Assembly: GCF_036227225.1 (NCBI RefSeq) | Contig: NZ_CP109444.1 | Location: forward strand, 3,081,501-3,145,500 | Length of the DNA: 64,000 bases | Direction: 5' to 3' | Source of the DNA: Streptomyces sp. NBC_01478 | Lineage (GTDB): Bacteria > Actinomycetota > Actinomycetes > Streptomycetales > Streptomycetaceae | Part shown: positions 1-64,000 of the stretch, piece by piece | Layout: each line of letters starts with the position of its first letter | How positions within the stretch are numbered: the stretch's first letter is position 1 | Position numbers and translations under genes: made by a program | Notes under the pieces: model-generated | What the model was told of the DNA's origin: nothing | Database searches by the model: none | The model's input: only the letters and a program-made list of their open reading frames with translations

Positions 1-14
1 ATGCTGGTCTTCAT
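1..14 (-). CDS. Possible start of a gene leaving the window (sugar-binding lipoprotein?)
   Basis: On the minus strand an ATG at 14-12 reads M-K-T-S before the window ends. A purine-rich GAAGAGAG lies just upstream, and an operator-like palindrome sits about 55 bp further up. The two permease genes at 3766-5582 have no binding-protein gene inside the window, so a binding-protein gene starting here would complete that ABC system. Only four codons are visible, so this is inference from position and start context. Confidence 0.3.
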
Positions 15-67
15 AGGTCGGCTCTCTTCTTGTGGATCCAGCGGGGTCATGAAGGCGCGAGGCATTG

Positions 68-79
68 GCAAGCGCTTGC
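68..79. promoter_or_regulatory. Operator-like palindrome GCAAGCGCTTGC
   Basis: A perfect 12-bp palindrome with the core AAGCGCTT lies in the 154-bp gap between the GH43 gene and the presumed gene leaving the window on the left. A central CG flanked by AAGC/GCTT is typical of LacI/GalR-family operators. Four further copies of the core occur at 5642, 7503, 7617 and 9143. No LacI-type regulator is encoded in the window. The rest of 1-154 shows nothing else I can name. Confidence 0.5.
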
Positions 80-154
80 TACGGAGGTGCGTCATTGCGA
101 CTCCCAACAGGCGTACGGGCAGGGCGGGTTGGCAGGACGATCTGGCAGGACGAG

Positions 155-1669
155 TTACTGGAGAGAGCTGATCCGGAACCGGGTGAACACGGCCGTACCG
201 GCGTGTCCCGCGCCGGCGGGCGCGAGCGCGAAGAGCCCGAGCAGGGCACCGACCCAGCGCCACGGGGTGGCGGCGAACACCCGGCCGCTCGGACGCGGCC
301 CGCCCCCGACGTCGTAGAAGAAGCGGCACCGCGCCTCCGCGCCGATCTCGATCCGCAGCCGGACGCGGCCTTCGGGTGCGCGGCAGGACTCCCCCGCGTC
401 CCGTTCGCGCTCGGCGGCGGGCTCGGCGAAGCGGTGGACGAACCGCGCCTCGCCGTCCGCGCCGCGCTGGAGTCCGATCCAGTGGTAGGCGTCGCCCAGC
501 ACGGCGAGCCCGGCCCGCGCGCCCGACTCCTCGCTGTGCAGGTGCAGTTCGACCTCGACCGTGACGGGTGTGCCGGGCAGTCGCTGGGTGAGGAGGTTCG
601 GGAGTCGGCGCAGGTCGTGTGCGTCGGCCGTGCGGGCGCAGGTCAGTCGTAAGCCGTCGCCCGAGTGGTGGGTGGCCCAGCCGTCCTGCGGGTTCGCCGT
701 CCACTGCCACTGGCGGCCGTACCGTCCGCCGGGGAAGTCGTCGTCGGTGGCGGGCGCGGCGGGCGGCTGCGGCGGGAGGTCGGGTTTCCGGTGTTCGGCT
801 ACGGGTGCGCCCTCGTCGCCGATGACCGGCCAGCCCTCGTCGCCCCAGCGCATGGGCTGGAGGTGGACCAACCGGCCGTAGGCGCCCCGCTGTTGGAAGT
901 GCAGGAACCAGTCCTCGCCGGCCGGGGTGCGCACCCACGCGCCCTGGTGGGGGCCGTTGACGTCGGTGTCCCGTTGTTCCAGGACGACCTTCTCCTCGTA
1001 CGGCCCGAAGAAGCCGCGTGAGCGGAACGCGCCCTGCCAGCCGGTCCCGACTCCCCCGGCGGGGGCGAAGATCCAGAACCAGCCGTCGTGTTGGTGGACC
1101 TTGGGGCCCTCCAGGGTGAACCAGCCGGGGAGGCGGTCCGCGTCGACGATCACCTTGCCGTCGTCGAGCAGGGTCGTGCCGTCGGGGTGCATACGGTGGC
1201 CGGTGAGGCGGTTGTTGATGCCCGCTCGGGACTTGGCCCAGGCGTGGACGAGGTAGGCCTCGTCGTCGTTCTCGTCGTCCCACAGGGGGCACGGGTCGAT
1301 GAGGCCCTTGCCCTCCTTGAGGAGGTGCGGGCGGGTCCAAGGGCCCCTGATCTCGGGGGCGTTGATCTGGAAGATGCCCTGGTCGGGGTCGCCCCAGAAG
1401 ATCCAGAAGCGCTCGTCGTGGTACCTCAACGCGGGGGCCCAGACGCCGCAGTCGTGCCGTGGGGTCCTGAACTCCCGGGCCGGTTCCAGGCGTTGGAGGG
1501 CGTGGCCGATCAGGGTCCAGTTCACCAGGTCGCGGGAGTGCAGCAGCGGCAGTCCCGGTACGCGGCCGAAGCTGGACGCGGTGAGGTAGAAGTCGTCGCC
1601 GACGCGGACCACGTCCGGGTCGGACCAGTCGGCGTTCAGGACGGGGTTCGTGTACGTCTCGTACGTCAC
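155..1669 (-). CDS. Glycoside hydrolase family 43 (beta-xylosidase / arabinofuranosidase type)
   Basis: A 504-residue protein from a GTG at 1669 that overlaps the upstream stop by 4 bp (GTGA). The N-terminal half has GH43 five-bladed propeller signatures: NPVLNADWSDPDVVRVGDDF near residues 6-25, with the Asp expected to act as general base, and LEGPK followed by a W/F-rich strand, with the Glu expected as general acid. The C-terminal ~200 residues look like the beta-sandwich module often fused to GH43 xylosidases. I see no signal peptide, so it probably acts in the cytoplasm on imported oligosaccharides. It is the last gene of the leftward operon. The family is clear; the substrate (xylo- or arabino-oligosaccharide) is inferred. 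Confidence 0.85.
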   Translation of the reverse strand: MTYETYTNPVLNADWSDPDVVRVGDDFYLTASSFGRVPGLPLLHSRDLVNWTLIGHALQRLEPAREFRTPRHDCGVWAPALRYHDERFWIFWGDPDQGIFQINAPEIRGPWTRPHLLKEGKGLIDPCPLWDDENDDEAYLVHAWAKSRAGINNRLTGHRMHPDGTTLLDDGKVIVDADRLPGWFTLEGPKVHQHDGWFWIFAPAGGVGTGWQGAFRSRGFFGPYEEKVVLEQRDTDVNGPHQGAWVRTPAGEDWFLHFQQRGAYGRLVHLQPMRWGDEGWPVIGDEGAPVAEHRKPDLPPQPPAAPATDDDFPGGRYGRQWQWTANPQDGWATHHSGDGLRLTCARTADAHDLRRLPNLLTQRLPGTPVTVEVELHLHSEESGARAGLAVLGDAYHWIGLQRGADGEARFVHRFAEPAAERERDAGESCRAPEGRVRLRIEIGAEARCRFFYDVGGGPRPSGRVFAATPWRWVGALLGLFALAPAGAGHAGTAVFTRFRISSLQ

Positions 1670-2511
1670 TGGCTGACCGCCTTCCGCACCAGCACCGCCG
1701 CCTCGCCCCGGTCGAGGCGGCCGTCCGCGACGACGGTGACGATGCGCCGTACGACCGTGTCGCCGGGCGGGATCGGCAGCCGTTCGTCCGAGGCCAACGA
1801 CGCGCCCACGCCCGGGTATTCGGCGGTTCGGACGAACCACGGGTCCTGGCGGGTGCGGTCGGTGGCGCCGGCGAAGACCAGCGTCCAGCCGGTGCCGGCG
1901 AGGGCCAGCCAGTCGGCGCGGGTGCCGTGGACGGCCGCTTCGCCCTCGCGGTCGGCGGTGAAGACGTCCGGGGTCCCGGCCTCCTTGCGGGCCCGCCAGA
2001 AGTAGCCGCCGTACGCGGCTCCGGGGCGGCCGTTGGTGGCGGGGCTGCCGATCGACAGGGGGTCGGGCGTCACGTTGGTGAGCGAGAAGGTGAAGTCCAA
2101 CGCCCAGGCGGTGTCGGTGAGTTCGGTCGCCGCGACCGTACGGCGTTCCCGGAGCAGTTCGGCGCCGGAGGCCACCCAGCGCAGTTCCTCGACGAAGCCG
2201 TCGGGGTCGCGGAGCTGGAAGGCGGAGTGGCGTTGGGCGCCGTGGTTGTCCAGTTCCGTGGATCCCTGGTCACGGACGTAGGTGCGGCCGCCCCAGAAGT
2301 TGTGCCCCTCGACGTCGGGAACGGCGACACCGACGCCGAGGTGGTGGGTGTGGTCGACGGGGCTCAGCTCGGTGACCGCCGTACCGGACAGGGTGGTCAC
2401 GGGGTGCAGATAGGGGCGCGGGGAGAGCCGGTCGGGCAGCTCGGGCCGGGTGACGTACCGGGCGACCGGGCGGCCCGCGACGCGCAGCACCGGCGTGTCG
2501 TGGGTGATCAT
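1666..2511 (-). CDS. DUF6807 / PmoA-like protein
   Basis: A 281-residue protein starting at the ATG at 2511, which overlaps the stop of the oxidoreductase gene (TGATG). It resembles the DUF6807 family, often labelled methane oxygenase PmoA-like, with its VDHTHHLGVGV segment near residues 52-62 and an NFWGGRTY segment. These proteins recur in Actinobacteria next to Gfo/Idh oxidoreductases and glycosidases, and have no visible link to methane oxidation. There are no membrane segments or signal peptide. It is translationally coupled on both sides (Gfo/Idh upstream, GH43 downstream), so a role in sugar handling is likely. The biochemical function is unknown. Confidence 0.75.
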   Translation of the reverse strand: MITHDTPVLRVAGRPVARYVTRPELPDRLSPRPYLHPVTTLSGTAVTELSPVDHTHHLGVGVAVPDVEGHNFWGGRTYVRDQGSTELDNHGAQRHSAFQLRDPDGFVEELRWVASGAELLRERRTVAATELTDTAWALDFTFSLTNVTPDPLSIGSPATNGRPGAAYGGYFWRARKEAGTPDVFTADREGEAAVHGTRADWLALAGTGWTLVFAGATDRTRQDPWFVRTAEYPGVGASLASDERLPIPPGDTVVRRIVTVVADGRLDRGEAAVLVRKAVSQ

Positions 2512-3716
2512 CAAGGGCTCACCTCTTTCGGTGGGGCCCAGGGGGCGCCCAGCTCGGAGTAGAGGGCGAGGGTGTCGGCCGCCGCCGTGACCAGCGCGTC
2601 GATGCCGGGGACCACCCGGCGGTTCTCGGTGGGGATCAAGTGCCAGGCGCTGGTGGGGAGTTGAGCCGGGTCGGGGGCCTGGCGGATCGCCTCGACCACC
2701 TTCATGAAGGCGCCTGTCGAGTCCGGTTCGACCAACAGGGCTTCGCCGTCGGCGAGATGGGCGACCAGGTTCTCCAGCAGGTCCGTGCTGCCGTACTCGA
2801 ACTCCTCGGGGCCGTGGCCGGCCCGCTGGAGCAGTGCGCGGTCCTGCTTGTACCAGTAGGTGATCCGGCCCTCGCTGCCCTGCACCAACACGTAGGGCTC
2901 GCCGGGGTGTTCGGCGCACAGGGTCACGGCGACGGTGACCGGGCGGCCCTGGACGGTGGTGACGCGGACGCAGGAGGTGTCGTCGGACTCGATGTCGTTG
3001 GCCCGGACGAGTTCGGTCTCGATGCGGGTGACGTCCTCGGCGCGGGTCGTGCCGTTCAGGGCGAGGGCGGTGGCGACGGCGTGCGCGAGGGGGTTCGTCA
3101 GCGCGCCGTCGATCACGTCGACGCCGTTCAGGCGCCGCTTGCCCGCCCAGGGGGCGCGCCGGTAGTACGCCTCGTCGCGCGCCCAGGCACCGGCCCCGCC
3201 GACCCCGGTCGGCGTGCCGATCGCGCCCTCGGCGATCAGCTTCCGGATCGCGGGCACGGCGTGCGAGCCGAGCGACTGGAACCCGATCTGGCAGGCCACC
3301 CCGGCCGCGGCGACGCCGTCGGCCATCCGGCGGAACTCGGCGTACGAGGGCGCGGGCGGCTTCTCCAGGAGCAGGTGCACGCCTCGCTTCGCGGCGGCCA
3401 GGGCGAGGTCCGTGTGGGTCGGGATCGGGGTGCAGACCACGGCGACCCGGGCGCCGGTGGAGTCGAGGAGCGCCCCGAAGTCCGGTGACTGGGCGGGGAG
3501 TTCGCCGCCGAACTCCTCCTCGGTCAACGGGGTCAGCTCGCAGATTCCGGCGAGGCGCACGAGTCCCTTGTCCTGGAGCCGACGGATGTTCTCGACGTGC
3601 CAGCGGCCGTGGCCCCGGGCGCCCGCGAGGACGACCGGGACGGGCAGCGCGACAGGTGCGGGGGCCTTCGTGGCAGCGGGCGCGGTGGCGGTCGTAGGGC
3701 CGGTCTTGGTTGTCAT
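2511..3716 (-). CDS. Gfo/Idh/MocA-family sugar dehydrogenase
   Basis: A 401-residue NAD(P)-dependent oxidoreductase. After a 25-residue Ala/Pro-rich head comes a Rossmann start (VVLAGARGHGRWH, about residues 28-40), then VVCTPIPTHTDLAL and the family EKP motif (HLLLEKPPAPSY), followed by the C-terminal alpha/beta domain. The ATG at 3716 is preceded by AGGGAG. The gene is followed by DUF6807 with a 1-bp overlap and preceded by a permease gene at 49 bp. Such enzymes oxidise or reduce a sugar, inositol or sugar-acid hydroxyl; here the substrate presumably comes from the GH43/ABC system. Confidence 0.85.
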   Translation of the reverse strand: MTTKTGPTTATAPAATKAPAPVALPVPVVLAGARGHGRWHVENIRRLQDKGLVRLAGICELTPLTEEEFGGELPAQSPDFGALLDSTGARVAVVCTPIPTHTDLALAAAKRGVHLLLEKPPAPSYAEFRRMADGVAAAGVACQIGFQSLGSHAVPAIRKLIAEGAIGTPTGVGGAGAWARDEAYYRRAPWAGKRRLNGVDVIDGALTNPLAHAVATALALNGTTRAEDVTRIETELVRANDIESDDTSCVRVTTVQGRPVTVAVTLCAEHPGEPYVLVQGSEGRITYWYKQDRALLQRAGHGPEEFEYGSTDLLENLVAHLADGEALLVEPDSTGAFMKVVEAIRQAPDPAQLPTSAWHLIPTENRRVVPGIDALVTAAADTLALYSELGAPWAPPKEVSP

Positions 3717-3765
3717 GGGGTTCTCCCTGCGTCGACGATCTTCGCCAGCAGGGTAAGCGGTTGCC

Positions 3766-4650
3766 TCATCCCTTCACCGCCCCCGCGCTGAAGCCGGTGA
3801 TCAGCCACTTCTGGATGAAGGCGAACACGATCACCACCGGTACGGCCGCGACGATGCCGCCCGCGGCGAGCGCGCCGAGGTCGACGCTGTCCGCGCCCAT
3901 CAGGGTGTTGAGGCCGACCGGGATGGTCTGCTTGCTCTGGTCGGACAGGAACATCAGGGCGAAGAGGAAGTGGTTCCAGGCGTGCACGAAGGCGAAGGAG
4001 CCGACGGCGATCAGCCCGGGCCGCAGCAGCGGGAGGACGACGATGCGGAACGCGGCGAAGCGGTTGCAGCCGTCGACCCAGGCGGCCTCCTCCAGGGACT
4101 GCGGGACGTTCCGGATGAAGCCGCTGATCAGGATCATCGACAGCGGGAGCTGGAAGACGGTCTCCGCGATGATGACGCTGCCGAGCGAGTTGATCATCTG
4201 GAGCTTGGCGAAGATCTGGAACAGCGGGACCAACAGCAGTGCGCCCGGCACGAATTGGGAGCAGAGCAGGGCGAGCATGAAGGTGCGTTTGATCCTGAAC
4301 TCGAAGCGGGCGAGCGCGTAGCCGCCGGCCAGGGCGACGACCGTGGTGAGGATCAGGGTGGCCACGCCGACGTAGACGCTGTTCTGGAAGTAGACGCCGA
4401 AGCTGCGCTCGGTCCACACCTTCTGGAAGTGGTCGAGGGTCATCGGCCAGGGCACCAGGGAGGTCGAGCCGGCCGGGCGGAACGCGAAGAGCAGGATCCA
4501 GTAGAAGGGGATCAGGGTGAAGACGAGGTAGATGCCCAGGGGGACGTAGATCTGCCAGCGCGGGACCTCGTCCCAGGCGCGGCGGACCTTGCGCGGCTGG
4601 TGCGGTGCGGTGGACTCCCGCTCGCGGGCCGGGGCGATCTCGGTGATCAC
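3766..4650 (-). CDS. Carbohydrate ABC transporter permease (MalG type)
   Basis: A 294-residue inner-membrane protein from a GTG at 4650 overlapping the previous stop (GTGA). It has a basic cytoplasmic N-terminus (~35 residues), about six transmembrane helices, and the EAA loop that contacts the ATPase (EEAAWVDGCNRFAAFRIVVLPLLRPG, given here as its first part EEAAWVDGCN and end LPLLRPG). It ends with the VKG typical of MalG-like subunits. It pairs with the permease encoded just upstream. No ATPase gene is nearby; Streptomyces sugar ABC systems commonly share MsiK. Confidence 0.88.
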   Translation of the reverse strand: MITEIAPARERESTAPHQPRKVRRAWDEVPRWQIYVPLGIYLVFTLIPFYWILLFAFRPAGSTSLVPWPMTLDHFQKVWTERSFGVYFQNSVYVGVATLILTTVVALAGGYALARFEFRIKRTFMLALLCSQFVPGALLLVPLFQIFAKLQMINSLGSVIIAETVFQLPLSMILISGFIRNVPQSLEEAAWVDGCNRFAAFRIVVLPLLRPGLIAVGSFAFVHAWNHFLFALMFLSDQSKQTIPVGLNTLMGADSVDLGALAAGGIVAAVPVVIVFAFIQKWLITGFSAGAVKG

Positions 4651-5582
4651 TTGTCGCCGCCTCCGAACTTGCTCAGGCGCAGATAGACGATCGAGAAGAA
4701 CAGCAGGATCACGAACGCGACCGTGGTGAGGGCGGAGGCGTAACCGAAGTTGTGGGCCTCGACGCTGGTGTTGGCGACGTAGAGCGGGAGTGTGGTGGTC
4801 TCGCCGGCCGGGCCGCCGCCGGTCAGGGTGTAGAGGAGGTCGACGTTGTTGAACTCCCACACCGCGCGCAGCAGCGTGGACAGCACGATCGCGTCCTTGA
4901 GGTGCGGCAGCGTGATGTGGACGAACTGCTTGAAGCGGCTCGCGCCGTCCACCTCGGCGGCCTCGTAGAGGTCCTTCGAGACGGACTGGAGGTCGGCGAG
5001 GATGAGGATCGCGAAGAAGGGGACGCCTCGCCAGAGGTCCGCGACGACCGCTGCGGAGAAGACCGTCGAGGGGTCGGAGAGCCAACTCGTGCCGTACTGG
5101 CCGATGCCCATGTCGGCGAGGTAACGGGTCACGCCCGTCTGGGAGTTGTAGAGCAGCACCCAGATCGCGGAGGTCAGGACGCCCGACACCGCCCACGGGG
5201 AGAACACGAGCGCGCGGCCGACGGACCGTCCCACGAAGGTCTGGTTGACGATGAGCGCGAGGGCCAGCCCGAAGAGGAGTTGGAGGCCGACCTCGACGAC
5301 GACCCACTTGGCGCTGAAGGTCAACGTGTCCCAGAACTGCGGGTCGTTGGTGAAGGCGTGGGTGAAGTTGTCGAGGCCCGCGAAGCCGTTGCGCCAGGGT
5401 TTGGTGGGGTTGTAGTTCTGCAGGCTGTAGTAGAAGACGCTGATGACCGGGTAGGCGATGAAGCCCAGCATGAGCAGGGCGGCCGGGGCGATCAGCAGGT
5501 ACGGGAGCCTGCGCGGGGTCGCGGAGGCACGGCGCCGCCGGGGTGGCGCGGGCGGTTTCGCCACGGCTGCGGCTTGGGCCAT
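4647..5582 (-). CDS. Carbohydrate ABC transporter permease (MalF type)
   Basis: A 311-residue membrane protein with a short basic head, the first helix LPYLLIAPAALLMLGFIAYP (about residues 27-46) and an EAA loop (YEAAEVDGASRFKQFVHITL). The ATG at 5582 has CGGAGAA upstream. It is the first gene after a 97-bp gap downstream of the dehydratase. That gap holds an AAGCGCTT core 60 bp before the start, so the transport genes may have their own regulated promoter. The partner permease overlaps by 4 bp. No binding-protein gene precedes it, which is unusual for this family. Confidence 0.88.
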   Translation of the reverse strand: MAQAAAVAKPPAPPRRRRASATPRRLPYLLIAPAALLMLGFIAYPVISVFYYSLQNYNPTKPWRNGFAGLDNFTHAFTNDPQFWDTLTFSAKWVVVEVGLQLLFGLALALIVNQTFVGRSVGRALVFSPWAVSGVLTSAIWVLLYNSQTGVTRYLADMGIGQYGTSWLSDPSTVFSAAVVADLWRGVPFFAILILADLQSVSKDLYEAAEVDGASRFKQFVHITLPHLKDAIVLSTLLRAVWEFNNVDLLYTLTGGGPAGETTTLPLYVANTSVEAHNFGYASALTTVAFVILLFFSIVYLRLSKFGGGDK

Positions 5583-5641
5583 GACTGTTCTCCGTTCCAG
5601 TGGGGCGGGTGCAGCAGGTGCACGTGCGGTTCAGGTGCAGG

Positions 5642-5649
5642 AAGCGCTT
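5642..5649. promoter_or_regulatory. AAGCGCTT operator-like core before the permease genes
   Basis: The core lies in the context GGAAGCGCTTGC, in the 97-bp gap between the dehydratase stop (5680) and the first permease start (5582). It is the same octamer as at 70, 7503, 7617 and 9143. The position suits control of a secondary promoter for the transporter genes. Which regulator binds it is not shown by the sequence. Confidence 0.45.
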
Positions 5650-5679
5650 GCTCGACGGGCACGCGAAGCAAGGGGGTGC

Positions 5680-7401
5680 TCAACCGGCGTACGGATCAGG
5701 CACCTTGCCCGGCCGGGCCAGGAACTCGAAGTCGCAGCCGGTGTCCGCCTGGGTGATCTGGTCGTTGTAGAGCGCGCCGTAGCCGCGCTCGTACCGTGCG
5801 GGCGGCGGGGTCCACTCCGCCCTCCGTCGCTCCAACTCCTCGTCGTCCACGTTGAGTTGGAGGGTGCGCGCCTCGACGTCCAGGGTGATGGTGTCCCCGG
5901 TCCGGACGAGCGCCAGTGGTCCGCCGACGTACGACTCGGGGGCGATGTGCAGTACGCACGCGCCGTAACTCGTGCCGCTCATTCGGGCGTCGGAGATGCG
6001 GACCATGTCCCGGACGCCCTGCTTCAGGAGGTGGTCGGGGAGCGGGAGCATGCCGTACTCGGGCATGCCGGGGCCGCCCTTGGGGCCCGCGTTGCGCAGC
6101 ACCAGCACGCTGTCGGCGGTGATGTCCAACTCCGGGTCGTTGATGGTGCGTTGCATGGTCCGGTAGTCGTCGAAGACGACCGCGGGGCCGGTGTGTTTGA
6201 GCAGGTGCGGTTCGGCGGTGATGTGCTTGATGACGGCGCCGTCCGGGCAGAGGTTGCCGCGCAGGACGGCCACCCCGCCCTCGTGCGCGACCGGGTTGTC
6301 GCGCGGTCGTATGACGTCGTCGTTGTGCACCCGCGCGCCGGCGAGCTGCTCGCGCAGGGTGTCGTGGGAGACCGTCGGCCGGTCCAGGTGGAGCAGATCC
6401 GTGATCCGGGAGAGGAAGCCGGGCAGGCCGCCGGCGAAGTGGAAGTCCTCCATGAGGTACGTCCGTCCGCCGGGCCGTACGTTCGCCAGGACCGGGACCG
6501 TGCGGGCGATGCGGTCGAAGTCGTCGAGCGTGAGGCGGACGCCCGCGCGGCCGGCCATGGCGATGAGGTGGATCACGGCGTTGGTGGAGCCGCCGAGGCC
6601 GAGGACGGTGGTGACCGCGTCCTCGAAGGCGTCCTGGGTGAGGATCGACGAGAGAACGCGCCCCTTGTGGACTTGTTCAACAATCCGCATGCCGGACTGC
6701 GCGGCCATCCGGTCGTGCCCCGAGTCCACGGCGGGGATGCTCGACGCGCCCGGCACGGTCACACCCAGCGCCTCCGCCGCCGCCGTCAGCGTGGACGCCG
6801 TCCCCATGGTCATGCAGTGCCCGGGCGAGCGCGCCAGGCCGCTCTCCAGTTCGGTCATCTCGCAGTCGCCGATGAGGCCGGCGCGCTTGTCGTCCCAGTA
6901 CTTCCACATGTCGGTGCCGGAGCCGAGGATCTCGTTGCGCCAGTGGCCCGGCAGCATCGGTCCGGCGGGGACGAAGACGGTGGGCAGGTCGACGCTGGCC
7001 GCGCCCATGAGCAGCGCCGGGGTCGACTTGTCGCAGCCGCCCATCAGCACCGCCCCGTCGACGGGGTACGACCGCAGCAGTTCCTCGGTCTCCATCGCGA
7101 GGAGGTTGCGGTAGAGCATCGGGGTCGGCTTCTGGAAGGTCTCGCTGAGCGTGGAGACCGGGAATTCGAGGGGGAAGCCGCCCGCCTGCCACACGCCCCG
7201 CTTGACCGCCTGGGCCCGGTCACGGAGGTGCACATGACAGGGATTGATGTCCGACCAGGTGTTGAGGATCGCGATGACGGGCTTGCCGAGGTGCTCCTCG
7301 GGGAGGTAACCGAGCTGGCGGGTGCGGGCCCGGTGGCTGAAGGAGCGCAGCCCGTCGGTGCCGTACCACTGGTGGCTTCTGAGCTCTTCCGGTGCCTTCA
7401 T
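5680..7401 (-). CDS. IlvD/Edd-family sugar-acid dehydratase
   Basis: A 573-residue enzyme from the ATG at 7401, chosen because it forms an ATGA overlap with the upstream stop; an in-frame ATG at 7410 is the alternative. It has the cysteines of the iron-sulfur dehydratase family: NTWSDINPCH, GGCDKSTPALLMG and GDCEMTELESG followed by PGHCMTMGTAS. The family dehydrates branched-chain dihydroxyacids (IlvD), phosphogluconate (Edd) or pentonates/hexonates. Coupling to a DapA-like aldolase and a GH43/ABC operon favours a sugar acid such as arabinonate or xylonate, converted to a 2-keto-3-deoxy acid. The exact substrate is inferred. Confidence 0.85.
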   Translation of the reverse strand: MKAPEELRSHQWYGTDGLRSFSHRARTRQLGYLPEEHLGKPVIAILNTWSDINPCHVHLRDRAQAVKRGVWQAGGFPLEFPVSTLSETFQKPTPMLYRNLLAMETEELLRSYPVDGAVLMGGCDKSTPALLMGAASVDLPTVFVPAGPMLPGHWRNEILGSGTDMWKYWDDKRAGLIGDCEMTELESGLARSPGHCMTMGTASTLTAAAEALGVTVPGASSIPAVDSGHDRMAAQSGMRIVEQVHKGRVLSSILTQDAFEDAVTTVLGLGGSTNAVIHLIAMAGRAGVRLTLDDFDRIARTVPVLANVRPGGRTYLMEDFHFAGGLPGFLSRITDLLHLDRPTVSHDTLREQLAGARVHNDDVIRPRDNPVAHEGGVAVLRGNLCPDGAVIKHITAEPHLLKHTGPAVVFDDYRTMQRTINDPELDITADSVLVLRNAGPKGGPGMPEYGMLPLPDHLLKQGVRDMVRISDARMSGTSYGACVLHIAPESYVGGPLALVRTGDTITLDVEARTLQLNVDDEELERRRAEWTPPPARYERGYGALYNDQITQADTGCDFEFLARPGKVPDPYAG

Positions 7402-8306
7402 ACGGACCATCCGGCGGCTATCGCGGCGACCTCGGCGCGCTCGCTCTCGGGCAGGGGCTTGCTGGGCGGCCGTACGTCACGGCGGCACAGACCGAGGGAC
7501 GCAAGCGCTTCCTTGACGATCGTGACGTTGTTCGCGGAGCCGTTCGCGGCCCTTAGTTCCTCGAATCGGCGGATCTGCTCCCATACCTTCATCGCCCCGG
7601 GATAGTCCCCTGATCGAAGCGCTTCGATCATGTTCAGCGAAACGGACGGGGCGACGTTCACGAGTCCCGAGGTGAAGCCGGTGGCGCCCGCCGAGAAGTA
7701 GGAGGGCGCGTACGGCTCGGCCAGCCCGGCCACCCACACGAAGCGTTCGAGCCCCGCGTCCCGGGCGAAGGCGGCGAAGCGGGCCGCGTCCGGGACGGCG
7801 TACTTGACGCCGATGACGTTCGGGCAGTCGTCGGCGAGTTCGGCGAGGCGGGCGCCGAGGAGCTGGGCGTTGCGGATGTACGGGACGACGCCCAGGTCGG
7901 GCACGGCCTCGGCGATGGCGCGGTGGTAGTCGACCCAGCCGCCCTGCGAGACGTAGGGGTGGACGGGCTGGTGGATCATCACCATCTGGGCGCCGTGGTC
8001 GCGGGCGTGCCGGGCCGAGGCGATGGCGGTGGGCACGTCGTGGCCGACGCCGACGAGGACGGTGGCCCTCCCGCCCGCCGCGTCGATGGTCAACTCCGTG
8101 ACGAGCTGCCGTTCTTGAGGGGTCAGGGTGTAGAACTCGCCGGTGTTCCCGTTGGGGGTGACGATGCCGATCCCGCCGTCGAGCAGTCGGCGCAGCAGGG
8201 CCCGGTGGGTGTCCTGGTCGACGCTGCCGTCCTCGGCGAACGGGGTCACCGGGATCGCCACCACGTCGGCCAGGGCGGCCCGTTGGGCCTCGAACGCCGC
8301 TGTCAT
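7398..8306 (-). CDS. DapA-family 2-keto-3-deoxy-sugar-acid aldolase/dehydratase
   Basis: A 302-residue class I lyase. The Schiff-base lysine lies in VIGVKYAVPD, the catalytic tyrosine region is VVPYIRN, and the substrate-carboxylate motif is GNTGEFYTL. The TGEF rather than TGES motif and the neighbouring dehydratase point to a keto-deoxy sugar acid instead of lysine biosynthesis. It starts at the ATG at 8306 inside an ATGA overlap with the GntR stop and ends in an ATGA overlap with the dehydratase. Its coding sequence contains two copies of the AAGCGCTT core (7503-7510 and inside 7611-7630). Confidence 0.82.
   Translation of the reverse strand: MTAAFEAQRAALADVVAIPVTPFAEDGSVDQDTHRALLRRLLDGGIGIVTPNGNTGEFYTLTPQERQLVTELTIDAAGGRATVLVGVGHDVPTAIASARHARDHGAQMVMIHQPVHPYVSQGGWVDYHRAIAEAVPDLGVVPYIRNAQLLGARLAELADDCPNVIGVKYAVPDAARFAAFARDAGLERFVWVAGLAEPYAPSYFSAGATGFTSGLVNVAPSVSLNMIEALRSGDYPGAMKVWEQIRRFEELRAANGSANNVTIVKEALASLGLCRRDVRPPSKPLPESERAEVAAIAAGWSV
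7611..7630. promoter_or_regulatory. Perfect 20-bp palindrome inside the aldolase gene
   Basis: TGATCGAAGCGCTTCGATCA is self-complementary over all 20 positions and centred on the AAGCGCTT core shared by four other sites in this block. It lies in codons for Met-Ile-Glu-Ala-Leu-Arg-Ser. It could be an intragenic operator (roadblock or looping site) or chance. Confidence 0.4.
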
Positions 8307-8995
8307 GCCTGACCGTCCTCTCCCTGGGGTGCCGGCTCGGTGCCGGGTCCCTGTCCCAACTCGGTGCCGGGGAAGGCCCGTTGCACGAACGACGCGATGT
8401 GGGCGTGCAGCGCGGTCGCCGCGCCGTCCGCGTCGCCGTCGAGGGCGAGCCGCAGGATCTCCCGGTGTTCGCCGGCCTCCCGCTCCCACGAGGGCGAAGC
8501 GGCCCAGGCGACGGCGGAGACGAGGGCGGCCTGGTCGCGGACCTCGTCGAGCATCCGGCCGAGCAGCGGGTTGCCGCACGGCAGGTACAGGGCGCGGTGG
8601 AACTCCCGGTTGGCGAGGGAGCGTTCGGCGGTGTCGGTGGCCTCGTCGGCGCGGGTCAGGGCGTCGCGCGCGGCGTCCAGGGAGGCACGGCGACGCACGG
8701 CACGCCGTAGCGCCTCGGGTTCGAGGAGCAGCCGGACGTCGTACACCTCGCGCGCCATGTCCGCGTCCACCATGCGCACCGTGACGCCCTTGTACAGGTT
8801 CATCACGACGAGCCCGGTACCGGCCAGGGTCTTGAGCGCCTCGCGCACCGGGGTCTTGGACACCCCGAACTGTGCGGCGAGTTCGGTCTCGACGAGCGGC
8901 TGGCCCGGCGTCAACTGCCCGGTGAGGATGCGGCGTTTGATCTCCTCCTGCACGTACTGCGTGCGGGACGGGATCGGCGTGGGCACAGAGGTCAT
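8303..8995 (-). CDS. GntR-family (FCD subfamily) transcriptional regulator
   Basis: A 230-residue regulator. The N-terminal winged helix-turn-helix (QEEIKRRILTGQLTPGQPLV, then LAAQFGVSKTPVREALKTL) is followed by an all-alpha FCD ligand domain. The start at the ATG at 8995 gives the usual FCD length. It is the first gene of the leftward sugar-acid operon and overlaps the aldolase by ATGA, so it most likely senses a pathway acid and represses its own operon. A promoter and several short palindromes lie at 9034-9120. Confidence 0.88.
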   Translation of the reverse strand: MTSVPTPIPSRTQYVQEEIKRRILTGQLTPGQPLVETELAAQFGVSKTPVREALKTLAGTGLVVMNLYKGVTVRMVDADMAREVYDVRLLLEPEALRRAVRRRASLDAARDALTRADEATDTAERSLANREFHRALYLPCGNPLLGRMLDEVRDQAALVSAVAWAASPSWEREAGEHREILRLALDGDADGAATALHAHIASFVQRAFPGTELGQGPGTEPAPQGEDGQA

Positions 8996-9033
8996 GCGCG
9001 CCTCTCGGATGTCACGTGGCTGCGGTCGCGGAT

Positions 9034-9150
9034 CGGATATCCGGTCTCGCGTATCGCGTCTCATATATGACGTACGAAGTACGACGCGTTGAAGGTAGGA
9101 GCGGCCCTGTGTTTCGTCAATGCTTCTGACAAAGGAATTAGAAAGCGCTT
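9034..9150 (-). promoter_or_regulatory. Promoter and operator region of the sugar-acid operon
   Basis: Reading leftward, TTGACG (9120-9115), 17 bp and TACCTT (9097-9092) fit a housekeeping promoter. Upstream of it is AAGCGCTT (9143-9150), overlapping the end of the metallo-hydrolase gene. Downstream of the presumed transcription start are palindromes CGTAC-GAA-GTACG (9071-9083), TCATATATGA (9061-9070) and CGGATATCCG (9034-9043), which are candidate GntR sites. The spacing supports dual control, but binding is inferred. Confidence 0.5.
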
Positions 9151-9899
9151 CACATGGTCTTGGTGACGCCTTCCAGCGCGGCCGAGGTCCGGCCGGGGAA
9201 GATCGCGGCGGCGCGTTCCAGCGCCGCTTCCCTGGTGAGCGTGGGTCCCACGTGGGTGATGAGGAGTTCGCGCGCGCCCTTGGCGCAGGCTCCGGCGTCC
9301 TCGGGCGTGAGGTGCACCTGGCGTTCGCCTTCGCGATGCCGGTCGATGTCGGCCTCGCACAGGAACACGTCGGCGCCGCCCGCGAGTTCGGACAGGGCCT
9401 CGCAGGGTCCGCTGTCCCCGGAGTAGCCGAGGACACTCCCCTGGCACTCGGCGCGCAGCCCGTACGCCTCGGTGTCGTGGACGACGGCGCGTGCCGTGAG
9501 GCGGAGGTTCCAGTGCCGGACGGCGTGGCCGTCGTAGAGCGGCCGGAAGTCGAAGACGCCGCTCAGGAAGCGGACGTCCGGCTGCCCGAAGAAGCCGGCG
9601 AGCCGGCGGGCGCAGTCCTGCGGGGCGTAGACCGGGATCGGTGCGGCCGGGGTCATCCCGCCGAAGGCGAACGCGTAGGCCGCCGCGAGGAGATCGGCGC
9701 TGTGGTCGGCGTGCAGGTGCGAGATCCAGATCGCGGTGAGCCGCGCCGGATCGGTGTGCCGCTGCAACTCCGCGAAGGTTCCGGTGCCCGCGTCCATCCA
9801 CACCTCGGCGCCGCCGCCGCGCAGCAGATACCCGGAGCAGGGGCGGCCGGGGCGCGGATGCGGGGAGGCGGTGCCGAGGACGGTCAGACTGAGGGGCAT
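9150..9899 (-). CDS. MBL-fold metallo-hydrolase (RNase Z-like group)
   Basis: A 249-residue protein from the ATG at 9899 (MPLSLTVLGTAS). It has the metal-binding motif HLHADHS, a later Asp in LGYSGDSG and His in ELLITHVGPT, as in single-domain RNase Z/ElaC-type hydrolases. There is no signal peptide. It stands alone between the sugar-acid operon, whose promoter begins at its stop codon, and a rightward HD-domain gene. The substrate cannot be told from the sequence. Confidence 0.8.
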   Translation of the reverse strand: MPLSLTVLGTASPHPRPGRPCSGYLLRGGGAEVWMDAGTGTFAELQRHTDPARLTAIWISHLHADHSADLLAAAYAFAFGGMTPAAPIPVYAPQDCARRLAGFFGQPDVRFLSGVFDFRPLYDGHAVRHWNLRLTARAVVHDTEAYGLRAECQGSVLGYSGDSGPCEALSELAGGADVFLCEADIDRHREGERQVHLTPEDAGACAKGARELLITHVGPTLTREAALERAAAIFPGRTSAALEGVTKTM

Positions 9900-10010
9900 G
9901 GTGGGGAAGAGTACGGTTCCGGGGCCCGCGGCACTCACATTTCAGGGCGTTCCATAGTGCTCGGCCTCGGACCGCCCGCGCCCGGGCACCGCGGTCAGTA
10001 CCCTGACGCG

Positions 10011-10607
10011 ATGATGGCCGACACTCTCCTGTCGAGGGCGATGACCGGTGCCGTCGACCCACCACTGCTGCCGCTGCCGGACCGTGTGGTCGGGCTGCTG
10101 TCGGAGCTGGAGACCCCGCCGCGGCTGGCGGCTCATCTGCGGGCCGTCCACGATGTCGCCCATCGGCTGGTCGACTGGGTCGAGCCGCACTGCCCGGCCC
10201 TGCCCCTCGACCGCGAGGCGGTGCTCTTCGGGGCGGCGACGCACGACGTGGGGAAGACGGTGCACGCCTCCGAGCTGTCCGGGCCGGGGGCGGCGCACGA
10301 GGAGGCGGGACGCGATCTCCTGCTGCGCCGCGGCGTCGGTCCTGAGCTGGCCCGCTTCGCCGCGACGCACGCCTCGTGGGCGCGGCCGGGTGTCGGTCTG
10401 GAGGACCTGTTGGTGAGCCTCGCCGACAAGGTGTGGAAGAACAAGCGGGTCCCCGAGCTGGAGGATCTCGTCGTGGCCCGGCTGACCGAGGCGACGGGCC
10501 GGGCGGCGTGGGAGGAGTTCATGGCGCTCGACGAGGTCCTCGCCGGCATCGGCGACGGGGCGGATGCGCGGCTGGCGTTCCAGGCATCGTTCCCGATCCA
10601 CGGCTGA
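10011..10607 (+). CDS. HD-domain phosphohydrolase-like protein
   Basis: A 198-residue protein from the first ATG of ATGATG at 10011. It contains the HD pair in ATHDVGK (around residues 81-87), an upstream His in AVHDVAHRL and a downstream Asp in LVSLADKVWK, the H...HD...D pattern of HD metal-dependent phosphohydrolases. There are no other domains and the cellular substrate is unknown. It faces the TIGR03086 gene and is divergent from the MBL-fold gene; only 111 bp separate the two starts. Confidence 0.75.
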   Translation: MMADTLLSRAMTGAVDPPLLPLPDRVVGLLSELETPPRLAAHLRAVHDVAHRLVDWVEPHCPALPLDREAVLFGAATHDVGKTVHASELSGPGAAHEEAGRDLLLRRGVGPELARFAATHASWARPGVGLEDLLVSLADKVWKNKRVPELEDLVVARLTEATGRAAWEEFMALDEVLAGIGDGADARLAFQASFPIHG

Positions 10608-10632
10608 GGCGTCCCGCGTCCCTCCGCGACTC

Positions 10633-11220
10633 CTACGGCTTCCAGCCCGGGTCCCGTCCGCTCAGGCCCACCGCCCGGTCCAGCAGGGGTGCGTCCGTCG
10701 GTACCGGGACCACCGGTCCGAAGATGCCCCCGCCCCCGGTCGGGTCCTCGGCCGCCGCCAGCAGGAAGGTGTACGACGACCGCAGCGCGGCCGGGTCGGG
10801 TTCGTAGGGCTGGCCGGTGGCCACGGCCAAGTCCCAGCCGTGGATGACCAGTTCGTCGGCCACGACGGCGGCGGCGACCGCGCCGGGGAGGTCGATGCCG
10901 CCCGCGCGGGTCATGCCGGTCCAGGCGGCCGGGTCGCGCCAGGCCTCGGCGAGTCCGTCGAGGACCTTGGGGAAGTCCTCGCGCCAGCCGGGGCCGATGT
11001 CGGAGGCGCCGGTGTCCGGTGCGGTGTCCGTCATGACGCCCAGGTCCTTGCGCGCGGCGTCACGGAAGGCGACGGACAGCCCGAGCAGATGCCCCAGCAT
11101 GTTGCGTACGGCGGTCCCGGGGCACGGGGTCACCTCCCTGAGCTGCTCGTCGGTGACGCCCTCGACGAGGCGGGCGACGACGCGGGTCTGCGGGCCGAGG
11201 TCGAAGCTGCTGTCGGTCAT
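10633..11220 (-). CDS. TIGR03086-type DinB-like metal-binding protein
   Basis: A 195-residue protein of the DinB/mycothiol-dependent four-helix group: N-terminal CPGTAVRNMLGHLLG with the first metal His, a central block, and a late HGWDLAVATGQPY motif with a second His. The family is common in mycothiol-producing actinobacteria and is usually annotated as maleylpyruvate-isomerase-like. It converges on the HD gene with a 25-bp gap. Substrate unknown. Confidence 0.75.
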   Translation of the reverse strand: MTDSSFDLGPQTRVVARLVEGVTDEQLREVTPCPGTAVRNMLGHLLGLSVAFRDAARKDLGVMTDTAPDTGASDIGPGWREDFPKVLDGLAEAWRDPAAWTGMTRAGGIDLPGAVAAAVVADELVIHGWDLAVATGQPYEPDPAALRSSYTFLLAAAEDPTGGGGIFGPVVPVPTDAPLLDRAVGLSGRDPGWKP

Positions 11221-11354
11221 GCGCTTTCCTTCCGGGGTTCGGTCTCCACTCGTGGGGTAGACCGGCGGCGGCCCCGAAACTCATCGCCCGCCCGCGCCGC
11301 CCCGTACGGGATCGCGACGCGGGGTGGTGTCCCGTGGGCCCGGCCGTCCCCGCC

Positions 11355-12518
11355 TCAGCACCCGGCCAGCGCCTCCCGCACCGCCGCCAAGTCCCCCTCC
11401 GACGCCAACCCCGCGTGATAGAGCCGCAGTTCGGTCGCGCCGAGTTCCCGTGCGCGCGCTGCGTCCGCGCCCAGTGCCCCCGGGCGTCCCCCCATCCCGG
11501 AGACCACCGTGAAGTTGGCGGCCAGCACCGCGCCGTCCCGGCCCTGTTCGGCGAACGGGGTCAGCAGACCCGCACCGCCCGTGCAGGGGACGACCACACC
11601 GTCCGCCACCGCGAGGATGTGCCCGGGGTCCACGCCGACGTTGGCGCCGCAGTGGTACGACTCCGGGTCCGCGTGCAGCAGCACCTGGAAGCCGACGGGT
11701 GCGGCCGCCCGGACCGCCGCGACCGCCGTCTCCTGGAGGGTGCGGGCCCTGTCGTCGCGCCACGCGCGCGTGGCCGTCGCGTTCGCCTCGCCGAGGAGTT
11801 TCCCGACCCCCGCCCAGCCCCCGTCGGAGGGCGCCCCCTGCCACACCGGTTCCAGCGCGGCGCGTACGACCGCCGCCAACTCCTCGGCGTCGAGGCCCTG
11901 TTCGCCGTAGCCCTGACGGCAGGTCGGGCAGAAGCAGAGTGCCATCAGGTACTGGCCCGCGTCCCCGAGGGGGATGCCCCCGGTCTTGTCGTGGGCGTGC
12001 AGGTGGGTGAGGCCGTACCAGCCGAGGGACTCCAGTTCGGTGCCGCGCGCACCGGGGCGTACGGCCGCCTCGGCGGCGAGGTCGACGAGGTACGCGCGCG
12101 TGGCGGGCTGGGCGATGCAGGGTGCCCAGGGGTAGCGGTCGCCGTAGGCGTTGACCACCGAGGTGTCCGGATGCTCCGCGCCCAGGCGGGAGTTGTGGGC
12201 GAGCACGACCCAGGTGTGCACGTCCAGGCCCGCGCCGGTGAGAGCGGCGGCGGCCTCCCCGTAGGCGTCGCCGGGAGCCCAGTCGCCGGCCGGGTACGGC
12301 CTCAACTCCCGTCCCTGCCAACGGGAGTCCGGCGGGTACAGGACGGCCGCGTGCTCGGCGGTGACGACGCGGTGGCGCGGGTGGCGGGGGGTCAACGCGC
12401 GCGTGGAGTGATAGGCGGAGGCCAAGGTCGCCTGCTGGACGCCGAGTTCGGCGATCCTGTCGCCTGCCTCCGGGTCGCCGTTGACGTCCCAGGGGTAGAC
12501 GAATGCCGATGCCTTCAC
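11355..12518 (-). CDS. Unrecognised 387-residue protein of the uronate locus
   Basis: I cannot assign a family. The GTG at 12518 overlaps the kdgD-like stop (GTGA), so the two are co-translated. It starts FVYPWDVNGD without a signal peptide, has a His-rich stretch (THLHAHDKTG, residues 171-180), a Cys cluster CFCPTC (195-200) and an ELESLGW segment (161-167). Alternating strands and helices suggest a TIM-barrel, and the overall look recalls putative glycoside hydrolases. Its context (uronate dehydrogenase, keto-deoxyglucarate dehydratase) suggests it supplies or processes a uronic acid. Confidence 0.6.
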   Translation of the reverse strand: MKASAFVYPWDVNGDPEAGDRIAELGVQQATLASAYHSTRALTPRHPRHRVVTAEHAAVLYPPDSRWQGRELRPYPAGDWAPGDAYGEAAAALTGAGLDVHTWVVLAHNSRLGAEHPDTSVVNAYGDRYPWAPCIAQPATRAYLVDLAAEAAVRPGARGTELESLGWYGLTHLHAHDKTGGIPLGDAGQYLMALCFCPTCRQGYGEQGLDAEELAAVVRAALEPVWQGAPSDGGWAGVGKLLGEANATATRAWRDDRARTLQETAVAAVRAAAPVGFQVLLHADPESYHCGANVGVDPGHILAVADGVVVPCTGGAGLLTPFAEQGRDGAVLAANFTVVSGMGGRPGALGADAARARELGATELRLYHAGLASEGDLAAVREALAGC

Positions 12519-13480
12519 GCGTCCTCCTCGATCGACGTCCCGGTCAACGTATCGATCAACGTGTAGCCGCGCTCGATGAGTTGGGCAAGCTGCTTGACGT
12601 GGTCCTCGGTCGGTTCGGTCAACGGCGGGCGGACCTCGCCGACGTCCAGGCCGCGCATGCGCACGCCCGCCTTGACGAGCGAGACGGCGTAACCGCGGCC
12701 CTGGGCGCGCAGGTCGACGAACGGCAGGTAGAAGCCGTCCAGGAGGCGGTTGGCCGTGATGTCGTCGCCCGTCGCGAGCGCCCGGTGGAAGGCGAGCGCG
12801 ATCTCGGGGGCGAAGCAGAACACGGCGGACGAGTAGAGGGTGACACCGATGCCCCGGTAGGCGAGCTGGGTCTGTTCGGCGGTCGGCAGCCCGTTGAAGT
12901 ACAGGAAGTCGCCAGGGACTTCGGTGCGTACGGTGCTCACGATCCGCTGCATCAGGTCGAGGTCGCCGAGGCCGTCCTTGAAGCCGATGACGCCCTCGGT
13001 GCGGGCGAGTTCGACCACGGTGGCCGGGGTGAACACGGCGTTGTCGCGCTGGTAGACGATGACGGGCAGCGCGGTCGCCGCGGCCACCTCCCGGTAGTGC
13101 CGCAGCAGCCCCTCCTGCCCGGCGACGACCAGGTACGGCGGCATCGCGAGCAGCCCGTCCGCCCCGGCGCTCTCCGCGAGCCGTGCGTACCGTACGGCGA
13201 GCGCGGTGCCGTAGCCCGCGCCCGCGACCACCGGCACCCGGCCCCCGGTCGCCTCCACGGCGGCCCGCACGCACGCCTCGAACTCCTCGGGCAGCAGCGC
13301 GTGGAACTCCCCGGTGCCGCAGCACGCGAACACGGCGGCGGCACCGGCCTCGACGCCCCGGCGGACATGCGCGCGGTAGACGTCGAGATCGACGGAGCCG
13401 TCGGGGCCGTACGCGGTGACGGGAAAGAAGAGCGGCCCGCTGGGGATACTGAGCCGGTCGGCGAGAGGGGCTGGCGTCAC
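12515..13480 (-). CDS. kdgD: 5-dehydro-4-deoxyglucarate dehydratase (KdgD type, DapA family)
   Basis: A 321-residue DapA-superfamily enzyme that would dehydrate and decarboxylate 5-keto-4-deoxyglucarate to alpha-ketoglutarate semialdehyde. The Schiff-base Lys is in VIGFKDGLGD, the Tyr region is VIVYQRD, and the substrate-binding motif is CCGTGEFHAL. The GTG at 13480 (VTPAPLADRL) is chosen for its AGGGAGAG upstream; an in-frame ATG at 13546 would overlap the promoter. The divergent uronate dehydrogenase makes the oxidative uronate pathway the best reading. The product name rests on family motifs plus context. Confidence 0.8.
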   Translation of the reverse strand: MTPAPLADRLSIPSGPLFFPVTAYGPDGSVDLDVYRAHVRRGVEAGAAAVFACCGTGEFHALLPEEFEACVRAAVEATGGRVPVVAGAGYGTALAVRYARLAESAGADGLLAMPPYLVVAGQEGLLRHYREVAAATALPVIVYQRDNAVFTPATVVELARTEGVIGFKDGLGDLDLMQRIVSTVRTEVPGDFLYFNGLPTAEQTQLAYRGIGVTLYSSAVFCFAPEIALAFHRALATGDDITANRLLDGFYLPFVDLRAQGRGYAVSLVKAGVRMRGLDVGEVRPPLTEPTEDHVKQLAQLIERGYTLIDTLTGTSIEEDA

Positions 13481-13541
13481 GGGCTCTCCCTTGAAACAGG
13501 CGCGTGCGTTCTTCTGATCAACGTCTACATTTCTGAACAGC

Positions 13542-13574
13542 CCCACCCTAAGGATCTGCCTCAGGGTGGGTCAA
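13542..13574 (-). promoter_or_regulatory. kdgD promoter overlapping an inverted repeat
   Basis: Leftward TTGACC (13574-13569), 18 bp and TAGGGT (13550-13545) form a promoter. The arms CCCACCCT (13542-13549) and AGGGTGGG (13563-13570) form a perfect 8-bp inverted repeat that covers the -10 and touches the -35. That placement is typical of a repressor site. Confidence 0.5.
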
Positions 13575-13623
13575 GCAGGCAAATGAGCAAGAAGGAAGCG
13601 GATTTCCCAGGTCCACGCCACAC

Positions 13624-13653
13624 TTGACGGGCACGGCGGACGATCCTTAGCTT
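13624..13653 (+). promoter_or_regulatory. Uronate dehydrogenase promoter
   Basis: TTGACG (13624-13629), 18 bp and TAGCTT (13648-13653) match the Streptomyces housekeeping consensus. The -10 has the same upstream context, GATCCT before TAG, as the divergent kdgD promoter, so the two promoters look like a matched pair. The 229-bp gap also holds CTGAACAG (13534-13541 area) and CTGTTCAC (from 13671), which are near-inverted copies. Confidence 0.5.
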
Positions 13654-13709
13654 GTCCATGCATATGAATGCTGTTCACAGATGAAGCCGACGCCCCTAGG
13701 AGACCGAGG

Positions 13710-14519
13710 ATGCCCGCTCCCCGCACCGTTCTGCTCACCGGCGCCGCAGGCGGGCTCGGCACCCTGATGCGGGAGCTGCTCCCCGCGTACGGCTACGAGC
13801 TGCGGCTGCTGGATCTGCGCCCGATCGAGGGCGAGCCGGACGCGATCACCGCCGACCTCTCCGACCGGGCGGCGCTCCGCGAGGCCGTGCGCGGTGTCGA
13901 CGCGGTCATCCATCTCGCCGGCATCTCCCTGGAGGCCTCCTTCGACAAGATCCTCGCGTCGAACATCGAGGGCACGTACAACCTCTACGAGGCCGCCCGC
14001 GAGGAGGGCGTCCCCCGCGTCGTCTTCGCCTCCTCCAACCACGCGGTGGGCTACACACCGAGGCCCCAGGGGGACGACCCCCTCATCCCGATCGACACCC
14101 CGCACCGCCCCGACACCTTCTACGGCCTGTCCAAGTCCTTCGGCGAGGACCTGGCGCAGCTCTACTGGGACAAGCACCGCCTGGAGACCGTCTCCGTGCG
14201 CATCGGCTCCTGCTTCCCGGAGCCCAGCAGCGTGCGCATGCTGTCGATCTGGATGAGCCCCGCCGACGGCACCCGCCTCTTCCACGCGGCCCTGACCGCC
14301 GAGGACGTACGGCACACGATCGTCTACGGCTCCTCCGCCAACACCCGCCTGTGGTGGGACCTGTCGACCGCGCGGGCGCTCGGTTACGAGCCTCGGGACG
14401 ACTCCGAGCCGTACGCCGAGAAGCTGATCGCCGAGCAGGGCGAGCTGGAGCCGGACGTCGAGGCGCACGCGTATCTCGGCGGCCACTTCGTGAACGACCC
14501 GCCGATCTGGCCGTACTGA
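13710..14519 (+). CDS. udh: NAD-dependent uronate dehydrogenase
   Basis: A 269-residue short-chain epimerase/dehydratase-type enzyme. It has the NAD-binding start VLLTGAAGGLGTLM, the active-site Ser region SSNHAVGYTP and YGLSKSFGED holding the YxxxK pair. Length and the SSNHA/VRIGSCFPEP blocks match bacterial uronate dehydrogenases, which oxidise glucuronate or galacturonate to the aldarolactone. The ATG at 13710 follows AGGAGACCGAGG. It faces the KdgD-type dehydratase that acts two steps later. The aldarate-opening and dehydrating enzymes are not in the window. Confidence 0.82.
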   Translation: MPAPRTVLLTGAAGGLGTLMRELLPAYGYELRLLDLRPIEGEPDAITADLSDRAALREAVRGVDAVIHLAGISLEASFDKILASNIEGTYNLYEAAREEGVPRVVFASSNHAVGYTPRPQGDDPLIPIDTPHRPDTFYGLSKSFGEDLAQLYWDKHRLETVSVRIGSCFPEPSSVRMLSIWMSPADGTRLFHAALTAEDVRHTIVYGSSANTRLWWDLSTARALGYEPRDDSEPYAEKLIAEQGELEPDVEAHAYLGGHFVNDPPIWPY

Positions 14520-14540
14520 CCGGAAAAGGAACTCCACGGG

Positions 14541-14571
14541 GGCGGGCGGGCACCGAACGGGCCCGCCCGCC
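14541..14571 (+). terminator. Hairpin after the uronate dehydrogenase gene
   Basis: GGCGGGCGGGC (14541-14551) pairs perfectly with GCCCGCCCGCC (14561-14571) around a 9-nt loop, 22 bp after the stop. There is no T-run, as is common in Streptomyces terminators. Confidence 0.6.
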
Positions 14572-14788
14572 GGCATGTTCGGGCACGGACGCTGCCCGAT
14601 CTCACGCCCCGGCGGACAGCGGCGCAGGTCCGCGACGGACACACCGCACGGTAAACGGTCACACACGGGCAGCATCGGGCCTGCAACAGGCCTGGTCAGT
14701 GCCGCGCACCGGCTGTAGAACTTCCCCCAAGGGTCCCACCGGGCCCGAACGGGCAGTACTCCAGGTGAGCGGGAAGGCGGTGTCGGCC

Positions 14789-15559
14789 ATGAGCGCGAGT
14801 TCGGCGGAGGAACGTCAGCGGGAGATCGTGCGCGCCGCGCGCCGCACCGGCTCGGTCGACGTCACCGCGCTCGCCGCCGAGCTGGGCGTGGCCAAGGAGA
14901 CCGTACGGCGCGATCTGCGCGCCCTGGAGGACCACGGGCTGGTCCGCAGGACCCATGGCGGGGCCTATCCCGTGGAGAGCGCCGGTTTCGAGACGACGCT
15001 CGCCTTCCGCGCCACCAGCCATGTCCCGGAGAAGCGCCGGATCGCGGCCGCCGCGGCCGAGCTGCTCGGGGACGCCGAGACCGTCTTCGTCGACGAGGGC
15101 TTCACCCCCCAGCTCATCGCCGAGGCGCTGCCCAGGGACCGGCCGCTGACCGTGGTCACCGCGTCCCTGCCCGTCGCGGGTGTGCTCGCCGAGTCCGAGA
15201 ACACCTCGGTGCTGCTGCTCGGCGGCCGGGTCCGGCACGGCACGCTGGCGACCGTGGACCACTGGACGACGAAGATGCTCGCCGGCTTCGTCCTCGACCT
15301 CGCCTTCATCGGCGCCAACGGCATCTCCCGCGAACAGGGCCTGACCACGCCCGACCCCGCCGTGAGCGAGGTCAAGGCACAGGCCGTCCGCGCCTCCCGG
15401 CGCACCGTGTTCGCGGGGGTGCACACCAAGTTCGGGGCGGTCAGCTTCTGCAGGTTCGCCGAGATCGGCGCCCTGGAGACGATCGTCACGAGCACGCTGC
15501 TCCCGTCGGCCGAAGCCCACCGCTACTCGTTGCTGGGGCCACAGGTCATCCGCGTCTAG
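14789..15559 (+). CDS. DeoR-family transcriptional regulator
   Basis: A 256-residue regulator. The N-terminal winged helix (REIVRAARRTGSVDVTALAA, then ELGVAKETVRRDLRALE) precedes a sugar-isomerase-like C-domain with VFVDEGFT and DLAFIGANGIS. The ATG at 14789 has GGGAAGG upstream; a GTG three codons earlier is too close to it. It sits 98 bp before the ABC/dehydrogenase operon in the same direction. DeoR proteins typically answer to sugar phosphates and repress the adjacent sugar genes. Confidence 0.87.
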   Translation: MSASSAEERQREIVRAARRTGSVDVTALAAELGVAKETVRRDLRALEDHGLVRRTHGGAYPVESAGFETTLAFRATSHVPEKRRIAAAAAELLGDAETVFVDEGFTPQLIAEALPRDRPLTVVTASLPVAGVLAESENTSVLLLGGRVRHGTLATVDHWTTKMLAGFVLDLAFIGANGISREQGLTTPDPAVSEVKAQAVRASRRTVFAGVHTKFGAVSFCRFAEIGALETIVTSTLLPSAEAHRYSLLGPQVIRV

Positions 15560-15657
15560 CACGCCGTCAACACACCGTTTGAAAACCCAACTCACCCACC
15601 AGGGGTGTGCCGTTCCCGTGCGCACCCTTTTTCTCCCCATACGTGCAGGAGCGATCC

Positions 15658-17028
15658 ATGCGAACCCAGAGCCGACGACGGCCGCCGCGAGCCACGCTCG
15701 CCCTGGCCGCCGTAGGGACGCTGCTCGCCCCGCTGCTCTCCGGCTGCTGGGTCGGAGCGGGCGGCGCCGGATCAGGCGGCAACTCGATCAACGTCCTGAT
15801 GGTCAACAACCCCCAGATGACCGAACTCCAGAAGCTGGCACCGAACTTCACGAAGGAGACCGGCATCAGGGTCAACTTCACGGTGCTGCCCGAGAACGAC
15901 GTCCGCGACAAGATCAGCCAGGACTTCGCCAACCAGGCCGGCCAGTACGACGTGGCGACCCTCTCCAACTACGAGATCCCGATCTACGCCCGCAACGGCT
16001 GGCTGCACGAGATGGACTCGTACGTGGCGAAGGACCCGGCCTACGACGAGCAGGACATCCTCAAGCCGATGCGGGAGTCCCTGACCGCCGACGACGGCAA
16101 GCTCTACGGGCAGCCGTTCTACGGCGAGTCGTCCTTCCTGATGTACCGCAAGGACGTGCTCGCCGACAAGGGCCTCACCATGCCCGCGCACCCGACCTGG
16201 ACCCAGGTGGCCGACATAGCCGCCAAGGTCGACGGCTCGAAGCCCGGCATGAAGGGCATCTGCCTGCGCGGGCTGCCCGGCTGGGGCGAGCTGATGGCAC
16301 CCCTGACCACCGTCGTGAACACCTTCGGCGGCACCTGGTTCACCAAGGACTGGAAGGCGCAGCTCGACTCCCCCGCGTTCGAGCAGGCGACGAAGTTCTA
16401 TGTCGACCTCGTCCGCAAGCACGGCGAGTCCGGCGCGGCCCAGTCCGGCTTCGCCGAGTGCCTCAACAACATCACCCAGAGCAAGGTCGCCATGTGGTAC
16501 GACGCCACCTCGGCGGCGGGCTCGCTGGAGGCCAAGGGCTCCCCGGTGAAGGGCAAGATCGGATACGTCCCCGCCCCGGTCGAGAAGACCGACTCCTCGG
16601 GCTGGCTCTACACCTGGGCCTGGGGCATCCAGAAGGCGTCCCACAACTCCGACAAGGCCTGGAAGTTCGTGTCCTGGGCGTCCAGCAAGCAGTACGAGCA
16701 GTTGGTCGGCGAGAAGGACGGCTGGTCCAACGTGCCGGCCGGCAAGCGCGCCTCGACGTACACGAACCCGGACTACGTCAAGGAGGCCGCCGCCTTCCAG
16801 GAGATGACCAAGGCGGCCATCGAGGGCGCCAAGCCCAACGACCCCGGCGTGCAGCCGCGGCCCGCGCCCGGCATCCAGTTCGTCGACATCCCCGAGTTCA
16901 CCGACCTCGGCACGAAGGTCTCCCAGGAGATCAGTTCGGCCATCGCCGGACGCCAGTCCGTCGACTCGGCCCTGAAGAAGTCCCAGAAACTCGCCGAGAA
17001 GATCTCCAAGGAGTACGAGGGACGATGA
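15658..17028 (+). CDS. ABC transporter substrate-binding lipoprotein (sugar/polyol)
   Basis: A 456-residue extracellular binding protein. A twin-Arg-containing basic head, a hydrophobic stretch and the lipobox LLSGC (Cys about residue 29) indicate a lipoprotein. The body has the two-lobed family-1 binding-protein pattern (INVLMVNNPQMTEL near the start). The ATG at 15658 has AGGAG upstream. It overlaps the first permease by ATGA. Partnership with a zinc polyol-type dehydrogenase suggests a mannitol/sorbitol-like ligand. Confidence 0.88.
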   Translation: MRTQSRRRPPRATLALAAVGTLLAPLLSGCWVGAGGAGSGGNSINVLMVNNPQMTELQKLAPNFTKETGIRVNFTVLPENDVRDKISQDFANQAGQYDVATLSNYEIPIYARNGWLHEMDSYVAKDPAYDEQDILKPMRESLTADDGKLYGQPFYGESSFLMYRKDVLADKGLTMPAHPTWTQVADIAAKVDGSKPGMKGICLRGLPGWGELMAPLTTVVNTFGGTWFTKDWKAQLDSPAFEQATKFYVDLVRKHGESGAAQSGFAECLNNITQSKVAMWYDATSAAGSLEAKGSPVKGKIGYVPAPVEKTDSSGWLYTWAWGIQKASHNSDKAWKFVSWASSKQYEQLVGEKDGWSNVPAGKRASTYTNPDYVKEAAAFQEMTKAAIEGAKPNDPGVQPRPAPGIQFVDIPEFTDLGTKVSQEISSAIAGRQSVDSALKKSQKLAEKISKEYEGR

Positions 17029-17963
17029 CCGCCACGACAACGGCCCGTCTGGCCGCCACTCCGACCCGCACCGCGCGACAGCCATCGGACAAGCTGCGCG
17101 CCTGGGCCACCCGCGCCCCGCTGCTCCCCGCCCTGGTCTTCATGATCGTCGTGACCCAACTCCCGTTCGTGGCCACGCTGGTGATCTCCTTCTTCGACTG
17201 GAACGCGCTCTATCCGAAGGCCCGCCACTTCACCGGCGTCGACAACTACCAGCAGGTCCTGACCGACGCCGACCTGCGCCACTCGGTGTGGACGACCATC
17301 CTGCTCACCGTCGCGGTGGTGCTGGCCAGCCTGGTATTCGGCCTGCTGCTCGCGCTGCTCCTTGACCGTAAGTTCCGGGGCCGGGGCTTCGTCCGCACGC
17401 TGCTGATCGCACCCTTCCTGGTGGTGCCGGTGGCCGCGGCCCTGCTCTGGAAGCATGTGCTCTACAACCCTGAATACGGCCTGCTCAATGGGCTGTTGCA
17501 CTATGTGGGCGGCCCACAGCCGGACTGGATCTCCAACACCCCGCTGCTCGCGGTCGAGGCCTCGCTGGTGTGGCAGTGGACGCCGTTCATGATGCTGATC
17601 CTGCTGGCCGGGCTGCAGAGCCGCGACCACCAGCAGATCGAGGCCGCGAAGGTCGACGGCGCGAGCGACTGGCAGGTCTTCCGCTATCTGACGCTGCCGC
17701 ACCTGCGCCGCTATCTCGAACTCGGCGCCCTGCTGGGCTCGATCTACATCGTCCAGAACTTCGACGCGGTCTTCACCATCACGTCCGGCGGCCTGGGCAC
17801 CGCCAACCTGCCCTACACCGTCTACCAGAGCTTCTACCAGGCCCACGAGAACGGCCTCGCCTCGGCGGCCGGCGTCCTGGTCGTCATCGGCTCGATCATC
17901 ATCGCGACCTTCGCCCTGCGCGTCGTGTCGTCCCTGTTCCGTGAGGAGGCGTCCCGCGCATGA
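17025..17963 (+). CDS. Sugar/polyol ABC transporter permease (first subunit)
   Basis: A 312-residue protein with a ~30-residue cytoplasmic head and about six transmembrane helices (LLPALVFMIVVTQLPFVATL is the first). The EAA loop is IEAAKVDGASDWQVFRYLTL. It overlaps the binding-protein stop and the next start by 4 bp each, so the three proteins are co-translated. No ATPase is encoded nearby; a shared MsiK-type ATPase is the usual partner in Streptomyces. Confidence 0.9.
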   Translation: MTATTTARLAATPTRTARQPSDKLRAWATRAPLLPALVFMIVVTQLPFVATLVISFFDWNALYPKARHFTGVDNYQQVLTDADLRHSVWTTILLTVAVVLASLVFGLLLALLLDRKFRGRGFVRTLLIAPFLVVPVAAALLWKHVLYNPEYGLLNGLLHYVGGPQPDWISNTPLLAVEASLVWQWTPFMMLILLAGLQSRDHQQIEAAKVDGASDWQVFRYLTLPHLRRYLELGALLGSIYIVQNFDAVFTITSGGLGTANLPYTVYQSFYQAHENGLASAAGVLVVIGSIIIATFALRVVSSLFREEASRA

Positions 17964-18808
17964 GCAGCATCGCCGTACGCGTGCGTGCCCGCCGAAAAGG
18001 CGCGGGCCTCGGCCTGGTGGCCTGGCTCCTGGGCATCGTGTTCTTCCTGCCCATCGCCTGGATGGCGCTGACGTCCTTCCACTCGGAGACGGACGCGGCG
18101 ACCAACCCGCCGTCGTTCGGGGCCGCCCTCACCCTGGACGGCTACCGGGAGTTCTTCGGCACGGGCGGCGGCGCGAGCCCCTGGCCCGCGCTGGTCAACT
18201 CCCTTGTCGCGTCCGTGGCTTCGACGCTCTTCGTGCTGCTGCTGGCGTTCCCGGCGGCCTACGCGCTGTCGATCCGCCCGGTGAAGAAGTGGACCAACGT
18301 CCTGTTCTTCTTCCTGTCCACGAAGATGCTCCCGGTGGTGGCGGGCCTGCTGCCGATCTACCTGTTCGCGAAGAACGCCGGGATGCTGGACAACATCTGG
18401 CTCCTGGTCATCCTCTACACCTCCATGAACCTGCCGATCGCGGTGTGGATGATGCAGTCCTTCCTCGCCGAGGTCCCGGTCGCCGTCATCGAGGCGGCAC
18501 AGATCGACGGCGCCCGGCTGCCGACCATCCTCGCGCGCGTGGTCGCCCCGATCTCCCTCCCGGGTATCGCGGCAACAGCTCTCATCTGCTTCATCTTCAG
18601 TTGGAACGAGCTGCTGTTCGCCCGGGTCCTCACGGGCGTCGTCGCCGAGACCGCCCCCGTGTTCCTGACCGGCTTCATCACCAGTCAGGGCCTGTTCCTG
18701 GCGAAGGTGTGCGCCGCGTCGCTCGTCATCTCCCTGCCGGTGCTCGCCGCGGGGTTCGCCGCCCAGGACAAGCTGGTCCAGGGCCTCTCCCTGGGAGCCG
18801 TCAAATGA
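17960..18808 (+). CDS. Sugar/polyol ABC transporter permease (second subunit)
   Basis: A 282-residue MalG-like protein with about six helices, an EAA loop (IEAAQIDGARLPTILARVVA) and the closing KLVQGLSLGAVK typical of the family. It begins with ATGAGC overlapping the previous stop and ends overlapping the dehydrogenase start (ATGA). Confidence 0.9.
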   Translation: MSSIAVRVRARRKGAGLGLVAWLLGIVFFLPIAWMALTSFHSETDAATNPPSFGAALTLDGYREFFGTGGGASPWPALVNSLVASVASTLFVLLLAFPAAYALSIRPVKKWTNVLFFFLSTKMLPVVAGLLPIYLFAKNAGMLDNIWLLVILYTSMNLPIAVWMMQSFLAEVPVAVIEAAQIDGARLPTILARVVAPISLPGIAATALICFIFSWNELLFARVLTGVVAETAPVFLTGFITSQGLFLAKVCAASLVISLPVLAAGFAAQDKLVQGLSLGAVK

Positions 18809-19794
18809 AGGCCGCCGTCATCGAGTCCGTGGGCCGCGCCGTCGTCACCGAGGTCCCGGACCCGACGCCGGGCCCCCGCGAGGTCGTCGTCGAGGTCGCC
18901 GCCTGCGGGCTGTGCGGCACCGATCTGCACATCCTCCAGGGCGAGTTCGCGCCCAAGCTGCCGATCGTGCCGGGCCACGAGTTCGCCGGCGAGATCGTCG
19001 CGGTCGGCACCCAGGTCACCGAGGTCTCGGTCGGCGACCAGGTGGCCGTGGACCCGTCTCTCTACTGCTACGAGTGCCGGCAGTGCCGCAACGGCCACAA
19101 CAACCTCTGCGAACGCTGGGCCGCGATCGGCGTCACCACGGCGGGCGGCGCGGCCCAGTACGCGGTGGCCCCGGTGGCGAACTGCGTGAAGCTGCCCGAG
19201 CACGTTCGCACCGCGGACGCGGCCCTCGTCGAACCGCTCTCCTGCGCGGTGCGCGGCTACGACGTCCTCAAGTCCCGCCTCGGCGCACACGTCCTGATCT
19301 ACGGCTCCGGGACCATGGGCCTGATGATGCTGGAGCTGGCCAAGCGCACCGGCGCGGCCAGCGTCGACATCGTGGACCTGAACCCGGCCCGCCTGGAGAC
19401 CGCCCGCACCCTCGGTGTCTCCGGTTCGGCGGCGAACGCGGACGAGCTGGACCGGCCGCAGGGCTGGGACCTCGTGGTCGACGCGACCGGCAACGCGGCG
19501 GCGATCCAGGACGGCCTGGAGCGGGTGGCGAAGGCGGGCACGTTCCTCCAGTTCGGGGTGGCCGACTACGCGACCCGGGTGTCGATCGACCCGTACCGCA
19601 TCTACAACCAGGAGATCACCATCACCGGCTCCATGGCGGTGCTGCACAGCTTCGAGCGGGCGGCGGAGCTGTTCGCGAACGGGGTCCTCGACCCGGAGAT
19701 CTTCATCAGCGACCGGATAGAGCTGGAGCGGTATCCGGAGGCGCTGGAGCAGTTCGCGGCGGGGGTGGGGCGGAAGATCGTGGTGATTCCCTAG
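18805..19794 (+). CDS. Zinc-dependent polyol/alcohol dehydrogenase
   Basis: A 329-residue medium-chain dehydrogenase. Catalytic-zinc ligands lie in CGLCGTDLHI and PGHEFAGEI; structural-zinc cysteines are CYECRQCRNGHNNLC, and the nucleotide site is LIYGSGTMGLM. It probably oxidises the imported polyol to a ketose in the cytoplasm. It is the last gene of the operon, coupled to the second permease by ATGA. An 18-bp palindrome spans its stop codon. Confidence 0.88.
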   Translation: MKAAVIESVGRAVVTEVPDPTPGPREVVVEVAACGLCGTDLHILQGEFAPKLPIVPGHEFAGEIVAVGTQVTEVSVGDQVAVDPSLYCYECRQCRNGHNNLCERWAAIGVTTAGGAAQYAVAPVANCVKLPEHVRTADAALVEPLSCAVRGYDVLKSRLGAHVLIYGSGTMGLMMLELAKRTGAASVDIVDLNPARLETARTLGVSGSAANADELDRPQGWDLVVDATGNAAAIQDGLERVAKAGTFLQFGVADYATRVSIDPYRIYNQEITITGSMAVLHSFERAAELFANGVLDPEIFISDRIELERYPEALEQFAAGVGRKIVVIP

Positions 19795-19801
19795 GGAATC
19801 A
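19784..19801. promoter_or_regulatory. 18-bp palindrome across the dehydrogenase stop
   Basis: TGATTCCCTAGGGAATCA is perfectly self-complementary and includes the TAG stop. With no loop it is a poor terminator, so a protein-binding site is as likely. Function unknown. Confidence 0.35.
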
Positions 19802-19896
19802 GGGGTAATCGGAAGCGTTCGGGCCGGGGTTCCGGGGTTCCACCAATTGGCCGCTTGGTAAGGGAACGGCAAAATGGTCTCGGTCGTTCACCAACC

Positions 19897-21090
19897 ATGA
19901 CAGCTATGACCCCCGGCTCGAACATCCCTCTCTCCGCCGCGCGCGTGACGGTGGACGTCGCCGCCCCGGTGCGGCTCGACGTATCGGGCCTGCTGCTCAC
20001 GGGCGACGGCAAGGTGCGCTCCGACGACGACTTCATCTTCTACAACCAGCCGACGGGCCCCGGCGTGACCTACCGCTCCGGCGGCGGTACGGCACCCGAC
20101 GCGATCATCGTCGACACCGGCGCCGTCCCGCCGGGCATCGAGAAGATCGTCGTCACCGCCAGCCCGGACGCGGCCGGCCAGAGCTTCCAGGGCATCGAGC
20201 CCACGGCGACGATCCGCAACGCGGACGACAACAGCGTCCTGGGCACGTTCACGCCCCCGCAGCTCGGCGCGGAGACAGCGCTGGTGGTCGTCGAGATCTA
20301 CCTCCGCAACGGCGCCTGGAAGGCCCGCGCGGTCGGCCAGGGGTACGCCAACGGCCTGGCGGGCATCGCCACCGACTTCGGCGTCTCGGTGGAGGAACCG
20401 GCAGCGGCTCCGGCACCGGTGGCCCCGCCGACCCCCACGGTGCAGACCCCGGTGGCACCCCCGGCACCCGCCGCTCCCCCGGCCCCGCCCGCCGCGCCCC
20501 CGCTCGGCGCCGGAAAGATCAACCTCGACAAGGGCCGCGTCAGCCTCCAGAAGAACCAGACGGTGTCCCTGGTCAAGGGCGGCCGCGCACTCCTCTCCCA
20601 GGTCAAGATGGGCCTCGGCTGGGAGCCCGCGTACCGCGGCAAGGACATCGACCTGGACGCCTCGGTCATCGCCTACGGCCCGCAGCGCAACCACGTCGAC
20701 AGTTGCTACTTCGGCAAGCTGTCGATCCTGAACGGCGCGATCAAGCACTCCGGGGACAACCTCACGGGCGAGGGCGGCGGTGACGACGAGGTGATCGTGG
20801 TCGACCTCGGCCGCATCCCCCAGGAGGTCACCGGCCTGGTCTTCACGGTCAACTCCTTCTCCGGCCAGAAGTTCACCGAGGTCGCCAAGGCCTACTGCCG
20901 CCTCCTGGACGCCGCGACCGGCGAGGAGCTGGTCCGCTTCGACCTCACCAACGCCGAGGCCCAGACCGGCGTGATGATGGCCAAGCTGGTCAAGCAGTTC
21001 TCCGGCGAGTGGGACATGACCGCGATGGGCGACTTCGTGAAGTCCCGCACGGTGCGCGGCATGGTGAAGCCGGCGGCCCAAGCGCTGTAA
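19897..21090 (+). CDS. Double TerD-domain protein
   Basis: A 397-residue protein with two TerD-like beta-sandwich domains (about residues 5-165 and 205-390) joined by a ~40-residue Ala/Pro-rich linker. Each domain keeps the acidic Ca2+-site style motifs: LTGDGKVRSDDDFIFYNQP in the first, DLDASVIAYGPQ in the second. TerD proteins are linked to tellurite resistance, stress and cell-surface signalling in Streptomyces. The ATG at 19897 is followed by another in-frame ATG at 19906. No other ter genes are nearby and there is no signal peptide. Confidence 0.82.
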   Translation: MTAMTPGSNIPLSAARVTVDVAAPVRLDVSGLLLTGDGKVRSDDDFIFYNQPTGPGVTYRSGGGTAPDAIIVDTGAVPPGIEKIVVTASPDAAGQSFQGIEPTATIRNADDNSVLGTFTPPQLGAETALVVVEIYLRNGAWKARAVGQGYANGLAGIATDFGVSVEEPAAAPAPVAPPTPTVQTPVAPPAPAAPPAPPAAPPLGAGKINLDKGRVSLQKNQTVSLVKGGRALLSQVKMGLGWEPAYRGKDIDLDASVIAYGPQRNHVDSCYFGKLSILNGAIKHSGDNLTGEGGGDDEVIVVDLGRIPQEVTGLVFTVNSFSGQKFTEVAKAYCRLLDAATGEELVRFDLTNAEAQTGVMMAKLVKQFSGEWDMTAMGDFVKSRTVRGMVKPAAQAL

Positions 21091-21120
21091 CCACCACAGA
21101 CACAGTCCTACGACCGCTGT

Positions 21121-21144
21121 GGGCGCCCCTTTCGAGGGGCGCCC
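21121..21144. terminator. Bidirectional hairpin terminator
   Basis: GGGCGCCCC and GGGGCGCCC form a perfect 9-bp stem around TTTCGA. It lies between the convergent TerD and TetR genes and can serve both. Confidence 0.75.
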
Positions 21145-21150
21145 GGCGTT

Positions 21151-21729
21151 TCAGCCCCCGGCCGGGGGCCGTAGCCCGTCCGTCACCAGGGACAGATAGC
21201 GGCGGATGAACTTTCCCTGGCCGTCCGCCAGTTCGGAAGCCGTGGACACCCCGTGGGCCAGCCGCAGGATCTCGATCGGCTCGACGTCCTGGCGCAGGGT
21301 CCCCTCCCGCTGTGCCGCCTCGACCAGCCGCTGCGCCGCCCCCTTCATGGAGCCGGCGCACGCCGTGAGCGCGGCCTGGCTGCCATCGGTGACGGCCGAG
21401 CCCAACAGGGCCTTCATGCCGCGCACTTGAATCATGCCGAGGCCGACCCAGTACAGCCACTCGACCAGTGCCTCGCCGGGCGGGAGTTCCTTCGCGATCT
21501 CGTCCGCGCGGGACGCGAGCGCCTCGATCCGGTCGACGTAGGCCGCCTCCAGCAGCGCCTGCCGGGTCGGGAAGTGCCGGTACAGGGTCCCCGAGCCGAC
21601 CCCCGCGCGCTTGGCGATGTCGTCGAGTGACGCGTTCTCCCCGTGCTCGGCGAACGCCTCGGCCGCCACCTTCAGCAGCCGCTCGTAGTTGCGCCGGGCG
21701 TCCGCGCGCATGGGTCTGACCTGCGTCAT
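21151..21729 (-). CDS. TetR-family repressor of the adjacent MFS exporter
   Basis: A 192-residue protein with an N-terminal TetR helix-turn-helix (SLDDIAKRAGVGSGTLYRHF, residues ~34-53) and a helical ligand domain. It is divergent from the MFS exporter gene; a long inverted repeat at 21750-21796 fills the shared promoter. This is the standard layout in which a drug or metabolite releases the repressor from the exporter promoter. The inducer is unknown. Confidence 0.88.
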   Translation of the reverse strand: MTQVRPMRADARRNYERLLKVAAEAFAEHGENASLDDIAKRAGVGSGTLYRHFPTRQALLEAAYVDRIEALASRADEIAKELPPGEALVEWLYWVGLGMIQVRGMKALLGSAVTDGSQAALTACAGSMKGAAQRLVEAAQREGTLRQDVEPIEILRLAHGVSTASELADGQGKFIRRYLSLVTDGLRPPAGG

Positions 21730-21749
21730 CCAGCAACTCCTTGCGAACC

Positions 21750-21796
21750 GGGGACTCTCTCCGTATCTTACCGAGTACTAAACGGAGACAGTCCCC
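21750..21796. promoter_or_regulatory. Inverted-repeat operator between tetR and MFS genes
   Basis: GGGGACTCTCTCCGT (21750-21764) and ACGGAGACAGTCCCC (21782-21796) are inverted copies with one mismatch, 17 bp apart. The arms are 32 bp centre to centre, three helical turns, so two repressor dimers or one looped complex could bind. Confidence 0.6.
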
Positions 21797-21876
21797 GCTT
21801 ATCACTGTGTTCGTCGACGGGCAGTCCGTGCTGCCCGCACGCCTCTCAGCCGGGGACGCCAGACCGGGAGAACTCC

Positions 21877-23328
21877 ATGTCCACCCCGTCCGCACCGTCC
21901 ACCACCACCGATCCTCTCTCCGCACCACCTCGGCCCGCCAGGCTCGGGACCGTCCTCTTCACCGTCGTGACCGCCTATTTGATGGTTGGCGTCGACTCCA
22001 CCGTCGTCAACGTCGCGCTGCCCGACATCCAGAAGGACCTCGGCTTCAGCCCCACCGGCCTGTCCTGGGTCCTCAACGCCTACACGCTCGCCTTCGGCGG
22101 GCTGCTCCTGCTGGGCGGCCGGGTCGGCGACATCGTCGGCCGCCGCCGTACGCTCACGATCGGCGTGCTGCTCTTCGCGACCTCGTCCCTCCTCGGCGGG
22201 CTGGCAACCGACAGCGCCTGGCTGCTCTCGGCCCGGGCGCTCCAGGGCGTTGGCGCAGCGCTCATCGCGCCCAGCACCCTCGCCCTGATCACCACCAACT
22301 TCCCGGAGGGCCCGCGCCGTCACCACGCGCTCGGCATCTACACCTCCATGGCCGGTATCGGAGCCTCGATAGGCCTGGTCGTCGGCGGCATGCTGACCTC
22401 CTGGGCGTCCTGGCGCTGGTCTCTGCTGATCAACGTGCCGATCGGCGTCGCGGTCGCCCTCGCCCTCCCCCGCTTCGTCACCGAAACCCCGCGCCACGCG
22501 GGCCGGTTCGACGCTGCGGGCGCGCTCACCGGCACCGCCGGGATGACCTCGCTGGTGTACGCGTTCATCCGGGTCTCGTCGGACGGATGGGGCGATACAC
22601 AGGCGCAGTTGGGGTTCAGTTTCGCGGCGGCCCTGCTCGCGGGATTCACCCTGGTCGAGTCCCGCGCCGCCCAACCCATCATGCCGCTGCGCCTGTTCAC
22701 CAGCCGCAACCGAGCGGGCGGCTACGCGGGCGTCCTGCTGCTGCCGGCGGGCATGTTCGGCGCGTTCTACTTCCTCACCCTGATCAGCCAACGGGTCCTG
22801 GACTACAGCCCGTTGCGCGCGGGCTTCGCCTTCCTGCCGATGACCCTGGCGTTGTTCACGGTGGTCCGCTTCGTACCGCGCCTGCTGGCCCGGTTCGGCG
22901 CCAAGCCGGTACTGCTCACAGGTATGGCGCTGCTCGTCGCAGCGGCGGGGTGGCTGTGGCAACTCCGCCCCGGCGACGGCTACTTGACCGGCCTGCTGGG
23001 CCCCCTGTTCCTGATGGGCATGGGCGTCGGCCTCAGCTTCATGCCCCTCAACGTGACGATCCTCGCGGGCATCGAACCCCGCGAGGCGGGCGCCGCGTCC
23101 GGCCTCCTGCAAACCCTCCAGTGGCTCGGCGGCACCCTCGGACTGTCCATCCTGGTCACGGTCTTCGGCACGGCGACCCGGCACGCGACCGGATCGCCCT
23201 CCGACATCCTCGTCCACGGCGCGGCCCGCGCGTTCGGCGTCGGCGCGCTGATCGCCCTGACCGCCCTGCTGGTGTCGGCGTTCGTGATCACCGGCAGGAA
23301 GACCGAGGGGGCCGAGGAGACGGCCTAG
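21877..23328 (+). CDS. DHA2-family MFS drug exporter
   Basis: A 483-residue integral membrane protein with about 14 hydrophobic helices, typical of the EmrB/QacA (DHA2) group. Motifs include VDSTVVNVALPDIQ in helix 1, GGRVGDIVGRRR (motif A) and the proton-antiport block with LQGVGAALIAPS. The ATG at 21877 follows GGGAGA. Substrates of such proteins vary widely (antibiotics, dyes). Confidence 0.88.
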   Translation: MSTPSAPSTTTDPLSAPPRPARLGTVLFTVVTAYLMVGVDSTVVNVALPDIQKDLGFSPTGLSWVLNAYTLAFGGLLLLGGRVGDIVGRRRTLTIGVLLFATSSLLGGLATDSAWLLSARALQGVGAALIAPSTLALITTNFPEGPRRHHALGIYTSMAGIGASIGLVVGGMLTSWASWRWSLLINVPIGVAVALALPRFVTETPRHAGRFDAAGALTGTAGMTSLVYAFIRVSSDGWGDTQAQLGFSFAAALLAGFTLVESRAAQPIMPLRLFTSRNRAGGYAGVLLLPAGMFGAFYFLTLISQRVLDYSPLRAGFAFLPMTLALFTVVRFVPRLLARFGAKPVLLTGMALLVAAAGWLWQLRPGDGYLTGLLGPLFLMGMGVGLSFMPLNVTILAGIEPREAGAASGLLQTLQWLGGTLGLSILVTVFGTATRHATGSPSDILVHGAARAFGVGALIALTALLVSAFVITGRKTEGAEETA

Positions 23329-23347
23329 AGAAAACTGGGGGGACTCC

Positions 23348-24364
23348 CTAGAACAGCGCGCTGTACGCGTTCAGCGCGGGCTGTCCGCCGAGGTGGGCGT
23401 AGAGCACGGTGGAGTCGGCGGCGATCTCACCGCGAGCGACCAGGTCGATCATCCCGGCCATGGACTTGCCCTCGTACACGGGGTCGGTGACCATCCCCTC
23501 CGTGCGGGCGGCAAGGCGCATCGCCTCCAGCGTGGTCTCGTCCGGGATGCCGTAGATGCCGGCGTGGTAGCGGTCGTCCAGCTCGACGTCGTCGAGGGTC
23601 AACTCACGCTTGACGCCGATCAGTTGGGCGGTGCCCTGCGCGATGCGGGCCACCTGCTCGCGGGTCTCGGCGGGCTTGGCCGACGCGTCGATGCCGAGGA
23701 CCCGGCGCTCGCGTCCGCCGGCCTCCTCGATCGCACGGAACCCGGCGACCATGCCCGCCTGAGTGGAGCCGGTCACCGAGCACACCACCACGGTGTCGAA
23801 GAAGACGCCCAACTCCCGCTCCTGCTCGGCGACTTCGTTGGCCCAGTTGGCGAAGCCGAGGCCGCCGAGCGGGTGGTCGGAGGCACCGGCCGGGATGGCG
23901 TACGGCTTGCCGCCGCTCTCCTCGACCTCCCGCAGCGCCTGCTCCCAGCTCTCCTTGAAGCCGATGCCGAACCCGGCCTTGACCAGGCGTACGTCCGCTC
24001 CGGCGAGCCGGCTGATCAGGATGTTGCCGACCTTGTCGTAGACGGAGTCGGGCCACTCCACCCAACTCTCCTGGATCAGCACGCACTTGAGCCCGGCGCG
24101 GGCGGCACAGGCGGCGACCTGGCGGGTGTGGTTGGACTGCACGCCGCCGATCGAGACGAGGGTGTCACAGCCCTGCGCGAGGGCGTCGGCGACGAGGTAC
24201 TCCAGCTTGCGGGTCTTGTTCCCGCCGTACGCCACACCGGAGTTGCAGTCCTCGCGCTTGGCCCACATCGTGGCGCCGCCGAGGTGGGCGGTGAGGCGCT
24301 CCAGCGGGTGGACGGGCGAGGGGCCGAAGAGGAGGGGGTAACGGTCGTACGAGGAAAGGGACAT
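23348..24364 (-). CDS. acdS: 1-aminocyclopropane-1-carboxylate (ACC) deaminase
   Basis: A 338-residue PLP enzyme, the standard ACC deaminase length. The PLP lysine lies in [11 protein letters not shown] (residue ~50). SNHTRQVAA, the VYEGKSM segment (Tyr-Glu near 297-298) and LYAHLGG keep the Glu and Leu that separate ACC deaminases from D-cysteine desulfhydrases. It cleaves the plant ethylene precursor to ammonia and 2-oxobutyrate in the cytoplasm. The ATG at 24364 has GGAG upstream, and a GntR gene ends 13 bp before it. A plant-associated life is suggested. Confidence 0.85.
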
Positions 24365-24377
24365 GGGATCTCCAGGG

Positions 24378-25025
24378 TCAGTCGGCGTCGGCCAGGTCTG
24401 CGAGGGTGTGCCAGATGTCGGCCGTGACGCGGACCGCACCGTCCGTGTCACCTTCGGCGCAGGCCTCGATCAGCCGCTCGTGCAGTCCGGCCGAGCGGCA
24501 CGAGCCGCCCTCGCCGAAGCGTCGTCGCTCCAGTCGGCGGATGAGCGGGGTGTAGCGGGCGACGGTGGCGGCGGCGGCGCGATTGCCGCTCACCCGCACC
24601 GGCACGTCGTGGAGTTCGTCGTCCGCGCGCAGGGCCGCGTCCACGTCACCGGCGGCCACCGCGGCGGCGAACCGGTCGTTGGCCGCGCGCATCGCGTCCA
24701 GGTCCGTGTCCCGCAGCCGGGGCACGGCGACCCGGGTGACCAGTTCGTGCATGGCCCCGACCACGGCGGCGGCGTCCCGCACATCGGCGGCCACGACCGG
24801 AGTCACCCGGGTGTAGCTCTGCGGCTTGCTCTCCAGCAGCCCCTCCTCCACCAGCCGCGAGAACGCCTCCCGCACCGGAGCGCGCGACAGCCCGAGCCGC
24901 TCGGCCAGCTCGGCGTCCCGCACCACCGCGCCGGGTTCGATCTCGCCGGCCACGATGGCGTCGCGGATCGCTTCGTAGGCGCGGTCTCGGAGGAGGGTGC
25001 GCGGGACGGGCCGCAGGGCGTTCAT
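24378..25025 (-). CDS. GntR-family (FCD) regulator of acdS
   Basis: A 215-residue protein: winged helix [20 protein letters not shown] and [20 protein letters not shown], then an FCD helical domain. It lies 13 bp upstream of acdS on the same strand, so the pair is one operon. Upstream of its ATG is TTGACA (about 25056-25051), a probable -35. An amino-acid-like ligand is plausible for this context but not proven. Confidence 0.85.
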
Positions 25026-25066
25026 GAACTGAAATGTTAGATGTCAATCTCCCGTCGGACAAGGGT

Positions 25067-25099
25067 GTGGCCCGCACCCCCCGTAGAAGTGCGGGCCAC
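25067..25099 (-). terminator. Terminator of the Ro/TROVE gene
   Basis: GTGGCCCGCAC and GTGCGGGCCAC form a perfect 11-bp stem with an 11-nt loop, 10 bp past the TROVE stop. It separates the Ro locus from the GntR/acdS operon. Confidence 0.7.
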
Positions 25100-25109
25100 G
25101 CCTCGCCTC

Positions 25110-26693
25110 TCAGGCGGCCCAGGGCCAGTCCGCGTCCCGGGCGGCCTCCAGCAGCGGCACCATTCGGAAGGCCGCGTCCGAGAGGCCGCCGAAGGTGTGC
25201 CGGTTGCCCTTGCCGGACGGGCCGTGGCCTGCCCGGTACCCGGCGAGGTTCCAGGTGTAGACCGGTACGTGGGCCGGGACCTGCTCGGTCGGGTCGCCGT
25301 GCCTGCTGTAGGCGTACTGCTCGTCGGTGATGATCAGCACCCGGTCCTGGCTCCGGTAGTGCGAGCGGACCGCCGAGGTGGTGTCGGTGCCACCCAGGTC
25401 GCCGAAGCGGCCCAGGATCTTGAGCACCGACTCGCCCTTGCCGAACGTCAGGCGCTTGCTCGTGGTGCCGAACTCCACGAGGTCCGCGTCCGCCGCCCGC
25501 AGTGCGAGCGCCGTGCCGAAGATCGCCGCCGCGTCGGCCCGGTTGAGCTCCGAACGGTCGGACAGCCGCGAGAAGAACATCGAACCCGAGCGGTCCACGA
25601 GCACCAGCGTGCGGCCCGGCAGCGCGGGCACGTTGGCCAGCGAGTGACCGAGCGCCCGCTCCAGCGGGTACGACCAGCGCAGCGAGGGCGCGTGCTGGTA
25701 CGCGGCGAGGTACCGGAAGGGGAACTGCCGCGAGCGCGCGACCTCCGCCGGGTCGCTGATCTTCGCCGCGACCCGGGCCGCGACCTCGTCCGAGACGCCG
25801 GCCTCGTCGAAGTTCCGGAGGTTGCGGACGAGCGCCATCGAGCCCATGGACGGAATGACCGCCTCCCAGGCCGCCTTGTCCATCGGGCCCTGCAGCCACC
25901 CGGCCAGCGCCTCCCACGTCATCCCGGCCGCCGCGAGCCGCTCGGCACCGTCGGCCGCCGTGACGACCGCGCGCCGCTGCGCGACCGGCAGTGCCATCAG
26001 CTCGCGGTGCGCGGTCAGCACACGGTTCGACGCGGGCGGTACGGCGGTGTCCGGGTGGTGCCGCCGGTCCAGCGCGTACTGGAACAGCTCGCCCTGCCAC
26101 GCCTTGTCCGGGTCCGGCGCCGCGTGCACCAGGTTGAGGATGTCGCCGAAGCGGTAGCCCTTGGACGCGGTGTCGTACTTCAGCAGCGACGTGCCGCCGT
26201 AGAGACGTCGTACGGCGTCGGCGACACCGCGCTTGACGGGCTTCGGGATGTTGCGGCCGTACAGCGCGGTCCAGTACGCGAGCAGCTCGCCGGGCTCGTC
26301 CGGGCGCCGGAGCACGGAGTCGACGACCTGTCGGTTCGAGGGGCCGTCGGTGGCGCCGGCGTCGAGGCGGGCCTTCACGTACTCGGCGGCGCCCACGACG
26401 GCTGCCGTACGGAGGTTGCCCTCGCCGCGCAGCCAGCCGAGGAGGCCGGCGGTCCAGGCCGGGTCGGTGACGGCGAGTTCGCGCACGAGGGTCGCGAAGC
26501 GGTCGTCACGGTCGGCGCCGGACTCGTAGAAGGTCTGCTGGGAAACGAAGTTGGAGACCGCGAGCAGGAAGAGCTCGGAACGCGCGTCCCGCTCACTGCC
26601 TCGGCCGCCCTGGTAGGTGCGGAGTACTCGGCCCGTGGAGGTGACCCGCGAAGTGGGCTGCGCCTTCGCCGCCTTGGTGTTGAATCGCGCCAT
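25110..26693 (-). CDS. rsr: Ro60/Rsr orthologue (TROVE domain plus vWA)
   Basis: A 527-residue RNA-binding ring protein. Residues ~15-360 are the HEAT-like TROVE domain (GGRGSERDARSELFLL and TAGLLGWLRGEGNLRTAAVV near its start) and ~360-527 the von Willebrand A domain. The vWA metal site (MIDAS) is intact: D-R-S-G-S-M at 367-372, the Thr of GGTDTT and the Asp of IITDEQ. Ro60/Rsr proteins bind misfolded RNAs through the ring and Y RNAs on its outer face. Y-RNA-like elements precede the gene on the same strand. The ATG at 26693 follows GGGGGG within a small inverted repeat. No rtcA/rtcB or PNPase gene is near. Confidence 0.92.
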   Translation of the reverse strand: MARFNTKAAKAQPTSRVTSTGRVLRTYQGGRGSERDARSELFLLAVSNFVSQQTFYESGADRDDRFATLVRELAVTDPAWTAGLLGWLRGEGNLRTAAVVGAAEYVKARLDAGATDGPSNRQVVDSVLRRPDEPGELLAYWTALYGRNIPKPVKRGVADAVRRLYGGTSLLKYDTASKGYRFGDILNLVHAAPDPDKAWQGELFQYALDRRHHPDTAVPPASNRVLTAHRELMALPVAQRRAVVTAADGAERLAAAGMTWEALAGWLQGPMDKAAWEAVIPSMGSMALVRNLRNFDEAGVSDEVAARVAAKISDPAEVARSRQFPFRYLAAYQHAPSLRWSYPLERALGHSLANVPALPGRTLVLVDRSGSMFFSRLSDRSELNRADAAAIFGTALALRAADADLVEFGTTSKRLTFGKGESVLKILGRFGDLGGTDTTSAVRSHYRSQDRVLIITDEQYAYSRHGDPTEQVPAHVPVYTWNLAGYRAGHGPSGKGNRHTFGGLSDAAFRMVPLLEAARDADWPWAA

Positions 26694-26695
26694 GG

Positions 26696-26714
26696 TGAAT
26701 TCCCCCCGAATTCA
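26696..26714 (-). promoter_or_regulatory. Inverted repeat enclosing the rsr ribosome binding site
   Basis: On the minus strand TGAATTC-GGGGG-GAATTCA ends 3 nt before the rsr ATG. The poly-G Shine-Dalgarno sits in the loop and arm of this 7-bp hairpin, so folding could limit initiation. This could link Ro protein level to RNA binding, but it may be fortuitous. Confidence 0.35.
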
Positions 26715-26746
26715 TTGGTGTTCCGGAGGGAGGAGCGGCAAAGGGA

Positions 26747-26900
26747 GAGTGCCCGAGGTCGAAGTCGACTGCGGTGCTTATAAACTGGCGCGTCTTCCGT
26801 TCCGCCACATCGACCTGAGTCGATGACGGGATTCGAACCCGCATGAGGGATTCACCCCCACCAGTTCCCGAAGTATCCGCTGCCTGCGCACCGGGCACCC
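26747..26900 (-). ncRNA. Y-RNA-like RNA B with circularly permuted class II tRNA mimic
   Basis: Reading leftward, GGGTGCCCG (26900-26892) pairs with CGGGCACTC (26755-26747, one G-U) to close a Y stem bearing the GGTGCG and TTCGACCT strands expected for Ro binding. Inside lies a tRNA mimic in permuted order: AACTGGT (26866-26860), a variable-arm hairpin, T arm GCGGG-TTCGAAT-CCCGT (26842-26826), acceptor strand CATCGAC (26825-26819), tetraloop TCAG, acceptor strand GTCGATG (26814-26808), T8/G9, D arm GCG-loop-CGC (26805-26790) and GCCAGTT (26789-26783). AACTGGT and GCCAGTT pair like an anticodon stem. It most resembles tRNA-Leu. No anticodon loop exists; the Y stem replaces it. Ends are estimated from pairing. 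Confidence 0.75.
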
Positions 26901-26913
26901 ACCAAATGCCGAG

Positions 26914-26984
26914 CCTCCCGAGATCAAATCGGCGGCGGCATGGGATTCTTTGGAAGAAGTAGCCGCAGCCCGCGCACCGGGAGG
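26914..26984 (-). ncRNA. Minimal Y-RNA-like element C without tRNA mimic
   Basis: CCTCCCG (26984-26978) pairs with CGGGAGG (26920-26914). Inside are the strands GTGCG and GATTTGATCT, matching the internal-loop strands of elements A and B (consensus GGTGCG and TTGANCT), then a GC-rich upper stem GGCTGCGGC/GCCGCCGCC with one mismatch and a ~22-nt loop starting TACTTC. The 5' strand CCCGGTGCGCGGGCTGCGG aligns with that of B, so it looks like a paralogue lacking the tRNA-like module. It could be an independent RNA or a linker of a longer transcript. Confidence 0.55.
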
Positions 26985-27000
26985 TGCATGAAGTTGTGGT

Positions 27001-27140
27001 GTCCAGAGTTCAAGGCCGGCGGAACCGACGTAGGTGCTCTAACCCCTGAGCTACACCGGCGCGTTGTACCGGTGGCGGGACTCGAACCCGCGGCCGCCCC
27101 ATTATCAGTGGAAGTAGGTCCTGCCTTCGCACCTGGACGT
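27001..27140 (-). ncRNA. Y-RNA-like RNA A with permuted tRNA mimic
   Basis: GTCCAG (27138-27133) pairs with CTGGAC (27006-27001), and AAGGC (27127-27123) with GCCTT (27016-27012). The internal loop GTGCG/GAACT between them recalls the Ro-binding bulge of Y RNAs. GGCGG/CCGCC (27098-27094/27022-27018) continues the stem. The mimic then reads T arm GCGGG-TTCGAGT-CCCGC (27091-27075), acceptor strand CACCGGT (27074-27068), 7-nt loop, acceptor strand GCCGGTG (27060-27054), TA, and D arm GCTC-AGGGGTTA-GAGC (27051-27036). T and D loops keep TTCGA and GG for the tRNA elbow. A promoter just upstream would start transcription near 27140. Ends are estimated. Confidence 0.75.
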
Positions 27141-27145
27141 TCTTC

Positions 27146-27175
27146 ACTCTAGGAGGCGGCCGCGACTCGGGCGAA
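27146..27175 (-). promoter_or_regulatory. Probable promoter of Y RNA A
   Basis: Leftward TTCGCC (27175-27170), 18 bp and TAGAGT (27151-27146). TAGAGT fits TANNNT and would place the start at about 27140-27139, exactly where the closing stem of RNA A begins. The -35 is weak. I find no equally good promoter before elements C and B. Confidence 0.5.
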
Positions 27176-27183
27176 CGAATTAA

Positions 27184-28638
27184 TTACTTCTTCTGGCGCT
27201 TCCAGGGGCCCGTGATGGCGAGCATGATGCCGGGCGTCTGGATGTTGGCGTAGAGCGTCTTGCCGTCGGGCGAGAAGGTGACGCCCGTGAACTCGCTGTA
27301 TTCGGGCTTCTCCGCGGTGCCGATGTTGAGTTCGTTGCGGGCGATCGGGTACGTGCGGCCGCTGTCGGTCGCGCCGAAGAGGTGCTGGACGCCCTCGCCG
27401 TCCTCGGCGATGACGAGGCCGCCGTAGGGAGAGACCGTGATGTTGTCGGGGCCGTCGAAGGCGCCGTCCACGGACGGGTCGGGGTTGACGCCGATGAGGA
27501 CCTTGAGGGTCAGGGTGCGGCGCTTGGGGTCGTAGAACCAGACGGCGCCGTCGTGCTGGACGGGGCTCTCCGTGCGGGCGAACGAGGAGACGATGTACGT
27601 GCCGCCGTCGCCCCACCACATGCCCTCCAGCTTGCGGGCGCGGGTGATCTCGCCGGTGGCGAACTGCTTGCGGACCGACACCGACTTCGCGTCGCGGTCG
27701 GGGACGGTCACCCAGTCCACGCCGTAGACCGTGCCGATCTTCGTGGCGCGGGAGAGGTCGTCGACGAACTGGCCGCCGGAGTCGAAGCACTTGAAGGCCT
27801 GGAGGACGCCCGCGTCCTCGGCGAGGGTGTGGAGCTTGCCGCGGCCGTGGTGGAAGTGCTCGGGCGGGGTCCAGCGGTAGAGGAGGCCGTTCGGGTTGGC
27901 CGCGTCCTCGGTCAGGTAGAGGTGGCCGCGCTTGGGGTCGACGACGACGGCCTCGTGGGCGTAGCGGCCGAGTGCCTTGATCGGCTTGGGGTTCTTGTTG
28001 GCGCGGCGGTCCACCGGGTCGACCTCGAAGACGTAGCCGTGGTCCTTGGTGAAGCCGTTCGTGCCGGCCTTGTCCTCGGTCTCCTCGCAGGTGAGCCAGG
28101 TGTCCCAAGGGGTGTTGCCGCCCGCGCAGTTGGTGGCGGTGCCGGCGATGCCGACCCACTCGGCGACGTGGTCGCGGCGGACCTCGACGACCGTGCAGCC
28201 GCCGGCCGCGGCGGGGTCGTAGACGAGGCCCTCGGTCAGCGGGACGGGGTGGGGCCAGTTGGCGCGGGGGCCGGCCAGCTCGTGGTTGTTGACGAGGAGG
28301 GTGGCGCCGCGCGGGCCGTCGAAGGTGGACGTGCCGTCGTGGTTGGAGGGGGTGAACTCGCCCGACTCCAGCTTGGTTTTGCCGCTGTAGGTGATGACGC
28401 GGTATTTGAAGCCGGCCGGGAGGGCGAGGAGGCCGTCCGGGTCGGTGACCAGCGGGCCGTAGCCGACACCGACGTGCCCGTGCCCGGACGCCGACTGCTC
28501 GGCCGCGCTCTCGACGTCGGTGTCGGTGGAGGCGAGGGCGTTGGGTGCGGTGGCGAGGGCGCCGACGCTGCCCGCCAGCGCGACCCCGGCACCGGTCATC
28601 GCGGACTTTGCGGTGAAATCTCTGCGGGTGAGCGACAT
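27184..28638 (-). CDS. phoX: PhoX-like (DUF839) Tat-secreted phosphatase
   Basis: A 484-residue exported protein. The signal has the twin-Arg motif LTRRDFT, a hydrophobic stretch and an ALA-type cleavage site near residue 35. The mature part matches PhoX/DUF839 six-bladed propellers: LLVNNHEL, WLTCEET, YAHEAVVVDPKRGHLYLTED and GPDNITVSPYGGLVIAEDGE carry the acidic metal ligands. PhoX enzymes are Ca/Fe-dependent alkaline phosphatases that folded-export through Tat. The ATG at 28638 has AGGAGAC upstream. A PHO box about 70 bp before the start predicts induction under phosphate starvation. Confidence 0.85.
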   Translation of the reverse strand: MSLTRRDFTAKSAMTGAGVALAGSVGALATAPNALASTDTDVESAAEQSASGHGHVGVGYGPLVTDPDGLLALPAGFKYRVITYSGKTKLESGEFTPSNHDGTSTFDGPRGATLLVNNHELAGPRANWPHPVPLTEGLVYDPAAAGGCTVVEVRRDHVAEWVGIAGTATNCAGGNTPWDTWLTCEETEDKAGTNGFTKDHGYVFEVDPVDRRANKNPKPIKALGRYAHEAVVVDPKRGHLYLTEDAANPNGLLYRWTPPEHFHHGRGKLHTLAEDAGVLQAFKCFDSGGQFVDDLSRATKIGTVYGVDWVTVPDRDAKSVSVRKQFATGEITRARKLEGMWWGDGGTYIVSSFARTESPVQHDGAVWFYDPKRRTLTLKVLIGVNPDPSVDGAFDGPDNITVSPYGGLVIAEDGEGVQHLFGATDSGRTYPIARNELNIGTAEKPEYSEFTGVTFSPDGKTLYANIQTPGIMLAITGPWKRQKK

Positions 28639-28706
28639 GCGTGTCTCCTGTGACGGTGGGTGTGCCGTGGAGGGTGGCGGACCTCGGTCGGCGCCACGCT
28701 TCCGCC

Positions 28707-28728
28707 CACGCCTGAACAGGAGTTGAAC
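28707..28728 (-). promoter_or_regulatory. PHO box upstream of phoX
   Basis: On the minus strand two direct 11-nt units, GTTCAACTCCT and GTTCAGGCGTG, lie head to tail. This matches the Streptomyces PhoP site, direct repeats of 11 nt starting GTTCA. Its position 69-90 bp before the phoX start fits PhoR-PhoP activation. Confidence 0.6.
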
Positions 28729-28903
28729 ACGGGGCGACATCGTCTGCCTCTCTTCCATGAATCCGTATGCACTGACCCACGGGACCCAAAAGCACCGCGC
28801 TTCGGAAGAATTGACCGGCGGAATTTCGAAAGCAAGGTCAAAAGGCATAGCCAGGACGGAAAGTATGGATCGGGACGAAACTCGTGATTCATTTCAGATT
28901 GCC

Positions 28904-28973
28904 TTGACTCTGCCCGCCCTCCGGCCATAGACCTGAAGAGCACACCGCCGGAGGCCGGCTCACGAAGCCGGCC
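28904..28973 (+). promoter_or_regulatory. Promoter and leader hairpin of the trypsin-like gene
   Basis: TTGACT (28904-28909), 18 bp and TAGACC (28928-28933) point rightward. A perfect hairpin GGCCGGCT-CACGA-AGCCGGCC (28953-28973) follows in the ~120-nt leader and could act as an attenuator. The rest of the 419-bp gap 28639-29057 holds the PHO box and otherwise nothing I recognise. Confidence 0.4.
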
Positions 28974-29057
28974 CGTGTGGGCGGGAAGTGCCCCTTGAAC
29001 GGCCCTTTCGAGAAGGCGCGATCGCCGCAGCCATAAGGGACCAAGAGCCGTAATCTG

Positions 29058-30233
29058 ATGAGGTGGTCTGGCGTGAGCCAGCCCGAGATGATGCGAGGAC
29101 CGACTGGTGGTCAGCTGAGTGACAGCTCCCGCCAGCAAGCGAATTCAGACTTCCTGCGGCCGCAGTCGCCGCTGGCCAACGTCGTCGGCTTCGGCCACGG
29201 CGTGAAGTGGATCGACGGACAGGCCACGGGCGAGGCGGCCGTGCTGGTGTTCGTGACCCAGAAGGTGCCGGAGTCCCAGCTCCCCGAGCGGGATGTCATC
29301 CCGCGGACGATGGACGACGGCACCCCCACCGACGTCGTCGCGGTCGGTCATGTCGCCGCGCAGCGTCAGCAGCAGCAACGCAGGACCTCGGGCCGCTCCG
29401 AGGACCGCGCCTCCTACCGGAGCGACGGCAGCACGGCCGAGCAACTCGCCGGTCTCGCGCAGCCGTTGCTGGAGGAGCGCGGCGGGCTCGGACAGTTCGA
29501 GCCGCAGCAGCTCAGGCGCCGTATGCGTCCGTCGCCCTCCGGCGTCTCGGTCGGCAACGTACGGGTGACCGCGGGCACCCTGGGCAGCGTGGTGTACGAC
29601 TTCCTGCCGGGCGCCTCCGTGGACCCGCCCGGTCCCGGCCTCGGCACTCCGGCGAGGTTCTACATCCTCTCCAACAACCATGTGCTGGCCGACTGCAACC
29701 GTGCCCAACTGGGCAGCCCGATCCTGCAGCCCGGCGCGTACGACGGCGGCACGGACCCGGACGACCGCATCGCGACCCTGGAGCGGTTCATCCCGATCCA
29801 GTTCGCGCCGCAGACCCCGGTGGAACGCCACAACAACGTGGTGGACTGCGCACTCGGCGCCGTGGACTTCCAGGACGCCACCCGTGAGCAGCACTTCAGC
29901 GGTGCGCCGCGCGCCTGGCGGCGCAAGGCCAACGTCTCGGTCGGCGACCTGGTGAAGAAGACCGGCCGTACGACGAACATCAGCTTCGGCCGGATCATCG
30001 CGACCGATGTCACGATCGACGTCGGCTACGGCACGGCGGGCACGGCCCGGTTCAAGGACCAGGTGCTGACGACGAGCATCTCGGCGGGCGGCGACTCCGG
30101 TTCGCTGGTGACCTCCCTCGACAACGTCGCGACCGGTCTGCTCTTCGCGGGCTCCTCGGTCGTCACCGTGGCCAACCACATCGAGAACGTCCGCGCACTG
30201 CTGCGGGTGGAGATCGCCGAGCAACTGGCCTGA
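29058..30233 (+). CDS. Cytosolic trypsin-fold serine peptidase-like protein
   Basis: A 391-residue protein with a complete trypsin-type triad: His208 in SNNHVLA, Asp263 in NNVVDCALG and Ser347 in GGDSGS (numbered from the ATG at 29058). There is no signal peptide or membrane segment, unusual for trypsin-fold enzymes in this genus. Residues 95-160 are a Gln/Arg-rich linker. The start may instead be the GTG at 29073, which has GAGGTGG at good spacing. The domain resembles the intracellular trypsin-like peptidase group that often regulates or processes a partner. The small protein encoded 57 bp downstream is the obvious candidate. Confidence 0.75.
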   Translation: MRWSGVSQPEMMRGPTGGQLSDSSRQQANSDFLRPQSPLANVVGFGHGVKWIDGQATGEAAVLVFVTQKVPESQLPERDVIPRTMDDGTPTDVVAVGHVAAQRQQQQRRTSGRSEDRASYRSDGSTAEQLAGLAQPLLEERGGLGQFEPQQLRRRMRPSPSGVSVGNVRVTAGTLGSVVYDFLPGASVDPPGPGLGTPARFYILSNNHVLADCNRAQLGSPILQPGAYDGGTDPDDRIATLERFIPIQFAPQTPVERHNNVVDCALGAVDFQDATREQHFSGAPRAWRRKANVSVGDLVKKTGRTTNISFGRIIATDVTIDVGYGTAGTARFKDQVLTTSISAGGDSGSLVTSLDNVATGLLFAGSSVVTVANHIENVRALLRVEIAEQLA

Positions 30234-30290
30234 GGGTCGGTCGAAACCCGTAACGGTCACTCAACAGCCGTACCGGAAGAGGGAATCAGC

Positions 30291-30737
30291 ATGACCACGC
30301 AGGCCAAGCGGCAGAAGAGCCACGCCGGCTCCGAGCACCGCTTCCACAATCCCCAGGGCGCGGAAGTCAAGACGCGTGACGAGGCGTTCGCCTCCCAGCA
30401 GGACATGGCCGCCGAGGCGGTCTCCGCCACCGCCCAACTGGAGCTGCACAACGGGGCGATGACCTTCGCCATCGAGGTGCGGTACAACCCCAACACCTAT
30501 CCGCACGTCGTGACCGGCGGCCAGATCACCTCCGGTATCAGCGGCGCCCCCTGGGACATCACGGGCGGCTTCATGGGCGAGACGATCCGTCTCGACGCGA
30601 AGCGCACCGGCCAGGGCGCGTACGCCAACGCGATGACCCTCGTAGGCGAGTTCCAGAACCCGCCGGCCTACCGGGGCACGTACGGCTTCAACGGGGACAC
30701 CTCGTCGTTCAAGCACACGACGAACTACCACTGCTGA
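30291..30737 (+). CDS. Small beta-rich protein following the peptidase (lectin-like?)
   Basis: A 148-residue protein from the ATG at 30291 with GAGGGAA upstream. A charged 45-residue head is followed by a beta-rich body with GGQITSGISGAPWDITGGF and a Gly/Tyr-rich end (YRGTYGFNGD). The spacing of G-APW...GG and ...L-GEF...Y-G-YG resembles one repeat of OAA-type agglutinins, but that is a weak visual match. There is no signal peptide. It shares the operon with the trypsin-like protein and may be its substrate, inhibitor or partner. Confidence 0.6.
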   Translation: MTTQAKRQKSHAGSEHRFHNPQGAEVKTRDEAFASQQDMAAEAVSATAQLELHNGAMTFAIEVRYNPNTYPHVVTGGQITSGISGAPWDITGGFMGETIRLDAKRTGQGAYANAMTLVGEFQNPPAYRGTYGFNGDTSSFKHTTNYHC

Positions 30738-30748
30738 GGCGGTGAACC

Positions 30749-30786
30749 GTCGGGGTGTGGGGAGGCCGGCCTCCCCACACCCCGAC
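30749..30786. terminator. 38-bp perfect palindrome, bidirectional terminator
   Basis: The 19-nt arm from 30749 (GTCGGGGTGTGGGGAGGCC) is followed immediately by its exact complement up to 30786, between two convergent genes. It can form a very strong hairpin with a minimal loop, effective for both strands. Confidence 0.75.
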
Positions 30787-30794
30787 TTGCTGCG

Positions 30795-32231
30795 TCAACT
30801 CCCTTGCTGGGAACGCGCCTTGAAGGCCGCCTTCCGTGCTTCCTTCGCGATCCGCTTGTCCGGGTGCAGCCGGCCCATCGCCTCCAGGACGTCCGCGGTC
30901 GCCGGGTGGTCGACCCGCCAGGCCGCCGCGAAGAATCCGTTGTGCTGCTGGGCCAGGCCCTCCACCAGGGCCTGGAGCTCCTCGGAGTTGCCCTCGGCGG
31001 CCAGTTGCGCGGCGACCGTGTCGACGGTCAGCCAGAACACCAGTTCCTCGGAGGGCGCGGGGACGTCGCTCGCGCCCTGTTCGCTCAGCCAGACGCGGGC
31101 GAGGCCGCCCAGTTCGGGGTCGTCGAGCACCTCGCGCAGCGCGGGTTCGGCCTCGCCGCCGACGAGGGAGAGCGCCTGCTGGCAGAGCAGCCGTCGGAGC
31201 GGCGCGCCGGTGTCGCCGCCACGGGCCGCGGCGAGCAACTCCCGTGCGGCGGCGAGGGGTTCACGACCGGCCAGCCACTGCTCGGTCTCGGCCCGCGCGG
31301 CCCCCTGCGGGAACCTGGAGGTCCCGTCGAGCAGCGCGTCCGCGCCCTTGTCCGCGAGTTCTCCCACGGCGGGGGCGGCGAAGCCGGCTTCGAGGAGGCG
31401 GGCGCGCAGGCCGTACAGGCCGAGCGGGGTGAGCCGGACCATGCCGTAGCGGGTGACGTCGGTCTCGTCGACGGGGGCGGCGGGTCCGTCCGCCGGCTCG
31501 TCGAGGTCGGCCATCAGGGCCTCGTCGACGGGCTGGTACTCGACGATGCCGACCGGTTCGAGGAGCCGGAACTGGTCGTCGAGGCGCATCATCGCGTCGG
31601 AGACCTGTTCCAGTACGTCGTTGGTGGGCTCGCCCATGTCGCTGGGCACGATCATGGACGCGGCCAGCGCGGGCAGCGGGACGGGGCCGTCGCCGGGGCC
31701 GTCCTCGTTGACGGTCAGCAGATAGAGGTTGCCGAGGACGCCGTCGAGGAACTCGGCCTCCGCCTCGGGGTCCCAGTCGAGTGACGAGAAATCGACCTCG
31801 CCACCCTCGTCCACGGCGTCGACAAGACCGTCCAGATCGGGCACGCTCGCGTCCGCGAGGAGGGTGTCGAGGGCGCCGAGCCAGATCGCGAGCACGTCGT
31901 TCGGGGAGCCGGAGGTGAGCAGCGCCAGCTCCTCGCCGGCCGCCACGATGCCTTCCTCCTCGTCGACGATCTCGACGAGCCCGGTGTCCACGGCGACCCG
32001 CCAGGCCTCGCTCGCGTCGGCCGCGGCGTCGTCGCCGGTGAGTCCGAGGCGCTCGGCGGCGGCGGGCAGTTGCTCGTCGACAAGCCCGCCACCGGCGTCG
32101 ATCCGGGTGTCGGGTCCTGCCCAGCGGGCGAGCTGTGCGGCCCGGGCGAGCAGGGGGGTGGACAGCGCGTCGCGCGCCAGCTCCGCTTCGGAGTGCAGCC
32201 GCACCGGCGGCAGGGGGGAGCTGTCTGACAT
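30795..32231 (-). CDS. Conserved acidic cytoplasmic protein of unknown function
   Basis: I do not recognise a family. A 478-residue soluble protein rich in Asp/Glu/Ala/Leu, with helical repeats. A winged-helix-like stretch (VRLTPLGLYGLRARLLEAGF, about residues 267-286) and a HEAT-like C-terminal third (AAARELLAAARGGDT, PALREVLDDPEL) are the visible features. It starts at the ATG at 32231 with AGGAGAA upstream. It stands alone between two terminators or promoters. Function unknown. Confidence 0.75.
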   Translation of the reverse strand: MSDSSPLPPVRLHSEAELARDALSTPLLARAAQLARWAGPDTRIDAGGGLVDEQLPAAAERLGLTGDDAAADASEAWRVAVDTGLVEIVDEEEGIVAAGEELALLTSGSPNDVLAIWLGALDTLLADASVPDLDGLVDAVDEGGEVDFSSLDWDPEAEAEFLDGVLGNLYLLTVNEDGPGDGPVPLPALAASMIVPSDMGEPTNDVLEQVSDAMMRLDDQFRLLEPVGIVEYQPVDEALMADLDEPADGPAAPVDETDVTRYGMVRLTPLGLYGLRARLLEAGFAAPAVGELADKGADALLDGTSRFPQGAARAETEQWLAGREPLAAARELLAAARGGDTGAPLRRLLCQQALSLVGGEAEPALREVLDDPELGGLARVWLSEQGASDVPAPSEELVFWLTVDTVAAQLAAEGNSEELQALVEGLAQQHNGFFAAAWRVDHPATADVLEAMGRLHPDKRIAKEARKAAFKARSQQGS

Positions 32232-32368
32232 CGGCGGGTTCTCCTAGGGCGCCTCGATGGCCGTACGACGGCCGTTCACGACACACGACTCAGCCGCTCA
32301 GCCTAGACGGATTTCGACCCATGCCGCCCGGTTCACGTCCCGGCCACCACGCGTACATGGCTGAAACC

Positions 32369-32451
32369 TTGACAACTGAGCGGCCCCGCAATGAGATTGA
32401 CGCGCGTAGAAATGTCATGGACACCCGATCCAGGTATGTTCTACGCGCGTC
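32369..32451. promoter_or_regulatory. Promoter and 13-bp inverted repeat before the secreted nuclease
   Basis: TTGACA (near 32369) and TGAGAT 17 bp on form a possible promoter. Next, GACGCGCGTAGAA (32399-32411) and TTCTACGCGCGTC (32439-32451) are perfect inverted repeats 27 bp apart in the leader. This could be an operator or an mRNA hairpin. The rest of the 313-bp gap 32232-32544 shows only one half-PHO-like GTTCACGTCCC near 32335. Confidence 0.45.
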
Positions 32452-32544
32452 GCCTCCGCCCCACCGGTCGCGGCTCCCACCGCCGCTGCACCAGCTTCAT
32501 CCACCCTCGTCCCGGCACTCATGCATGTCCCCGGAGGGATCCCG

Positions 32545-34368
32545 TTGCCGAGCAAGTCCTCCGCGCGCCTTGCCGCGCTGACCGTCGCCGCCGTCTGTTC
32601 CGTGGCGTCCACGATCGTTCTCACCTCGCCCGCGCACGCCGACGGTGTGCGCATCCACGACATCCAGGGCACGACCCGGGTGTCCCCGTACGCCGGCCAG
32701 AAGGTCGCGGACGTACCGGGCATCGTCACGGGCGTCCGCACCTACGGCTCGTCCAAGGGGTTCTGGTTCCAGGACGCGACCCCGGACGACAACCCGGCCA
32801 CCAGTGAGGGCGTCTTCGTCTTCACCAGCTCCACGCCGAAGGTCGCCGTCGGCGACTCGGTCACCGTCTCCGGCACGGTCTCCGAGTACGTGCCGGGCGG
32901 CGCCGCGACGGGCAACCAGTCGCTGACCGAGATCACCAAGCCGACGGTCACCGTCGTCTCCAGCGGCAACGCCGTACCGGCCGCCACGGTGATCAGCGAC
33001 CGGTCCGTGCCGAGCACGTACACCCAGGCCGGTGACACCGCCGCGAGCAACTCGATCAACGCGCTGGCGCTCCAGCCGAAGAAGTACGCCCTGGACTACT
33101 ACGAGTCCCTCGAGGGCATGAACGTCCAGGTCTCCGACGCACGCGTGGTCACCGCGACCGACCCGTACGCGGAGCTGTGGGTCACGGTGAAGCCGCACGA
33201 GAACGCCACCAAGCGCGGTGGCACGGTCTACGGCTCCTACGACCAGCAGAACGGCGGGCGCCTCCAGATCCAGTCCCTGGGCGCGACGGCGGACTTCCCG
33301 GTCGTCAACGTCGGCGACAAGCTCACCGGCACCACGGCCGGCCCGCTGGACTTCAACCAGTACGGCGGCTACACCCTCGTCGCGAACGAGATCGGCACCG
33401 TGAAGAGCGCCGGTCTGAAGCGCGAGACCACGCAGAAGCAGTCGCGCGGCGAACTGGCGGTCGCGACGTACAACGTCGAGAACCTCGACCCGTCGGACGG
33501 CACCTTCGCCGCGCACGCCGCCGCGATCGTGAACAACCTCCAGTCCCCCGACATCGTGTCCCTGGAGGAGATCCAGGACAACAACGGTGCGACGGACGAC
33601 GGCACGGTCGACGCGAGCGTCACGGTCAACAAGCTGATCGACGCGATCGTCGCGGCCGGCGGCCCGACGTACGACTGGCGCTCGATCAACCCGGTCAACG
33701 ACCAGGACGGCGGCGAGCCCGGCGGCAACATCCGCCAGGTGTTCCTGTTCAACCCGGAGCGGGTCTCCTTCACCGACCGCGCGGGCGGCGACTCGACGAC
33801 CGCCGTCGGTGTCACCAAGGTGCACGGCAAGGCCCAACTGACCGCGTCCCCGGGCCGGATCGACCCGGCCAACGCGGCCTGGAGCGCGAGCCGCAAGCCG
33901 CTCGCGGGCGAGTTCGTGTTCAAGGGCAAGACGGTCTTCGTGATCGCCAACCACCTGATCTCCAAGGGTGGCGACCAGCCCCTGACCGCGCAGTACCAGC
34001 CAGTCACCCGCAGCTCGGAGACCCAGCGCCACGCGCAGGCGACGGCGGTCAACGCCTTCGTCAACGAGATCCTCGCCGCGCAGAAGAACGCGGACGTGAT
34101 CACGCTCGGCGACATGAACGACTTCGAGTTCTCCGACACCGCGAAGATCCTCGAGGGCGACGGCGAGCTGTACTCGGCGATCAAGTCCCTGCCGAAGAAC
34201 GAGCGTTACACGTACGACTACCAGGGCAACGAGCAGGTCCTGGACCAGATCCTGATCAGCCCGTCGATCCGCAAGGACTGCTTCGAGTACGACAGCGTCC
34301 ACATCAACTCGGAGTTCAACGACCAGATCAGCGACCACGACCCGCAGGTGCTGCGCTTCCAGCCGTAG
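32545..34368 (+). CDS. Secreted endonuclease/exonuclease/phosphatase-family nuclease
   Basis: About 607 residues from a TTG at 32545, preferred because GGAGGG lies 6 nt before it; the in-frame ATG at 32521 has no ribosome site. A Sec signal (LAALTVAAVCSVASTIVL, cleavage after SPAHA) leads to an OB-fold-like N-terminal half. The C-terminal EEP domain keeps the catalytic order: VATYNVENL, SLEEIQDN, GDMNDFE, DQILIS and ISDHDPQVL, with the Glu and His-Asp pair present. It should cleave DNA or phosphodiesters outside the cell, for nutrient scavenging. Confidence 0.85.
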   Translation: MPSKSSARLAALTVAAVCSVASTIVLTSPAHADGVRIHDIQGTTRVSPYAGQKVADVPGIVTGVRTYGSSKGFWFQDATPDDNPATSEGVFVFTSSTPKVAVGDSVTVSGTVSEYVPGGAATGNQSLTEITKPTVTVVSSGNAVPAATVISDRSVPSTYTQAGDTAASNSINALALQPKKYALDYYESLEGMNVQVSDARVVTATDPYAELWVTVKPHENATKRGGTVYGSYDQQNGGRLQIQSLGATADFPVVNVGDKLTGTTAGPLDFNQYGGYTLVANEIGTVKSAGLKRETTQKQSRGELAVATYNVENLDPSDGTFAAHAAAIVNNLQSPDIVSLEEIQDNNGATDDGTVDASVTVNKLIDAIVAAGGPTYDWRSINPVNDQDGGEPGGNIRQVFLFNPERVSFTDRAGGDSTTAVGVTKVHGKAQLTASPGRIDPANAAWSASRKPLAGEFVFKGKTVFVIANHLISKGGDQPLTAQYQPVTRSSETQRHAQATAVNAFVNEILAAQKNADVITLGDMNDFEFSDTAKILEGDGELYSAIKSLPKNERYTYDYQGNEQVLDQILISPSIRKDCFEYDSVHINSEFNDQISDHDPQVLRFQP

Positions 34369-34433
34369 CACCCGCGGGGAGCCACGGGGGGGCTCACGGG
34401 GGGGTGGACGGGGTCTCGCCGACTTGCACCAGG

Positions 34434-35159
34434 TCAGGCGAAGGCCCCGTCCAGCCAGTTCCGCCAGGCGAGTTCGTTCGTCTTGGCGTCGGCGTCCGGG
34501 GCGAAGTCGTGGACGCTGATGCCGACCGGGGCGCCCCAGTGGTTGCGCCCGAAGAAGCGGATCAGCGCGCTGTCGGTGCGCAGTCCGATGAAGTACGGGT
34601 CCCGGAAGTCCAGTACGGCGTCCAGGAGTTGGCCCTCGGGACCGCGGGCCCGGACCCGTGTCCCTTGCTCGGTGTCGTCCGCGAGGCCGAGCGCCCGGCC
34701 GACAACTCCGAAGGCGTCGGCGGCGGTTGAGGCGTCGGGGCCGTCGAGCGTCGCGAACGCGACCGGGCGGCCCGCGAAATGGACGACGTACTCCCGCAGC
34801 GTGTGCATGTAGAAGGCGTTGTGCTTGCGCGCGCCGTCGTACTGGTTGTCCCAGTCGTCGGTGAAGATCCCGCTGTGCACGTACCGCACCCAGGCGCGCC
34901 GGCCATCGTCGCGGGGCTCGATGGTCTCGTCGATCTGGTTGAGGCTCTGGGTCGGGAAGCCGACGTCCTCGGTGCGGGCGGTGATCCGGTGCGGCGGGTC
35001 GAAGGTGGTGAGGGTCGACCCGAAGGGCCCGACGCGCTTCTCGCCGTCGAACTCCATCGGCCACAGCCAGCCGCCCGTACCGGACGTGACGGCGTCCCAC
35101 ACCTGCTGCGGCGTGGCGGCGACCTCAAACTCGTAGACGATCTCGAATTCCTTGGACAT
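34434..35159 (-). CDS. SRPBCC / AHSA1-like ligand-binding protein
   Basis: A 241-residue START/AHSA1-fold protein: EIVYEFEVAATPQQVWDAVT at the start, the central DDGRRAWVRYVHSG strand, and FYMHTLREYVVHF helix 3. The ATG at 35159 follows AGGAG. It is 44 bp downstream of an ArsR regulator in the same direction, a pairing seen widely in actinobacteria. The ligand is unknown. Confidence 0.8.
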   Translation of the reverse strand: MSKEFEIVYEFEVAATPQQVWDAVTSGTGGWLWPMEFDGEKRVGPFGSTLTTFDPPHRITARTEDVGFPTQSLNQIDETIEPRDDGRRAWVRYVHSGIFTDDWDNQYDGARKHNAFYMHTLREYVVHFAGRPVAFATLDGPDASTAADAFGVVGRALGLADDTEQGTRVRARGPEGQLLDAVLDFRDPYFIGLRTDSALIRFFGRNHWGAPVGISVHDFAPDADAKTNELAWRNWLDGAFA

Positions 35160-35178
35160 GGCTGGCTCCTGAGTACTG

Positions 35179-35214
35179 ACTGGTTCTACTGGTTCTACTG
35201 GGTCTACTGGTCCA
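35179..35214 (-). repeat. Four 9-bp tandem repeats between arsR and SRPBCC genes
   Basis: Units ACTGGTTCT, ACTGGTTCT, ACTGGGTCT and ACTGGTCCA run from 35179 to 35214 on the plus strand. The last unit includes the ArsR stop (TAG on the minus strand). In the ArsR frame each full unit supplies another in-frame TAG. In the SRPBCC frame the repeat stays open (Val-Glu-Pro units). Confidence 0.7.
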
Positions 35215-35812
35215 GTTCCGGGGTGGATGGCTTCTTGACCGTGGGGTGGACGGCGACCACGATCCGGTGGTCGCGGCCCTCCTCCGCCTCTCCCGCGTCG
35301 TACTTGCGGATGAGGGCGCTCACCCCGGCGGTCAGTTCCTGGATGAACGCGGCCCGGTCGGCGGCGGACGCGAAGCGCACCTCGCCGTCCAGCGCGTAGG
35401 TCGCGAGCCGCTGGTGGGCCTTGGTGGCCCCGGTGATCAGCGAACCGACGTCCCGCACCAGCCGGGCGCCGAGCGCCAGCAGCCAGCGCGCGGAGAGCTG
35501 GTCGCGGAACCGGTCCGGGTCCGGCTGCACGGCGGCGAGCGCGAGCGGCGAGATGACGTACGACGCGGCGGTCGCCCGCATCAGCCGCTCGGTGACATTG
35601 CCCTTGCGCCGCTCCCCGGCCAGCTCGACCAGGCCGTGCCGCTCCAGCGCCTTGAGGTGGTAGTTCACCTTCTGCCGGGGCAGTCCGACCTTGCCGGCCA
35701 GCATGGTGGCCGACGCGGGTCCCGCCCCCAGCTCGGCGAGCAGCCGGGCCCTTATGGGGTCCAGCGAGACGGCTGCGGCCTCGGGGTCCTCGATCACGGT
35801 GACGTCCAGCAT
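35204..35812 (-). CDS. ArsR-type winged-helix regulator
   Basis: A 202-residue protein: wHTH ATMLAGKVGLPRQKVNYHLK with wing RRKGNVTERLM, followed by a helical C-terminal region that may bind ligand. There is no Cys-based metal site. It starts at the ATG at 35812 with weak ribosome-site complementarity. The coupled SRPBCC protein probably shares its signal. Confidence 0.8.
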   Translation of the reverse strand: MLDVTVIEDPEAAAVSLDPIRARLLAELGAGPASATMLAGKVGLPRQKVNYHLKALERHGLVELAGERRKGNVTERLMRATAASYVISPLALAAVQPDPDRFRDQLSARWLLALGARLVRDVGSLITGATKAHQRLATYALDGEVRFASAADRAAFIQELTAGVSALIRKYDAGEAEEGRDHRIVVAVHPTVKKPSTPELDQ

Positions 35813-35921
35813 GCGTACACCGTCTCACCGAACACTTTTTTTGTCCAGGGGAGTGAGGTTGTCGGTGGGAGTCGTCGCTGGAGTCCGTCATTCTTGACGT
35901 GTCCTACGAAGGGGGACCCCA

Positions 35922-36401
35922 GTGACGAGCACCGATCCGGAGCACAAGCCGCTCCTCGCCACGGGCATCACGACGGACGACGCCTGGGCGATCTGCGACT
36001 TTCTGGTGCCGCGTCTCGAATCGGTGCAACGCGCTCATGGCGACGGCACGGAGGAGCACCGCACGGCCGCGGCTCTCGCCGAGGCGGTGTCGGCCCTCGT
36101 CCTGGAGATCGAACGTGAAATCCGTGGCCCCATGAGGCCGCGTCTCGCCACCTCCTCGGCCCGGCCGCCGGCTCCCGCCCCCGCGCCGACCGAGAGCGAG
36201 CGGATCGCCAGGGAGAAGCAGCGGCTCACCATGATCAGGGAGTACTGGAACCAGCTCCACGGCATCGTTCGGATCTGGCGCGGGAGCGACGGCTACGACC
36301 GGGTCCGCTGGCAGCAGGTGTCCTTCCTGGACGCCGCTGCCGAGGCCGAGTATCAGCGACACGTCGCCGAAGCCGGCCTCCGGAAGGCCACGCGGCCGTG
36401 A
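35922..36401 (+). CDS. Hypothetical protein
   Basis: A 159-residue soluble protein from a GTG at 35922 with AAGGGGGA upstream. A helical N-terminal part (DDAWAICDFLVPRLESVQRA), a Pro/Ala linker at about 80-95, and a charged helix (ESERIAREKQRLTMIREYWN) with a WRGSDGYDRVRWQQVSF end. No family recognised. It stands alone between the ArsR and monooxygenase genes. Confidence 0.65.
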   Translation: MTSTDPEHKPLLATGITTDDAWAICDFLVPRLESVQRAHGDGTEEHRTAAALAEAVSALVLEIEREIRGPMRPRLATSSARPPAPAPAPTESERIAREKQRLTMIREYWNQLHGIVRIWRGSDGYDRVRWQQVSFLDAAAEAEYQRHVAEAGLRKATRP

Positions 36402-36410
36402 ACCCCGCGA

Positions 36411-37115
36411 TCAGTCGGCGACGAGCCCGAGCGCGTGGTCGTAGCGGCTGACCGTGGTGCTCTTCAGGCCGGGCCAGGTCTGGACGCGTTCCCAGTGCGC
36501 GGTGGCGGAGCCGATGCCGTCGCCGGGTGCCGCGAGGGCTTCCAGGTGGGCCTGGGCGCTCTCCCACTCGGCGTAGTTGAGGACGCGGGTGCCGTCGGTG
36601 GAGAGGTGGAAGTGGGCGGCGATACCGCCGGGGTGCGGCGCGGGCTCGTTCTCCAGCGCCTCGAACACCGCGTCCACCCAAGCCCGTTGGCGGTCGGGGT
36701 CGGGTCCTTCGAACTCGACGTCGACGATCACGACGCACCCGGGGACGCGTCCGCCCCGGTCCGCCGGGCCGCCGCCGCGGTAGTGCCGGTAGCGGCCGAG
36801 ACCGATCCGTTCGATGCCCGGCACGGCGGTGTCGATCTCGTCGACCCGCTCCTGGCGGCGGGTCCTGACGAACGCCTCGTAGGCCTGCTCGCTCGCCCAC
36901 TGCGAGTAGTGCAGCAGGGTCGAGGCGTCGTGCCCGGTGTAGAGGTGATAGCCGAGGAGGTCGTCGGCGGGCCAGGGCCGGCGCTCCCAGGCGGCGGCGA
37001 CCGCCTCGACGGTCTGCCGCTGGCGCAGCGGTGTGCCGACGCGCCAGGTGCTGAAGAAGGGGGCGCCGACGCGGGGGTCGGCGAGGTCGGGGTGCGAGTC
37101 GGTACGACGGGTCAT
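36411..37115 (-). CDS. Tandem ABM-domain (antibiotic biosynthesis monooxygenase-like) protein
   Basis: A 234-residue protein from the ATG at 37115 (GGAGG upstream) with two dimeric alpha/beta-barrel halves. Each carries the family strand pattern: ...LLGYHLYTGHDASTLLHYSQW then ...GIAAHFHLSTDGTRVLNYAEW, with W-E spacing (SQWASEQAYEAF and AEWESAQAHLEAL). The family includes small quinone monooxygenases and heme oxygenase-like proteins. Function here unknown. Confidence 0.75.
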   Translation of the reverse strand: MTRRTDSHPDLADPRVGAPFFSTWRVGTPLRQRQTVEAVAAAWERRPWPADDLLGYHLYTGHDASTLLHYSQWASEQAYEAFVRTRRQERVDEIDTAVPGIERIGLGRYRHYRGGGPADRGGRVPGCVVIVDVEFEGPDPDRQRAWVDAVFEALENEPAPHPGGIAAHFHLSTDGTRVLNYAEWESAQAHLEALAAPGDGIGSATAHWERVQTWPGLKSTTVSRYDHALGLVAD

Positions 37116-37187
37116 GCGGACCTCCGCTGATCGGTACGGGTGGGTACGCCGACCAGCCTTCAACCTCGACCGATGTTGAGGTCAAGG

Positions 37188-37556
37188 CCCGGGCTACTGC
37201 TGCGCCGTGCCCCCTTCCAGACGCGCCAACCGGCTCTGGAACCAGTCGAGCCGCGCCTGCAACAAGGCCGCCTCCGCGACCAGTTCGGACACACCGAGCC
37301 CCTCGGGCACTCCGGGATCGACGGTCACCGTCTCCGTGCCGCTCCCGGCCGCCACCCGCAGGCCATCCCCGGGCCGCCGACCCGGGCTACTGCTCCCCTT
37401 CCAGGCGCGCCAACCTGCTCTGGAACCAGTCGAGCCGCGCCTGCAACAAGGCCGCCTCCGCGACCAGTTCGGGCACACCGAGCCCCTCGGGCACTCCGGG
37501 ATCGACGGTCATCGTCTCCGTGCCGCTCCCGGCCGCCACCCGCAGCCCGTCGCCGG
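37188..37556. repeat. Tandem duplication of about 185 bp
   Basis: The segment from about 37188 to 37372 repeats from about 37381 to 37556 with very high identity. Alignment offset is 193 bp at the left edge and 184 bp after a 9-bp difference (GCGCCGTGC present only in the left copy). The right copy is the 3' end of the Cys-rich gene; the left copy is a spare. Confidence 0.85.
37194..37372 (-). pseudogene. Duplicated 3' end of the Cys-rich protein gene
   Basis: On the minus strand this encodes GDGLRVAAGSGTETVTVDPG through LARLEGGTAQQ and a stop, nearly identical to the last ~55 residues of the protein at 37387-38058. It lies just past that gene's stop, is out of frame with it (offset 184, not a multiple of 3) and has no start or ribosome site of its own. 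It looks like a recent tandem-duplication remnant. Confidence 0.7.
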
Positions 37557-38058
37557 CCAGCCGGGCGAACGCGGCGAGCGAGACGGACGTACGGCCGTGG
37601 ACGCAGCCCGCGCACGTGGCGGTCAGGGCGCGCCAACCGGGCCTGCCCCAACCGGCGTCGGCGAGGGCGACGGCCCGTGCGCCGCAGGCGCAGGGGCCGA
37701 CGGTGGCGGTGCGGACGCGCTGGCGGGCGTAGCGGAAGCCGAGTTCGAAGCGGATGTAGGCGCCGAGCACGGTGATGTCGAGGAGGACCGCCGCGCGGTG
37801 CTCGGCGGTGCACAACAGGGCTTCCGCGGTTGCCCGTTCGTGCACGCAGTGGAAGCCGCAGTCGCAGCGCCGCGCGGGCGAACGGTGGCGGCGGCCGTAG
37901 ACGCAGGACGCGTCGGCCACGACTCCGTACGGCAGCGCGCCGCCCAGCGACACACCGGTGAACCCGGCCCGGGTGCCGTCCTGGGACAGCACCGGGTGGG
38001 CGATCTTGAATCCGGTCGGCGGCTCCGTCGGGCGTTCCTCGGGGAGCCGCAGTCTCAT
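37387..38058 (-). CDS. Cys-rich, possibly zinc-binding protein of unknown function
   Basis: A 223-residue soluble protein. The Cys/His pairs RRCDCGFHCVHE (about residues 64-75), LLCTAEH, GPCACGARA and ATCAGCVHG resemble zinc-ribbon ligands. The C-terminus is a helical coiled stretch (VAEAALLQARLDWFQSRLAR). The ATG at 38058 overlaps the stop of a 45-residue peptide gene (ATGA), so the two are co-translated. No family recognised. Its 3' end has been tandemly duplicated. Confidence 0.65.
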   Translation of the reverse strand: MRLRLPEERPTEPPTGFKIAHPVLSQDGTRAGFTGVSLGGALPYGVVADASCVYGRRHRSPARRCDCGFHCVHERATAEALLCTAEHRAAVLLDITVLGAYIRFELGFRYARQRVRTATVGPCACGARAVALADAGWGRPGWRALTATCAGCVHGRTSVSLAAFARLAGDGLRVAAGSGTETMTVDPGVPEGLGVPELVAEAALLQARLDWFQSRLARLEGEQ

Positions 38059-38192
38059 CGGGCGGCCGGGACCTCTGCGGGCGCCTTCTCCTGCGTGAAC
38101 TCCGCGATGCTCTCCGGGAGTTCGAGCTCTTCCTCGTGGATCTGCGGCCGCTCTTCGGCGACTCCGGTGGCCAGTGCCTTGCCGAGCTTCAT
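38055..38192 (-). CDS. 45-residue acidic peptide coupled to the Cys-rich protein
   Basis: From the ATG at 38192, with a strong GGGAGG at good spacing, the frame encodes MKLGKALATGVAEERPQI followed by an acidic middle (HEEELELPESIAEF) and an AEVPAAR end. A longer in-frame start at 38303 lacks a ribosome site. The ATGA overlap with the next gene makes it a genuine small gene. The short basic head plus acidic body recalls leader-like or antitoxin-like peptides, but no family is recognised. Confidence 0.6.
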   Translation of the reverse strand: MKLGKALATGVAEERPQIHEEELELPESIAEFTQEKAPAEVPAAR

Positions 38193-38384
38193 GACGCCTC
38201 CCGTGACCAGGGGGTGGATGAACTTCCCACGTCGGTGACCTTCTTGGCCATGGTGACCCATGAGGGGGTCAATTGGACATAGGGCCTCCGGCCTCCCCAC
38301 CATTCCGCGGCATTAGCGTTGCTTACCGATATGCCGTAGAAGAATTAAGTGGAGCTTTACGATTGTTCTGCCGAGACTCCTTCC

Positions 38385-39290
38385 ATGACGAACGCCACGG
38401 CCTCCGCCCCACCCCCGTTCGGCCGCGCCCTGTGCGCGATGATCACGCCCTTCACCGAGACGGGGGAACTCGACCTCGACGGTGCCCAACTCCTCGCCGA
38501 GCGGCTGGTGTCGGAGGGGTGTGACGGGCTCGTGCTGTCCGGGACGACCGGTGAGTCGCCGACCACGACGGACGCGGAGAAGTCGGCGCTCGTCACGGCC
38601 GTCCGCGAGGCGGTCGGCGACCGTGTCCCCCTCGTCTCCGGCGTCGGCACCTTCGACACCCGGCACACCGTGGAACTCGCCCATCAGGCCGAAAAGGCGG
38701 GCGCGGACGGGGTGTTGGTGGTCTCGCCGTACTACAGCAGACCTCCGCAGGACGCCCTGGAGGCACACTTCCGCGAGGTCGCCGACGCCTCCGGACTGCC
38801 CCTCATGCTCTACGACATCCCGGCCCGCACCGGCACCCGTATCGAACCGGAGACGATGATCCGGCTCGCCGAGCACCCCAGGATCGTCGCGGTCAAGGAC
38901 TGTTCCTACGACTTCCTGGGCGTCCAGAAGGTGCTGGACCGGACCGACTTGGCGTACTACACGGGCTGCGACGAGCACATCCTCGCGCTGTACGCGGTGG
39001 GCGGGGTGGGGTATGTGAGCACGGTCGCGAACGTCGTCCCGGCTCGACTCCGGGCGATCCTCGACGCGTTCGAGGCGGGCGACACCCCCGTGTCCGCCCG
39101 CCTCCAGCAACGCGCCACGCCGCTCGTCGAGTTGATGATGGCGGCGGGACTGCCCGGCACGGTGACGGTCAAGGCGCTGCTCAACTCCCTCGGCCTGCCC
39201 GGGGGTTCGGTCCGGGCACCGCTGCTGCCCGCCGGCCGCGAGGCGGTCGACGGGCTGGTGGCGGCGTACGAGGAGTTCGTGGCCGGCTGA
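38385..39290 (+). CDS. dapA: 4-hydroxy-tetrahydrodipicolinate synthase (DapA)
   Basis: A 301-residue DapA-family enzyme. LVLSGTTGESPTTTDAEK has the canonical TGES-type substrate motif, the Tyr-Arg block is LYDIPARTG, and the Schiff-base Lys is in IVAVKDCSYD. This fits true DapA better than the two sugar-acid paralogues in the window. The ATG at 38385 (MTNATASAPPPF) is chosen; an upstream GTG at 38349 is possible. It would condense pyruvate and aspartate semialdehyde for lysine/diaminopimelate. A dapD gene lies 3 kb away. Confidence 0.8.
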   Translation: MTNATASAPPPFGRALCAMITPFTETGELDLDGAQLLAERLVSEGCDGLVLSGTTGESPTTTDAEKSALVTAVREAVGDRVPLVSGVGTFDTRHTVELAHQAEKAGADGVLVVSPYYSRPPQDALEAHFREVADASGLPLMLYDIPARTGTRIEPETMIRLAEHPRIVAVKDCSYDFLGVQKVLDRTDLAYYTGCDEHILALYAVGGVGYVSTVANVVPARLRAILDAFEAGDTPVSARLQQRATPLVELMMAAGLPGTVTVKALLNSLGLPGGSVRAPLLPAGREAVDGLVAAYEEFVAG

Positions 39291-39299
39291 CCGAGGTGC

Positions 39300-40532
39300 T
39301 CAGCGCTGCGCGAACACGGGCTGCCAGCGTCCGGCGCTGGCGTCGGTGCCCTTGCGGAAGCCGCTCAGCGGTACCTCCTTGTCGCTGCCGATGGTGACCA
39401 GCACGAGCCGCTGGTGGAACTCGCTCTTCCCCTCCCCCTCCCCCTTCCCGACGTCCCAGGCGACGAGCGACTTGTCGTCGGCCCAGGCGAGCAGTTGCTG
39501 TCCGTGGACCTCGGTCTGCGCGCCGGTGGCGGAGTCGGTGACGTAGGACGAGGTGGTCCATTTCCGGCCCGCGAAGTCACCGGCGACGCGCTTGCCGTCG
39601 GGGGACATCCCCGCGTCGACGTACGAGAGCAGGTACTTGCTGCCGTTCTCCGGTGCGGGGACCTCGGCGCCCGTGGAGTCGTAGAACAGCTTGTTGACCT
39701 CGTCGGAGGCGATGCCGCCGGCCCAGACGTACCTGCCGTCGGGGGTGGGGGCGAAGTCCTGGCGGTTGTTGACGAAGGTGCTCAGGCCGTCCGCGCGCCG
39801 GCCGCCGACCGCGACCCCGCCCCAGGTGCCCTTGCCGGAGGCCACGTCGAGGACGTAGAAACCGGTGCGGCTCGACAGCCGTTCGGGCTCCCCGGCGTTG
39901 GGGTCCGCCGGATGGAAGTCCGCGTCGGGGTTCTGGGTGTAGGTCGTCGCGACCAGTTTCCGGCCGTCGGCCGAGAAGGCCAGCCCGCCGACCTTGTGGC
40001 CGACCTGGATCCACCGCTTCACCTCGCCGGTGGCCAGGTCGAGCAGGCCGATCCGGGAGGCGGGCAGGGTCCGTTCCAGGACGGCGGCGGTCTTCAGGCC
40101 CGGGGCGACGGCGACGATCGACCACTTCGGGGACTTCACATAGGTGCCGGTCTTCCGGTCGAGCAGCCAGTAGGTGCGCTCGGAGACGGTTTCCGTGGCC
40201 GATTTCTTGACCGTGGTCGGGATGTAGTAGGCGGCAAGTGCCGTGTTCCCGGCGGCGATCAGCTCGTGCGGCGGCGACTGGCTCGGGTGGGCGCTCACCT
40301 TGTCCCCGTCCACGACGCCCGACGGACGGACGTCGCTCTTCCCCGAGTCGAGCAGGGGCACGCCGACCGCGACGGCGACCACGGCGACCGTGGCTGCGAC
40401 GACGGTCACGAGCCTTCGGGTACGGCGGCGCCGGCGGACGGCGAGCACCCAGTCGGCGAACCCCGGTCCCGCCGGGGGCTGTTCGGCGGCCTGCTCGCGC
40501 AACGTGTCGCGCAGGAGATCGTCGACATTCAC
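39300..40532 (-). CDS. Membrane-anchored beta-propeller protein paired with a sigma factor
   Basis: A 410-residue protein: a short N-terminal cytoplasmic part (NVDDLLRDTLREQAAE), one membrane helix (about residues 41-60) and an external domain with TolB/WD-like propeller repeats (GLAFSADGRKLVATTY, DFAPTPDGRYVWAGG, DAGMSPDGKRVAGDF). Its ATG overlaps the SigE-family sigma stop by 4 bp. The layout suggests an anti-sigma or sensor partner, although no zinc anti-sigma HxxxCxxC motif is present. Confidence 0.7.
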   Translation of the reverse strand: MNVDDLLRDTLREQAAEQPPAGPGFADWVLAVRRRRRTRRLVTVVAATVAVVAVAVGVPLLDSGKSDVRPSGVVDGDKVSAHPSQSPPHELIAAGNTALAAYYIPTTVKKSATETVSERTYWLLDRKTGTYVKSPKWSIVAVAPGLKTAAVLERTLPASRIGLLDLATGEVKRWIQVGHKVGGLAFSADGRKLVATTYTQNPDADFHPADPNAGEPERLSSRTGFYVLDVASGKGTWGGVAVGGRRADGLSTFVNNRQDFAPTPDGRYVWAGGIASDEVNKLFYDSTGAEVPAPENGSKYLLSYVDAGMSPDGKRVAGDFAGRKWTTSSYVTDSATGAQTEVHGQQLLAWADDKSLVAWDVGKGEGEGKSEFHQRLVLVTIGSDKEVPLSGFRKGTDASAGRWQPVFAQR

Positions 40533-41086
40533 GGGCGCACCTCCACGGGCGAGTGGTCACGGGGCGACCGGAGTTCGGCGTCGGCCGGGCCCAGGGCGGC
40601 CAGTTCGGGCGCGAGGGCGCGCAGCCGGGCGAGGGAACGGTGGGTGGTGGACCGCACGGTGCCGACCGAACAGCCCAGCAGCCGGGCCACGTCGGCCTCC
40701 GGCAGGTCCTCGAAGTACCGCAGCACCAGGACGGTGCGCTGGCGGGCGGTGAGCCGGGACAGCGCCTCGCGCATCACGACGCGCAGCTCGGCGGCGGCCG
40801 AGGCGTCCGAGGGCGCGCGGGTCTCCGGCGGTTCGGCGACGGTCAGTTCGCGTCTTCGCCACTTCAGCCGCCACCGGTTGACCTGCTGGCGGTAGAGGAT
40901 CTGCCGTACATACGCCTCGGGTTCGTCGATCCGCTCCCACCGCCCGGCCGCCTTGGCCAACGCGTTCTGCAGCAGATCCTCACCGGCGTACCGGTCTCCC
41001 CCGCTGAGCAGCACGGCGGTCCTCAGCAGCGCCGACGACCTGTTGTCCACGAAGTCCCGGAAACCTTCCAGCCCTTCGGCATCCAT
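40529..41086 (-). CDS. SigE-family ECF sigma factor
   Basis: A 185-residue sigma-70-like protein. Region 2 is LLRTAVLLSGGDRYAGEDLLQ...AYVRQILYRQQVNRW in pieces, and region 4 is LSRLTARQRTVLVLRYFEDL with helix-turn-helix EADVARLLGCSVGTVRSTTH. The ATG at 41086 has GAAGGTG upstream and is preferred to a GTG at 41098. It is coupled to the membrane propeller protein, its probable regulator. Confidence 0.85.
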   Translation of the reverse strand: MDAEGLEGFRDFVDNRSSALLRTAVLLSGGDRYAGEDLLQNALAKAAGRWERIDEPEAYVRQILYRQQVNRWRLKWRRRELTVAEPPETRAPSDASAAAELRVVMREALSRLTARQRTVLVLRYFEDLPEADVARLLGCSVGTVRSTTHRSLARLRALAPELAALGPADAELRSPRDHSPVEVRP

Positions 41087-41228
41087 CGTCACCTTCACTC
41101 ACTTCCCCGACGGCACCCGATGCCCCGCCCCTGTGATCCCTGGGACGCGCGCGGACGGCTTCCGCTATGCCTGTCGGGACAAGAAAAATTCCGCCCACCT
41201 CGCACGACCGCTGTCCTACGGTGACCAT

Positions 41229-41735
41229 ATGAGCCGCCGCCCCCTGCTGTTCCTCGACGTCGACGGGCCCCTCAATCCGTACGCGGCGCAGCCGGAGCGC
41301 CGCCCCGAGGGCTATACGACGATCAGGGCCGCCGTGCGACCGGGCCGCCCGCTCCGGGTCTGGCTGAACCCCGCGCACGGCCCGGCGCTCCTCGGCCTCG
41401 ACTACGACCTGTGCTGGGCGACCACCTGGATGGCCGCCGCGAACCGCTGGATCGCCCCGGTCGTAGGCCTGCCCGAGCTGCCGTACGTCGACTTCGGCGA
41501 CCGTCTGTTCGCCGAGCGGCCCGACGGGGTCCACTGGAAGACGGAGGCGATCGTGGCGTACGCCGAGGGCCGCCCGTTCGCCTGGGTGGACGACGAACAG
41601 GGCGCGGCGGACGGTGACTTCGTGAGCGTCCACCATCCCGGACCGGCCCTGCTGCACCACGTGAATCCCCGACTCGGGCTGCGGGAGGGGGACTTCGCGG
41701 TGCTGGCGGGGTTCGCGGCGGCCGTACGGACGTGA
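41229..41735 (+). CDS. HAD-like hydrolase-domain protein
   Basis: A 168-residue protein with the HAD start LLFLDVDGPLNPYA, then LGLDYDLCWATTWM and a late FAWVDDEQ with the acidic pair. It matches small HAD-like proteins common in Streptomyces. The second half of the catalytic set is partly degenerate, so activity is uncertain. A terminator hairpin follows directly. Confidence 0.75.
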   Translation: MSRRPLLFLDVDGPLNPYAAQPERRPEGYTTIRAAVRPGRPLRVWLNPAHGPALLGLDYDLCWATTWMAAANRWIAPVVGLPELPYVDFGDRLFAERPDGVHWKTEAIVAYAEGRPFAWVDDEQGAADGDFVSVHHPGPALLHHVNPRLGLREGDFAVLAGFAAAVRT

Positions 41736-41736
41736 G

Positions 41737-41769
41737 TGAGCGCCCTCCCGGCAGGCGGAAGGGCGCTCA
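41737..41769. terminator. Hairpin between the HAD and dapD genes
   Basis: TGAGCGCCCT (41737-41746) and AGGGCGCTCA (41760-41769) form a perfect 10-bp stem with a 13-nt loop between convergent genes. It can act in both directions. Confidence 0.7.
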
Positions 41770-41787
41770 AGTCACTTCACGGCACTG

Positions 41788-42777
41788 CTAGTTGTGGCTG
41801 TGCAGGATCTCGTTCAAGCCGCCCCAGACCGCGTTGTTCGGGCGGGCCTCGACCGTGCCGGTGACCGAGTTGCGGCGGAAGAGGATGTTGGAGGCGCCGG
41901 AGAGTTCGCGGGCCTTGACGATCTGGCCGTCGGGCATGGTGACGCGGGTGCCGGCGGTGACGTAGAGGCCGGCCTCGACGACGCACTCGTCGCCGAGCGC
42001 GATGCCGACGCCCGCCTCGGCGCCGACCAGGCAGCGCTCGCCGATGGTGATGCGGACGTTGCCGCCACCCGACAGCGTGCCCATCGTGGACGCGCCGCCG
42101 CCGATGTCCGAGCCGTCGCCGACCACGACGCCGGCGGAGATCCGGCCCTCGACCATGGACGTGCCGAGCGTGCCGGCGTTGAAGTTGACGAAGCCCTCGT
42201 GCATGACCGTCGTGCCCTCGGCGAGGTGCGCGCCCAGGCGGACCCGGTCGGCGTCGGCGATGCGGACGCCCTTGGGGGCCACGTAGTCCGTCATGCGCGG
42301 GAACTTGTCGATGGAGGTGACCTGGAGGTGCAGGCCCTCGGCGCGCGCGTTGAGCCGCACCTTCTCGACGTCGTCGACGGCGACCGGGCCGAGCGAGGTC
42401 CAGGCGACGTTGGCGAGGAAGCCGAACATGCCGTCCAGGCTCTGGCCGTGCGGCTTGACCAGGCGGTGCGAGAGGAGGTGCAGGCGCAGGTAGACGTCGT
42501 GCGCGTCGAGCGGCTTGTCGTCGAGGGAGGCGATGACCGTGCGGACCGCGATCACTTCGACGCCCCGGCGGGCGTCCGGGCCGAGCGCCTTGGCCGCGCC
42601 GGCACCGAGCAGTTCCACGGCACGCTCGGCGGACAGCCGCTCGGTGCCGGCGGGGCCGGGTTCGGCGGACAGTTCGGGCGCGGGGAACCAGGTGTCGAGA
42701 ACGGTCCCGTCGGCGGCGACGGTGGCGAGCCCGGCGGCAACGGCGCCGGTGGTGCGAGGTGCGGTCGTGTCGGTCAT
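41788..42777 (-). CDS. dapD: Tetrahydrodipicolinate N-succinyltransferase (DapD)
   Basis: A 329-residue actinobacterial-type DapD. An N-terminal alpha/beta domain leads to a left-handed beta-helix of hexapeptide repeats ([40 protein letters not shown], ...). It transfers succinyl from succinyl-CoA in the lysine/diaminopimelate pathway. Its mRNA looks leaderless: TAGGTT ends 6 nt before the ATG at 42777 and there is no ribosome site. Confidence 0.92.
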
Positions 42778-42783
42778 GAGGGA

Positions 42784-42789
42784 AACCTA
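42784..42789 (-). promoter_or_regulatory. -10 element of a leaderless dapD transcript
   Basis: TAGGTT on the minus strand is followed by TCCCTC and the dapD ATG. The 6-nt gap puts the transcription start on the A of ATG. A TTGGTC lies 19 bp upstream as a weak -35. Confidence 0.5.
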
Positions 42790-42924
42790 ACCTGGCGGGG
42801 GCGGCGGGGACCAACTCGTCCGCGGGGCGTCTCAGGGAACGACACGCCCGTACGCCTCTCGGCGGTGTTTCGGGCGGCCCGCACTCCCCTCGTGGTGCGG
42901 GCCGCCCGTGCTCGGAGTGCCGGG

Positions 42925-43920
42925 TCAGCCGCGTTCGCCGGCCTTGTCCACCACCGCCCGCGCGGCGATCGCGTTGCCGCCGACGACCTTGCCGTCCTGG
43001 ACCATCCGCATGCCGACGATCCGGTAGGTCTGCGGGTCGAGCAGCCACTGGTCCGCCATGGACTCACCGGACTTGGGGTTGTCCTCCCTGGCGTAGCTCA
43101 GAGCGATCACCCGGCGCCCCGAGGCGTCCTTCACCAGGTGGTCGGCGACCGTCCCGCCGGGCAGGGTCGCGAGGGCGCGGTAGAGCGAGGCCAGCCCCTT
43201 GGACGGCATCACGTCGGCGGTCAGCAGGACACTGATCTCCGTGTAGTCCGACTCGGCCTGGGGCACCCCCTTGCCGTCGACGATGGCGTTCTTCGCACGG
43301 AGGTACGTGAGGGTCTGCTGCGCGCCGGCGGGCAGCGCGTCCAGCACCCGGTACAGCTCGCGCGGCGAGCGGTCGTCGCCCTCACCCCCGTTCTCCAGGT
43401 GCATCTCGGTGATGGAGAGCTTGGACTTCTGCCCCTTGGGGACAGGATTCTCGGAGGCCATCGCGCTGCCGTCGTACCGGATCCAGCCCGGTTGCTCGAT
43501 CGCCGCCTTGCCCAGCACCTTCACGAGCCCCGGATCGGGCGACTCCGACATCTGCAGGGTGTAGATCCACTGATCGGCCCTCGGTACGGCGGCGTCCGGC
43601 TCCTTCTCGACCAACTCGGCCGCCCGCTCCAGGAGTTGAGCCGCGCTCAGCCCCTTCAGGCGCACGCTCGGCGTGGCCGCGGGCTCCACCTTCCGGCTGC
43701 CGGGGGCGGTCCCGTCCAGCAGCACGGTCACGGTGACGGCCACGGCGGTGACCGCGGCCACGACCGCGACGATCACGAACTCCCGCCGCCGCCACAGCCC
43801 TTGGCGCCGTTCCTTGGTCCGTGCCGCCTCGGTCAGCCGCGTACGCCCCGCCGCGAGCCGTCCGCGGTCGGGGGCCGGTGCTTCGGCGCGCAGTTCGCGC
43901 ACCCGTGTCATCTCGTCCAT
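42925..43920 (-). CDS. CU044_5270-family membrane protein (sigma-factor partner)
   Basis: A 331-residue protein: a charged cytoplasmic head (~45 residues), one membrane helix (FVIVAVVAAVTAVAVTVTVL) and an extracytoplasmic domain. The arrangement directly after an ECF sigma gene is characteristic of the CU044_5270 family in actinobacteria. It starts at the ATG at 43920, 2 bp after the sigma stop. It probably modulates that sigma factor, which is itself disrupted here. Confidence 0.75.
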   Translation of the reverse strand: MDEMTRVRELRAEAPAPDRGRLAAGRTRLTEAARTKERRQGLWRRREFVIVAVVAAVTAVAVTVTVLLDGTAPGSRKVEPAATPSVRLKGLSAAQLLERAAELVEKEPDAAVPRADQWIYTLQMSESPDPGLVKVLGKAAIEQPGWIRYDGSAMASENPVPKGQKSKLSITEMHLENGGEGDDRSPRELYRVLDALPAGAQQTLTYLRAKNAIVDGKGVPQAESDYTEISVLLTADVMPSKGLASLYRALATLPGGTVADHLVKDASGRRVIALSYAREDNPKSGESMADQWLLDPQTYRIVGMRMVQDGKVVGGNAIAARAVVDKAGERG

Positions 43921-43922
43921 CG

Positions 43923-44563
43923 CTACGCCACCTCCGCCGCGTCGTTCACGAATGCGGGATCGGCGCCCAGTGCCGAACGCACCTTGCGCCGCGCCCGGTT
44001 GAGCCGGGAGCGGACGGTGCCGACCGGGATGTCCAGCGCCTCGGCGACCTCCTGATAGGTGAGGTCGGCCCAGGCGACGAGCAGCAGGACGTTCCGGTCG
44101 CCGGCCGACAGCGCGGCGAGGCCACCGGCGAGCGGGCCCTGCGCGGCGATCCGGCTGTCGGTGTCCTCGACCCAGGAGTCGCCCCAGGACGCGGCGACGG
44201 GGTCATGCCCGGTGCGGGCCAGCGCCTTGAGCGCCCGCACTTCGGTACGGCGCTGCTTGCCGATCAGGTTGCCCGCGATGCCGTACAGCCAGGGGCGCGC
44301 GTTGGCGCGTGTCAGGTCGTAGCGCGAGCGGATGCGGAACGCCGCGAGGAAGGTGTCCGCGATGGGGGTCCCCCCGCGCGAGCGCATTCGAGCGTGGGGG
44401 AGTCGTCGGCCGCGCCGTCCCCCAACCTCCGCGCGGCGAACCGGTGGATGTCCGACGCGTACCGGTCGTAGAGCAGGGCGAACAGCTCCGGCTGCTCCAA
44501 CGACCGGGCGACGACCTCCGCGTCGTCCCCGGCCCGCGCCGCCTCCGGCGGTGGTCCACTCAC
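43923..44563 (-). pseudogene. ECF sigma factor split by a 40-bp repeat (frameshift)
   Basis: The N-terminal part from the GTG at 44563 (GGGGGAG upstream) reads into sigma region 2 (LFALLYDRYASDIHRFAARR LGDG, given in two pieces), then into repeat-derived residues. The rest, IADTFLAAFRIRSRYDLT to region 4 (LTYQEVAEALDIPVGTVRSR), lies in another frame. Removing 38 nt (44364-44401) restores one continuous frame exactly at ADD/IADTF. The repeat also holds a -1 slippery heptamer G-GGG-GGA (44375-44369) that would join the two frames. It is therefore inactive unless frameshifted. Confidence 0.75.
44361..44400. repeat. 40-bp palindromic repeat, copy in the sigma gene
   Basis: The unit starts GATGGGGGTCCCCCCGC and ends GTGGGGG on the plus strand. 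It has an internal hairpin GGGGG-T-CCCCC and a distal GGGGG that can pair with the C-run. A second 40-bp copy is in sufD at 51380-51419. The type resembles the GC-rich palindromic repeats scattered through Streptomyces genomes. Confidence 0.75.
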
Positions 44564-44718
44564 AGAACTCCCCCGATTCGTCTCTGCCGATCGCCGTGCT
44601 GTCGACTGCTGTTACCCGGTGGGGGCCAAAGAGTTCACGGGGGTCGGAGAGTTCATGGGGCCGGAGAGGTCACGGGGGCATCAAGTCCACGCGAGCACGA
44701 GGGGCAGGGGCAAGCGCC

Positions 44719-45270
44719 TCAGCTCTCCGCCGGCCGCGGGATCACCCGCCCCAGCACCTCGCGCGCGAACTCCTCGTCGTAGGCCGTGTCCGTCAGCAGC
44801 ACCTGAAGACAGATCCCGTCCATCAGCGCGACCAGCGCCCGCGCGGTCAACGGGTCGGTGCGCCGGGCGAGTTGCTCGGCCAGATCCCGGGCCCACTCGT
44901 CGGCGACGGGGCGCAGCGCGGGGCGGCGCAGGGCGGCCAGGTACAGCTCGTACTCCAACTCGACGCCGGTGCGGTCGCCCGCGAGCCACTCCCCCATCCA
45001 CCCGGCGAGTTCCCCGGCCAGGTCGGTACGCGGGTCCTCCAGGCCGCCCCGCGCGGCGATCACCTTGGCGAAGCCCTCGTTGGCCTGGCGCAGTGCGGCG
45101 ACCATCAGTTCGTCGAGGGTCGTGAAGTGGTACGTCGTCGAGCCGAGCGGCACATCGGCCTCGGCGGCGACGGAGCGGTGGCTGAGGCCGGCGATGCCCT
45201 TCGCCCCGACCACCCGGATCGCCGCGTCGATGATCCGCTGCCGCCGCTCGGGGTCGTAGCGCCGGGCCAT
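44719..45270 (-). CDS. TetR-family regulator of the SMR exporter
   Basis: A 183-residue protein: RQRIIDAAIRVVGAKGIAGL and HRSVAAEADVPLGSTTYHF form the helix-turn-helix, followed by a TetR_C-like domain. It starts at the ATG at 45270, overlapping the SMR stop by 1 bp (TGATG), so both are one operon autoregulated through the site at 45589-45606. Confidence 0.87.
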   Translation of the reverse strand: MARRYDPERRQRIIDAAIRVVGAKGIAGLSHRSVAAEADVPLGSTTYHFTTLDELMVAALRQANEGFAKVIAARGGLEDPRTDLAGELAGWMGEWLAGDRTGVELEYELYLAALRRPALRPVADEWARDLAEQLARRTDPLTARALVALMDGICLQVLLTDTAYDEEFAREVLGRVIPRPAES

Positions 45271-45590
45271 CAGTGCGCGCCGCCGAGGTTGAGGACCACG
45301 ACCCCGACGATGATCAGCGCGATGCCGGCGGCCTTCGCGAGGGTCATCCCCTCGCCCAGGAACACCGTCCCGATGCCCACGACGGCGGCGGTGCCGAGGC
45401 CGGCCCAGATCGCATAGGCCGTACCCACCGACATGGACTTCAGCGTCTGCGCGAGCAGCGCGAAGGAGAGCACGTATCCGAGGACCGTGAAAACCGAGGG
45501 CCACAGCCGGCTGAAGCCGTGGCTGAACTTCATGGCGGTGGTGCCGCCCACCTCCGCGGCGATCGCCGTGAGGAGCATCAGGAATCCCAT
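45270..45590 (-). CDS. Small multidrug resistance (SMR) exporter
   Basis: A 106-residue four-helix membrane protein. FLMLLTAIAAEVGGTTAMKF holds the conserved membrane Glu, AYAIWAGLGTA the signature of helix 3, and GIALIIVGVVVLNL the last helix. It works as a dual-topology dimer exchanging cations or guanidinium-like compounds for protons. The ATG at 45590 is preferred. Confidence 0.87.
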   Translation of the reverse strand: MGFLMLLTAIAAEVGGTTAMKFSHGFSRLWPSVFTVLGYVLSFALLAQTLKSMSVGTAYAIWAGLGTAAVVGIGTVFLGEGMTLAKAAGIALIIVGVVVLNLGGAH

Positions 45591-45606
45591 GTGTACGAGT
45601 GTACAT
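45589..45606. promoter_or_regulatory. Operator-like site over the SMR start
   Basis: ATGTGTAC-GA-GTGTACAT is an 18-bp imperfect palindrome covering the SMR start codon region, a usual place for the TetR partner to bind. Confidence 0.4.
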
Positions 45607-45738
45607 AACGAAATCTCATAGAAACCGCTCACTGAAACGGCTGCTCACACCCCTCTCGCTCCACTACTGTTTCACCGTTCACACACCTGGCTCTCACGGT
45701 CACGGCCGTCGCCATGGGCTCCGCTGGAGGAACAGCGC

Positions 45739-46620
45739 ATGCCAGACAGTTCACCCCCGCCTTCCCTCAACTCCCCCTGGGAGAACGGCTGGACCCCCGA
45801 CAACTCCCGGCCCCCCGGAACCCGCCGGCTCTGGCTGGCCGGGGCGCTCGCCCTGACCACCGTCCTCACCTGTGTCGCGGCAATCGCCGTGATGGACAAG
45901 TCATCTGACGACGTATCACGGACGAAGCGCGCCGACCCGACGACACCCGTCGGCGCGGACGGCCCCGGCCTGCTCTCCTACGCCTCACCGTCGAAGCAGG
46001 GCACGCCCACGGCCGACGGGCACACGCCCGCCTCCGCGAAGGCGTCCGGCGCATCGGCCGGGGCGGCCACGGCGGGAGACAGCGCCACGCCTTCCGCGAA
46101 AGCGCCGTCCCCCTCCAAGTCGACTTCATCTCACGGGAGTTCGGCAGGGGGTTCCACCGGAGGTTCGTCGGGAGGTTCGTCCGGCTCGTCGAGTTCCTCG
46201 GCCAACCAGAAGTCGGTCCGCTCCGTCAACTACCCGGACCGCTACTGGCAGGTGAGCGGCGACTTCGTCAAGCTCAACCCGGTCAGCTCCACCGCGGCCC
46301 GCCGCGCCGCCACCTTCACCGTGGTCAAGGGCCTTGCGAACAGCTCCTGTTACTCCTTCGCGACGGCCGACGGCGGCTACCTCCGCCACCGCGACTTCAT
46401 CCTCCGCGCGGAACGCAACGACGGCACCCCTCTCTTCAAGAAGGACGCCACGTTCTGCCCCCGCACATCGTCCTACTCGGGCGCGGTGATGCTGGAGTCG
46501 GTCAACTACCCGGGCCGCTACCTCCGCCACCAGAACTTCCAGCTCAAGCTGGACCGCTACCAGAACAGCAGCCTGTTCCGGTCGGACTCGGCGTTCCGGC
46601 TGGTGGCCGGGCTCAGTTAG
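45739..46620 (+). CDS. AbfB-domain (CBM42-like) membrane-anchored protein
   Basis: A 293-residue protein: a short cytoplasmic head, one membrane helix (LWLAGALALTTVLTCVAAIA, about residues 31-50), a long Ser/Gly/Ala/Pro linker (~60-155), then an AbfB beta-trefoil-like domain with the repeated SVNYPDRYWQ / SVNYPGRYLRHQNFQL signatures. The domain binds arabinofuranose side chains. The ATG at 45739 has GGAGG upstream. Its stop abuts the convergent VOC gene with no gap. Confidence 0.8.
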   Translation: MPDSSPPPSLNSPWENGWTPDNSRPPGTRRLWLAGALALTTVLTCVAAIAVMDKSSDDVSRTKRADPTTPVGADGPGLLSYASPSKQGTPTADGHTPASAKASGASAGAATAGDSATPSAKAPSPSKSTSSHGSSAGGSTGGSSGGSSGSSSSSANQKSVRSVNYPDRYWQVSGDFVKLNPVSSTAARRAATFTVVKGLANSSCYSFATADGGYLRHRDFILRAERNDGTPLFKKDATFCPRTSSYSGAVMLESVNYPGRYLRHQNFQLKLDRYQNSSLFRSDSAFRLVAGLS

Positions 46621-47004
46621 TCAGACACGGGTATCTCGAAAGGCGATCAGCGAGGCCTTGGGCCGGAGGACGCAGAACTCGTTGCCTTCGGGGTCGGCGA
46701 GCACCACCCAGCCCACGGTCTTGTCCTGCCCGACATCGACCCGCCGCGCACCCAGCGCGAGGATCCGCTCGACCTCGGCGTCCTGGTCGTCGGGGGCGAG
46801 GTCGAAGTGCAGCCGGTTCTTGGTTCCCTTCGGCTCGCTCACCGGCATGAAGCAGATGCCGGTGTCCGCGAACTCGTCGGGTCCGATGACCACTTCACGC
46901 GGCTTCTCGGAGAGCACCCGCCAGTCCAGCACCCCGCACCAGAAACGGGCGAGCCCCGGAAGGTCGTGGGTGTCGATGACGATGTGATGCAAAGAAACGG
47001 CCAT
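46621..47004 (-). CDS. VOC-family (glyoxalase-like) protein
   Basis: A 127-residue single-domain VOC protein: HHIVIDTHDLPGLARFW at the start and GWVVLADPEGNEFCVLRP at the end, with His and Glu metal-ligand positions present. The start codon at 47004 lies inside the suf terminator hairpin (46994-47026), and only a GGGG at 1-2 nt precedes it, so translation may be weak or leaderless. Confidence 0.75.
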   Translation of the reverse strand: MAVSLHHIVIDTHDLPGLARFWCGVLDWRVLSEKPREVVIGPDEFADTGICFMPVSEPKGTKNRLHFDLAPDDQDAEVERILALGARRVDVGQDKTVGWVVLADPEGNEFCVLRPKASLIAFRDTRV

Positions 47005-47026
47005 ACCCCGAAGGTATGGCCGTTTC
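46994..47026 (-). terminator. suf-operon terminator overlapping the VOC start codon
   Basis: On the minus strand GAAACGGCCATACC pairs over all 14 positions with GGTATGGCCGTTTC around TTCGG, a UUCG-type loop, followed by TTTG. It lies 23 bp after the sufT-like stop. The right arm contains the ATG of the VOC gene. Confidence 0.65.
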
Positions 47027-47048
47027 CGGTGTGTCGGACAGCTCGGAC

Positions 47049-47387
47049 TCAGACGTTGAACCCCAGCGCCCGAAGCTGATCGCGGCCGTCGTCCGTGATC
47101 TTGTCCGGGCCCCACGGCGGCATCCACACCCAGTTGATGCGGAGTTCGTTGACGAGGCCGTCCGTCGCGGACTTGGCCTGGTCCTCGATGACGTCCGTCA
47201 GCGGGCAGGCCGCCGAGGTCAGCGTCATGTCGATGGTCGCGATGTTCGCGTCGTCGATGTGCACGCCGTAGATGAGGCCGAGGTTGACGACGTCGATACC
47301 CAGTTCGGGGTCGACCACGTCGAGCAGGGCCTCGCGGACCTCCTCCTCGGAGGCGGGCTTGATCTCCATCGTCTCGGTGTCGCTCAT
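47049..47387 (-). CDS. sufT: SufT/DUF59 iron-sulfur assembly factor
   Basis: A 112-residue MIP18/DUF59 protein: VREALLDVVDPELGIDVVNL and the Cys-containing LTSAACPLTDVIEDQ are the family blocks. It assists Fe-S maturation. It ends the suf operon and overlaps sufU by 4 bp (ATGA at 47387). Confidence 0.87.
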   Translation of the reverse strand: MSDTETMEIKPASEEEVREALLDVVDPELGIDVVNLGLIYGVHIDDANIATIDMTLTSAACPLTDVIEDQAKSATDGLVNELRINWVWMPPWGPDKITDDGRDQLRALGFNV

Positions 47388-47857
47388 GCCGTCTTCCTTT
47401 CCGCGTCGGCGTCGGCTCCGCCCAGGGCCTGGGCCGTCGCGTCCTTCCATGCCATCCAACTGAGGAGGGCGCACTTGACCCGTGCCGGGTACTTGGAGAC
47501 ACCGGCGAACGCGATCGCGTCCTCCAGCACCTCCTCCATCGCGTCGTCGGGCTCGGTCCGGCCCTTGGACTGCATCAGCTCCAGGAAGGTCTCCTGGATC
47601 TTCTGCGCCTCGGACAGCTCCTTGCCGACGAGGAGGTCGTTCAGTACGGAGGCCGATGCCTGGCTGATCGAGCAGCCCTGGCCCTCGTAGGAGATGTCCG
47701 TGATCTGCTCACCGTCGTACTTCACGCGCAGCGTGATCTCGTCGCCGCACGTCGGGTTGACGTGGTGCACCTCGGCGTCGCCATCCCGCAAGCCCCGCCC
47801 GTGCGGGTGCTTGTAGTGGTCCAGGATGACTTCCTGGTACATCGAATCCAGCTTCAC
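47384..47857 (-). CDS. sufU: SufU sulfur-transfer protein
   Basis: A 157-residue SufU with zinc-ligand cysteines in NPTCGDEI, GQGCSISQAS and RVKCALLSW. It receives persulfide from SufS. It starts at the GTG at 47857, 18 bp after sufS. Confidence 0.92.
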   Translation of the reverse strand: MKLDSMYQEVILDHYKHPHGRGLRDGDAEVHHVNPTCGDEITLRVKYDGEQITDISYEGQGCSISQASASVLNDLLVGKELSEAQKIQETFLELMQSKGRTEPDDAMEEVLEDAIAFAGVSKYPARVKCALLSWMAWKDATAQALGGADADAERKTA

Positions 47858-47875
47858 GGTCTCAGTTCACGTCCC

Positions 47876-49132
47876 TCAGCCGAAGAAGTTCCGTACGTGC
47901 TCCAAGCCGTCGACCAGTGCGTCGATCTCGGCCGGCGTGGAGTACAGATAGAACGACGCTCGCGTGGTCGCAGGAATTCCGTAGCGCAGGCAGACGGGCC
48001 GCGCGCAGTGGTGGCCGACCCGGACCGCGATGCCTTCCTCGTCCAGCACCTGGCCCACGTCGTGCGGGTGGATGTCGCCCAGCGTGAAGGAGATCGCCGC
48101 GCCCCGGTCCTCGGCCGTGGTGGGGCCGATGATCTTCAGGTCGGGGACGTCCAGCAGGCGCTTCACCGCGTACTCGGTCAGCGCGTGCTCATGGGCGAGG
48201 ATCTTGTCCATGCCGATGGCCGACAGATAGTCGATCGCCGCGCCCAGTCCGACCGCCTGCGCGACCGGCGGGGTGCCCGCCTCGAACTTGTGCGGCGCCG
48301 GGGCGTACGTCGACGAGTGCATCGACACGGTCTCGATCATCTCGCCGCCGCCGAGGAACGGAGGCAGGTCCTCCAGCAGCTCCTGGCGGCCCCAGAGGAC
48401 GCCGATGCCCGTCGGGCCGCACATCTTGTGGCCGGTGAAGGCCACGAAGTCGGCCTGGAGCGCCTGGACGTCCAGCGGCATGTGCGGCGCGGCCTGCGAG
48501 GCGTCGATCAGGACCAGGGCCCCGACCTCCTGCGCACGGCGCACGATCTTCTCGACCGGGTTGACCGTGCCCAGGATGTTGGACACCAGCACGAAGGAGA
48601 CGATCTTCGTCTTCTCCGTGATGATCTCGTCTATGTTCGACAGGTCCAGCCGGCCGTCGTCGGTGAGGCCGAACCACTTCAGCTTCGCGCCCGTGCGCTG
48701 CGAGAGCAACTGCCACGGCACGATGTTGGAGTGGTGCTCCATCTCCGTGATGACGATCTCGGTCTCGTGGTCCACGCGGTAGGGCTCGTCGGCCCAACCC
48801 AGCATGTTCGCCACGAGGTTGAGCGACTCGGAGGCGTTCTTGGTGAAGATCACCTCGTCGCGGCTGGGCGCGTTGATGAACGTCGCGACCTTGTCGCGCG
48901 CGCCCTCGTACAGCGCCGTGGCCTCCTCGGCGAGCACATGCACACCGCGGTGGACGTTGGCGTTGTAGCGCTCGTAGTACTCGTTCAGGGCGTCCAGCAC
49001 CTGGCGCGGCTTCTGTGAGGTCGCCGCGTTGTCCAGGTACACGAGCTTCTTACCGTCGTGGACCGTGCGGTCCAGGATGGGGAAGTCCTTGCGGAGCGCC
49101 TCGGTGTCGAGGAGGCCCGGCAACTGCGTCAC
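47876..49132 (-). CDS. sufS: Cysteine desulfurase SufS
   Basis: A 418-residue PLP enzyme. The PLP Lys is in FTGHKMCGPTGIG, the substrate Cys in HHCARPVC, and the His stack in TEMEHHSNIVPW. It supplies sulfur from cysteine to SufU and the SufBCD scaffold. The GTG at 49132 overlaps the sufC stop (GTGA). Confidence 0.95.
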   Translation of the reverse strand: MTQLPGLLDTEALRKDFPILDRTVHDGKKLVYLDNAATSQKPRQVLDALNEYYERYNANVHRGVHVLAEEATALYEGARDKVATFINAPSRDEVIFTKNASESLNLVANMLGWADEPYRVDHETEIVITEMEHHSNIVPWQLLSQRTGAKLKWFGLTDDGRLDLSNIDEIITEKTKIVSFVLVSNILGTVNPVEKIVRRAQEVGALVLIDASQAAPHMPLDVQALQADFVAFTGHKMCGPTGIGVLWGRQELLEDLPPFLGGGEMIETVSMHSSTYAPAPHKFEAGTPPVAQAVGLGAAIDYLSAIGMDKILAHEHALTEYAVKRLLDVPDLKIIGPTTAEDRGAAISFTLGDIHPHDVGQVLDEEGIAVRVGHHCARPVCLRYGIPATTRASFYLYSTPAEIDALVDGLEHVRNFFG

Positions 49133-49896
49133 GCGGATACGCCACCCTTCACGGTGTAGGCCTCGTAGCCCTCGTTCTCCAGCTTGTCGGCGAGCTCGGC
49201 GCCGCCGGACTCGACGATCTTGCCGCCGGAGAAGACGTGTACGAAGTCGGGCTTGATGTAGCGCAGGATGCGCGTGTAGTGCGTGATCAGCAGGGTGCCG
49301 ACCTCGCCGCTCTCGCGGACGCGGTTGACGCCCTCGGAGACGACGCGCAGGGCGTCGACGTCCAGGCCGGAGTCGGTCTCGTCGAGGATCGCGATCTTCG
49401 GCTTGAGCAGCTCCAGTTGAAGGATCTCGTGGCGCTTCTTCTCACCGCCGGAGAAGCCCTCGTTGACGTTGCGCTCGGCGAAGGCCGGGTCCATGGAGAG
49501 GCGCTCCATGGTCTCCTTGACCTCCTTCACCCACGTACGCAGCTTCGGCGCCTCACCGCGGATCGCGGTGGCGGACGTACGAAGGAAGTTGGAGACGGAG
49601 ACGCCGGGGACCTCGACCGGGTACTGCATCGCGAGGAACAGGCCGGCGCGGGCGCGCTCGTCGACGGACATCTCCAGGACGTCCTCGCCGTCGAGGGTGA
49701 CGGTGCCGCCGGTGATCGTGTACTTGGGGTGACCCGCGAGCGAGTAGGCGAGGGTCGACTTGCCGGAGCCGTTCGGGCCCATGATGGCGTGGGTCTCGCC
49801 CTGCTTCACGGTGAGGTCGACGCCCTTGAGGATCTCCTTCGTGGCGTTGTCGGCCTCGACGGTGACGTGCAGGTCGTGGATTTCAAGCGTTGCCAT
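49129..49896 (-). CDS. sufC: SufC ATPase
   Basis: A 255-residue ABC-type ATPase: Walker A GPNGSGKST, signature FSGGEKKR and Walker B KIAILDETDSGLD. It drives SufB-SufD conformational change in Fe-S assembly. It starts at the ATG at 49896 with GAGGAA upstream, 7 bp after the Rieske gene. Confidence 0.95.
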   Translation of the reverse strand: MATLEIHDLHVTVEADNATKEILKGVDLTVKQGETHAIMGPNGSGKSTLAYSLAGHPKYTITGGTVTLDGEDVLEMSVDERARAGLFLAMQYPVEVPGVSVSNFLRTSATAIRGEAPKLRTWVKEVKETMERLSMDPAFAERNVNEGFSGGEKKRHEILQLELLKPKIAILDETDSGLDVDALRVVSEGVNRVRESGEVGTLLITHYTRILRYIKPDFVHVFSGGKIVESGGAELADKLENEGYEAYTVKGGVSA

Positions 49897-49903
49897 GGGT
49901 TCC

Positions 49904-50221
49904 TCAGGACTCCTGGGTGAGGGAGACGAGCACGTCGTCCCCTTCGATCTGTACGGGGTAAACGGGTACGGGGCGCGTGGCGGGCAGGCCGGAGGGCTTG
50001 CCGGTACGCAGGTCGAACGCGGAGCCGTGCAGCCAGCACTCGATCTGGCAGTCCTCGACCTCGCCCTCGGAGAGCGAGACGTTCGCGTGCGAGCAGATGT
50101 CGTTGATCGCGAACACCTCTCCCGCGGTACGGACGACCGAGACCGGCGTGCCGTCGAGTTCCACCCGCTTCGGGGTGTCCTCCTCCAGCTCACTCAGCCC
50201 ACAGGCGCGTACGAACGACAT
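49904..50221 (-). CDS. Rieske ferredoxin subunit within the suf operon
   Basis: A 105-residue Rieske [2Fe-2S] protein: ligands CSHANVSL and CWLHGSAFDL are intact. It overlaps the sufD stop by 1 bp (TGATG). Such bedroxin-type proteins are usual in actinobacterial suf operons, probably donating electrons for cluster assembly. Confidence 0.9.
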   Translation of the reverse strand: MSFVRACGLSELEEDTPKRVELDGTPVSVVRTAGEVFAINDICSHANVSLSEGEVEDCQIECWLHGSAFDLRTGKPSGLPATRPVPVYPVQIEGDDVLVSLTQES

Positions 50222-51438
50222 CAGACCGACGCCTCCAGCTCCGCGTCGATCTTCTCCAGCAGCCGCTCCTGGATGTCGGTGACACCGATCTGCTGGACCA
50301 GTTCGGCGAAGAAGCCGCGGACCACGAGACGGCGGGCGTCGTCGGCGGGGATGCCGCGGGCCATCAGGTAGAAGAGCTGCTCGTCGTCGAAGCGGCCGGT
50401 CGCGGAGGCGTGTCCGGCGCCGACGATCTCGCCGGTCTCGATCTCCAGGTTCGGCACGGAGTCGACGCGGGCGCCGTCCGTCAGCACGAGGTTGCGGTTC
50501 ATCTCGTACGTGTCGGTGCCCTCGGCGGTGGCCTCGATGAGCACGTCACCGATCCACACGGCGTGGGCGCCCTCGCCCTGGAGCGCGCCCTTGTAGACGG
50601 CGTTGGACTTGCAGTGCGGGACGTTGTGGTCGACCAGGAGGCGGTGTTCCTGGTGCTGGCCGGCGTCCGTGAAGTACAGGCCGAACAGCTCGGCCTCGCC
50701 GCCGGGTCCGGAGTAGGCCACACGCGGGTGCAGTCGTACGAGGTCGCCGCCGAAGGTGACGACGAACGACTTGAACGTGGCGTCCCGGCCGATCAGCGCG
50801 TTGTGCTGGCCGACGTGCACGGCCTTGTCGTCCCAGTCCTGGACGGAGACGACGGTCAGCTTGGCGCCGTCGCCGACGATGTAGTCGACGTTGGCGGCGA
50901 GGACCGCGTCACCGGTGTGGTCGATGACGACGACGGCCTCGGCGAAGGCTCCCAGCTCGACGACCTGGTGGCCGTAGGCGACCCCGCCCTCGCCGTGCAC
51001 GACGATGCGGATCGGCTCGGTCAGGACCGTCTCCTTGGGGACGGTGACGACCGAGGCCTTCTCGAAGGACGAGTAGGCCTGCGCGGCCACGCGGTCCACC
51101 GGGGTGCCGGCCTTGCCGAGCCGCGCGTCGTCACGGCCGACGGTTTCCACGACGACCCCGTCGGGGGCCCCGATGGCGACCTTCACGCCGCCGCCGTCGG
51201 CGACCGCGGTGCCGTCGTGCAGCCCGCGCAGGCGCTCCAGCGGGGTGAACCGCCACTCCTCCTCGCGGCCGTGGGGGACCGGGAAGTCCGCCACGTCGAA
51301 GGAGGGGGGCGCGCTCATGCGCGTGGCGACGGTCGACTCGGCGGCAACTGCCACCGCGCCGGCGGTGGTTGACCCCACCGATGGGGGTCCCCCCGCATGA
51401 GCGGAGTCGAAGGTGGGGGCGCTCTGAGCCTCAGCCAT
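50221..51438 (-). CDS. sufD: SufD with an in-frame repeat insertion near the N-terminus
   Basis: A 405-residue SufD scaffold protein. The core begins at SAPPSFDVADFPVPHGREEE and has the beta-helix repeats and end typical of SufD. Residues ~8-20 (PTFDSAHAGGPPS) are encoded by the 40-bp palindromic repeat at 51380-51419. The same repeat encodes PTLECARAGGPPS in the broken sigma gene. Because it adds whole codons here the frame is intact, and it sits in a flexible head before the conserved core. Confidence 0.93.
   Translation of the reverse strand: MAEAQSAPTFDSAHAGGPPSVGSTTAGAVAVAAESTVATRMSAPPSFDVADFPVPHGREEEWRFTPLERLRGLHDGTAVADGGGVKVAIGAPDGVVVETVGRDDARLGKAGTPVDRVAAQAYSSFEKASVVTVPKETVLTEPIRIVVHGEGGVAYGHQVVELGAFAEAVVVIDHTGDAVLAANVDYIVGDGAKLTVVSVQDWDDKAVHVGQHNALIGRDATFKSFVVTFGGDLVRLHPRVAYSGPGGEAELFGLYFTDAGQHQEHRLLVDHNVPHCKSNAVYKGALQGEGAHAVWIGDVLIEATAEGTDTYEMNRNLVLTDGARVDSVPNLEIETGEIVGAGHASATGRFDDEQLFYLMARGIPADDARRLVVRGFFAELVQQIGVTDIQERLLEKIDAELEASV
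51380..51419. repeat. 40-bp palindromic repeat, copy in sufD
   Basis: Same length and ends as the copy at 44361-44400 (GATGGGGGTCCCCCCGC ... GTGGGGG), with a different middle (ATGAGCGGAGTCGAAG). It is in frame with sufD. Confidence 0.75.
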
Positions 51439-51500
51439 GGCTGTCGGTCTGCTCTCTTTCCTGCGTCAGAATTCGCTTGCTGCTTTAAAGAAGACCGGTG

Positions 51501-52925
51501 TTAACCGACCGAACCTTCCATCTGCAGCTCGATCAGCCGGTTGAGTTCGAGGGCGTACTCCATCGGCAGCTCCTTGGCGATCGGCTCGACGAAGCCGCGC
51601 ACGATCATCGCCATCGCCTCGAACTCGGTCATGCCCCGGCTCATCAGGTAGAAGAGCTGGTCGTCGCTGACCTTGGAGACGGTCGCCTCGTGACCCATGG
51701 ACACGTCGTCCTCGCGGACGTCCACGTACGGGTACGTGTCGGAACGGGAGATGGTGTCGACGAGCAGCGCGTCGCACAGCACGTTCGACTTGGAGCCGTG
51801 GGCGCCCTCGCCGATCTCGACGAGACCGCGGTAGGACGTACGACCGCCGCCGCGCGCCACCGACTTGGAGACGATGTTGGAGGAGGTGTTCGGCGCCATG
51901 TGGACCATCTTGGAGCCGGCGTCCTGGTGCTGGCCCTCGCCCGCGAAGGCGATGGAGAGGGTCTCGCCCTTGGCGTGCTCGCCCATCAGGTAGACGGCCG
52001 GGTACTTCATCGTCACCTTGGAGCCGATGTTGCCGTCGATCCACTCCATGGTCGCGCCCTCGTACGCCACGGCGCGCTTGGTGACCAGGTTGTAGACGTT
52101 GTTCGACCAGTTCTGGATGGTCGTGTAGCGGCAGCGGCCGCCCTTCTTCACGATGATCTCGACCACCGCGGAGTGCAGGGAGTCCGAGGAGTAGATCGGC
52201 GCCGTACAACCCTCGACGTAGTGCACATAGGCGCCCTCGTCGACGATGATCAGCGTCCGCTCGAACTGGCCCATGTTCTCCGTGTTGATACGGAAGTAGG
52301 CCTGGAGCGGGATCTCTACGTGCACGCCCTTCGGCACGTAGATGAAGGAGCCGCCGGACCACACGGCGCTGTTCAGCGACGCGAACTTGTTGTCACCGAC
52401 CGGGATGACGGTCCCGAAGTACTCCTTGAAGAGCTCCGGGTGCTCCTTCAGCGCGGTGTCGGTGTCCATGAAGATGACACCCTGCGCCTCGAGCTCTTCG
52501 TTGATCTGGTGGTAGACGACCTCGGACTCGTACTGGGCCGCGACACCGGCGACGAGGCGCTGCTTCTCCGCCTCGGGGATGCCGAGCTTGTCGTACGTGT
52601 TCTTGATGTCCTCGGGCAGGTCCTCCCAGGACTCCGCCTGCTTCTCCGTGGAGCGCACGAAGTACTTGATGTTGTCGAAGTCGATGCCGGAGAGGTCGGA
52701 GCCCCAGTTCGGCATGGGCTTCTTCTCGAACAGGCGCAGGCCCTTGAGGCGGAGCTTGGTCATCCACTCCGGCTCGTTCTTCTTGCCGGAGATGTCCCGG
52801 ACGACGTCCTCGTTGATGCCGCGCTTGGCGGAGGCACCGGCCACGTCGGAGTCGGCCCAGCCGTATTCGTACGTGCCCAGACCCTCGAGCTCGGGGTGGG
52901 CGGTCTCCTCGATGGGGAGCGTCAT
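51501..52925 (-). CDS. sufB: SufB scaffold protein
   Basis: A 474-residue SufB: the FSSL-type beta-helix with [20 protein letters not shown], the [17 protein letters not shown] block and the C-terminal [19 protein letters not shown]. It forms the Fe-S scaffold with SufC and SufD. The ATG at 52925 overlaps the sufR stop (ATGA). Confidence 0.95.
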
Positions 52926-53653
52926 GCGGGGTTCCTCCCGGCGGTACGTGCAGATGAGTCAGATGGATCGGAAACGGTCTTGGAAATCTTCGGGATAAAC
53001 GTGGTGCACACGCCGTCGCCGTGGGCGATGGTGGCCAGTCGCTGGACATGGGTGCCGAGCAGTTGGGAGAAGAGCTCGGTCTCCGCCTCGCACAGTTGCG
53101 GGAACTGCTCGGCGACATGGGCGACCGGGCAGTGGTGCTGGCAGAGCTGCTCACCGACCGGTGCGCTACGCGCCGTAGCAGCGTACCCGTCCGCGCTCAG
53201 GGCCTTGGCCAGGGCTTCCGCGCGATTCTCGGGGGCCGCGGCCTCGACGACCTTGCGGTAGGCGATGGCCTGGGCGGCCATGCGGTCGCGGGCGAAGGCG
53301 ACGACGGCGTCGTCCCCGCCGCTGTGCGCGGCGATCCAGCGCAGCGCGTCCGCGGCGAGCTTGTCGTAGGACTGGTCGAAGGCGTCCCGGCCGCAGTCGG
53401 TCAGGGCGAACACCTTTGCGGGGCGGCCGCGCGTGCGCGCTCCGTAGACCCGCTGCTCACGTGCTTCCACGACGTCGTCGGCGACGAGTGCGTCGAGATG
53501 ACGGCGTACGGCGGCCTGGGTCAGTCCCAGTCGGCCGGCGAGGTCGGTCACGGTCGACGGGCCGTGGTCCAGGATGGAGCGCGCGACACGGTTGCGGGTG
53601 GACCGCTCACCGGTCGCGAGTTCCTCCTGCGGAGCCTCGCCAACGTTTTTCAC
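52922..53653 (-). CDS. sufR: SufR iron-sulfur-sensing repressor
   Basis: 243 residues from the GTG at 53653 ([12 protein letters not shown]), or 255 from a TTG at 53689; the shorter form is chosen as no ribosome site precedes either and its start coincides with the operator. The N-terminal winged helix is [20 protein letters not shown]. The cluster-ligand cysteines lie in [10 protein letters not shown] and QLCEAE. Apo/holo SufR represses sufRBDCSU in Streptomyces. It is the first gene of the operon. Confidence 0.9.
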
Positions 53654-53666
53654 AACGCCATTGTTG
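53653..53666. promoter_or_regulatory. SufR operator CAAC-N6-GTTG
   Basis: CAAC-GCCATT-GTTG matches the palindrome CAAC-N6-GTTG known for Streptomyces SufR. It overlaps the GTG start of sufR, so bound SufR would cover the start of a leaderless or nearly leaderless transcript. Confidence 0.7.
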
Positions 53667-53724
53667 CGTAATTCCTCAGAGCCTGACAACCCGCGCCCGG
53701 CGGATGGACGGTGCGCTGCATCAC

Positions 53725-53738
53725 TTAGGCATACCTAA
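53725..53738. promoter_or_regulatory. Iron-box-like site upstream of sufR
   Basis: TTAGGCATACCTAA is close to the core TTAGGCTAACCTAA of DmdR/IdeR/DtxR boxes. It lies 72 bp before the sufR start and 76 bp before the acetyltransferase start, so iron control of suf, of the neighbour, or both is possible. A perfect 12-bp palindrome TTGATCGATCAA follows at 53760-53771. Confidence 0.5.
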
Positions 53739-53813
53739 TCTGACCTGCGAAAACGATCTTTGATCGATCAATTCACTGGTTCCGCCGACCCCCTTCGAGG
53801 ACACTCCAGGACC

Positions 53814-54626
53814 ATGCCCACACCCCCTCCCACCGGCCCACTTGTCACCCGGGACACAGTCGCCGCACACTTGCGCGAGCTCGGCGTCCACCCCGGTGAA
53901 ACCCTCCTCGCGCACACCTCCCTCAGCTCCCTCGGATGGGTCTGCGGAGGCGCCGTGTCGGTCGTCCAGGGCCTCCTCGACGCGCTCGGCCCGACCGGCA
54001 CCCTGGTGGTCCCCGCCCAGTCCGGCGACCTCTCGGACCCGGCCCACTGGGGAAACCCGCCGGTCCCCCGCGCGTGGTGGGACACCATCCGCGCGTCCAT
54101 GCCGTCCTACGACCCCCTCGTCACGCCCTCGCGCGGTGTCGGCGTCGTCCCGGAGACCGTGCGCACCTGGCCCGGCGCCCTGCGCTCCGCGCACCCGCAG
54201 ACGTCCTTCGCGGCGATCGGCCCGCGCGCGGGCGAGATCCTCGACGGCCACGCGACCGACTGCCGGCTCGGCGAGCGCAGCCCGCTGGCCCGTCTGGAGG
54301 GCCTCCACGCGCGCGTGCTGCTGCTCGGCGCGGGCTACGACACCTGCACCAGCTTCCATCTCGCCGAGTACCGGATCCCGTCCCCGCTGGTCGAGCTCGG
54401 CCGTCCCGGCCCGGACGGCTGGGAGACGGTGACCGAGGTGTCGATCTCCTCCGACCGCTTCGACGAACTGGGCCACGACTTCGAACGGGACCGTCCCGTC
54501 GTACGGGGAAAGGTGGGCGCGGCCGACGTACGGCTGTTCCCGGTGGGCGACGCCGTGGCCTACGCCGAGCGGTGGCTGCCCCTGCACCGTCCCCGTGAGG
54601 AGGAGATCCCGCACCCGCCGCTCTGA
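53814..54626 (+). CDS. AAC(3)-family aminoglycoside N-acetyltransferase
   Basis: A 270-residue acetyl-CoA-dependent enzyme of the AAC(3)/antibiotic_NAT family: LLAHTSLSSLGWVCGG, GTLVVPAQSGDLSDP, HPQTSFAAIGPRA and LLLGAGYDTCTSFHLAEY are the conserved blocks. It may acetylate aminoglycosides or a cell metabolite. The ATG at 53814 is chosen. It is divergent from suf with the iron-box-like site between. Confidence 0.8.
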   Translation: MPTPPPTGPLVTRDTVAAHLRELGVHPGETLLAHTSLSSLGWVCGGAVSVVQGLLDALGPTGTLVVPAQSGDLSDPAHWGNPPVPRAWWDTIRASMPSYDPLVTPSRGVGVVPETVRTWPGALRSAHPQTSFAAIGPRAGEILDGHATDCRLGERSPLARLEGLHARVLLLGAGYDTCTSFHLAEYRIPSPLVELGRPGPDGWETVTEVSISSDRFDELGHDFERDRPVVRGKVGAADVRLFPVGDAVAYAERWLPLHRPREEEIPHPPL

Positions 54627-54643
54627 GGCCGGGTTCGCCTACC

Positions 54644-54649
54644 TAGACT
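54644..54649 (+). promoter_or_regulatory. -10 of a leaderless ABC-exporter transcript
   Basis: TAGACT is followed by 7 nt and the ATG at 54657, with no ribosome site. This is the standard spacing of a leaderless start. Confidence 0.45.
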
Positions 54650-54656
54650 CGGGCGC

Positions 54657-55580
54657 ATGCGAAGTGAGCCCGTGCTCCAGGTCCAGGCCCTGGTGAAGCG
54701 GTACGGCACGAAGACCGCGGTGAACGGCCTCGACCTGGTGGCCGGTACGGGTGTCACGGCGGTGCTCGGCCCCAACGGAGCGGGCAAGACGACCACGGTC
54801 GAGACCTGCGAGGGGTACCGGAAGCCGGATTCCGGCACGGTGCGCGTCCTGGGCCTCGACCCGGTCCGCGAGTCCGCCGCGCTGCGCCCCAGAATCGGCG
54901 TGATGCTCCAGTCCGGCGGCGTCTACTCGGGCGCCCGAGCCGACGAGATGCTCCGCCACATCGCCAAGCTGCACGCGCACCCGTTGGACGTGGACGCCCT
55001 CATCGAGCGCCTGGGGCTCGGCAGTTGCGGCCGCACGACGTACCGCCGGCTGTCGGGCGGCCAGCAGCAGCGGCTCGCGCTCGCGATGGCCGTCGTCGGC
55101 CGCCCGGAACTGATCTTCCTGGACGAGCCGACCGCCGGCCTCGACCCCCAGGCCCGCCGCGCGACCTGGGACCTCATCCGCGACCTCCGCACGGACGGCG
55201 TCTCGATCGTCCTCACGACCCACCACATGGACGAGGCCGAGCAACTCGCCGACGACGTCGCCATCATCGACGCCGGCCAGGTCATCGCGCACGGCTCCCC
55301 CGAGGACCTGTGCCGCGGCGGCGCCGAGAACACCCTCCGCTTCACCGGCCGCCCCGGCCTCGACGTCGGCTCCCTGCTGAAGGCCCTCCCGGCCGACTCC
55401 ACCGCCGTCGAACTGACCCCGGGCTCCTACCGCGTCGGCGGCAAGGTCGACCCGCAACTGCTCGCCACGGTCACCTCGTGGTGTGCGCAGCACGGGGTGA
55501 TGCCGGAGAAGATCTCGGTCGAACGGCACACCCTGGAGGACGTTTTTCTTGAGCTGACCGGCAAGGAGCTGCGCTCGTGA
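54657..55580 (+). CDS. ABC transporter ATPase (DrrA/CcmA type)
   Basis: A 307-residue ATPase: Walker A GPNGAGKTT, signature LSGGQQQRLA, Walker B ELIFLDEPTAGLD and H-loop LTTHHMDE. A ~80-residue C-terminal extension is typical of DrrA-like exporters. It pairs with the permease it overlaps (GTGA). Confidence 0.9.
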   Translation: MRSEPVLQVQALVKRYGTKTAVNGLDLVAGTGVTAVLGPNGAGKTTTVETCEGYRKPDSGTVRVLGLDPVRESAALRPRIGVMLQSGGVYSGARADEMLRHIAKLHAHPLDVDALIERLGLGSCGRTTYRRLSGGQQQRLALAMAVVGRPELIFLDEPTAGLDPQARRATWDLIRDLRTDGVSIVLTTHHMDEAEQLADDVAIIDAGQVIAHGSPEDLCRGGAENTLRFTGRPGLDVGSLLKALPADSTAVELTPGSYRVGGKVDPQLLATVTSWCAQHGVMPEKISVERHTLEDVFLELTGKELRS

Positions 55581-56353
55581 CCACGACTGTCCCTGGGACA
55601 TACACCCCGCAGCCCGGGGCGGCGCCCCTCCCCCGCATGATCGCGGCGCAGGCGATCCTCGAAACGAAGATGCTCCTGCGCAACGGCGAACAGCTCGTCC
55701 TCACGGTGGTCATCCCGACCCTCCTGCTGGTCCTGTTCAGCTCGGTGGACATCGTCGACACCGGCAAGGGCAAGTCCGTCGACTTCCTCACCCCCGGCAT
55801 CCTCGCCCTCGCCGTGATGTCGACGGCGTTCACGGGCCAGGCCATCGCGACGGGCTTCGAGCGCCGCTACGGCGTCCTGAAGCGCCTCGCGTCCTCCCCG
55901 CTGCCCCGCTGGGGCCTGATGACCGCGAAGACGGCGTCGGTGCTGGTGACGGAGGTCCTCCAGATCATCCTGCTGACGGCGATCGCCTTCGCCCTGGGCT
56001 GGTCCCCGCACGGCAACCCGTTCGCGGTGTTCCTCCTCCTGATCCTCGGCACGGCGGCCTTCTCGGGCCTGGGCCTCCTGATGGCGGGCACGCTGAAGGC
56101 GGAGGCCACGCTGGCCGCCGCCAACCTGGTGTTCCTGCTGCTGCTGGTCGGCGGCGGGGTGATCGTGCCGATGGACAAGTACCCGCCGGGGGTGCAGGAC
56201 GTGCTGGGCCTGCTGCCGATCTCGGCCCTCTCGGACGGCCTGCGCGACGTGCTCCAGCACGGGGCCGGGATGCCGTGGGGCGACCTGGGGATCCTGGGCG
56301 TGTGGGCGGTCGTCGGGCTGGCCGCGGCGGGGGCGTTCTTCCGCTGGGAGTAG
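55577..56353 (+). CDS. ABC-2 type permease
   Basis: A 258-residue protein with six hydrophobic helices (LVLTVVIPTLLLVLFSSV is the first) and the ABC-2 pattern FTGQAIATGFERRYGVLKRL. It starts at a GTG overlapping the ATPase stop. With the ATPase it exports an unknown small molecule or lipid. It lies directly upstream of ctaA, as in other Streptomyces, where such pairs are linked to heme/cytochrome genes only by position. Confidence 0.88.
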   Translation: MTTTVPGTYTPQPGAAPLPRMIAAQAILETKMLLRNGEQLVLTVVIPTLLLVLFSSVDIVDTGKGKSVDFLTPGILALAVMSTAFTGQAIATGFERRYGVLKRLASSPLPRWGLMTAKTASVLVTEVLQIILLTAIAFALGWSPHGNPFAVFLLLILGTAAFSGLGLLMAGTLKAEATLAAANLVFLLLLVGGGVIVPMDKYPPGVQDVLGLLPISALSDGLRDVLQHGAGMPWGDLGILGVWAVVGLAAAGAFFRWE

Positions 56354-56395
56354 GCCCGTGCCGGACCCTCGTGAAAGCGTGCACAAGCACCCCCT

Positions 56396-56401
56396 TACGA
56401 T
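56396..56401 (+). promoter_or_regulatory. -10 of a leaderless ctaA transcript
   Basis: TACGAT (56396-56401) is followed by 7 nt and the GTG at 56409, the spacing of a leaderless start. GTGAAA at 56371 is a weak -35. Confidence 0.45.
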
Positions 56402-56408
56402 GGTCCCC

Positions 56409-57410
56409 GTGCCCAACGTGACCCGTGCCGACGTCGTAGCCGCCGCACGCAACCCCCTCGCCTTCATCGCCGCACGCTGGACCCCGGATCCCCGGACCGT
56501 CCAGCGGGCGGCGCTCGCCGCGCTCGTCATGTCGGTGGTCATCGTGGTCACCGGCGGTGCCGTGCGGCTGACGGGCTCCGGGCTCGGCTGCCCGACCTGG
56601 CCCAAGTGCACGGACGACTCGCTCACCACGACCAGCGCGATGGGCTTCCACGGAGCCATCGAGTTCGGCAACCGGATGCTGACGTACGTCCTGTGCGCGG
56701 CCGTCGGCTGGGCGATCATCGCGGCACGCTCGGAGAAGCCGTACCGCCGCGCCCTCACCCGACTGGGCTGGGCGCAGTTCTGGATCGTGATGAGCAACGC
56801 GATCCTCGGCGGGATCGTGGTGCTGGTCGGCCTCAACCCGTACACGGTCGCGGCCCACTTCCTGCTCTCCTCGGCGCTGATCGCGGTCGCCGCGCTGATG
56901 TGGCAGCGCAGCCGGGAGGGCGACGGTGAGCCCAAGCCGCTGGTCGGCAAGGCCGTGCAGCAACTGGTGTGGTTCCTGGTCACCGCCTCCGTGCTGCTGA
57001 TCGCGGTCGGCACGGTGGTCACCGGCGCGGGCCCGCACGCGGGCGACTCCAAGGAGGTCGACCGGATCCCGATCGACTGGGAGACGGTCGCCAAGCTGCA
57101 CGCGGTGCTCGCCTGGATCGTGGTCACGCTGACGTTCGCCCTGTGGTTCGTCCTCAAGGCGGTCGACGCTCCCAAGGGCCCCCTGGACCGCACCCGGGAG
57201 CTGTTCCTGATCCTGCTCTCCCAGGGCGTCATCGGTTACGTCCAGTACTTCACGAACCTCCCCGAGGCCCTGGTCGCCCTCCACATGCTCGGCTCCTGCC
57301 TGGTGTGGATCGGGGTGCTGCGCGTGCTGCTGTCGCTGCGCGAGCGGCCCGACGTGCTCGCCGACCTGCCGGGCCCCTCGGCCGAGCAGTCGGTGCCCAC
57401 ACGCGCGTGA
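56409..57410 (+). CDS. ctaA: Heme A synthase CtaA/COX15
   Basis: A 333-residue membrane protein with eight helices. It converts heme O to heme A for cytochrome aa3 oxidase. Heme-ligand histidines are in MGFHGAIEFGNR, AAHFLLSS, KLHAVLAW and ALHMLGS; the Cys pair GLGCPTWPKC is present. The GTG at 56409 fits a leaderless transcript; in-frame starts at 56400 (ATG) and 56358 (GTG) are possible. ctaB lies 3.4 kb downstream. Confidence 0.9.
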   Translation: MPNVTRADVVAAARNPLAFIAARWTPDPRTVQRAALAALVMSVVIVVTGGAVRLTGSGLGCPTWPKCTDDSLTTTSAMGFHGAIEFGNRMLTYVLCAAVGWAIIAARSEKPYRRALTRLGWAQFWIVMSNAILGGIVVLVGLNPYTVAAHFLLSSALIAVAALMWQRSREGDGEPKPLVGKAVQQLVWFLVTASVLLIAVGTVVTGAGPHAGDSKEVDRIPIDWETVAKLHAVLAWIVVTLTFALWFVLKAVDAPKGPLDRTRELFLILLSQGVIGYVQYFTNLPEALVALHMLGSCLVWIGVLRVLLSLRERPDVLADLPGPSAEQSVPTRA

Positions 57411-57432
57411 AGCACCACCCGCAATAAACGGC

Positions 57433-58182
57433 TCACCCGTAGCGGGTCACCAAGTCGTCGATCGCCGGGCCGAGATAGGCCCGGGTCAGCTCCGCCCTGC
57501 GGTGGAGCCAATCACCCTCTACGGAGGCGGCGGACGGGACCGTGTCGTCGTAACGCCGCCGTACGACGTCCTCTACGACCTCCACCGGAGCGCCGAGCGC
57601 GGGCAGCAGGTCGAGTGCCTCGCGCTTGGTGATCAGGCGGCCGTCCCGTCGGGTGACCGTCGCGCGGGCGAAGGTGGTCAGGCCGACCTCGACCCAGCCG
57701 TTCTCGAGCCAGAGCTGCGGCTTGTCGACGGCCGGCCGCCAGAACTCCCGCTGGTCCCGTACGACGAACTCGGCCAGCTCCTGGTCCGTCACCTCCGGCA
57801 GCAGGTCCTTCGGTGATCCGCCGTGCAACACCCGCCCGAAGTCGTGCAGTTCACGTCGGGTGACGGCAGTGACGGGCCGGCGGGTGACGTGGTCGTGGGC
57901 CCAGGTGAGGTGGCGCTGGTTCGGGGCGTCCTGGGTGCCCGGGGCGAGGTAGCTGCAGTGCAGGCGGACGGCGAGGGGGTCGGTGCGCAGCCCTCGGTGC
58001 AGGGCGACGAGCTGGCGGGCGGTGCTCGGCTTGAGGGGATGGTCGAGGATGGCTATCAGGTCCAGGTCGCTGCGGCCCTCCTGGTAGTCGCCCCCGGCGA
58101 GCGAACCGTGGGCCCACACGGCGACGGGTTTCAGCGGGGCCAGTTCGTTCAGGAAGCGGGCGAGCAGCGCGTCGGTCGGCAT
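57433..58182 (-). CDS. Nucleotidyltransferase-domain protein (AadA-like)
   Basis: A 249-residue protein: the nucleotidyltransferase motif VAVWAHGSLAGGDYQEGRSD with the DLDL metal site, then a helical DUF4111-like C-terminal half. It resembles aminoglycoside adenylyltransferase relatives, whose substrates are often unknown. It converges on ctaA with 22 bp between stops. Confidence 0.78.
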   Translation of the reverse strand: MPTDALLARFLNELAPLKPVAVWAHGSLAGGDYQEGRSDLDLIAILDHPLKPSTARQLVALHRGLRTDPLAVRLHCSYLAPGTQDAPNQRHLTWAHDHVTRRPVTAVTRRELHDFGRVLHGGSPKDLLPEVTDQELAEFVVRDQREFWRPAVDKPQLWLENGWVEVGLTTFARATVTRRDGRLITKREALDLLPALGAPVEVVEDVVRRRYDDTVPSAASVEGDWLHRRAELTRAYLGPAIDDLVTRYG

Positions 58183-58200
58183 GGGCCCAGTCTGTACAGC

Positions 58201-59307
58201 TCACTCCAGCCCGTACACCCTGTTTGCGTTGCCGACCGCGATCAGTCCCGCCACGCGTTGCGCGTCCGCCGACGACCAGGCCCCCTCGGCGACCCAGGTC
58301 CCGAGCACCCGCGCGAGCGCCTCGCGGAACAACCGGGCGCCCACGACGTGCAGTTCGGGCAGTCCGTGCGCCCCGCTGGAGAAGAGGATCTTGCCGAAGG
58401 GGGCCAGCTCCAGGATCTCGGCGAGGACGGTCGCGGCGCGGGCGCCGGTGCGGACGAGGGCGGCGCCGGAGTCGGCGTAGACGTGCGGGAAGACACCGGC
58501 GAGATGGGCCGCGTGCCGGTGGTACGGGTAGCTGTGCAGCAGCACCAGGTCGGTGCCGAGCCCGGCCGTCGCGCGCACGAAGTCGGTCAGCAGGACGGGG
58601 TCGGTGCGGTCGATGCGCAGGCCCGGTTCGCCCAGTCCGGCGTGCAGTTGGAGCGGCAGCCCGGACGCCACGGCGATCCACAGCAGGTGCCGCAGCAGCA
58701 CCGGGTCGCTGAGCGTCCCGCCGACCCGCCGCCCGGCCAGCCAGCGGCCCGCCGCGCCCCGCACCTCACCGGGGCCGGGCGGTTCGGGCGCGAGCGCGAG
58801 ACCGTGCCGTACGCCCGCCACGGAGGTGAAGGCCACCGCGCTGCCCGCGGCGCCGTGCACCGACTCGGCGAGGTTGGCGAGGAAGGACTCGACGGTGCCG
58901 GAGGTGTCGGCGACCTGTTCGGCGAGGAGTTCGAGGCGGACGATCTCCCGCGCGTCCGCCCGGCCGGCCGTCGCCATCTCGGCGGGTCCGGTGAGGTCGC
59001 CGGGCAGGCCCGTGTCGATCAGATACGTCGTGATGCCACTGCCGCGCAGCAGCCTGCGGCCCGCTTCCAGTACGCCGAGTTCACGGCGCCGGGCGAGATA
59101 GCGGGCGGGCGGGCAGTGCGGCTCCAGACCGAGCAGGGGCGGGCACCATCGTCGTACGGCGAATCCGGTCTGGGTGTCGAAGAGGGTGGTGCCGGGCGCG
59201 GGTGGGCCCTCGGTGCGGGCGAGTTGGGCCTCGAAGGTGCCGAGGCCCAGCTCCGTTCTCAGTACGCCGTGGCAGTACTGGTCCACGAGGGACGGCGTTT
59301 CGATCAT
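58201..59307 (-). CDS. Amidohydrolase-family protein
   Basis: A 368-residue TIM-barrel protein similar to amidohydrolase-related enzymes: start DQYCHGVL (a degenerate HxH site), PLQLHAGLGEPGLRI with a metal His, VLLHSYPYHRHAAHLAG and LFSSGAHGLPE. The first metal motif has Tyr instead of the first His, so the metal site may be single or altered. It is 18 bp upstream of the nucleotidyltransferase gene. Confidence 0.72.
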   Translation of the reverse strand: MIETPSLVDQYCHGVLRTELGLGTFEAQLARTEGPPAPGTTLFDTQTGFAVRRWCPPLLGLEPHCPPARYLARRRELGVLEAGRRLLRGSGITTYLIDTGLPGDLTGPAEMATAGRADAREIVRLELLAEQVADTSGTVESFLANLAESVHGAAGSAVAFTSVAGVRHGLALAPEPPGPGEVRGAAGRWLAGRRVGGTLSDPVLLRHLLWIAVASGLPLQLHAGLGEPGLRIDRTDPVLLTDFVRATAGLGTDLVLLHSYPYHRHAAHLAGVFPHVYADSGAALVRTGARAATVLAEILELAPFGKILFSSGAHGLPELHVVGARLFREALARVLGTWVAEGAWSSADAQRVAGLIAVGNANRVYGLE

Positions 59308-59409
59308 CCGGGCTCCCCGTGGCTGGACCGTGCGTTCCTGAGGTCCTAACGGGTGAACCGGGTGTCAGGTGTTGCTCGCACACACCCCGTGTGAGCGGAC
59401 GCCCCCTCG

Positions 59410-59742
59410 TCAGCCGTTGCTCGGGCCGCCGACCTGGATGCCCGCCATGCGGCTCCATTCGTACGGGCCCGTCTTCACCTTGGCCGCGAACTCGCCGTCG
59501 AAGTCCTCGTGGACGGTGATGCCGGACTTCTCGACGGCCTGCTGGGCGATCTCGTAGGTCGTGGCGACGAGGTCGCCCCAGCCGCCGTCCTCGCCGACGA
59601 GGACGATGCGGGCGCCGCGCTCCCCGATGTACGCGACCTGGCCCTCGGCCCCGCCGTGCGCCTTGGAGAAGGTGCCGATCTGCTTGGCGAGGCGGGCCAC
59701 CTGGCGCTCGGCCTTCGCGTCAACCTGCTGCGTGTCTGCCAT
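59410..59742 (-). CDS. Small conserved actinobacterial protein
   Basis: A 110-residue soluble protein: ERQVARLAKQIGTFSKAHGG, then a beta strand with GQVAYIGERGARIVLVGEDG, and GPYEWSRMAGIQVGG at the end. I recognise it only as a conserved gene between the ctaA and ctaB regions in Streptomyces. Function unknown. Confidence 0.7.
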   Translation of the reverse strand: MADTQQVDAKAERQVARLAKQIGTFSKAHGGAEGQVAYIGERGARIVLVGEDGGWGDLVATTYEIAQQAVEKSGITVHEDFDGEFAAKVKTGPYEWSRMAGIQVGGPSNG

Positions 59743-59795
59743 GCCCAGGATGCTACCGACGGGTAGATCGAACGGCGACGGGCGGGGTGAGTGAC

Positions 59796-59843
59796 TCCTG
59801 CCTCAGGTCCTGCCCCAGGCCTTACCTCAGGCCCTACCTCAGG
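59796..59843 (-). repeat. Four 12-bp tandem repeats across the ctaB stop
   Basis: On the plus strand: TCCTGCCTCAGG, TCCTGCCCCAGG, CCTTACCTCAGG, CCCTACCTCAGG. The last unit encodes the final residues and stop of CtaB; the other three lie beyond the stop. It looks like replication-slippage expansion of the gene end. Confidence 0.75.
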
Positions 59844-60781
59844 AAGGGGTCCACCGCGATCGCCACGAACAGGAGGGACACATAGGTGATCGACCAGTGG
59901 AACAGCCGCATCTCCTTGAGCTTGCCGCCGGTCACCTCGGCCTTGGCGCGGTTCTGCAGCCCGTGCGCCTCCCACAGCCAGAAGCCGCCGGCCAGCAGTG
60001 CGACCAGGGTGTAGAACCAGCCCGTGTAGCCGAGGGGCGTGAGCAGCAGGGAGACCGCGACCATGACCCAGCTGTAGATCACGATCTGCCGGGCGACCAC
60101 CTTGTTCGAGGCGACGACCGGGAGCATCGGCACGCCCACGCGCGCGTAGTCGTCGCGGACCTTCATGGAGAGCGGCCAGTAGTGCGGCGGCGTCCAGAAG
60201 AACATGACGAGGAAGAGGATGATCGGCGCCCAGGACATCGAGTCCTTGACCGCGGACCAGCCGATGAGCACCGGGAGGCAGCCGGCGATGCCGCCCCACA
60301 CGATGTTCTGCGAGGTACGGCGTTTGAGGATCATCGTGTAGACGACGACGTAGAAGAGGAGCGCTCCGAGCGCGAGCCACGCGGACAGCCAGTTGACGGT
60401 CAGGCCGAAGAGGAGTGTCGAGACGACGGCGAGGGTGATGCCGAAGGCGAGGCACTCGCGGGGGCTGACCATCCCGGTGACCAGGGGGCGCTGCGAGGTG
60501 CGGTCCATGAGCGCGTCGATGTCGCGGTCGATGTACATGTTGAGCGCGTTCGCGCCACCGGCGGACAGGTAGCCGCCGACACAGGTGAGGAGGACCAGCT
60601 TGAGGTCCGGTACACCCTGCTGGGCCAGGAACATCACCGGAACGGTGGTGATCAGCAGCAGCTCGATGATCCGCGGCTTCGTCAACGCCACGAACGCCAT
60701 GACCCGGGCCCCGATCGGCCGTCGGCTCGGGCTCTGACTCGCCCCGACAATCCCCGCTGGACGGGATTCAACGGCCGTCAC
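59834..60781 (-). CDS. ctaB: Protoheme IX farnesyltransferase (heme O synthase)
   Basis: A 315-residue UbiA-superfamily membrane protein with about nine helices. The Asp-rich motif [20 protein letters not shown] and the second block [17 protein letters not shown] bind prenyl diphosphate and Mg2+. It makes heme O, the substrate of CtaA. It starts at a GTG at 60781 with AGGGG upstream; an ATG at 60802 is an alternative. Confidence 0.92.
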
Positions 60782-61143
60782 GCACACCCCTGACAGAGAC
60801 ATCCCAGCAAGCCTTCGGGTGTGAACTCCCCGTAAAGGCTCACGCGTACCACGCCACTGTAGACGTTGCCCAGACCCGGACATTCGCGGGGGTGGGGTCG
60901 TGTTGGGGAGCACCCCCGGAAGAGCTGATCACGCCTCTGTTGAGCACTCGAACGAGCACCTCCGTATTCAGTTGCCGAATACGAAACGACCCAGTCGGGA
61001 GGCGGATCCGCGAGAGTCCCGGCAGTCTGGAATGACTCGAAAAAATGCACGTTCTTACGGGGGTAGGCTCGACAACGGCCGGTGGGCGCCGCGTGCACCG
61101 GCATTCGACATGCGTGACATGTGGAGAGGAGCCCTGACCCAGG
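60782..61143. promoter_or_regulatory. ctaB-tkt intergenic region with inverted repeat
   Basis: This 362-bp gap separates the divergent ctaB and tkt genes. CGTATTC (60963-60969) and GAATACG (60977-60983) are perfect inverted repeats 7 bp apart near its middle, a candidate operator for one or both genes. A TAGGCT near 61067 is a possible -10 for tkt. No RNA gene or terminator is visible. Confidence 0.5.
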
Positions 61144-63231
61144 GTGAGCACCAAGCCGACCACCACAGACCTCGAGTGGACCGAGTTGGACCAGCGGGCG
61201 GTGGACACCGCCCGCGTCCTGGCCGCCGATGCCGTACAGAAGGTCGGTAACGGCCATCCCGGTACGGCGATGAGCCTGGCCCCGGCCGCGTACACCCTCT
61301 TCCAGAAGGTGATGCGCCACGACCCCGCCGACGCCGACTGGGTCGGACGCGACCGGTTCGTGCTGTCCGCCGGTCACTCGTCCCTGACCCTCTACACGCA
61401 GCTCTACCTGGCCGGTTTCGGCCTGGAGCTGGCCGACCTCGAAGCGTTCCGTACGTGGGGCTCCAAGACTCCGGGGCACCCCGAGTACGGGCACACCACC
61501 GGTGTGGAGACGACGACCGGCCCGCTGGGCCAGGGTGTCGCCAACGCCGTGGGCATGGCGATGGCCGCCCGCTACGAGCGCGGTCTGTTCGACCCGGACG
61601 CCCCGCAGGGCGAGTCCCCCTTCGACCACTTCATCTACGCGATCGCCGGTGACGGCTGCCTCCAGGAGGGCATCTCCGCGGAGGCGTCCTCCATGGCCGG
61701 CCACCAGGAGCTCGGCAACCTCATCCTCCTGTGGGACGACAACCACATCTCCATCGAGGGCGACACCGAGACCGCGGTCTCCGAGGACACCGTCAAGCGC
61801 TACGAGGCCTACGGCTGGCACGTCCAGCGCGTCGCCCCGAAGCCGGACGGCGACCTCGACCCGCACGCCATCTACAACGCCATCGAGGCCGCGAAGAAGG
61901 TGACGAACAAGCCGTCGTTCATCGCGATGCGCTCGATCATCGCCTGGCCCGCGCCGAACGCGCAGAACACCGAGGCCGCGCACGGCTCGGCGCTCGGCGC
62001 CGACGAGGTCGCGGCCACCAAGCGCGTCCTCGGCTTCGACCCGGAGAAGTCCTTCGACGTCTCCGACGACGTCCTCAAGCACACCCGCCAGGCGCTGGAG
62101 CGGGGCCGCGAGGCGAAGGCCACGTGGGACCCGTCGTACCAGGAGTGGCGCACGAACAACCCGGAGCGCGCCGCCGAGTACGACCGCATCCGCGCGGGCG
62201 AGCTGCCGGCCGGCTGGGAGGAGCAGCTCCCCGTGTTCGAGGCGGGCAAGGGTGTCGCCACCCGTGCCGCGTCCGGCAAGGTGCTCCAGGCGCTCGGTGC
62301 CGTCATCCCCGAGCTGTGGGGCGGCTCCGCCGACCTCGCGGGCTCCAACAACACGACGATCGACAAGACCTCCTCGTTCCTCCCGGCGGACAACCCGCTG
62401 CCGGAGGCGAACCCGTACGGCCGCACGATCCACTTCGGCATCCGCGAGCACTCCATGGGCGCGGAGCTGAACGGCATCACCCTGCACGGCAACACGCGTG
62501 CCTACGGCGGTACGTTCCTCGTCTTCTCCGACTACATGCGCAACGCGGTCCGTCTCTCCGCGCTGATGCACCTGCCGGTGACGTACGTGTGGACGCACGA
62601 CTCCGTCGGTCTCGGCGAGGACGGCCCGACCCACCAGCCGGTCGAGCACCTCGCGTCGCTGCGCGCGATCCCGGGCCTGAACGTGGTCCGCCCGGCCGAC
62701 GCCAACGAGACGGCGATCGCCTGGCGCGAGGTCCTGCGCCGCTACACGAAGGTCTACGGCGAGGGCGCCCCGCACGGTTTCGCGCTGACGCGCCAGGGTG
62801 TGCCGACGTACGAGGCCAACGAGGACACCGCCAAGGGCGGCTATGTGCTGTTCGAGGCGTCCACGGGTACGCCCGAGGTGATCCTCATCGGCACCGGTTC
62901 CGAGGTGCACGTGGCCGTCGAGGCGCGCGAGCAGCTCGAGGCTTCCGGTGTGCCGACGCGGGTCGTGTCCATGCCGTGTGTGGAGTGGTTCGACGCGCAG
63001 GACCAGGGGTACCGGGAGAGCGTGCTGCCGCCGTCCGTCAAGGCGCGGGTCGCGGTCGAGGCCGGGATCGGCCTGACCTGGTACCGCTTCGTCGGGGACG
63101 CCGGTCGCATCGTTTCCCTGGAGCACTTCGGGGCTTCCGCCGACGGCAAGGTGCTCTTCCAGGAGTTCGGCTTCACTGCCGAGAATGTGGCCGCCAAGGC
63201 CCGGGAATCCATCGCCGCCGCCCAGAGCTGA
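61144..63231 (+). CDS. tkt: Transketolase
   Basis: A 695-residue thiamine-diphosphate enzyme of the pentose phosphate pathway. N-terminal GNGHPGTAMSLAPAAYTLF, the TPP/Mg2+ motif AGDGCLQEG...N and catalytic Glu of GIREHSMGAELNG are present, as is VWTHDSVGLGEDGPTHQPVE. The start is the GTG at 61144 with GAGAGGAG upstream. tal follows 33 bp later in the same operon. Confidence 0.95.
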   Translation: MSTKPTTTDLEWTELDQRAVDTARVLAADAVQKVGNGHPGTAMSLAPAAYTLFQKVMRHDPADADWVGRDRFVLSAGHSSLTLYTQLYLAGFGLELADLEAFRTWGSKTPGHPEYGHTTGVETTTGPLGQGVANAVGMAMAARYERGLFDPDAPQGESPFDHFIYAIAGDGCLQEGISAEASSMAGHQELGNLILLWDDNHISIEGDTETAVSEDTVKRYEAYGWHVQRVAPKPDGDLDPHAIYNAIEAAKKVTNKPSFIAMRSIIAWPAPNAQNTEAAHGSALGADEVAATKRVLGFDPEKSFDVSDDVLKHTRQALERGREAKATWDPSYQEWRTNNPERAAEYDRIRAGELPAGWEEQLPVFEAGKGVATRAASGKVLQALGAVIPELWGGSADLAGSNNTTIDKTSSFLPADNPLPEANPYGRTIHFGIREHSMGAELNGITLHGNTRAYGGTFLVFSDYMRNAVRLSALMHLPVTYVWTHDSVGLGEDGPTHQPVEHLASLRAIPGLNVVRPADANETAIAWREVLRRYTKVYGEGAPHGFALTRQGVPTYEANEDTAKGGYVLFEASTGTPEVILIGTGSEVHVAVEAREQLEASGVPTRVVSMPCVEWFDAQDQGYRESVLPPSVKARVAVEAGIGLTWYRFVGDAGRIVSLEHFGASADGKVLFQEFGFTAENVAAKARESIAAAQS

Positions 63232-63264
63232 CGCTGACAAACGACACGTAGGAGATGCATTTCC

Positions 63265-64000
63265 ATGACAGACGCACTCAAGCGCCTCTCCGAGGAAGGC
63301 GTCGCGATCTGGCTGGACGACCTGTCGCGCAAGCGGATCACGTCCGGCAACCTCGCCGAACTGATCGACCAGCAGCACGTCGTGGGCGTCACCACCAACC
63401 CGTCGATCTTCCAGAAGGCCATCTCGTCGGGCGACGGTTACGAGCAGCAGCTCACCGACCTCGCCGCCCGCAAGGTGACCGTCGAGGAAGCCATCCGCAT
63501 GATCACGACGGCGGACGTCCGTGACGCCGCCGACATCCTGCGCCCGGTCTTCGACGCGAGCGGCGGCCAGGACGGCCGGGTGTCGATCGAGGTCGACCCG
63601 CGCCTCGCGCACAACACGGCGGCGACGATCGCCGAGGCCAAGCAGCTCGCGTGGCTGGTGGACCGGCCCAACACCCTGATCAAGATCCCGGCCACCAGGG
63701 CGGGCCTCCCGGCGATCACCGAGGTCATCGGCCTCGGTATCAGCGTCAACGTCACGCTGATCTTCTCGCTGGCGCGCTACCGCGAGGTGATGGACGCGTT
63801 CATCGCCGGCCTGGAGAAGGCCAAGGAGCGCGGCCTGGACCTCTCGAAGATCCACTCCGTGGCGTCCTTCTTCGTGTCCCGCGTGGACACCGAGATCGAC
63901 AAGCGGATCGACGTGCTGGGCACCGACGAGGCCAAGGCCGCCCGCGGCAAGGCCGGTCTCGCCAACGCGCGGCTCGCCTACGAGGCGTACGAAGAGGTCT
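63265..64000 (+). CDS. tal: Transaldolase (5' part, cut by window end)
   Basis: The ATG at 63265 (GGAGA upstream) opens a transaldolase: [38 protein letters not shown], then the Schiff-base Lys in NTLIKIPAT and [11 protein letters not shown]. 245 codons are present and the frame is still open at 64000. It works with transketolase in the pentose phosphate pathway. Confidence 0.95.

Follow-up and report, generated by a model that had tools for sequence, protein, structure and literature searches.

Three predicted Ro-type small RNAs with different tRNA-like heads lie directly upstream of rsr in Streptomyces sp. NBC_01478

The window analysed here is a stretch of 64,000 nucleotides from Streptomyces sp. 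NBC_01478 (positions 3,081,501 to 3,145,500 of contig NZ_CP109444.1). It contains the minus-strand gene rsr (25110..26693), which encodes a Ro60-related TROVE protein of 527 aa, and, between this gene and phoX (PF05787, 27184-28848), three RNA-like elements on the minus strand, directly upstream of rsr: A (27138-27001), C (26984-26914) and B (26900-26747). The initial annotation had proposed three stretches with shared 5′ and 3′ strands, each closed by its own stem, ahead of a TROVE gene; the stretches were found at these positions, and the product of the gene downstream of the cluster matches Pfam PF05731 with 48.7 bits. The closing stems are GTCCAG/CTGGAC in A (27133-27138 / 27001-27006), CCTCCCG/CGGGAGG in C and GTGCCCG/CGGGCAC in B. 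In all three elements the 5′ strand consists of the closing stem, followed by GGTGCG, GGC and TACTTC (GGUGCG, GGC and UACUUC in RNA), the common 3′ strand is TTGANCTC, with the version TCGACCTC in the window's B, and each element ends with a UUGAUCUC-like strand followed by the closing stem. Strands like those of a Ro-type internal loop on the closing stem are thus found in A, B and C, and the loop GGUGCG.../UUGAUCU can be regarded as a Ro-docking-type site by analogy with the literature and following the reading of the initial annotation.

Two further signals flank the elements. A hexamer TAGAGT, which we take to be a typical Streptomyces -10 box, stands before the first RNA (27146..27151, minus strand) and is a putative promoter; among the loci inspected, a TANNNT-type hexamer is found in relatives before the first RNA at 14 loci with A and before C at 22 loci without A. 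A palindrome GAATTC-GGGGG-GAATTC extends across the rsr ribosome-binding region (26697..26713, minus strand), is kept in relatives, with the pattern GAATTC-G4 to G7-AATTC at 75 of 81 loci (the window and the best 80 of 246), and is perhaps a translational switch of rsr.

At the gathering threshold, Rfam found no family anywhere in the window, and ARAGORN found zero tRNA genes in it. The folding energies (z-scores of -0.57 for A, -2.47 for C and -1.22 for B) are not convincing alone; the minimum-energy folds of A and B are not better than those of shuffles, and A's anticodon arm is absent from them. None of the ten neighbouring reading frames scanned matched an anticodon nuclease by Pfam, five of these ten being without any Pfam family, and rtcB is not among them. 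RtcB was found in 99 of 101 Streptomyces genomes, and its co-occurrence is therefore uninformative.

For comparison, a set of 81 loci was used, consisting of the window and 80 Streptomyces loci (the best 80 of 246), the rsr orthologues of which have 85-95% identity. The layout recurs at the 80 loci, and the paired strands are conserved, as are the T and D arms; the YrlA-like T and D arms expected from the initial annotation are present in A and B and absent from C. Within 620 nt of rsr, A occurs at 55 of the 81 loci and B at 79, and C was found at all 81 (80 by script and L078 by eye), in full length at 69 and shortened to about 32 nt at 12. Given that 26 loci are without A near rsr, two are without B and 12 have a C without the anticodon hairpin, no head is indispensable. 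Covariation was pronounced in C, with 98.9% of cells paired and five pairs changed on both sides (50 of the 69 full-length sequences), and in the two types of B described below, Leu-type (97.5% of cells paired, 13 such pairs; 27 of 37 sequences) and class-I (98.8%, 10 such pairs; 34 of 40 sequences). For these three, none of 500 shuffles reaches the cells paired or the double-change pairs, and slid controls are far lower; the measure of further pair types is reached in C by 24 of 500 shuffles. In A, 99.8% of cells are paired and the helices are nearly invariant (41 of 55 sequences), and its sole double-change pair was equalled by 483 of 500 shuffles.

RNA A (27001..27138) is classified as a YrlA-type Y RNA with a complete permuted tRNA. 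It matches model R3, which includes the window's A, with 177.2 bits, and in a relaxed-threshold Rfam search it matches YrlA (RF02553) with 32.9 bits and an E value of 2.8e-5, below the gathering score of 69; the same search listed no YrlA match to B or C at E<=5, so that the covariance search suggested by the initial annotation recovers A, below the family threshold, and neither of the other two RNAs. On the minus strand, an anticodon arm UUCCA-CUGAUAA-UGGGG with anticodon GAU (27097..27113), called from identity with a tRNA-Ile loop and stem covariation among kin, is followed immediately, on its 3′ side, by a 5-nt variable loop and the T arm GCGGG-TTCGAGT-CCCGC (27075..27091). The alignment of relatives also gives the acceptor stem CACCGGT/GCCGGTG, capped by an ACAACGC loop (27054..27074), and, together with tRNA comparison, U8 A9, the D arm GCUC-AGGGGUUA-GAGC and A26 (27035..27053). 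A and B share the order T arm, acceptor 3′ strand, loop, acceptor 5′ strand, U8 N9, D arm and N26. The arrangement in A is most probably that of a circularly permuted tRNA with its ends between positions 26 and 27, a loop-capped acceptor and an intact anticodon arm, a judgement made jointly on the identity and anatomy of all three RNAs. No single isotype could be assigned to A by edit distance (Arg 1; Met, Lys and Val 2), and A was therefore called generic class I.

As an anticodon-arm mimic, A has a 5-bp stem, a 7-nt loop, U33 and a real tRNA loop, its CUGAUAA being identical to the loop of tRNA-Ile(GAU) in the same genome. Because A's own helices barely vary, the case for this arm rests on related RNAs. 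The 35 kin chosen for this comparison include Glu-type RNAs, another family's arrays, a Gordonia phage and a Rhodococcus plasmid. Among them, paired stem cells make up 97.7% versus 77.0 in shuffles, and 33 cells are changed on both sides versus 9.2; these kin were picked by eye from 61 anchored 20-mers, 26 being dropped as B-slot, Ser-type or other-geometry, which favours pairing. The same kin show no excess over shuffles in double-change pairs (2 vs 2.0) or further pair types (6 vs 6.4), and all five stem pairs are formed in 31 of the 61 distinct anchored 20-mers. Among 82 distinct class-I modules with a perfect 5-bp anticodon stem, the loops are CUCAUAA (23), CUGAUAA (22), CUCUUAA (11), CUGUUAA (8), CUCAUCA (7), CUGCUAA (3), CUGUCAA (2) and six singletons; U36 is present in 79 of them and U36-A37 in 70. 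U36-A37-A38 would be a t6A signal. Beyond these 82, 13 class-I modules have only four anticodon-stem pairs and 51 have none. Real anticodon loops account for 13 of the 21 distinct loops of A and its relatives, against a shuffle mean of 6.0, under a U33-biased picking in which U33 was required and C32 and A38 were rewarded; such loops are not a free sample, and only those of C are consequently free of this bias.

RNA B (26747..26900) is a Y RNA with a permuted tRNA-Leu-like, class II module, supported by covariation and by a match of 173.7 bits (E 1e-38) to model R1, which was built from Leu-type B, includes the window's B and also matches A. Its anticodon-stem 3′ strand AACTGG (26861..26866), which pairs with CCAGTT at 26783-26788, its variable-arm hairpin UGGGGGUGAAUCCCUCAU with U48 as last base (26843..26860), its T arm GCGGG-TTCGAAT-CCCGT (26826..26842) and its loop-capped acceptor stem CATCGAC/GTCGATG (26808..26825) were delimited by covariation, and in 27 relatives all five helix pairs of the variable-arm hairpin have changed on both sides. 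Then follow U8 G9, a D arm GCG-GAACGGAAGA-CGC and G26 (26789..26807), assigned to the tRNA-Leu type by edit distance and genome search, and the ends of the chain lie in the anticodon loop. The D arm is two edits from tRNA-Leu and six from the next isotype, in a comparison with tRNA stretches covering most of the genome's 71 tRNA matches and missing 8 unparsed tRNA records; the five occurrences of its motif in the 12.1-Mb genome are four tRNA-Leu genes and B itself. As a class II mimic, B thus combines a tRNA-Leu D arm, G9, G26, the pair A15-U48 and a variable-arm hairpin. Among 161 distinct parsed modules, 76 have G-C and 85 have A-U as the tertiary pair 15-48, and there is no exception; the count is uncorrected for kinship, and modules without a detected D arm or with the D stem CTC had been dropped from it beforehand.

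The 79 B RNAs comprise 37 of Leu type, 40 of class I and two left untyped by script (L033 and L077), which look class-I-like. A variable-arm hairpin is present in 30 of the 37 Leu-type B RNAs (28 by script, and L006 and L063 by eye, for which the script had chosen another anticodon stem), and in the other seven the variable loop is limited to 6 nt; in 40 of 40 class-I B RNAs, the segment running from UACUUC to the T stem measures no more than 15-18 nt. The loci combining a Leu-type D arm with a 6-nt variable loop are L016, L028, L051, L053, L055, L058 and L064, six of the seven forming one clade in the rsr tree, and they are a possible intermediate between the two types.

RNA C (26914..26984) is a short Y RNA composed of the Ro handle and an anticodon-like stem-loop, called from covariation and a match of 93.6 bits to model R2, which was built from C and includes the window's C. 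Since it is without the permuted T/acceptor/D module, C is counted as a Ro-handle (Y-type) RNA only and not as YrlA. The stem-loop is UUC-UUCCAAA-GAA with the triplet CCA (26946..26958), delimited by the 13/15/17-nt geometry in relatives: of 108 sequences, 103 have after UAC a segment UUC...GAA with a length of 13, 15 or 17 nt, and five have one of 14 nt, the count covering only sequences in which UUC is followed 13-18 nt on by a GAA end and including near-duplicate loci. These three lengths correspond to a 7-nt loop on a stem of 3, 4 or 5 bp. In tests on distinct loops, the 44 different loops of C were compared with the 46 real anticodon loops in the set from the window's genome: 11 C loops are identical to one of these, compared with a column-shuffle mean of 4.5 (p 0.0001), and loops read 1-3 bases off register give 0-1 matches; a test of triplet versus frame in C gave no significant result (p 0.16). 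No tRNA of this genome shares the loop that the window's C presents, UUCCAAA on a 3-bp stem, and the anticodon-loop likeness of C rests on the set of relatives, not on this loop. Short C RNAs (L010, L013, L026, L029, L032, L040, L047, L048, L049, L052, L075 and L078) have little beyond the closing stem and the GGUGCG/UUGAUCU strands. The anticodon arm of A, the Leu-like class II nature of B and the character of C as an anticodon-loop RNA without T and D arms are features absent from the initial annotation.

The presence of the RNAs follows that of rsr. When 101 Streptomyces genomes were searched, R1 and R2 each matched 57 of the 60 with a substantial rsr match; among the other 41, R1 matched two (G066, which has an rsr remnant, and, weakly, G028) and R2 one (G066), searches over 40 genomes being run under stricter filters. 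This co-occurrence supports Ro as the partner of A, B and C and, together with conservation, lends support to the initial view of three paralogous Ro-type RNAs. Divergent second rsr copies (64-72% identity) are present in G100, G016, G013, G039 and G030, and an R2 match without an R1 match lies beside those of G100, G039 and G016.

The heads change rapidly over the rsr tree, which was built by a quick method, has 25 of 81 inner branches unsupported, and omits L041 (long joined match) and L109 (start not found), the intended outgroup L110 having fallen inside. On the best tree, B changes between Leu and class I at least 16 times (with L033 and L077 set to class I by hand and the two loci without B uncounted), the variable arm changes a minimum of 16 times and the presence of A a minimum of 15 times. 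Among eight independent pairs on supported branches, D arm and variable arm go together in 7.9 on average and in opposite directions in none (p 0.008-0.016). For the triplet, the minimum number of changes is 40 among 65 C RNAs and 16 among 43 A RNAs. Between the window and L003 the RNAs are 99% identical, compared with 92-95% for phoX and rsr; between the window and L001 and L002 the identities are 88-95% for phoX/rsr, 75-81% for C and 67-70% for B, and A is absent. This pattern of identities fits an exchange of RNA cassettes by recombination between close relatives.

Related RNAs are also found elsewhere. Model R1 matches 31 of 296 genomes of the class (17 Streptomyces and 14 others), belonging to 13 of 114 genera. 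Tandem arrays with mixed heads (Glu-like or Gln-like, reduced and class-I) occur at L163, L166, L170 and L171, and an rsr-like frame, recognized by eye, follows the first three of them; at L163, in genome G245, four tandem R1 matches precede this frame, so three Y RNAs are not the maximum. The isotype calls in the arrays are weak for Gln-like heads (4-5 edits) and for the Glu-like head of L171 (6), and for L170 and L177 the Glu-like assignment has Ser as a near competitor (3 vs 4 edits). In Streptomyces, Glu-type Y RNAs are found away from rsr at L245-L249, L251, L253 and L255. Three of these RNAs present the Glu anticodon CUC in a CUCUCAA loop; the neighbours of L248 and L253, the two loci scanned, differ. 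Ser-type Y RNAs likewise occur away from rsr at L244, L250, L252, L254 and L259; variable-arm hairpins were seen by eye in those of L252, L254 and L259, a second R1 match adjoins those of L244, L250 and L252, and the RNA of L252 lies between metK and priA, that of L259 before priA.

A relative of Rsr is encoded in 83 of 50,697 phage records. In five of the six actinophage loci opened, tRNA genes lie around or beside the Ro gene, and in three of the six the annotated tRNA directly before Ro overlaps a match to R1 or R3. These are 'tRNA-Ser(gct)' of Alone3 (L265, 2274-2347), 'tRNA-Arg(cct)' of GiJojo (L266, 2269-2343) and 'tRNA-Arg(tct)' of VanLee (L267, 2204-2275), which are likely to be misannotated Y RNAs to judge from the model matches; among the three, only VanLee has a full anticodon arm of 5 bp and 7 nt at fixed spacing. 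The D arm TGGTGTAATTGGCAACACT of the phage Y RNAs at L265 and L266 equals stretch 8-26 of tRNA-Gln(ctg) of the window's genome in every letter.

Some features of these RNAs are known from characterized systems. According to published work, the structure of a bacterial Y RNA, 6CU1, is a circular permutation relative to tRNA (PMC11472068) and is that of Salmonella YrlA, the basal stem of the Y RNA tethers Rsr while the tRNA-like domain binds PNPase in the degradation machine RYPER, and YrlA is modified by DusA and TruB (PMC8394870). A and B resemble YrlA (RF02553) in that they lie beside rsr, have a Ro-type stem and carry their T arm, acceptor and D arm in permuted order. YrlA shows no anticodon hairpin in the section of the Rfam consensus inspected, where its stem before the T arm pairs with the strand after the D arm; the RNAs of the window differ in the intact anticodon arm of A, the class II form of B with its variable arm and the absence of a T/D/acceptor module from C. 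A and B are Y-RNA-like without being Rfam-grade members and would work like YrlA if the analogy holds. The Salmonella RNA-repair operon rsr-yrlBA-rtcBA also has more than one Y RNA adjoining rsr, but in the window the RNAs occupy the interval from phoX to rsr, ahead of the latter. No class-II or anticodon-arm bacterial Y RNA appeared in the titles and abstract openings found, and on that coverage both kinds look like new variants.

The three elements are very likely, as regards both identity and anatomy, small-RNA genes with a Ro handle and different tRNA-derived heads. One promoter before A probably drives all three. The RNAs would share the Ro-docking-type handle, formed by the closing stem and the GGUGCG.../UUGAUCU internal loop, and each would add another head: a whole permuted tRNA in A, a permuted tRNA-Leu-like core with a variable arm in B and an anticodon stem-loop only in C. 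As in the published systems, the handle would bind Rsr, and the tRNA-like module could serve both as a tether for PNPase (RYPER) and as a substrate of tRNA-modifying enzymes. The combination of different tRNA parts with one handle suggests exchangeable tRNA look-alikes. Given that the presented anticodon and core change fast and the handle is constant, the heads may be recognized by tRNA-acting proteins that differ between strains. A tentative proposal, with a less than even chance of being right, is that they act as bait or decoys for such proteins, especially for enzymes of the anticodon loop, with anticodon nucleases as the leading guess; this role would explain the fast change of the heads next to an unchanging handle. 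It is in line, by analogy, with the suggestion that the tRNA-like domain of Salmonella YrlA is a competitive inhibitor of an anticodon nuclease, of which YrlA is not a substrate (PMC7790460), and with the proposal that phage tRNA arrays resist host anticodon nucleases (PMC10264068). The likeness to those arrays lies in the changing anticodon loops and in the actinophage Ro genes found in or beside such arrays at 5 of 6 loci; unlike the phage tRNAs, Y RNAs cannot be charged as tRNA because a loop caps the acceptor, and the available text of PMC10264068 has zero mention of Y RNA, Ro60 or decoy.

The main rival to the decoy proposal is that the tether alone matters and the heads drift. In that case, any tRNA-shaped elbow in A and B would suffice to tether PNPase to Rsr, C would do no more than gate Rsr, isotype and anticodon would be neutral, and the turnover of heads would come from recombination between strains and occasionally with tRNA genes. 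The whole of this account has an appreciable, though minority, probability: it appeals to the known function of bacterial Y RNA in Deinococcus (PMC8394870 and PMC7790460), it agrees with identities at L003 and at L001/L002 that fit cassette exchange between close relatives, and it accommodates a C that can be reduced to a bare handle. Neutral loops, however, would not be expected to retain the 7-nt length, U33 and identity with real anticodon loops, nor would neutral heads be expected to preserve an exact 15-48 tertiary pair through the switches of type.

The elements could also be Rsr-binding sites in the 5′ leader of rsr that autoregulate the gene and are not free RNAs. Their common strand with rsr, the promoter-like hexamer before the first element, the palindrome over the ribosome-binding region at 75 of 81 loci and the short C cut down to a Ro-site hairpin agree with such a leader, but an autoregulatory site needs no full tRNA-like heads, and related RNAs stand away from rsr in other Streptomyces, among them the one between metK and priA (L252), which leaves this account improbable. 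Degenerate tRNA genes or chance tRNA-like sequence, to which the T-loop and D-arm strings equal to tRNA sequences might point, can be practically discounted: the permuted order is retained among relatives with compensatory changes, ARAGORN counts zero tRNAs in the window and the presence of the elements tracks rsr. The arm order and the covariation contradict this last reading, which was rejected.

On a wider scale, the Y RNAs of actinobacterial and phage Ro60 proteins might be evolving libraries of tRNA look-alikes with exchangeable heads, namely a whole tRNA with anticodon arm, a core of Leu, Ser, Glu, Gln or class-I type, or an anticodon loop alone, serving as bait or decoys in conflicts over tRNA-cutting and tRNA-modifying enzymes; taken as a whole, this reading is speculative and rather unlikely. 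With heads that are tRNA-specific, switch and are carried by phages, a role of bacterial Y RNAs beyond the Ro/PNPase tether would become directly testable, and the questions raised would be which tRNA enzyme reads the head and whether an anticodon swap alters the phenotype. If the reading is true, some of the phage 'tRNAs' annotated beside Ro genes would be Y RNAs.
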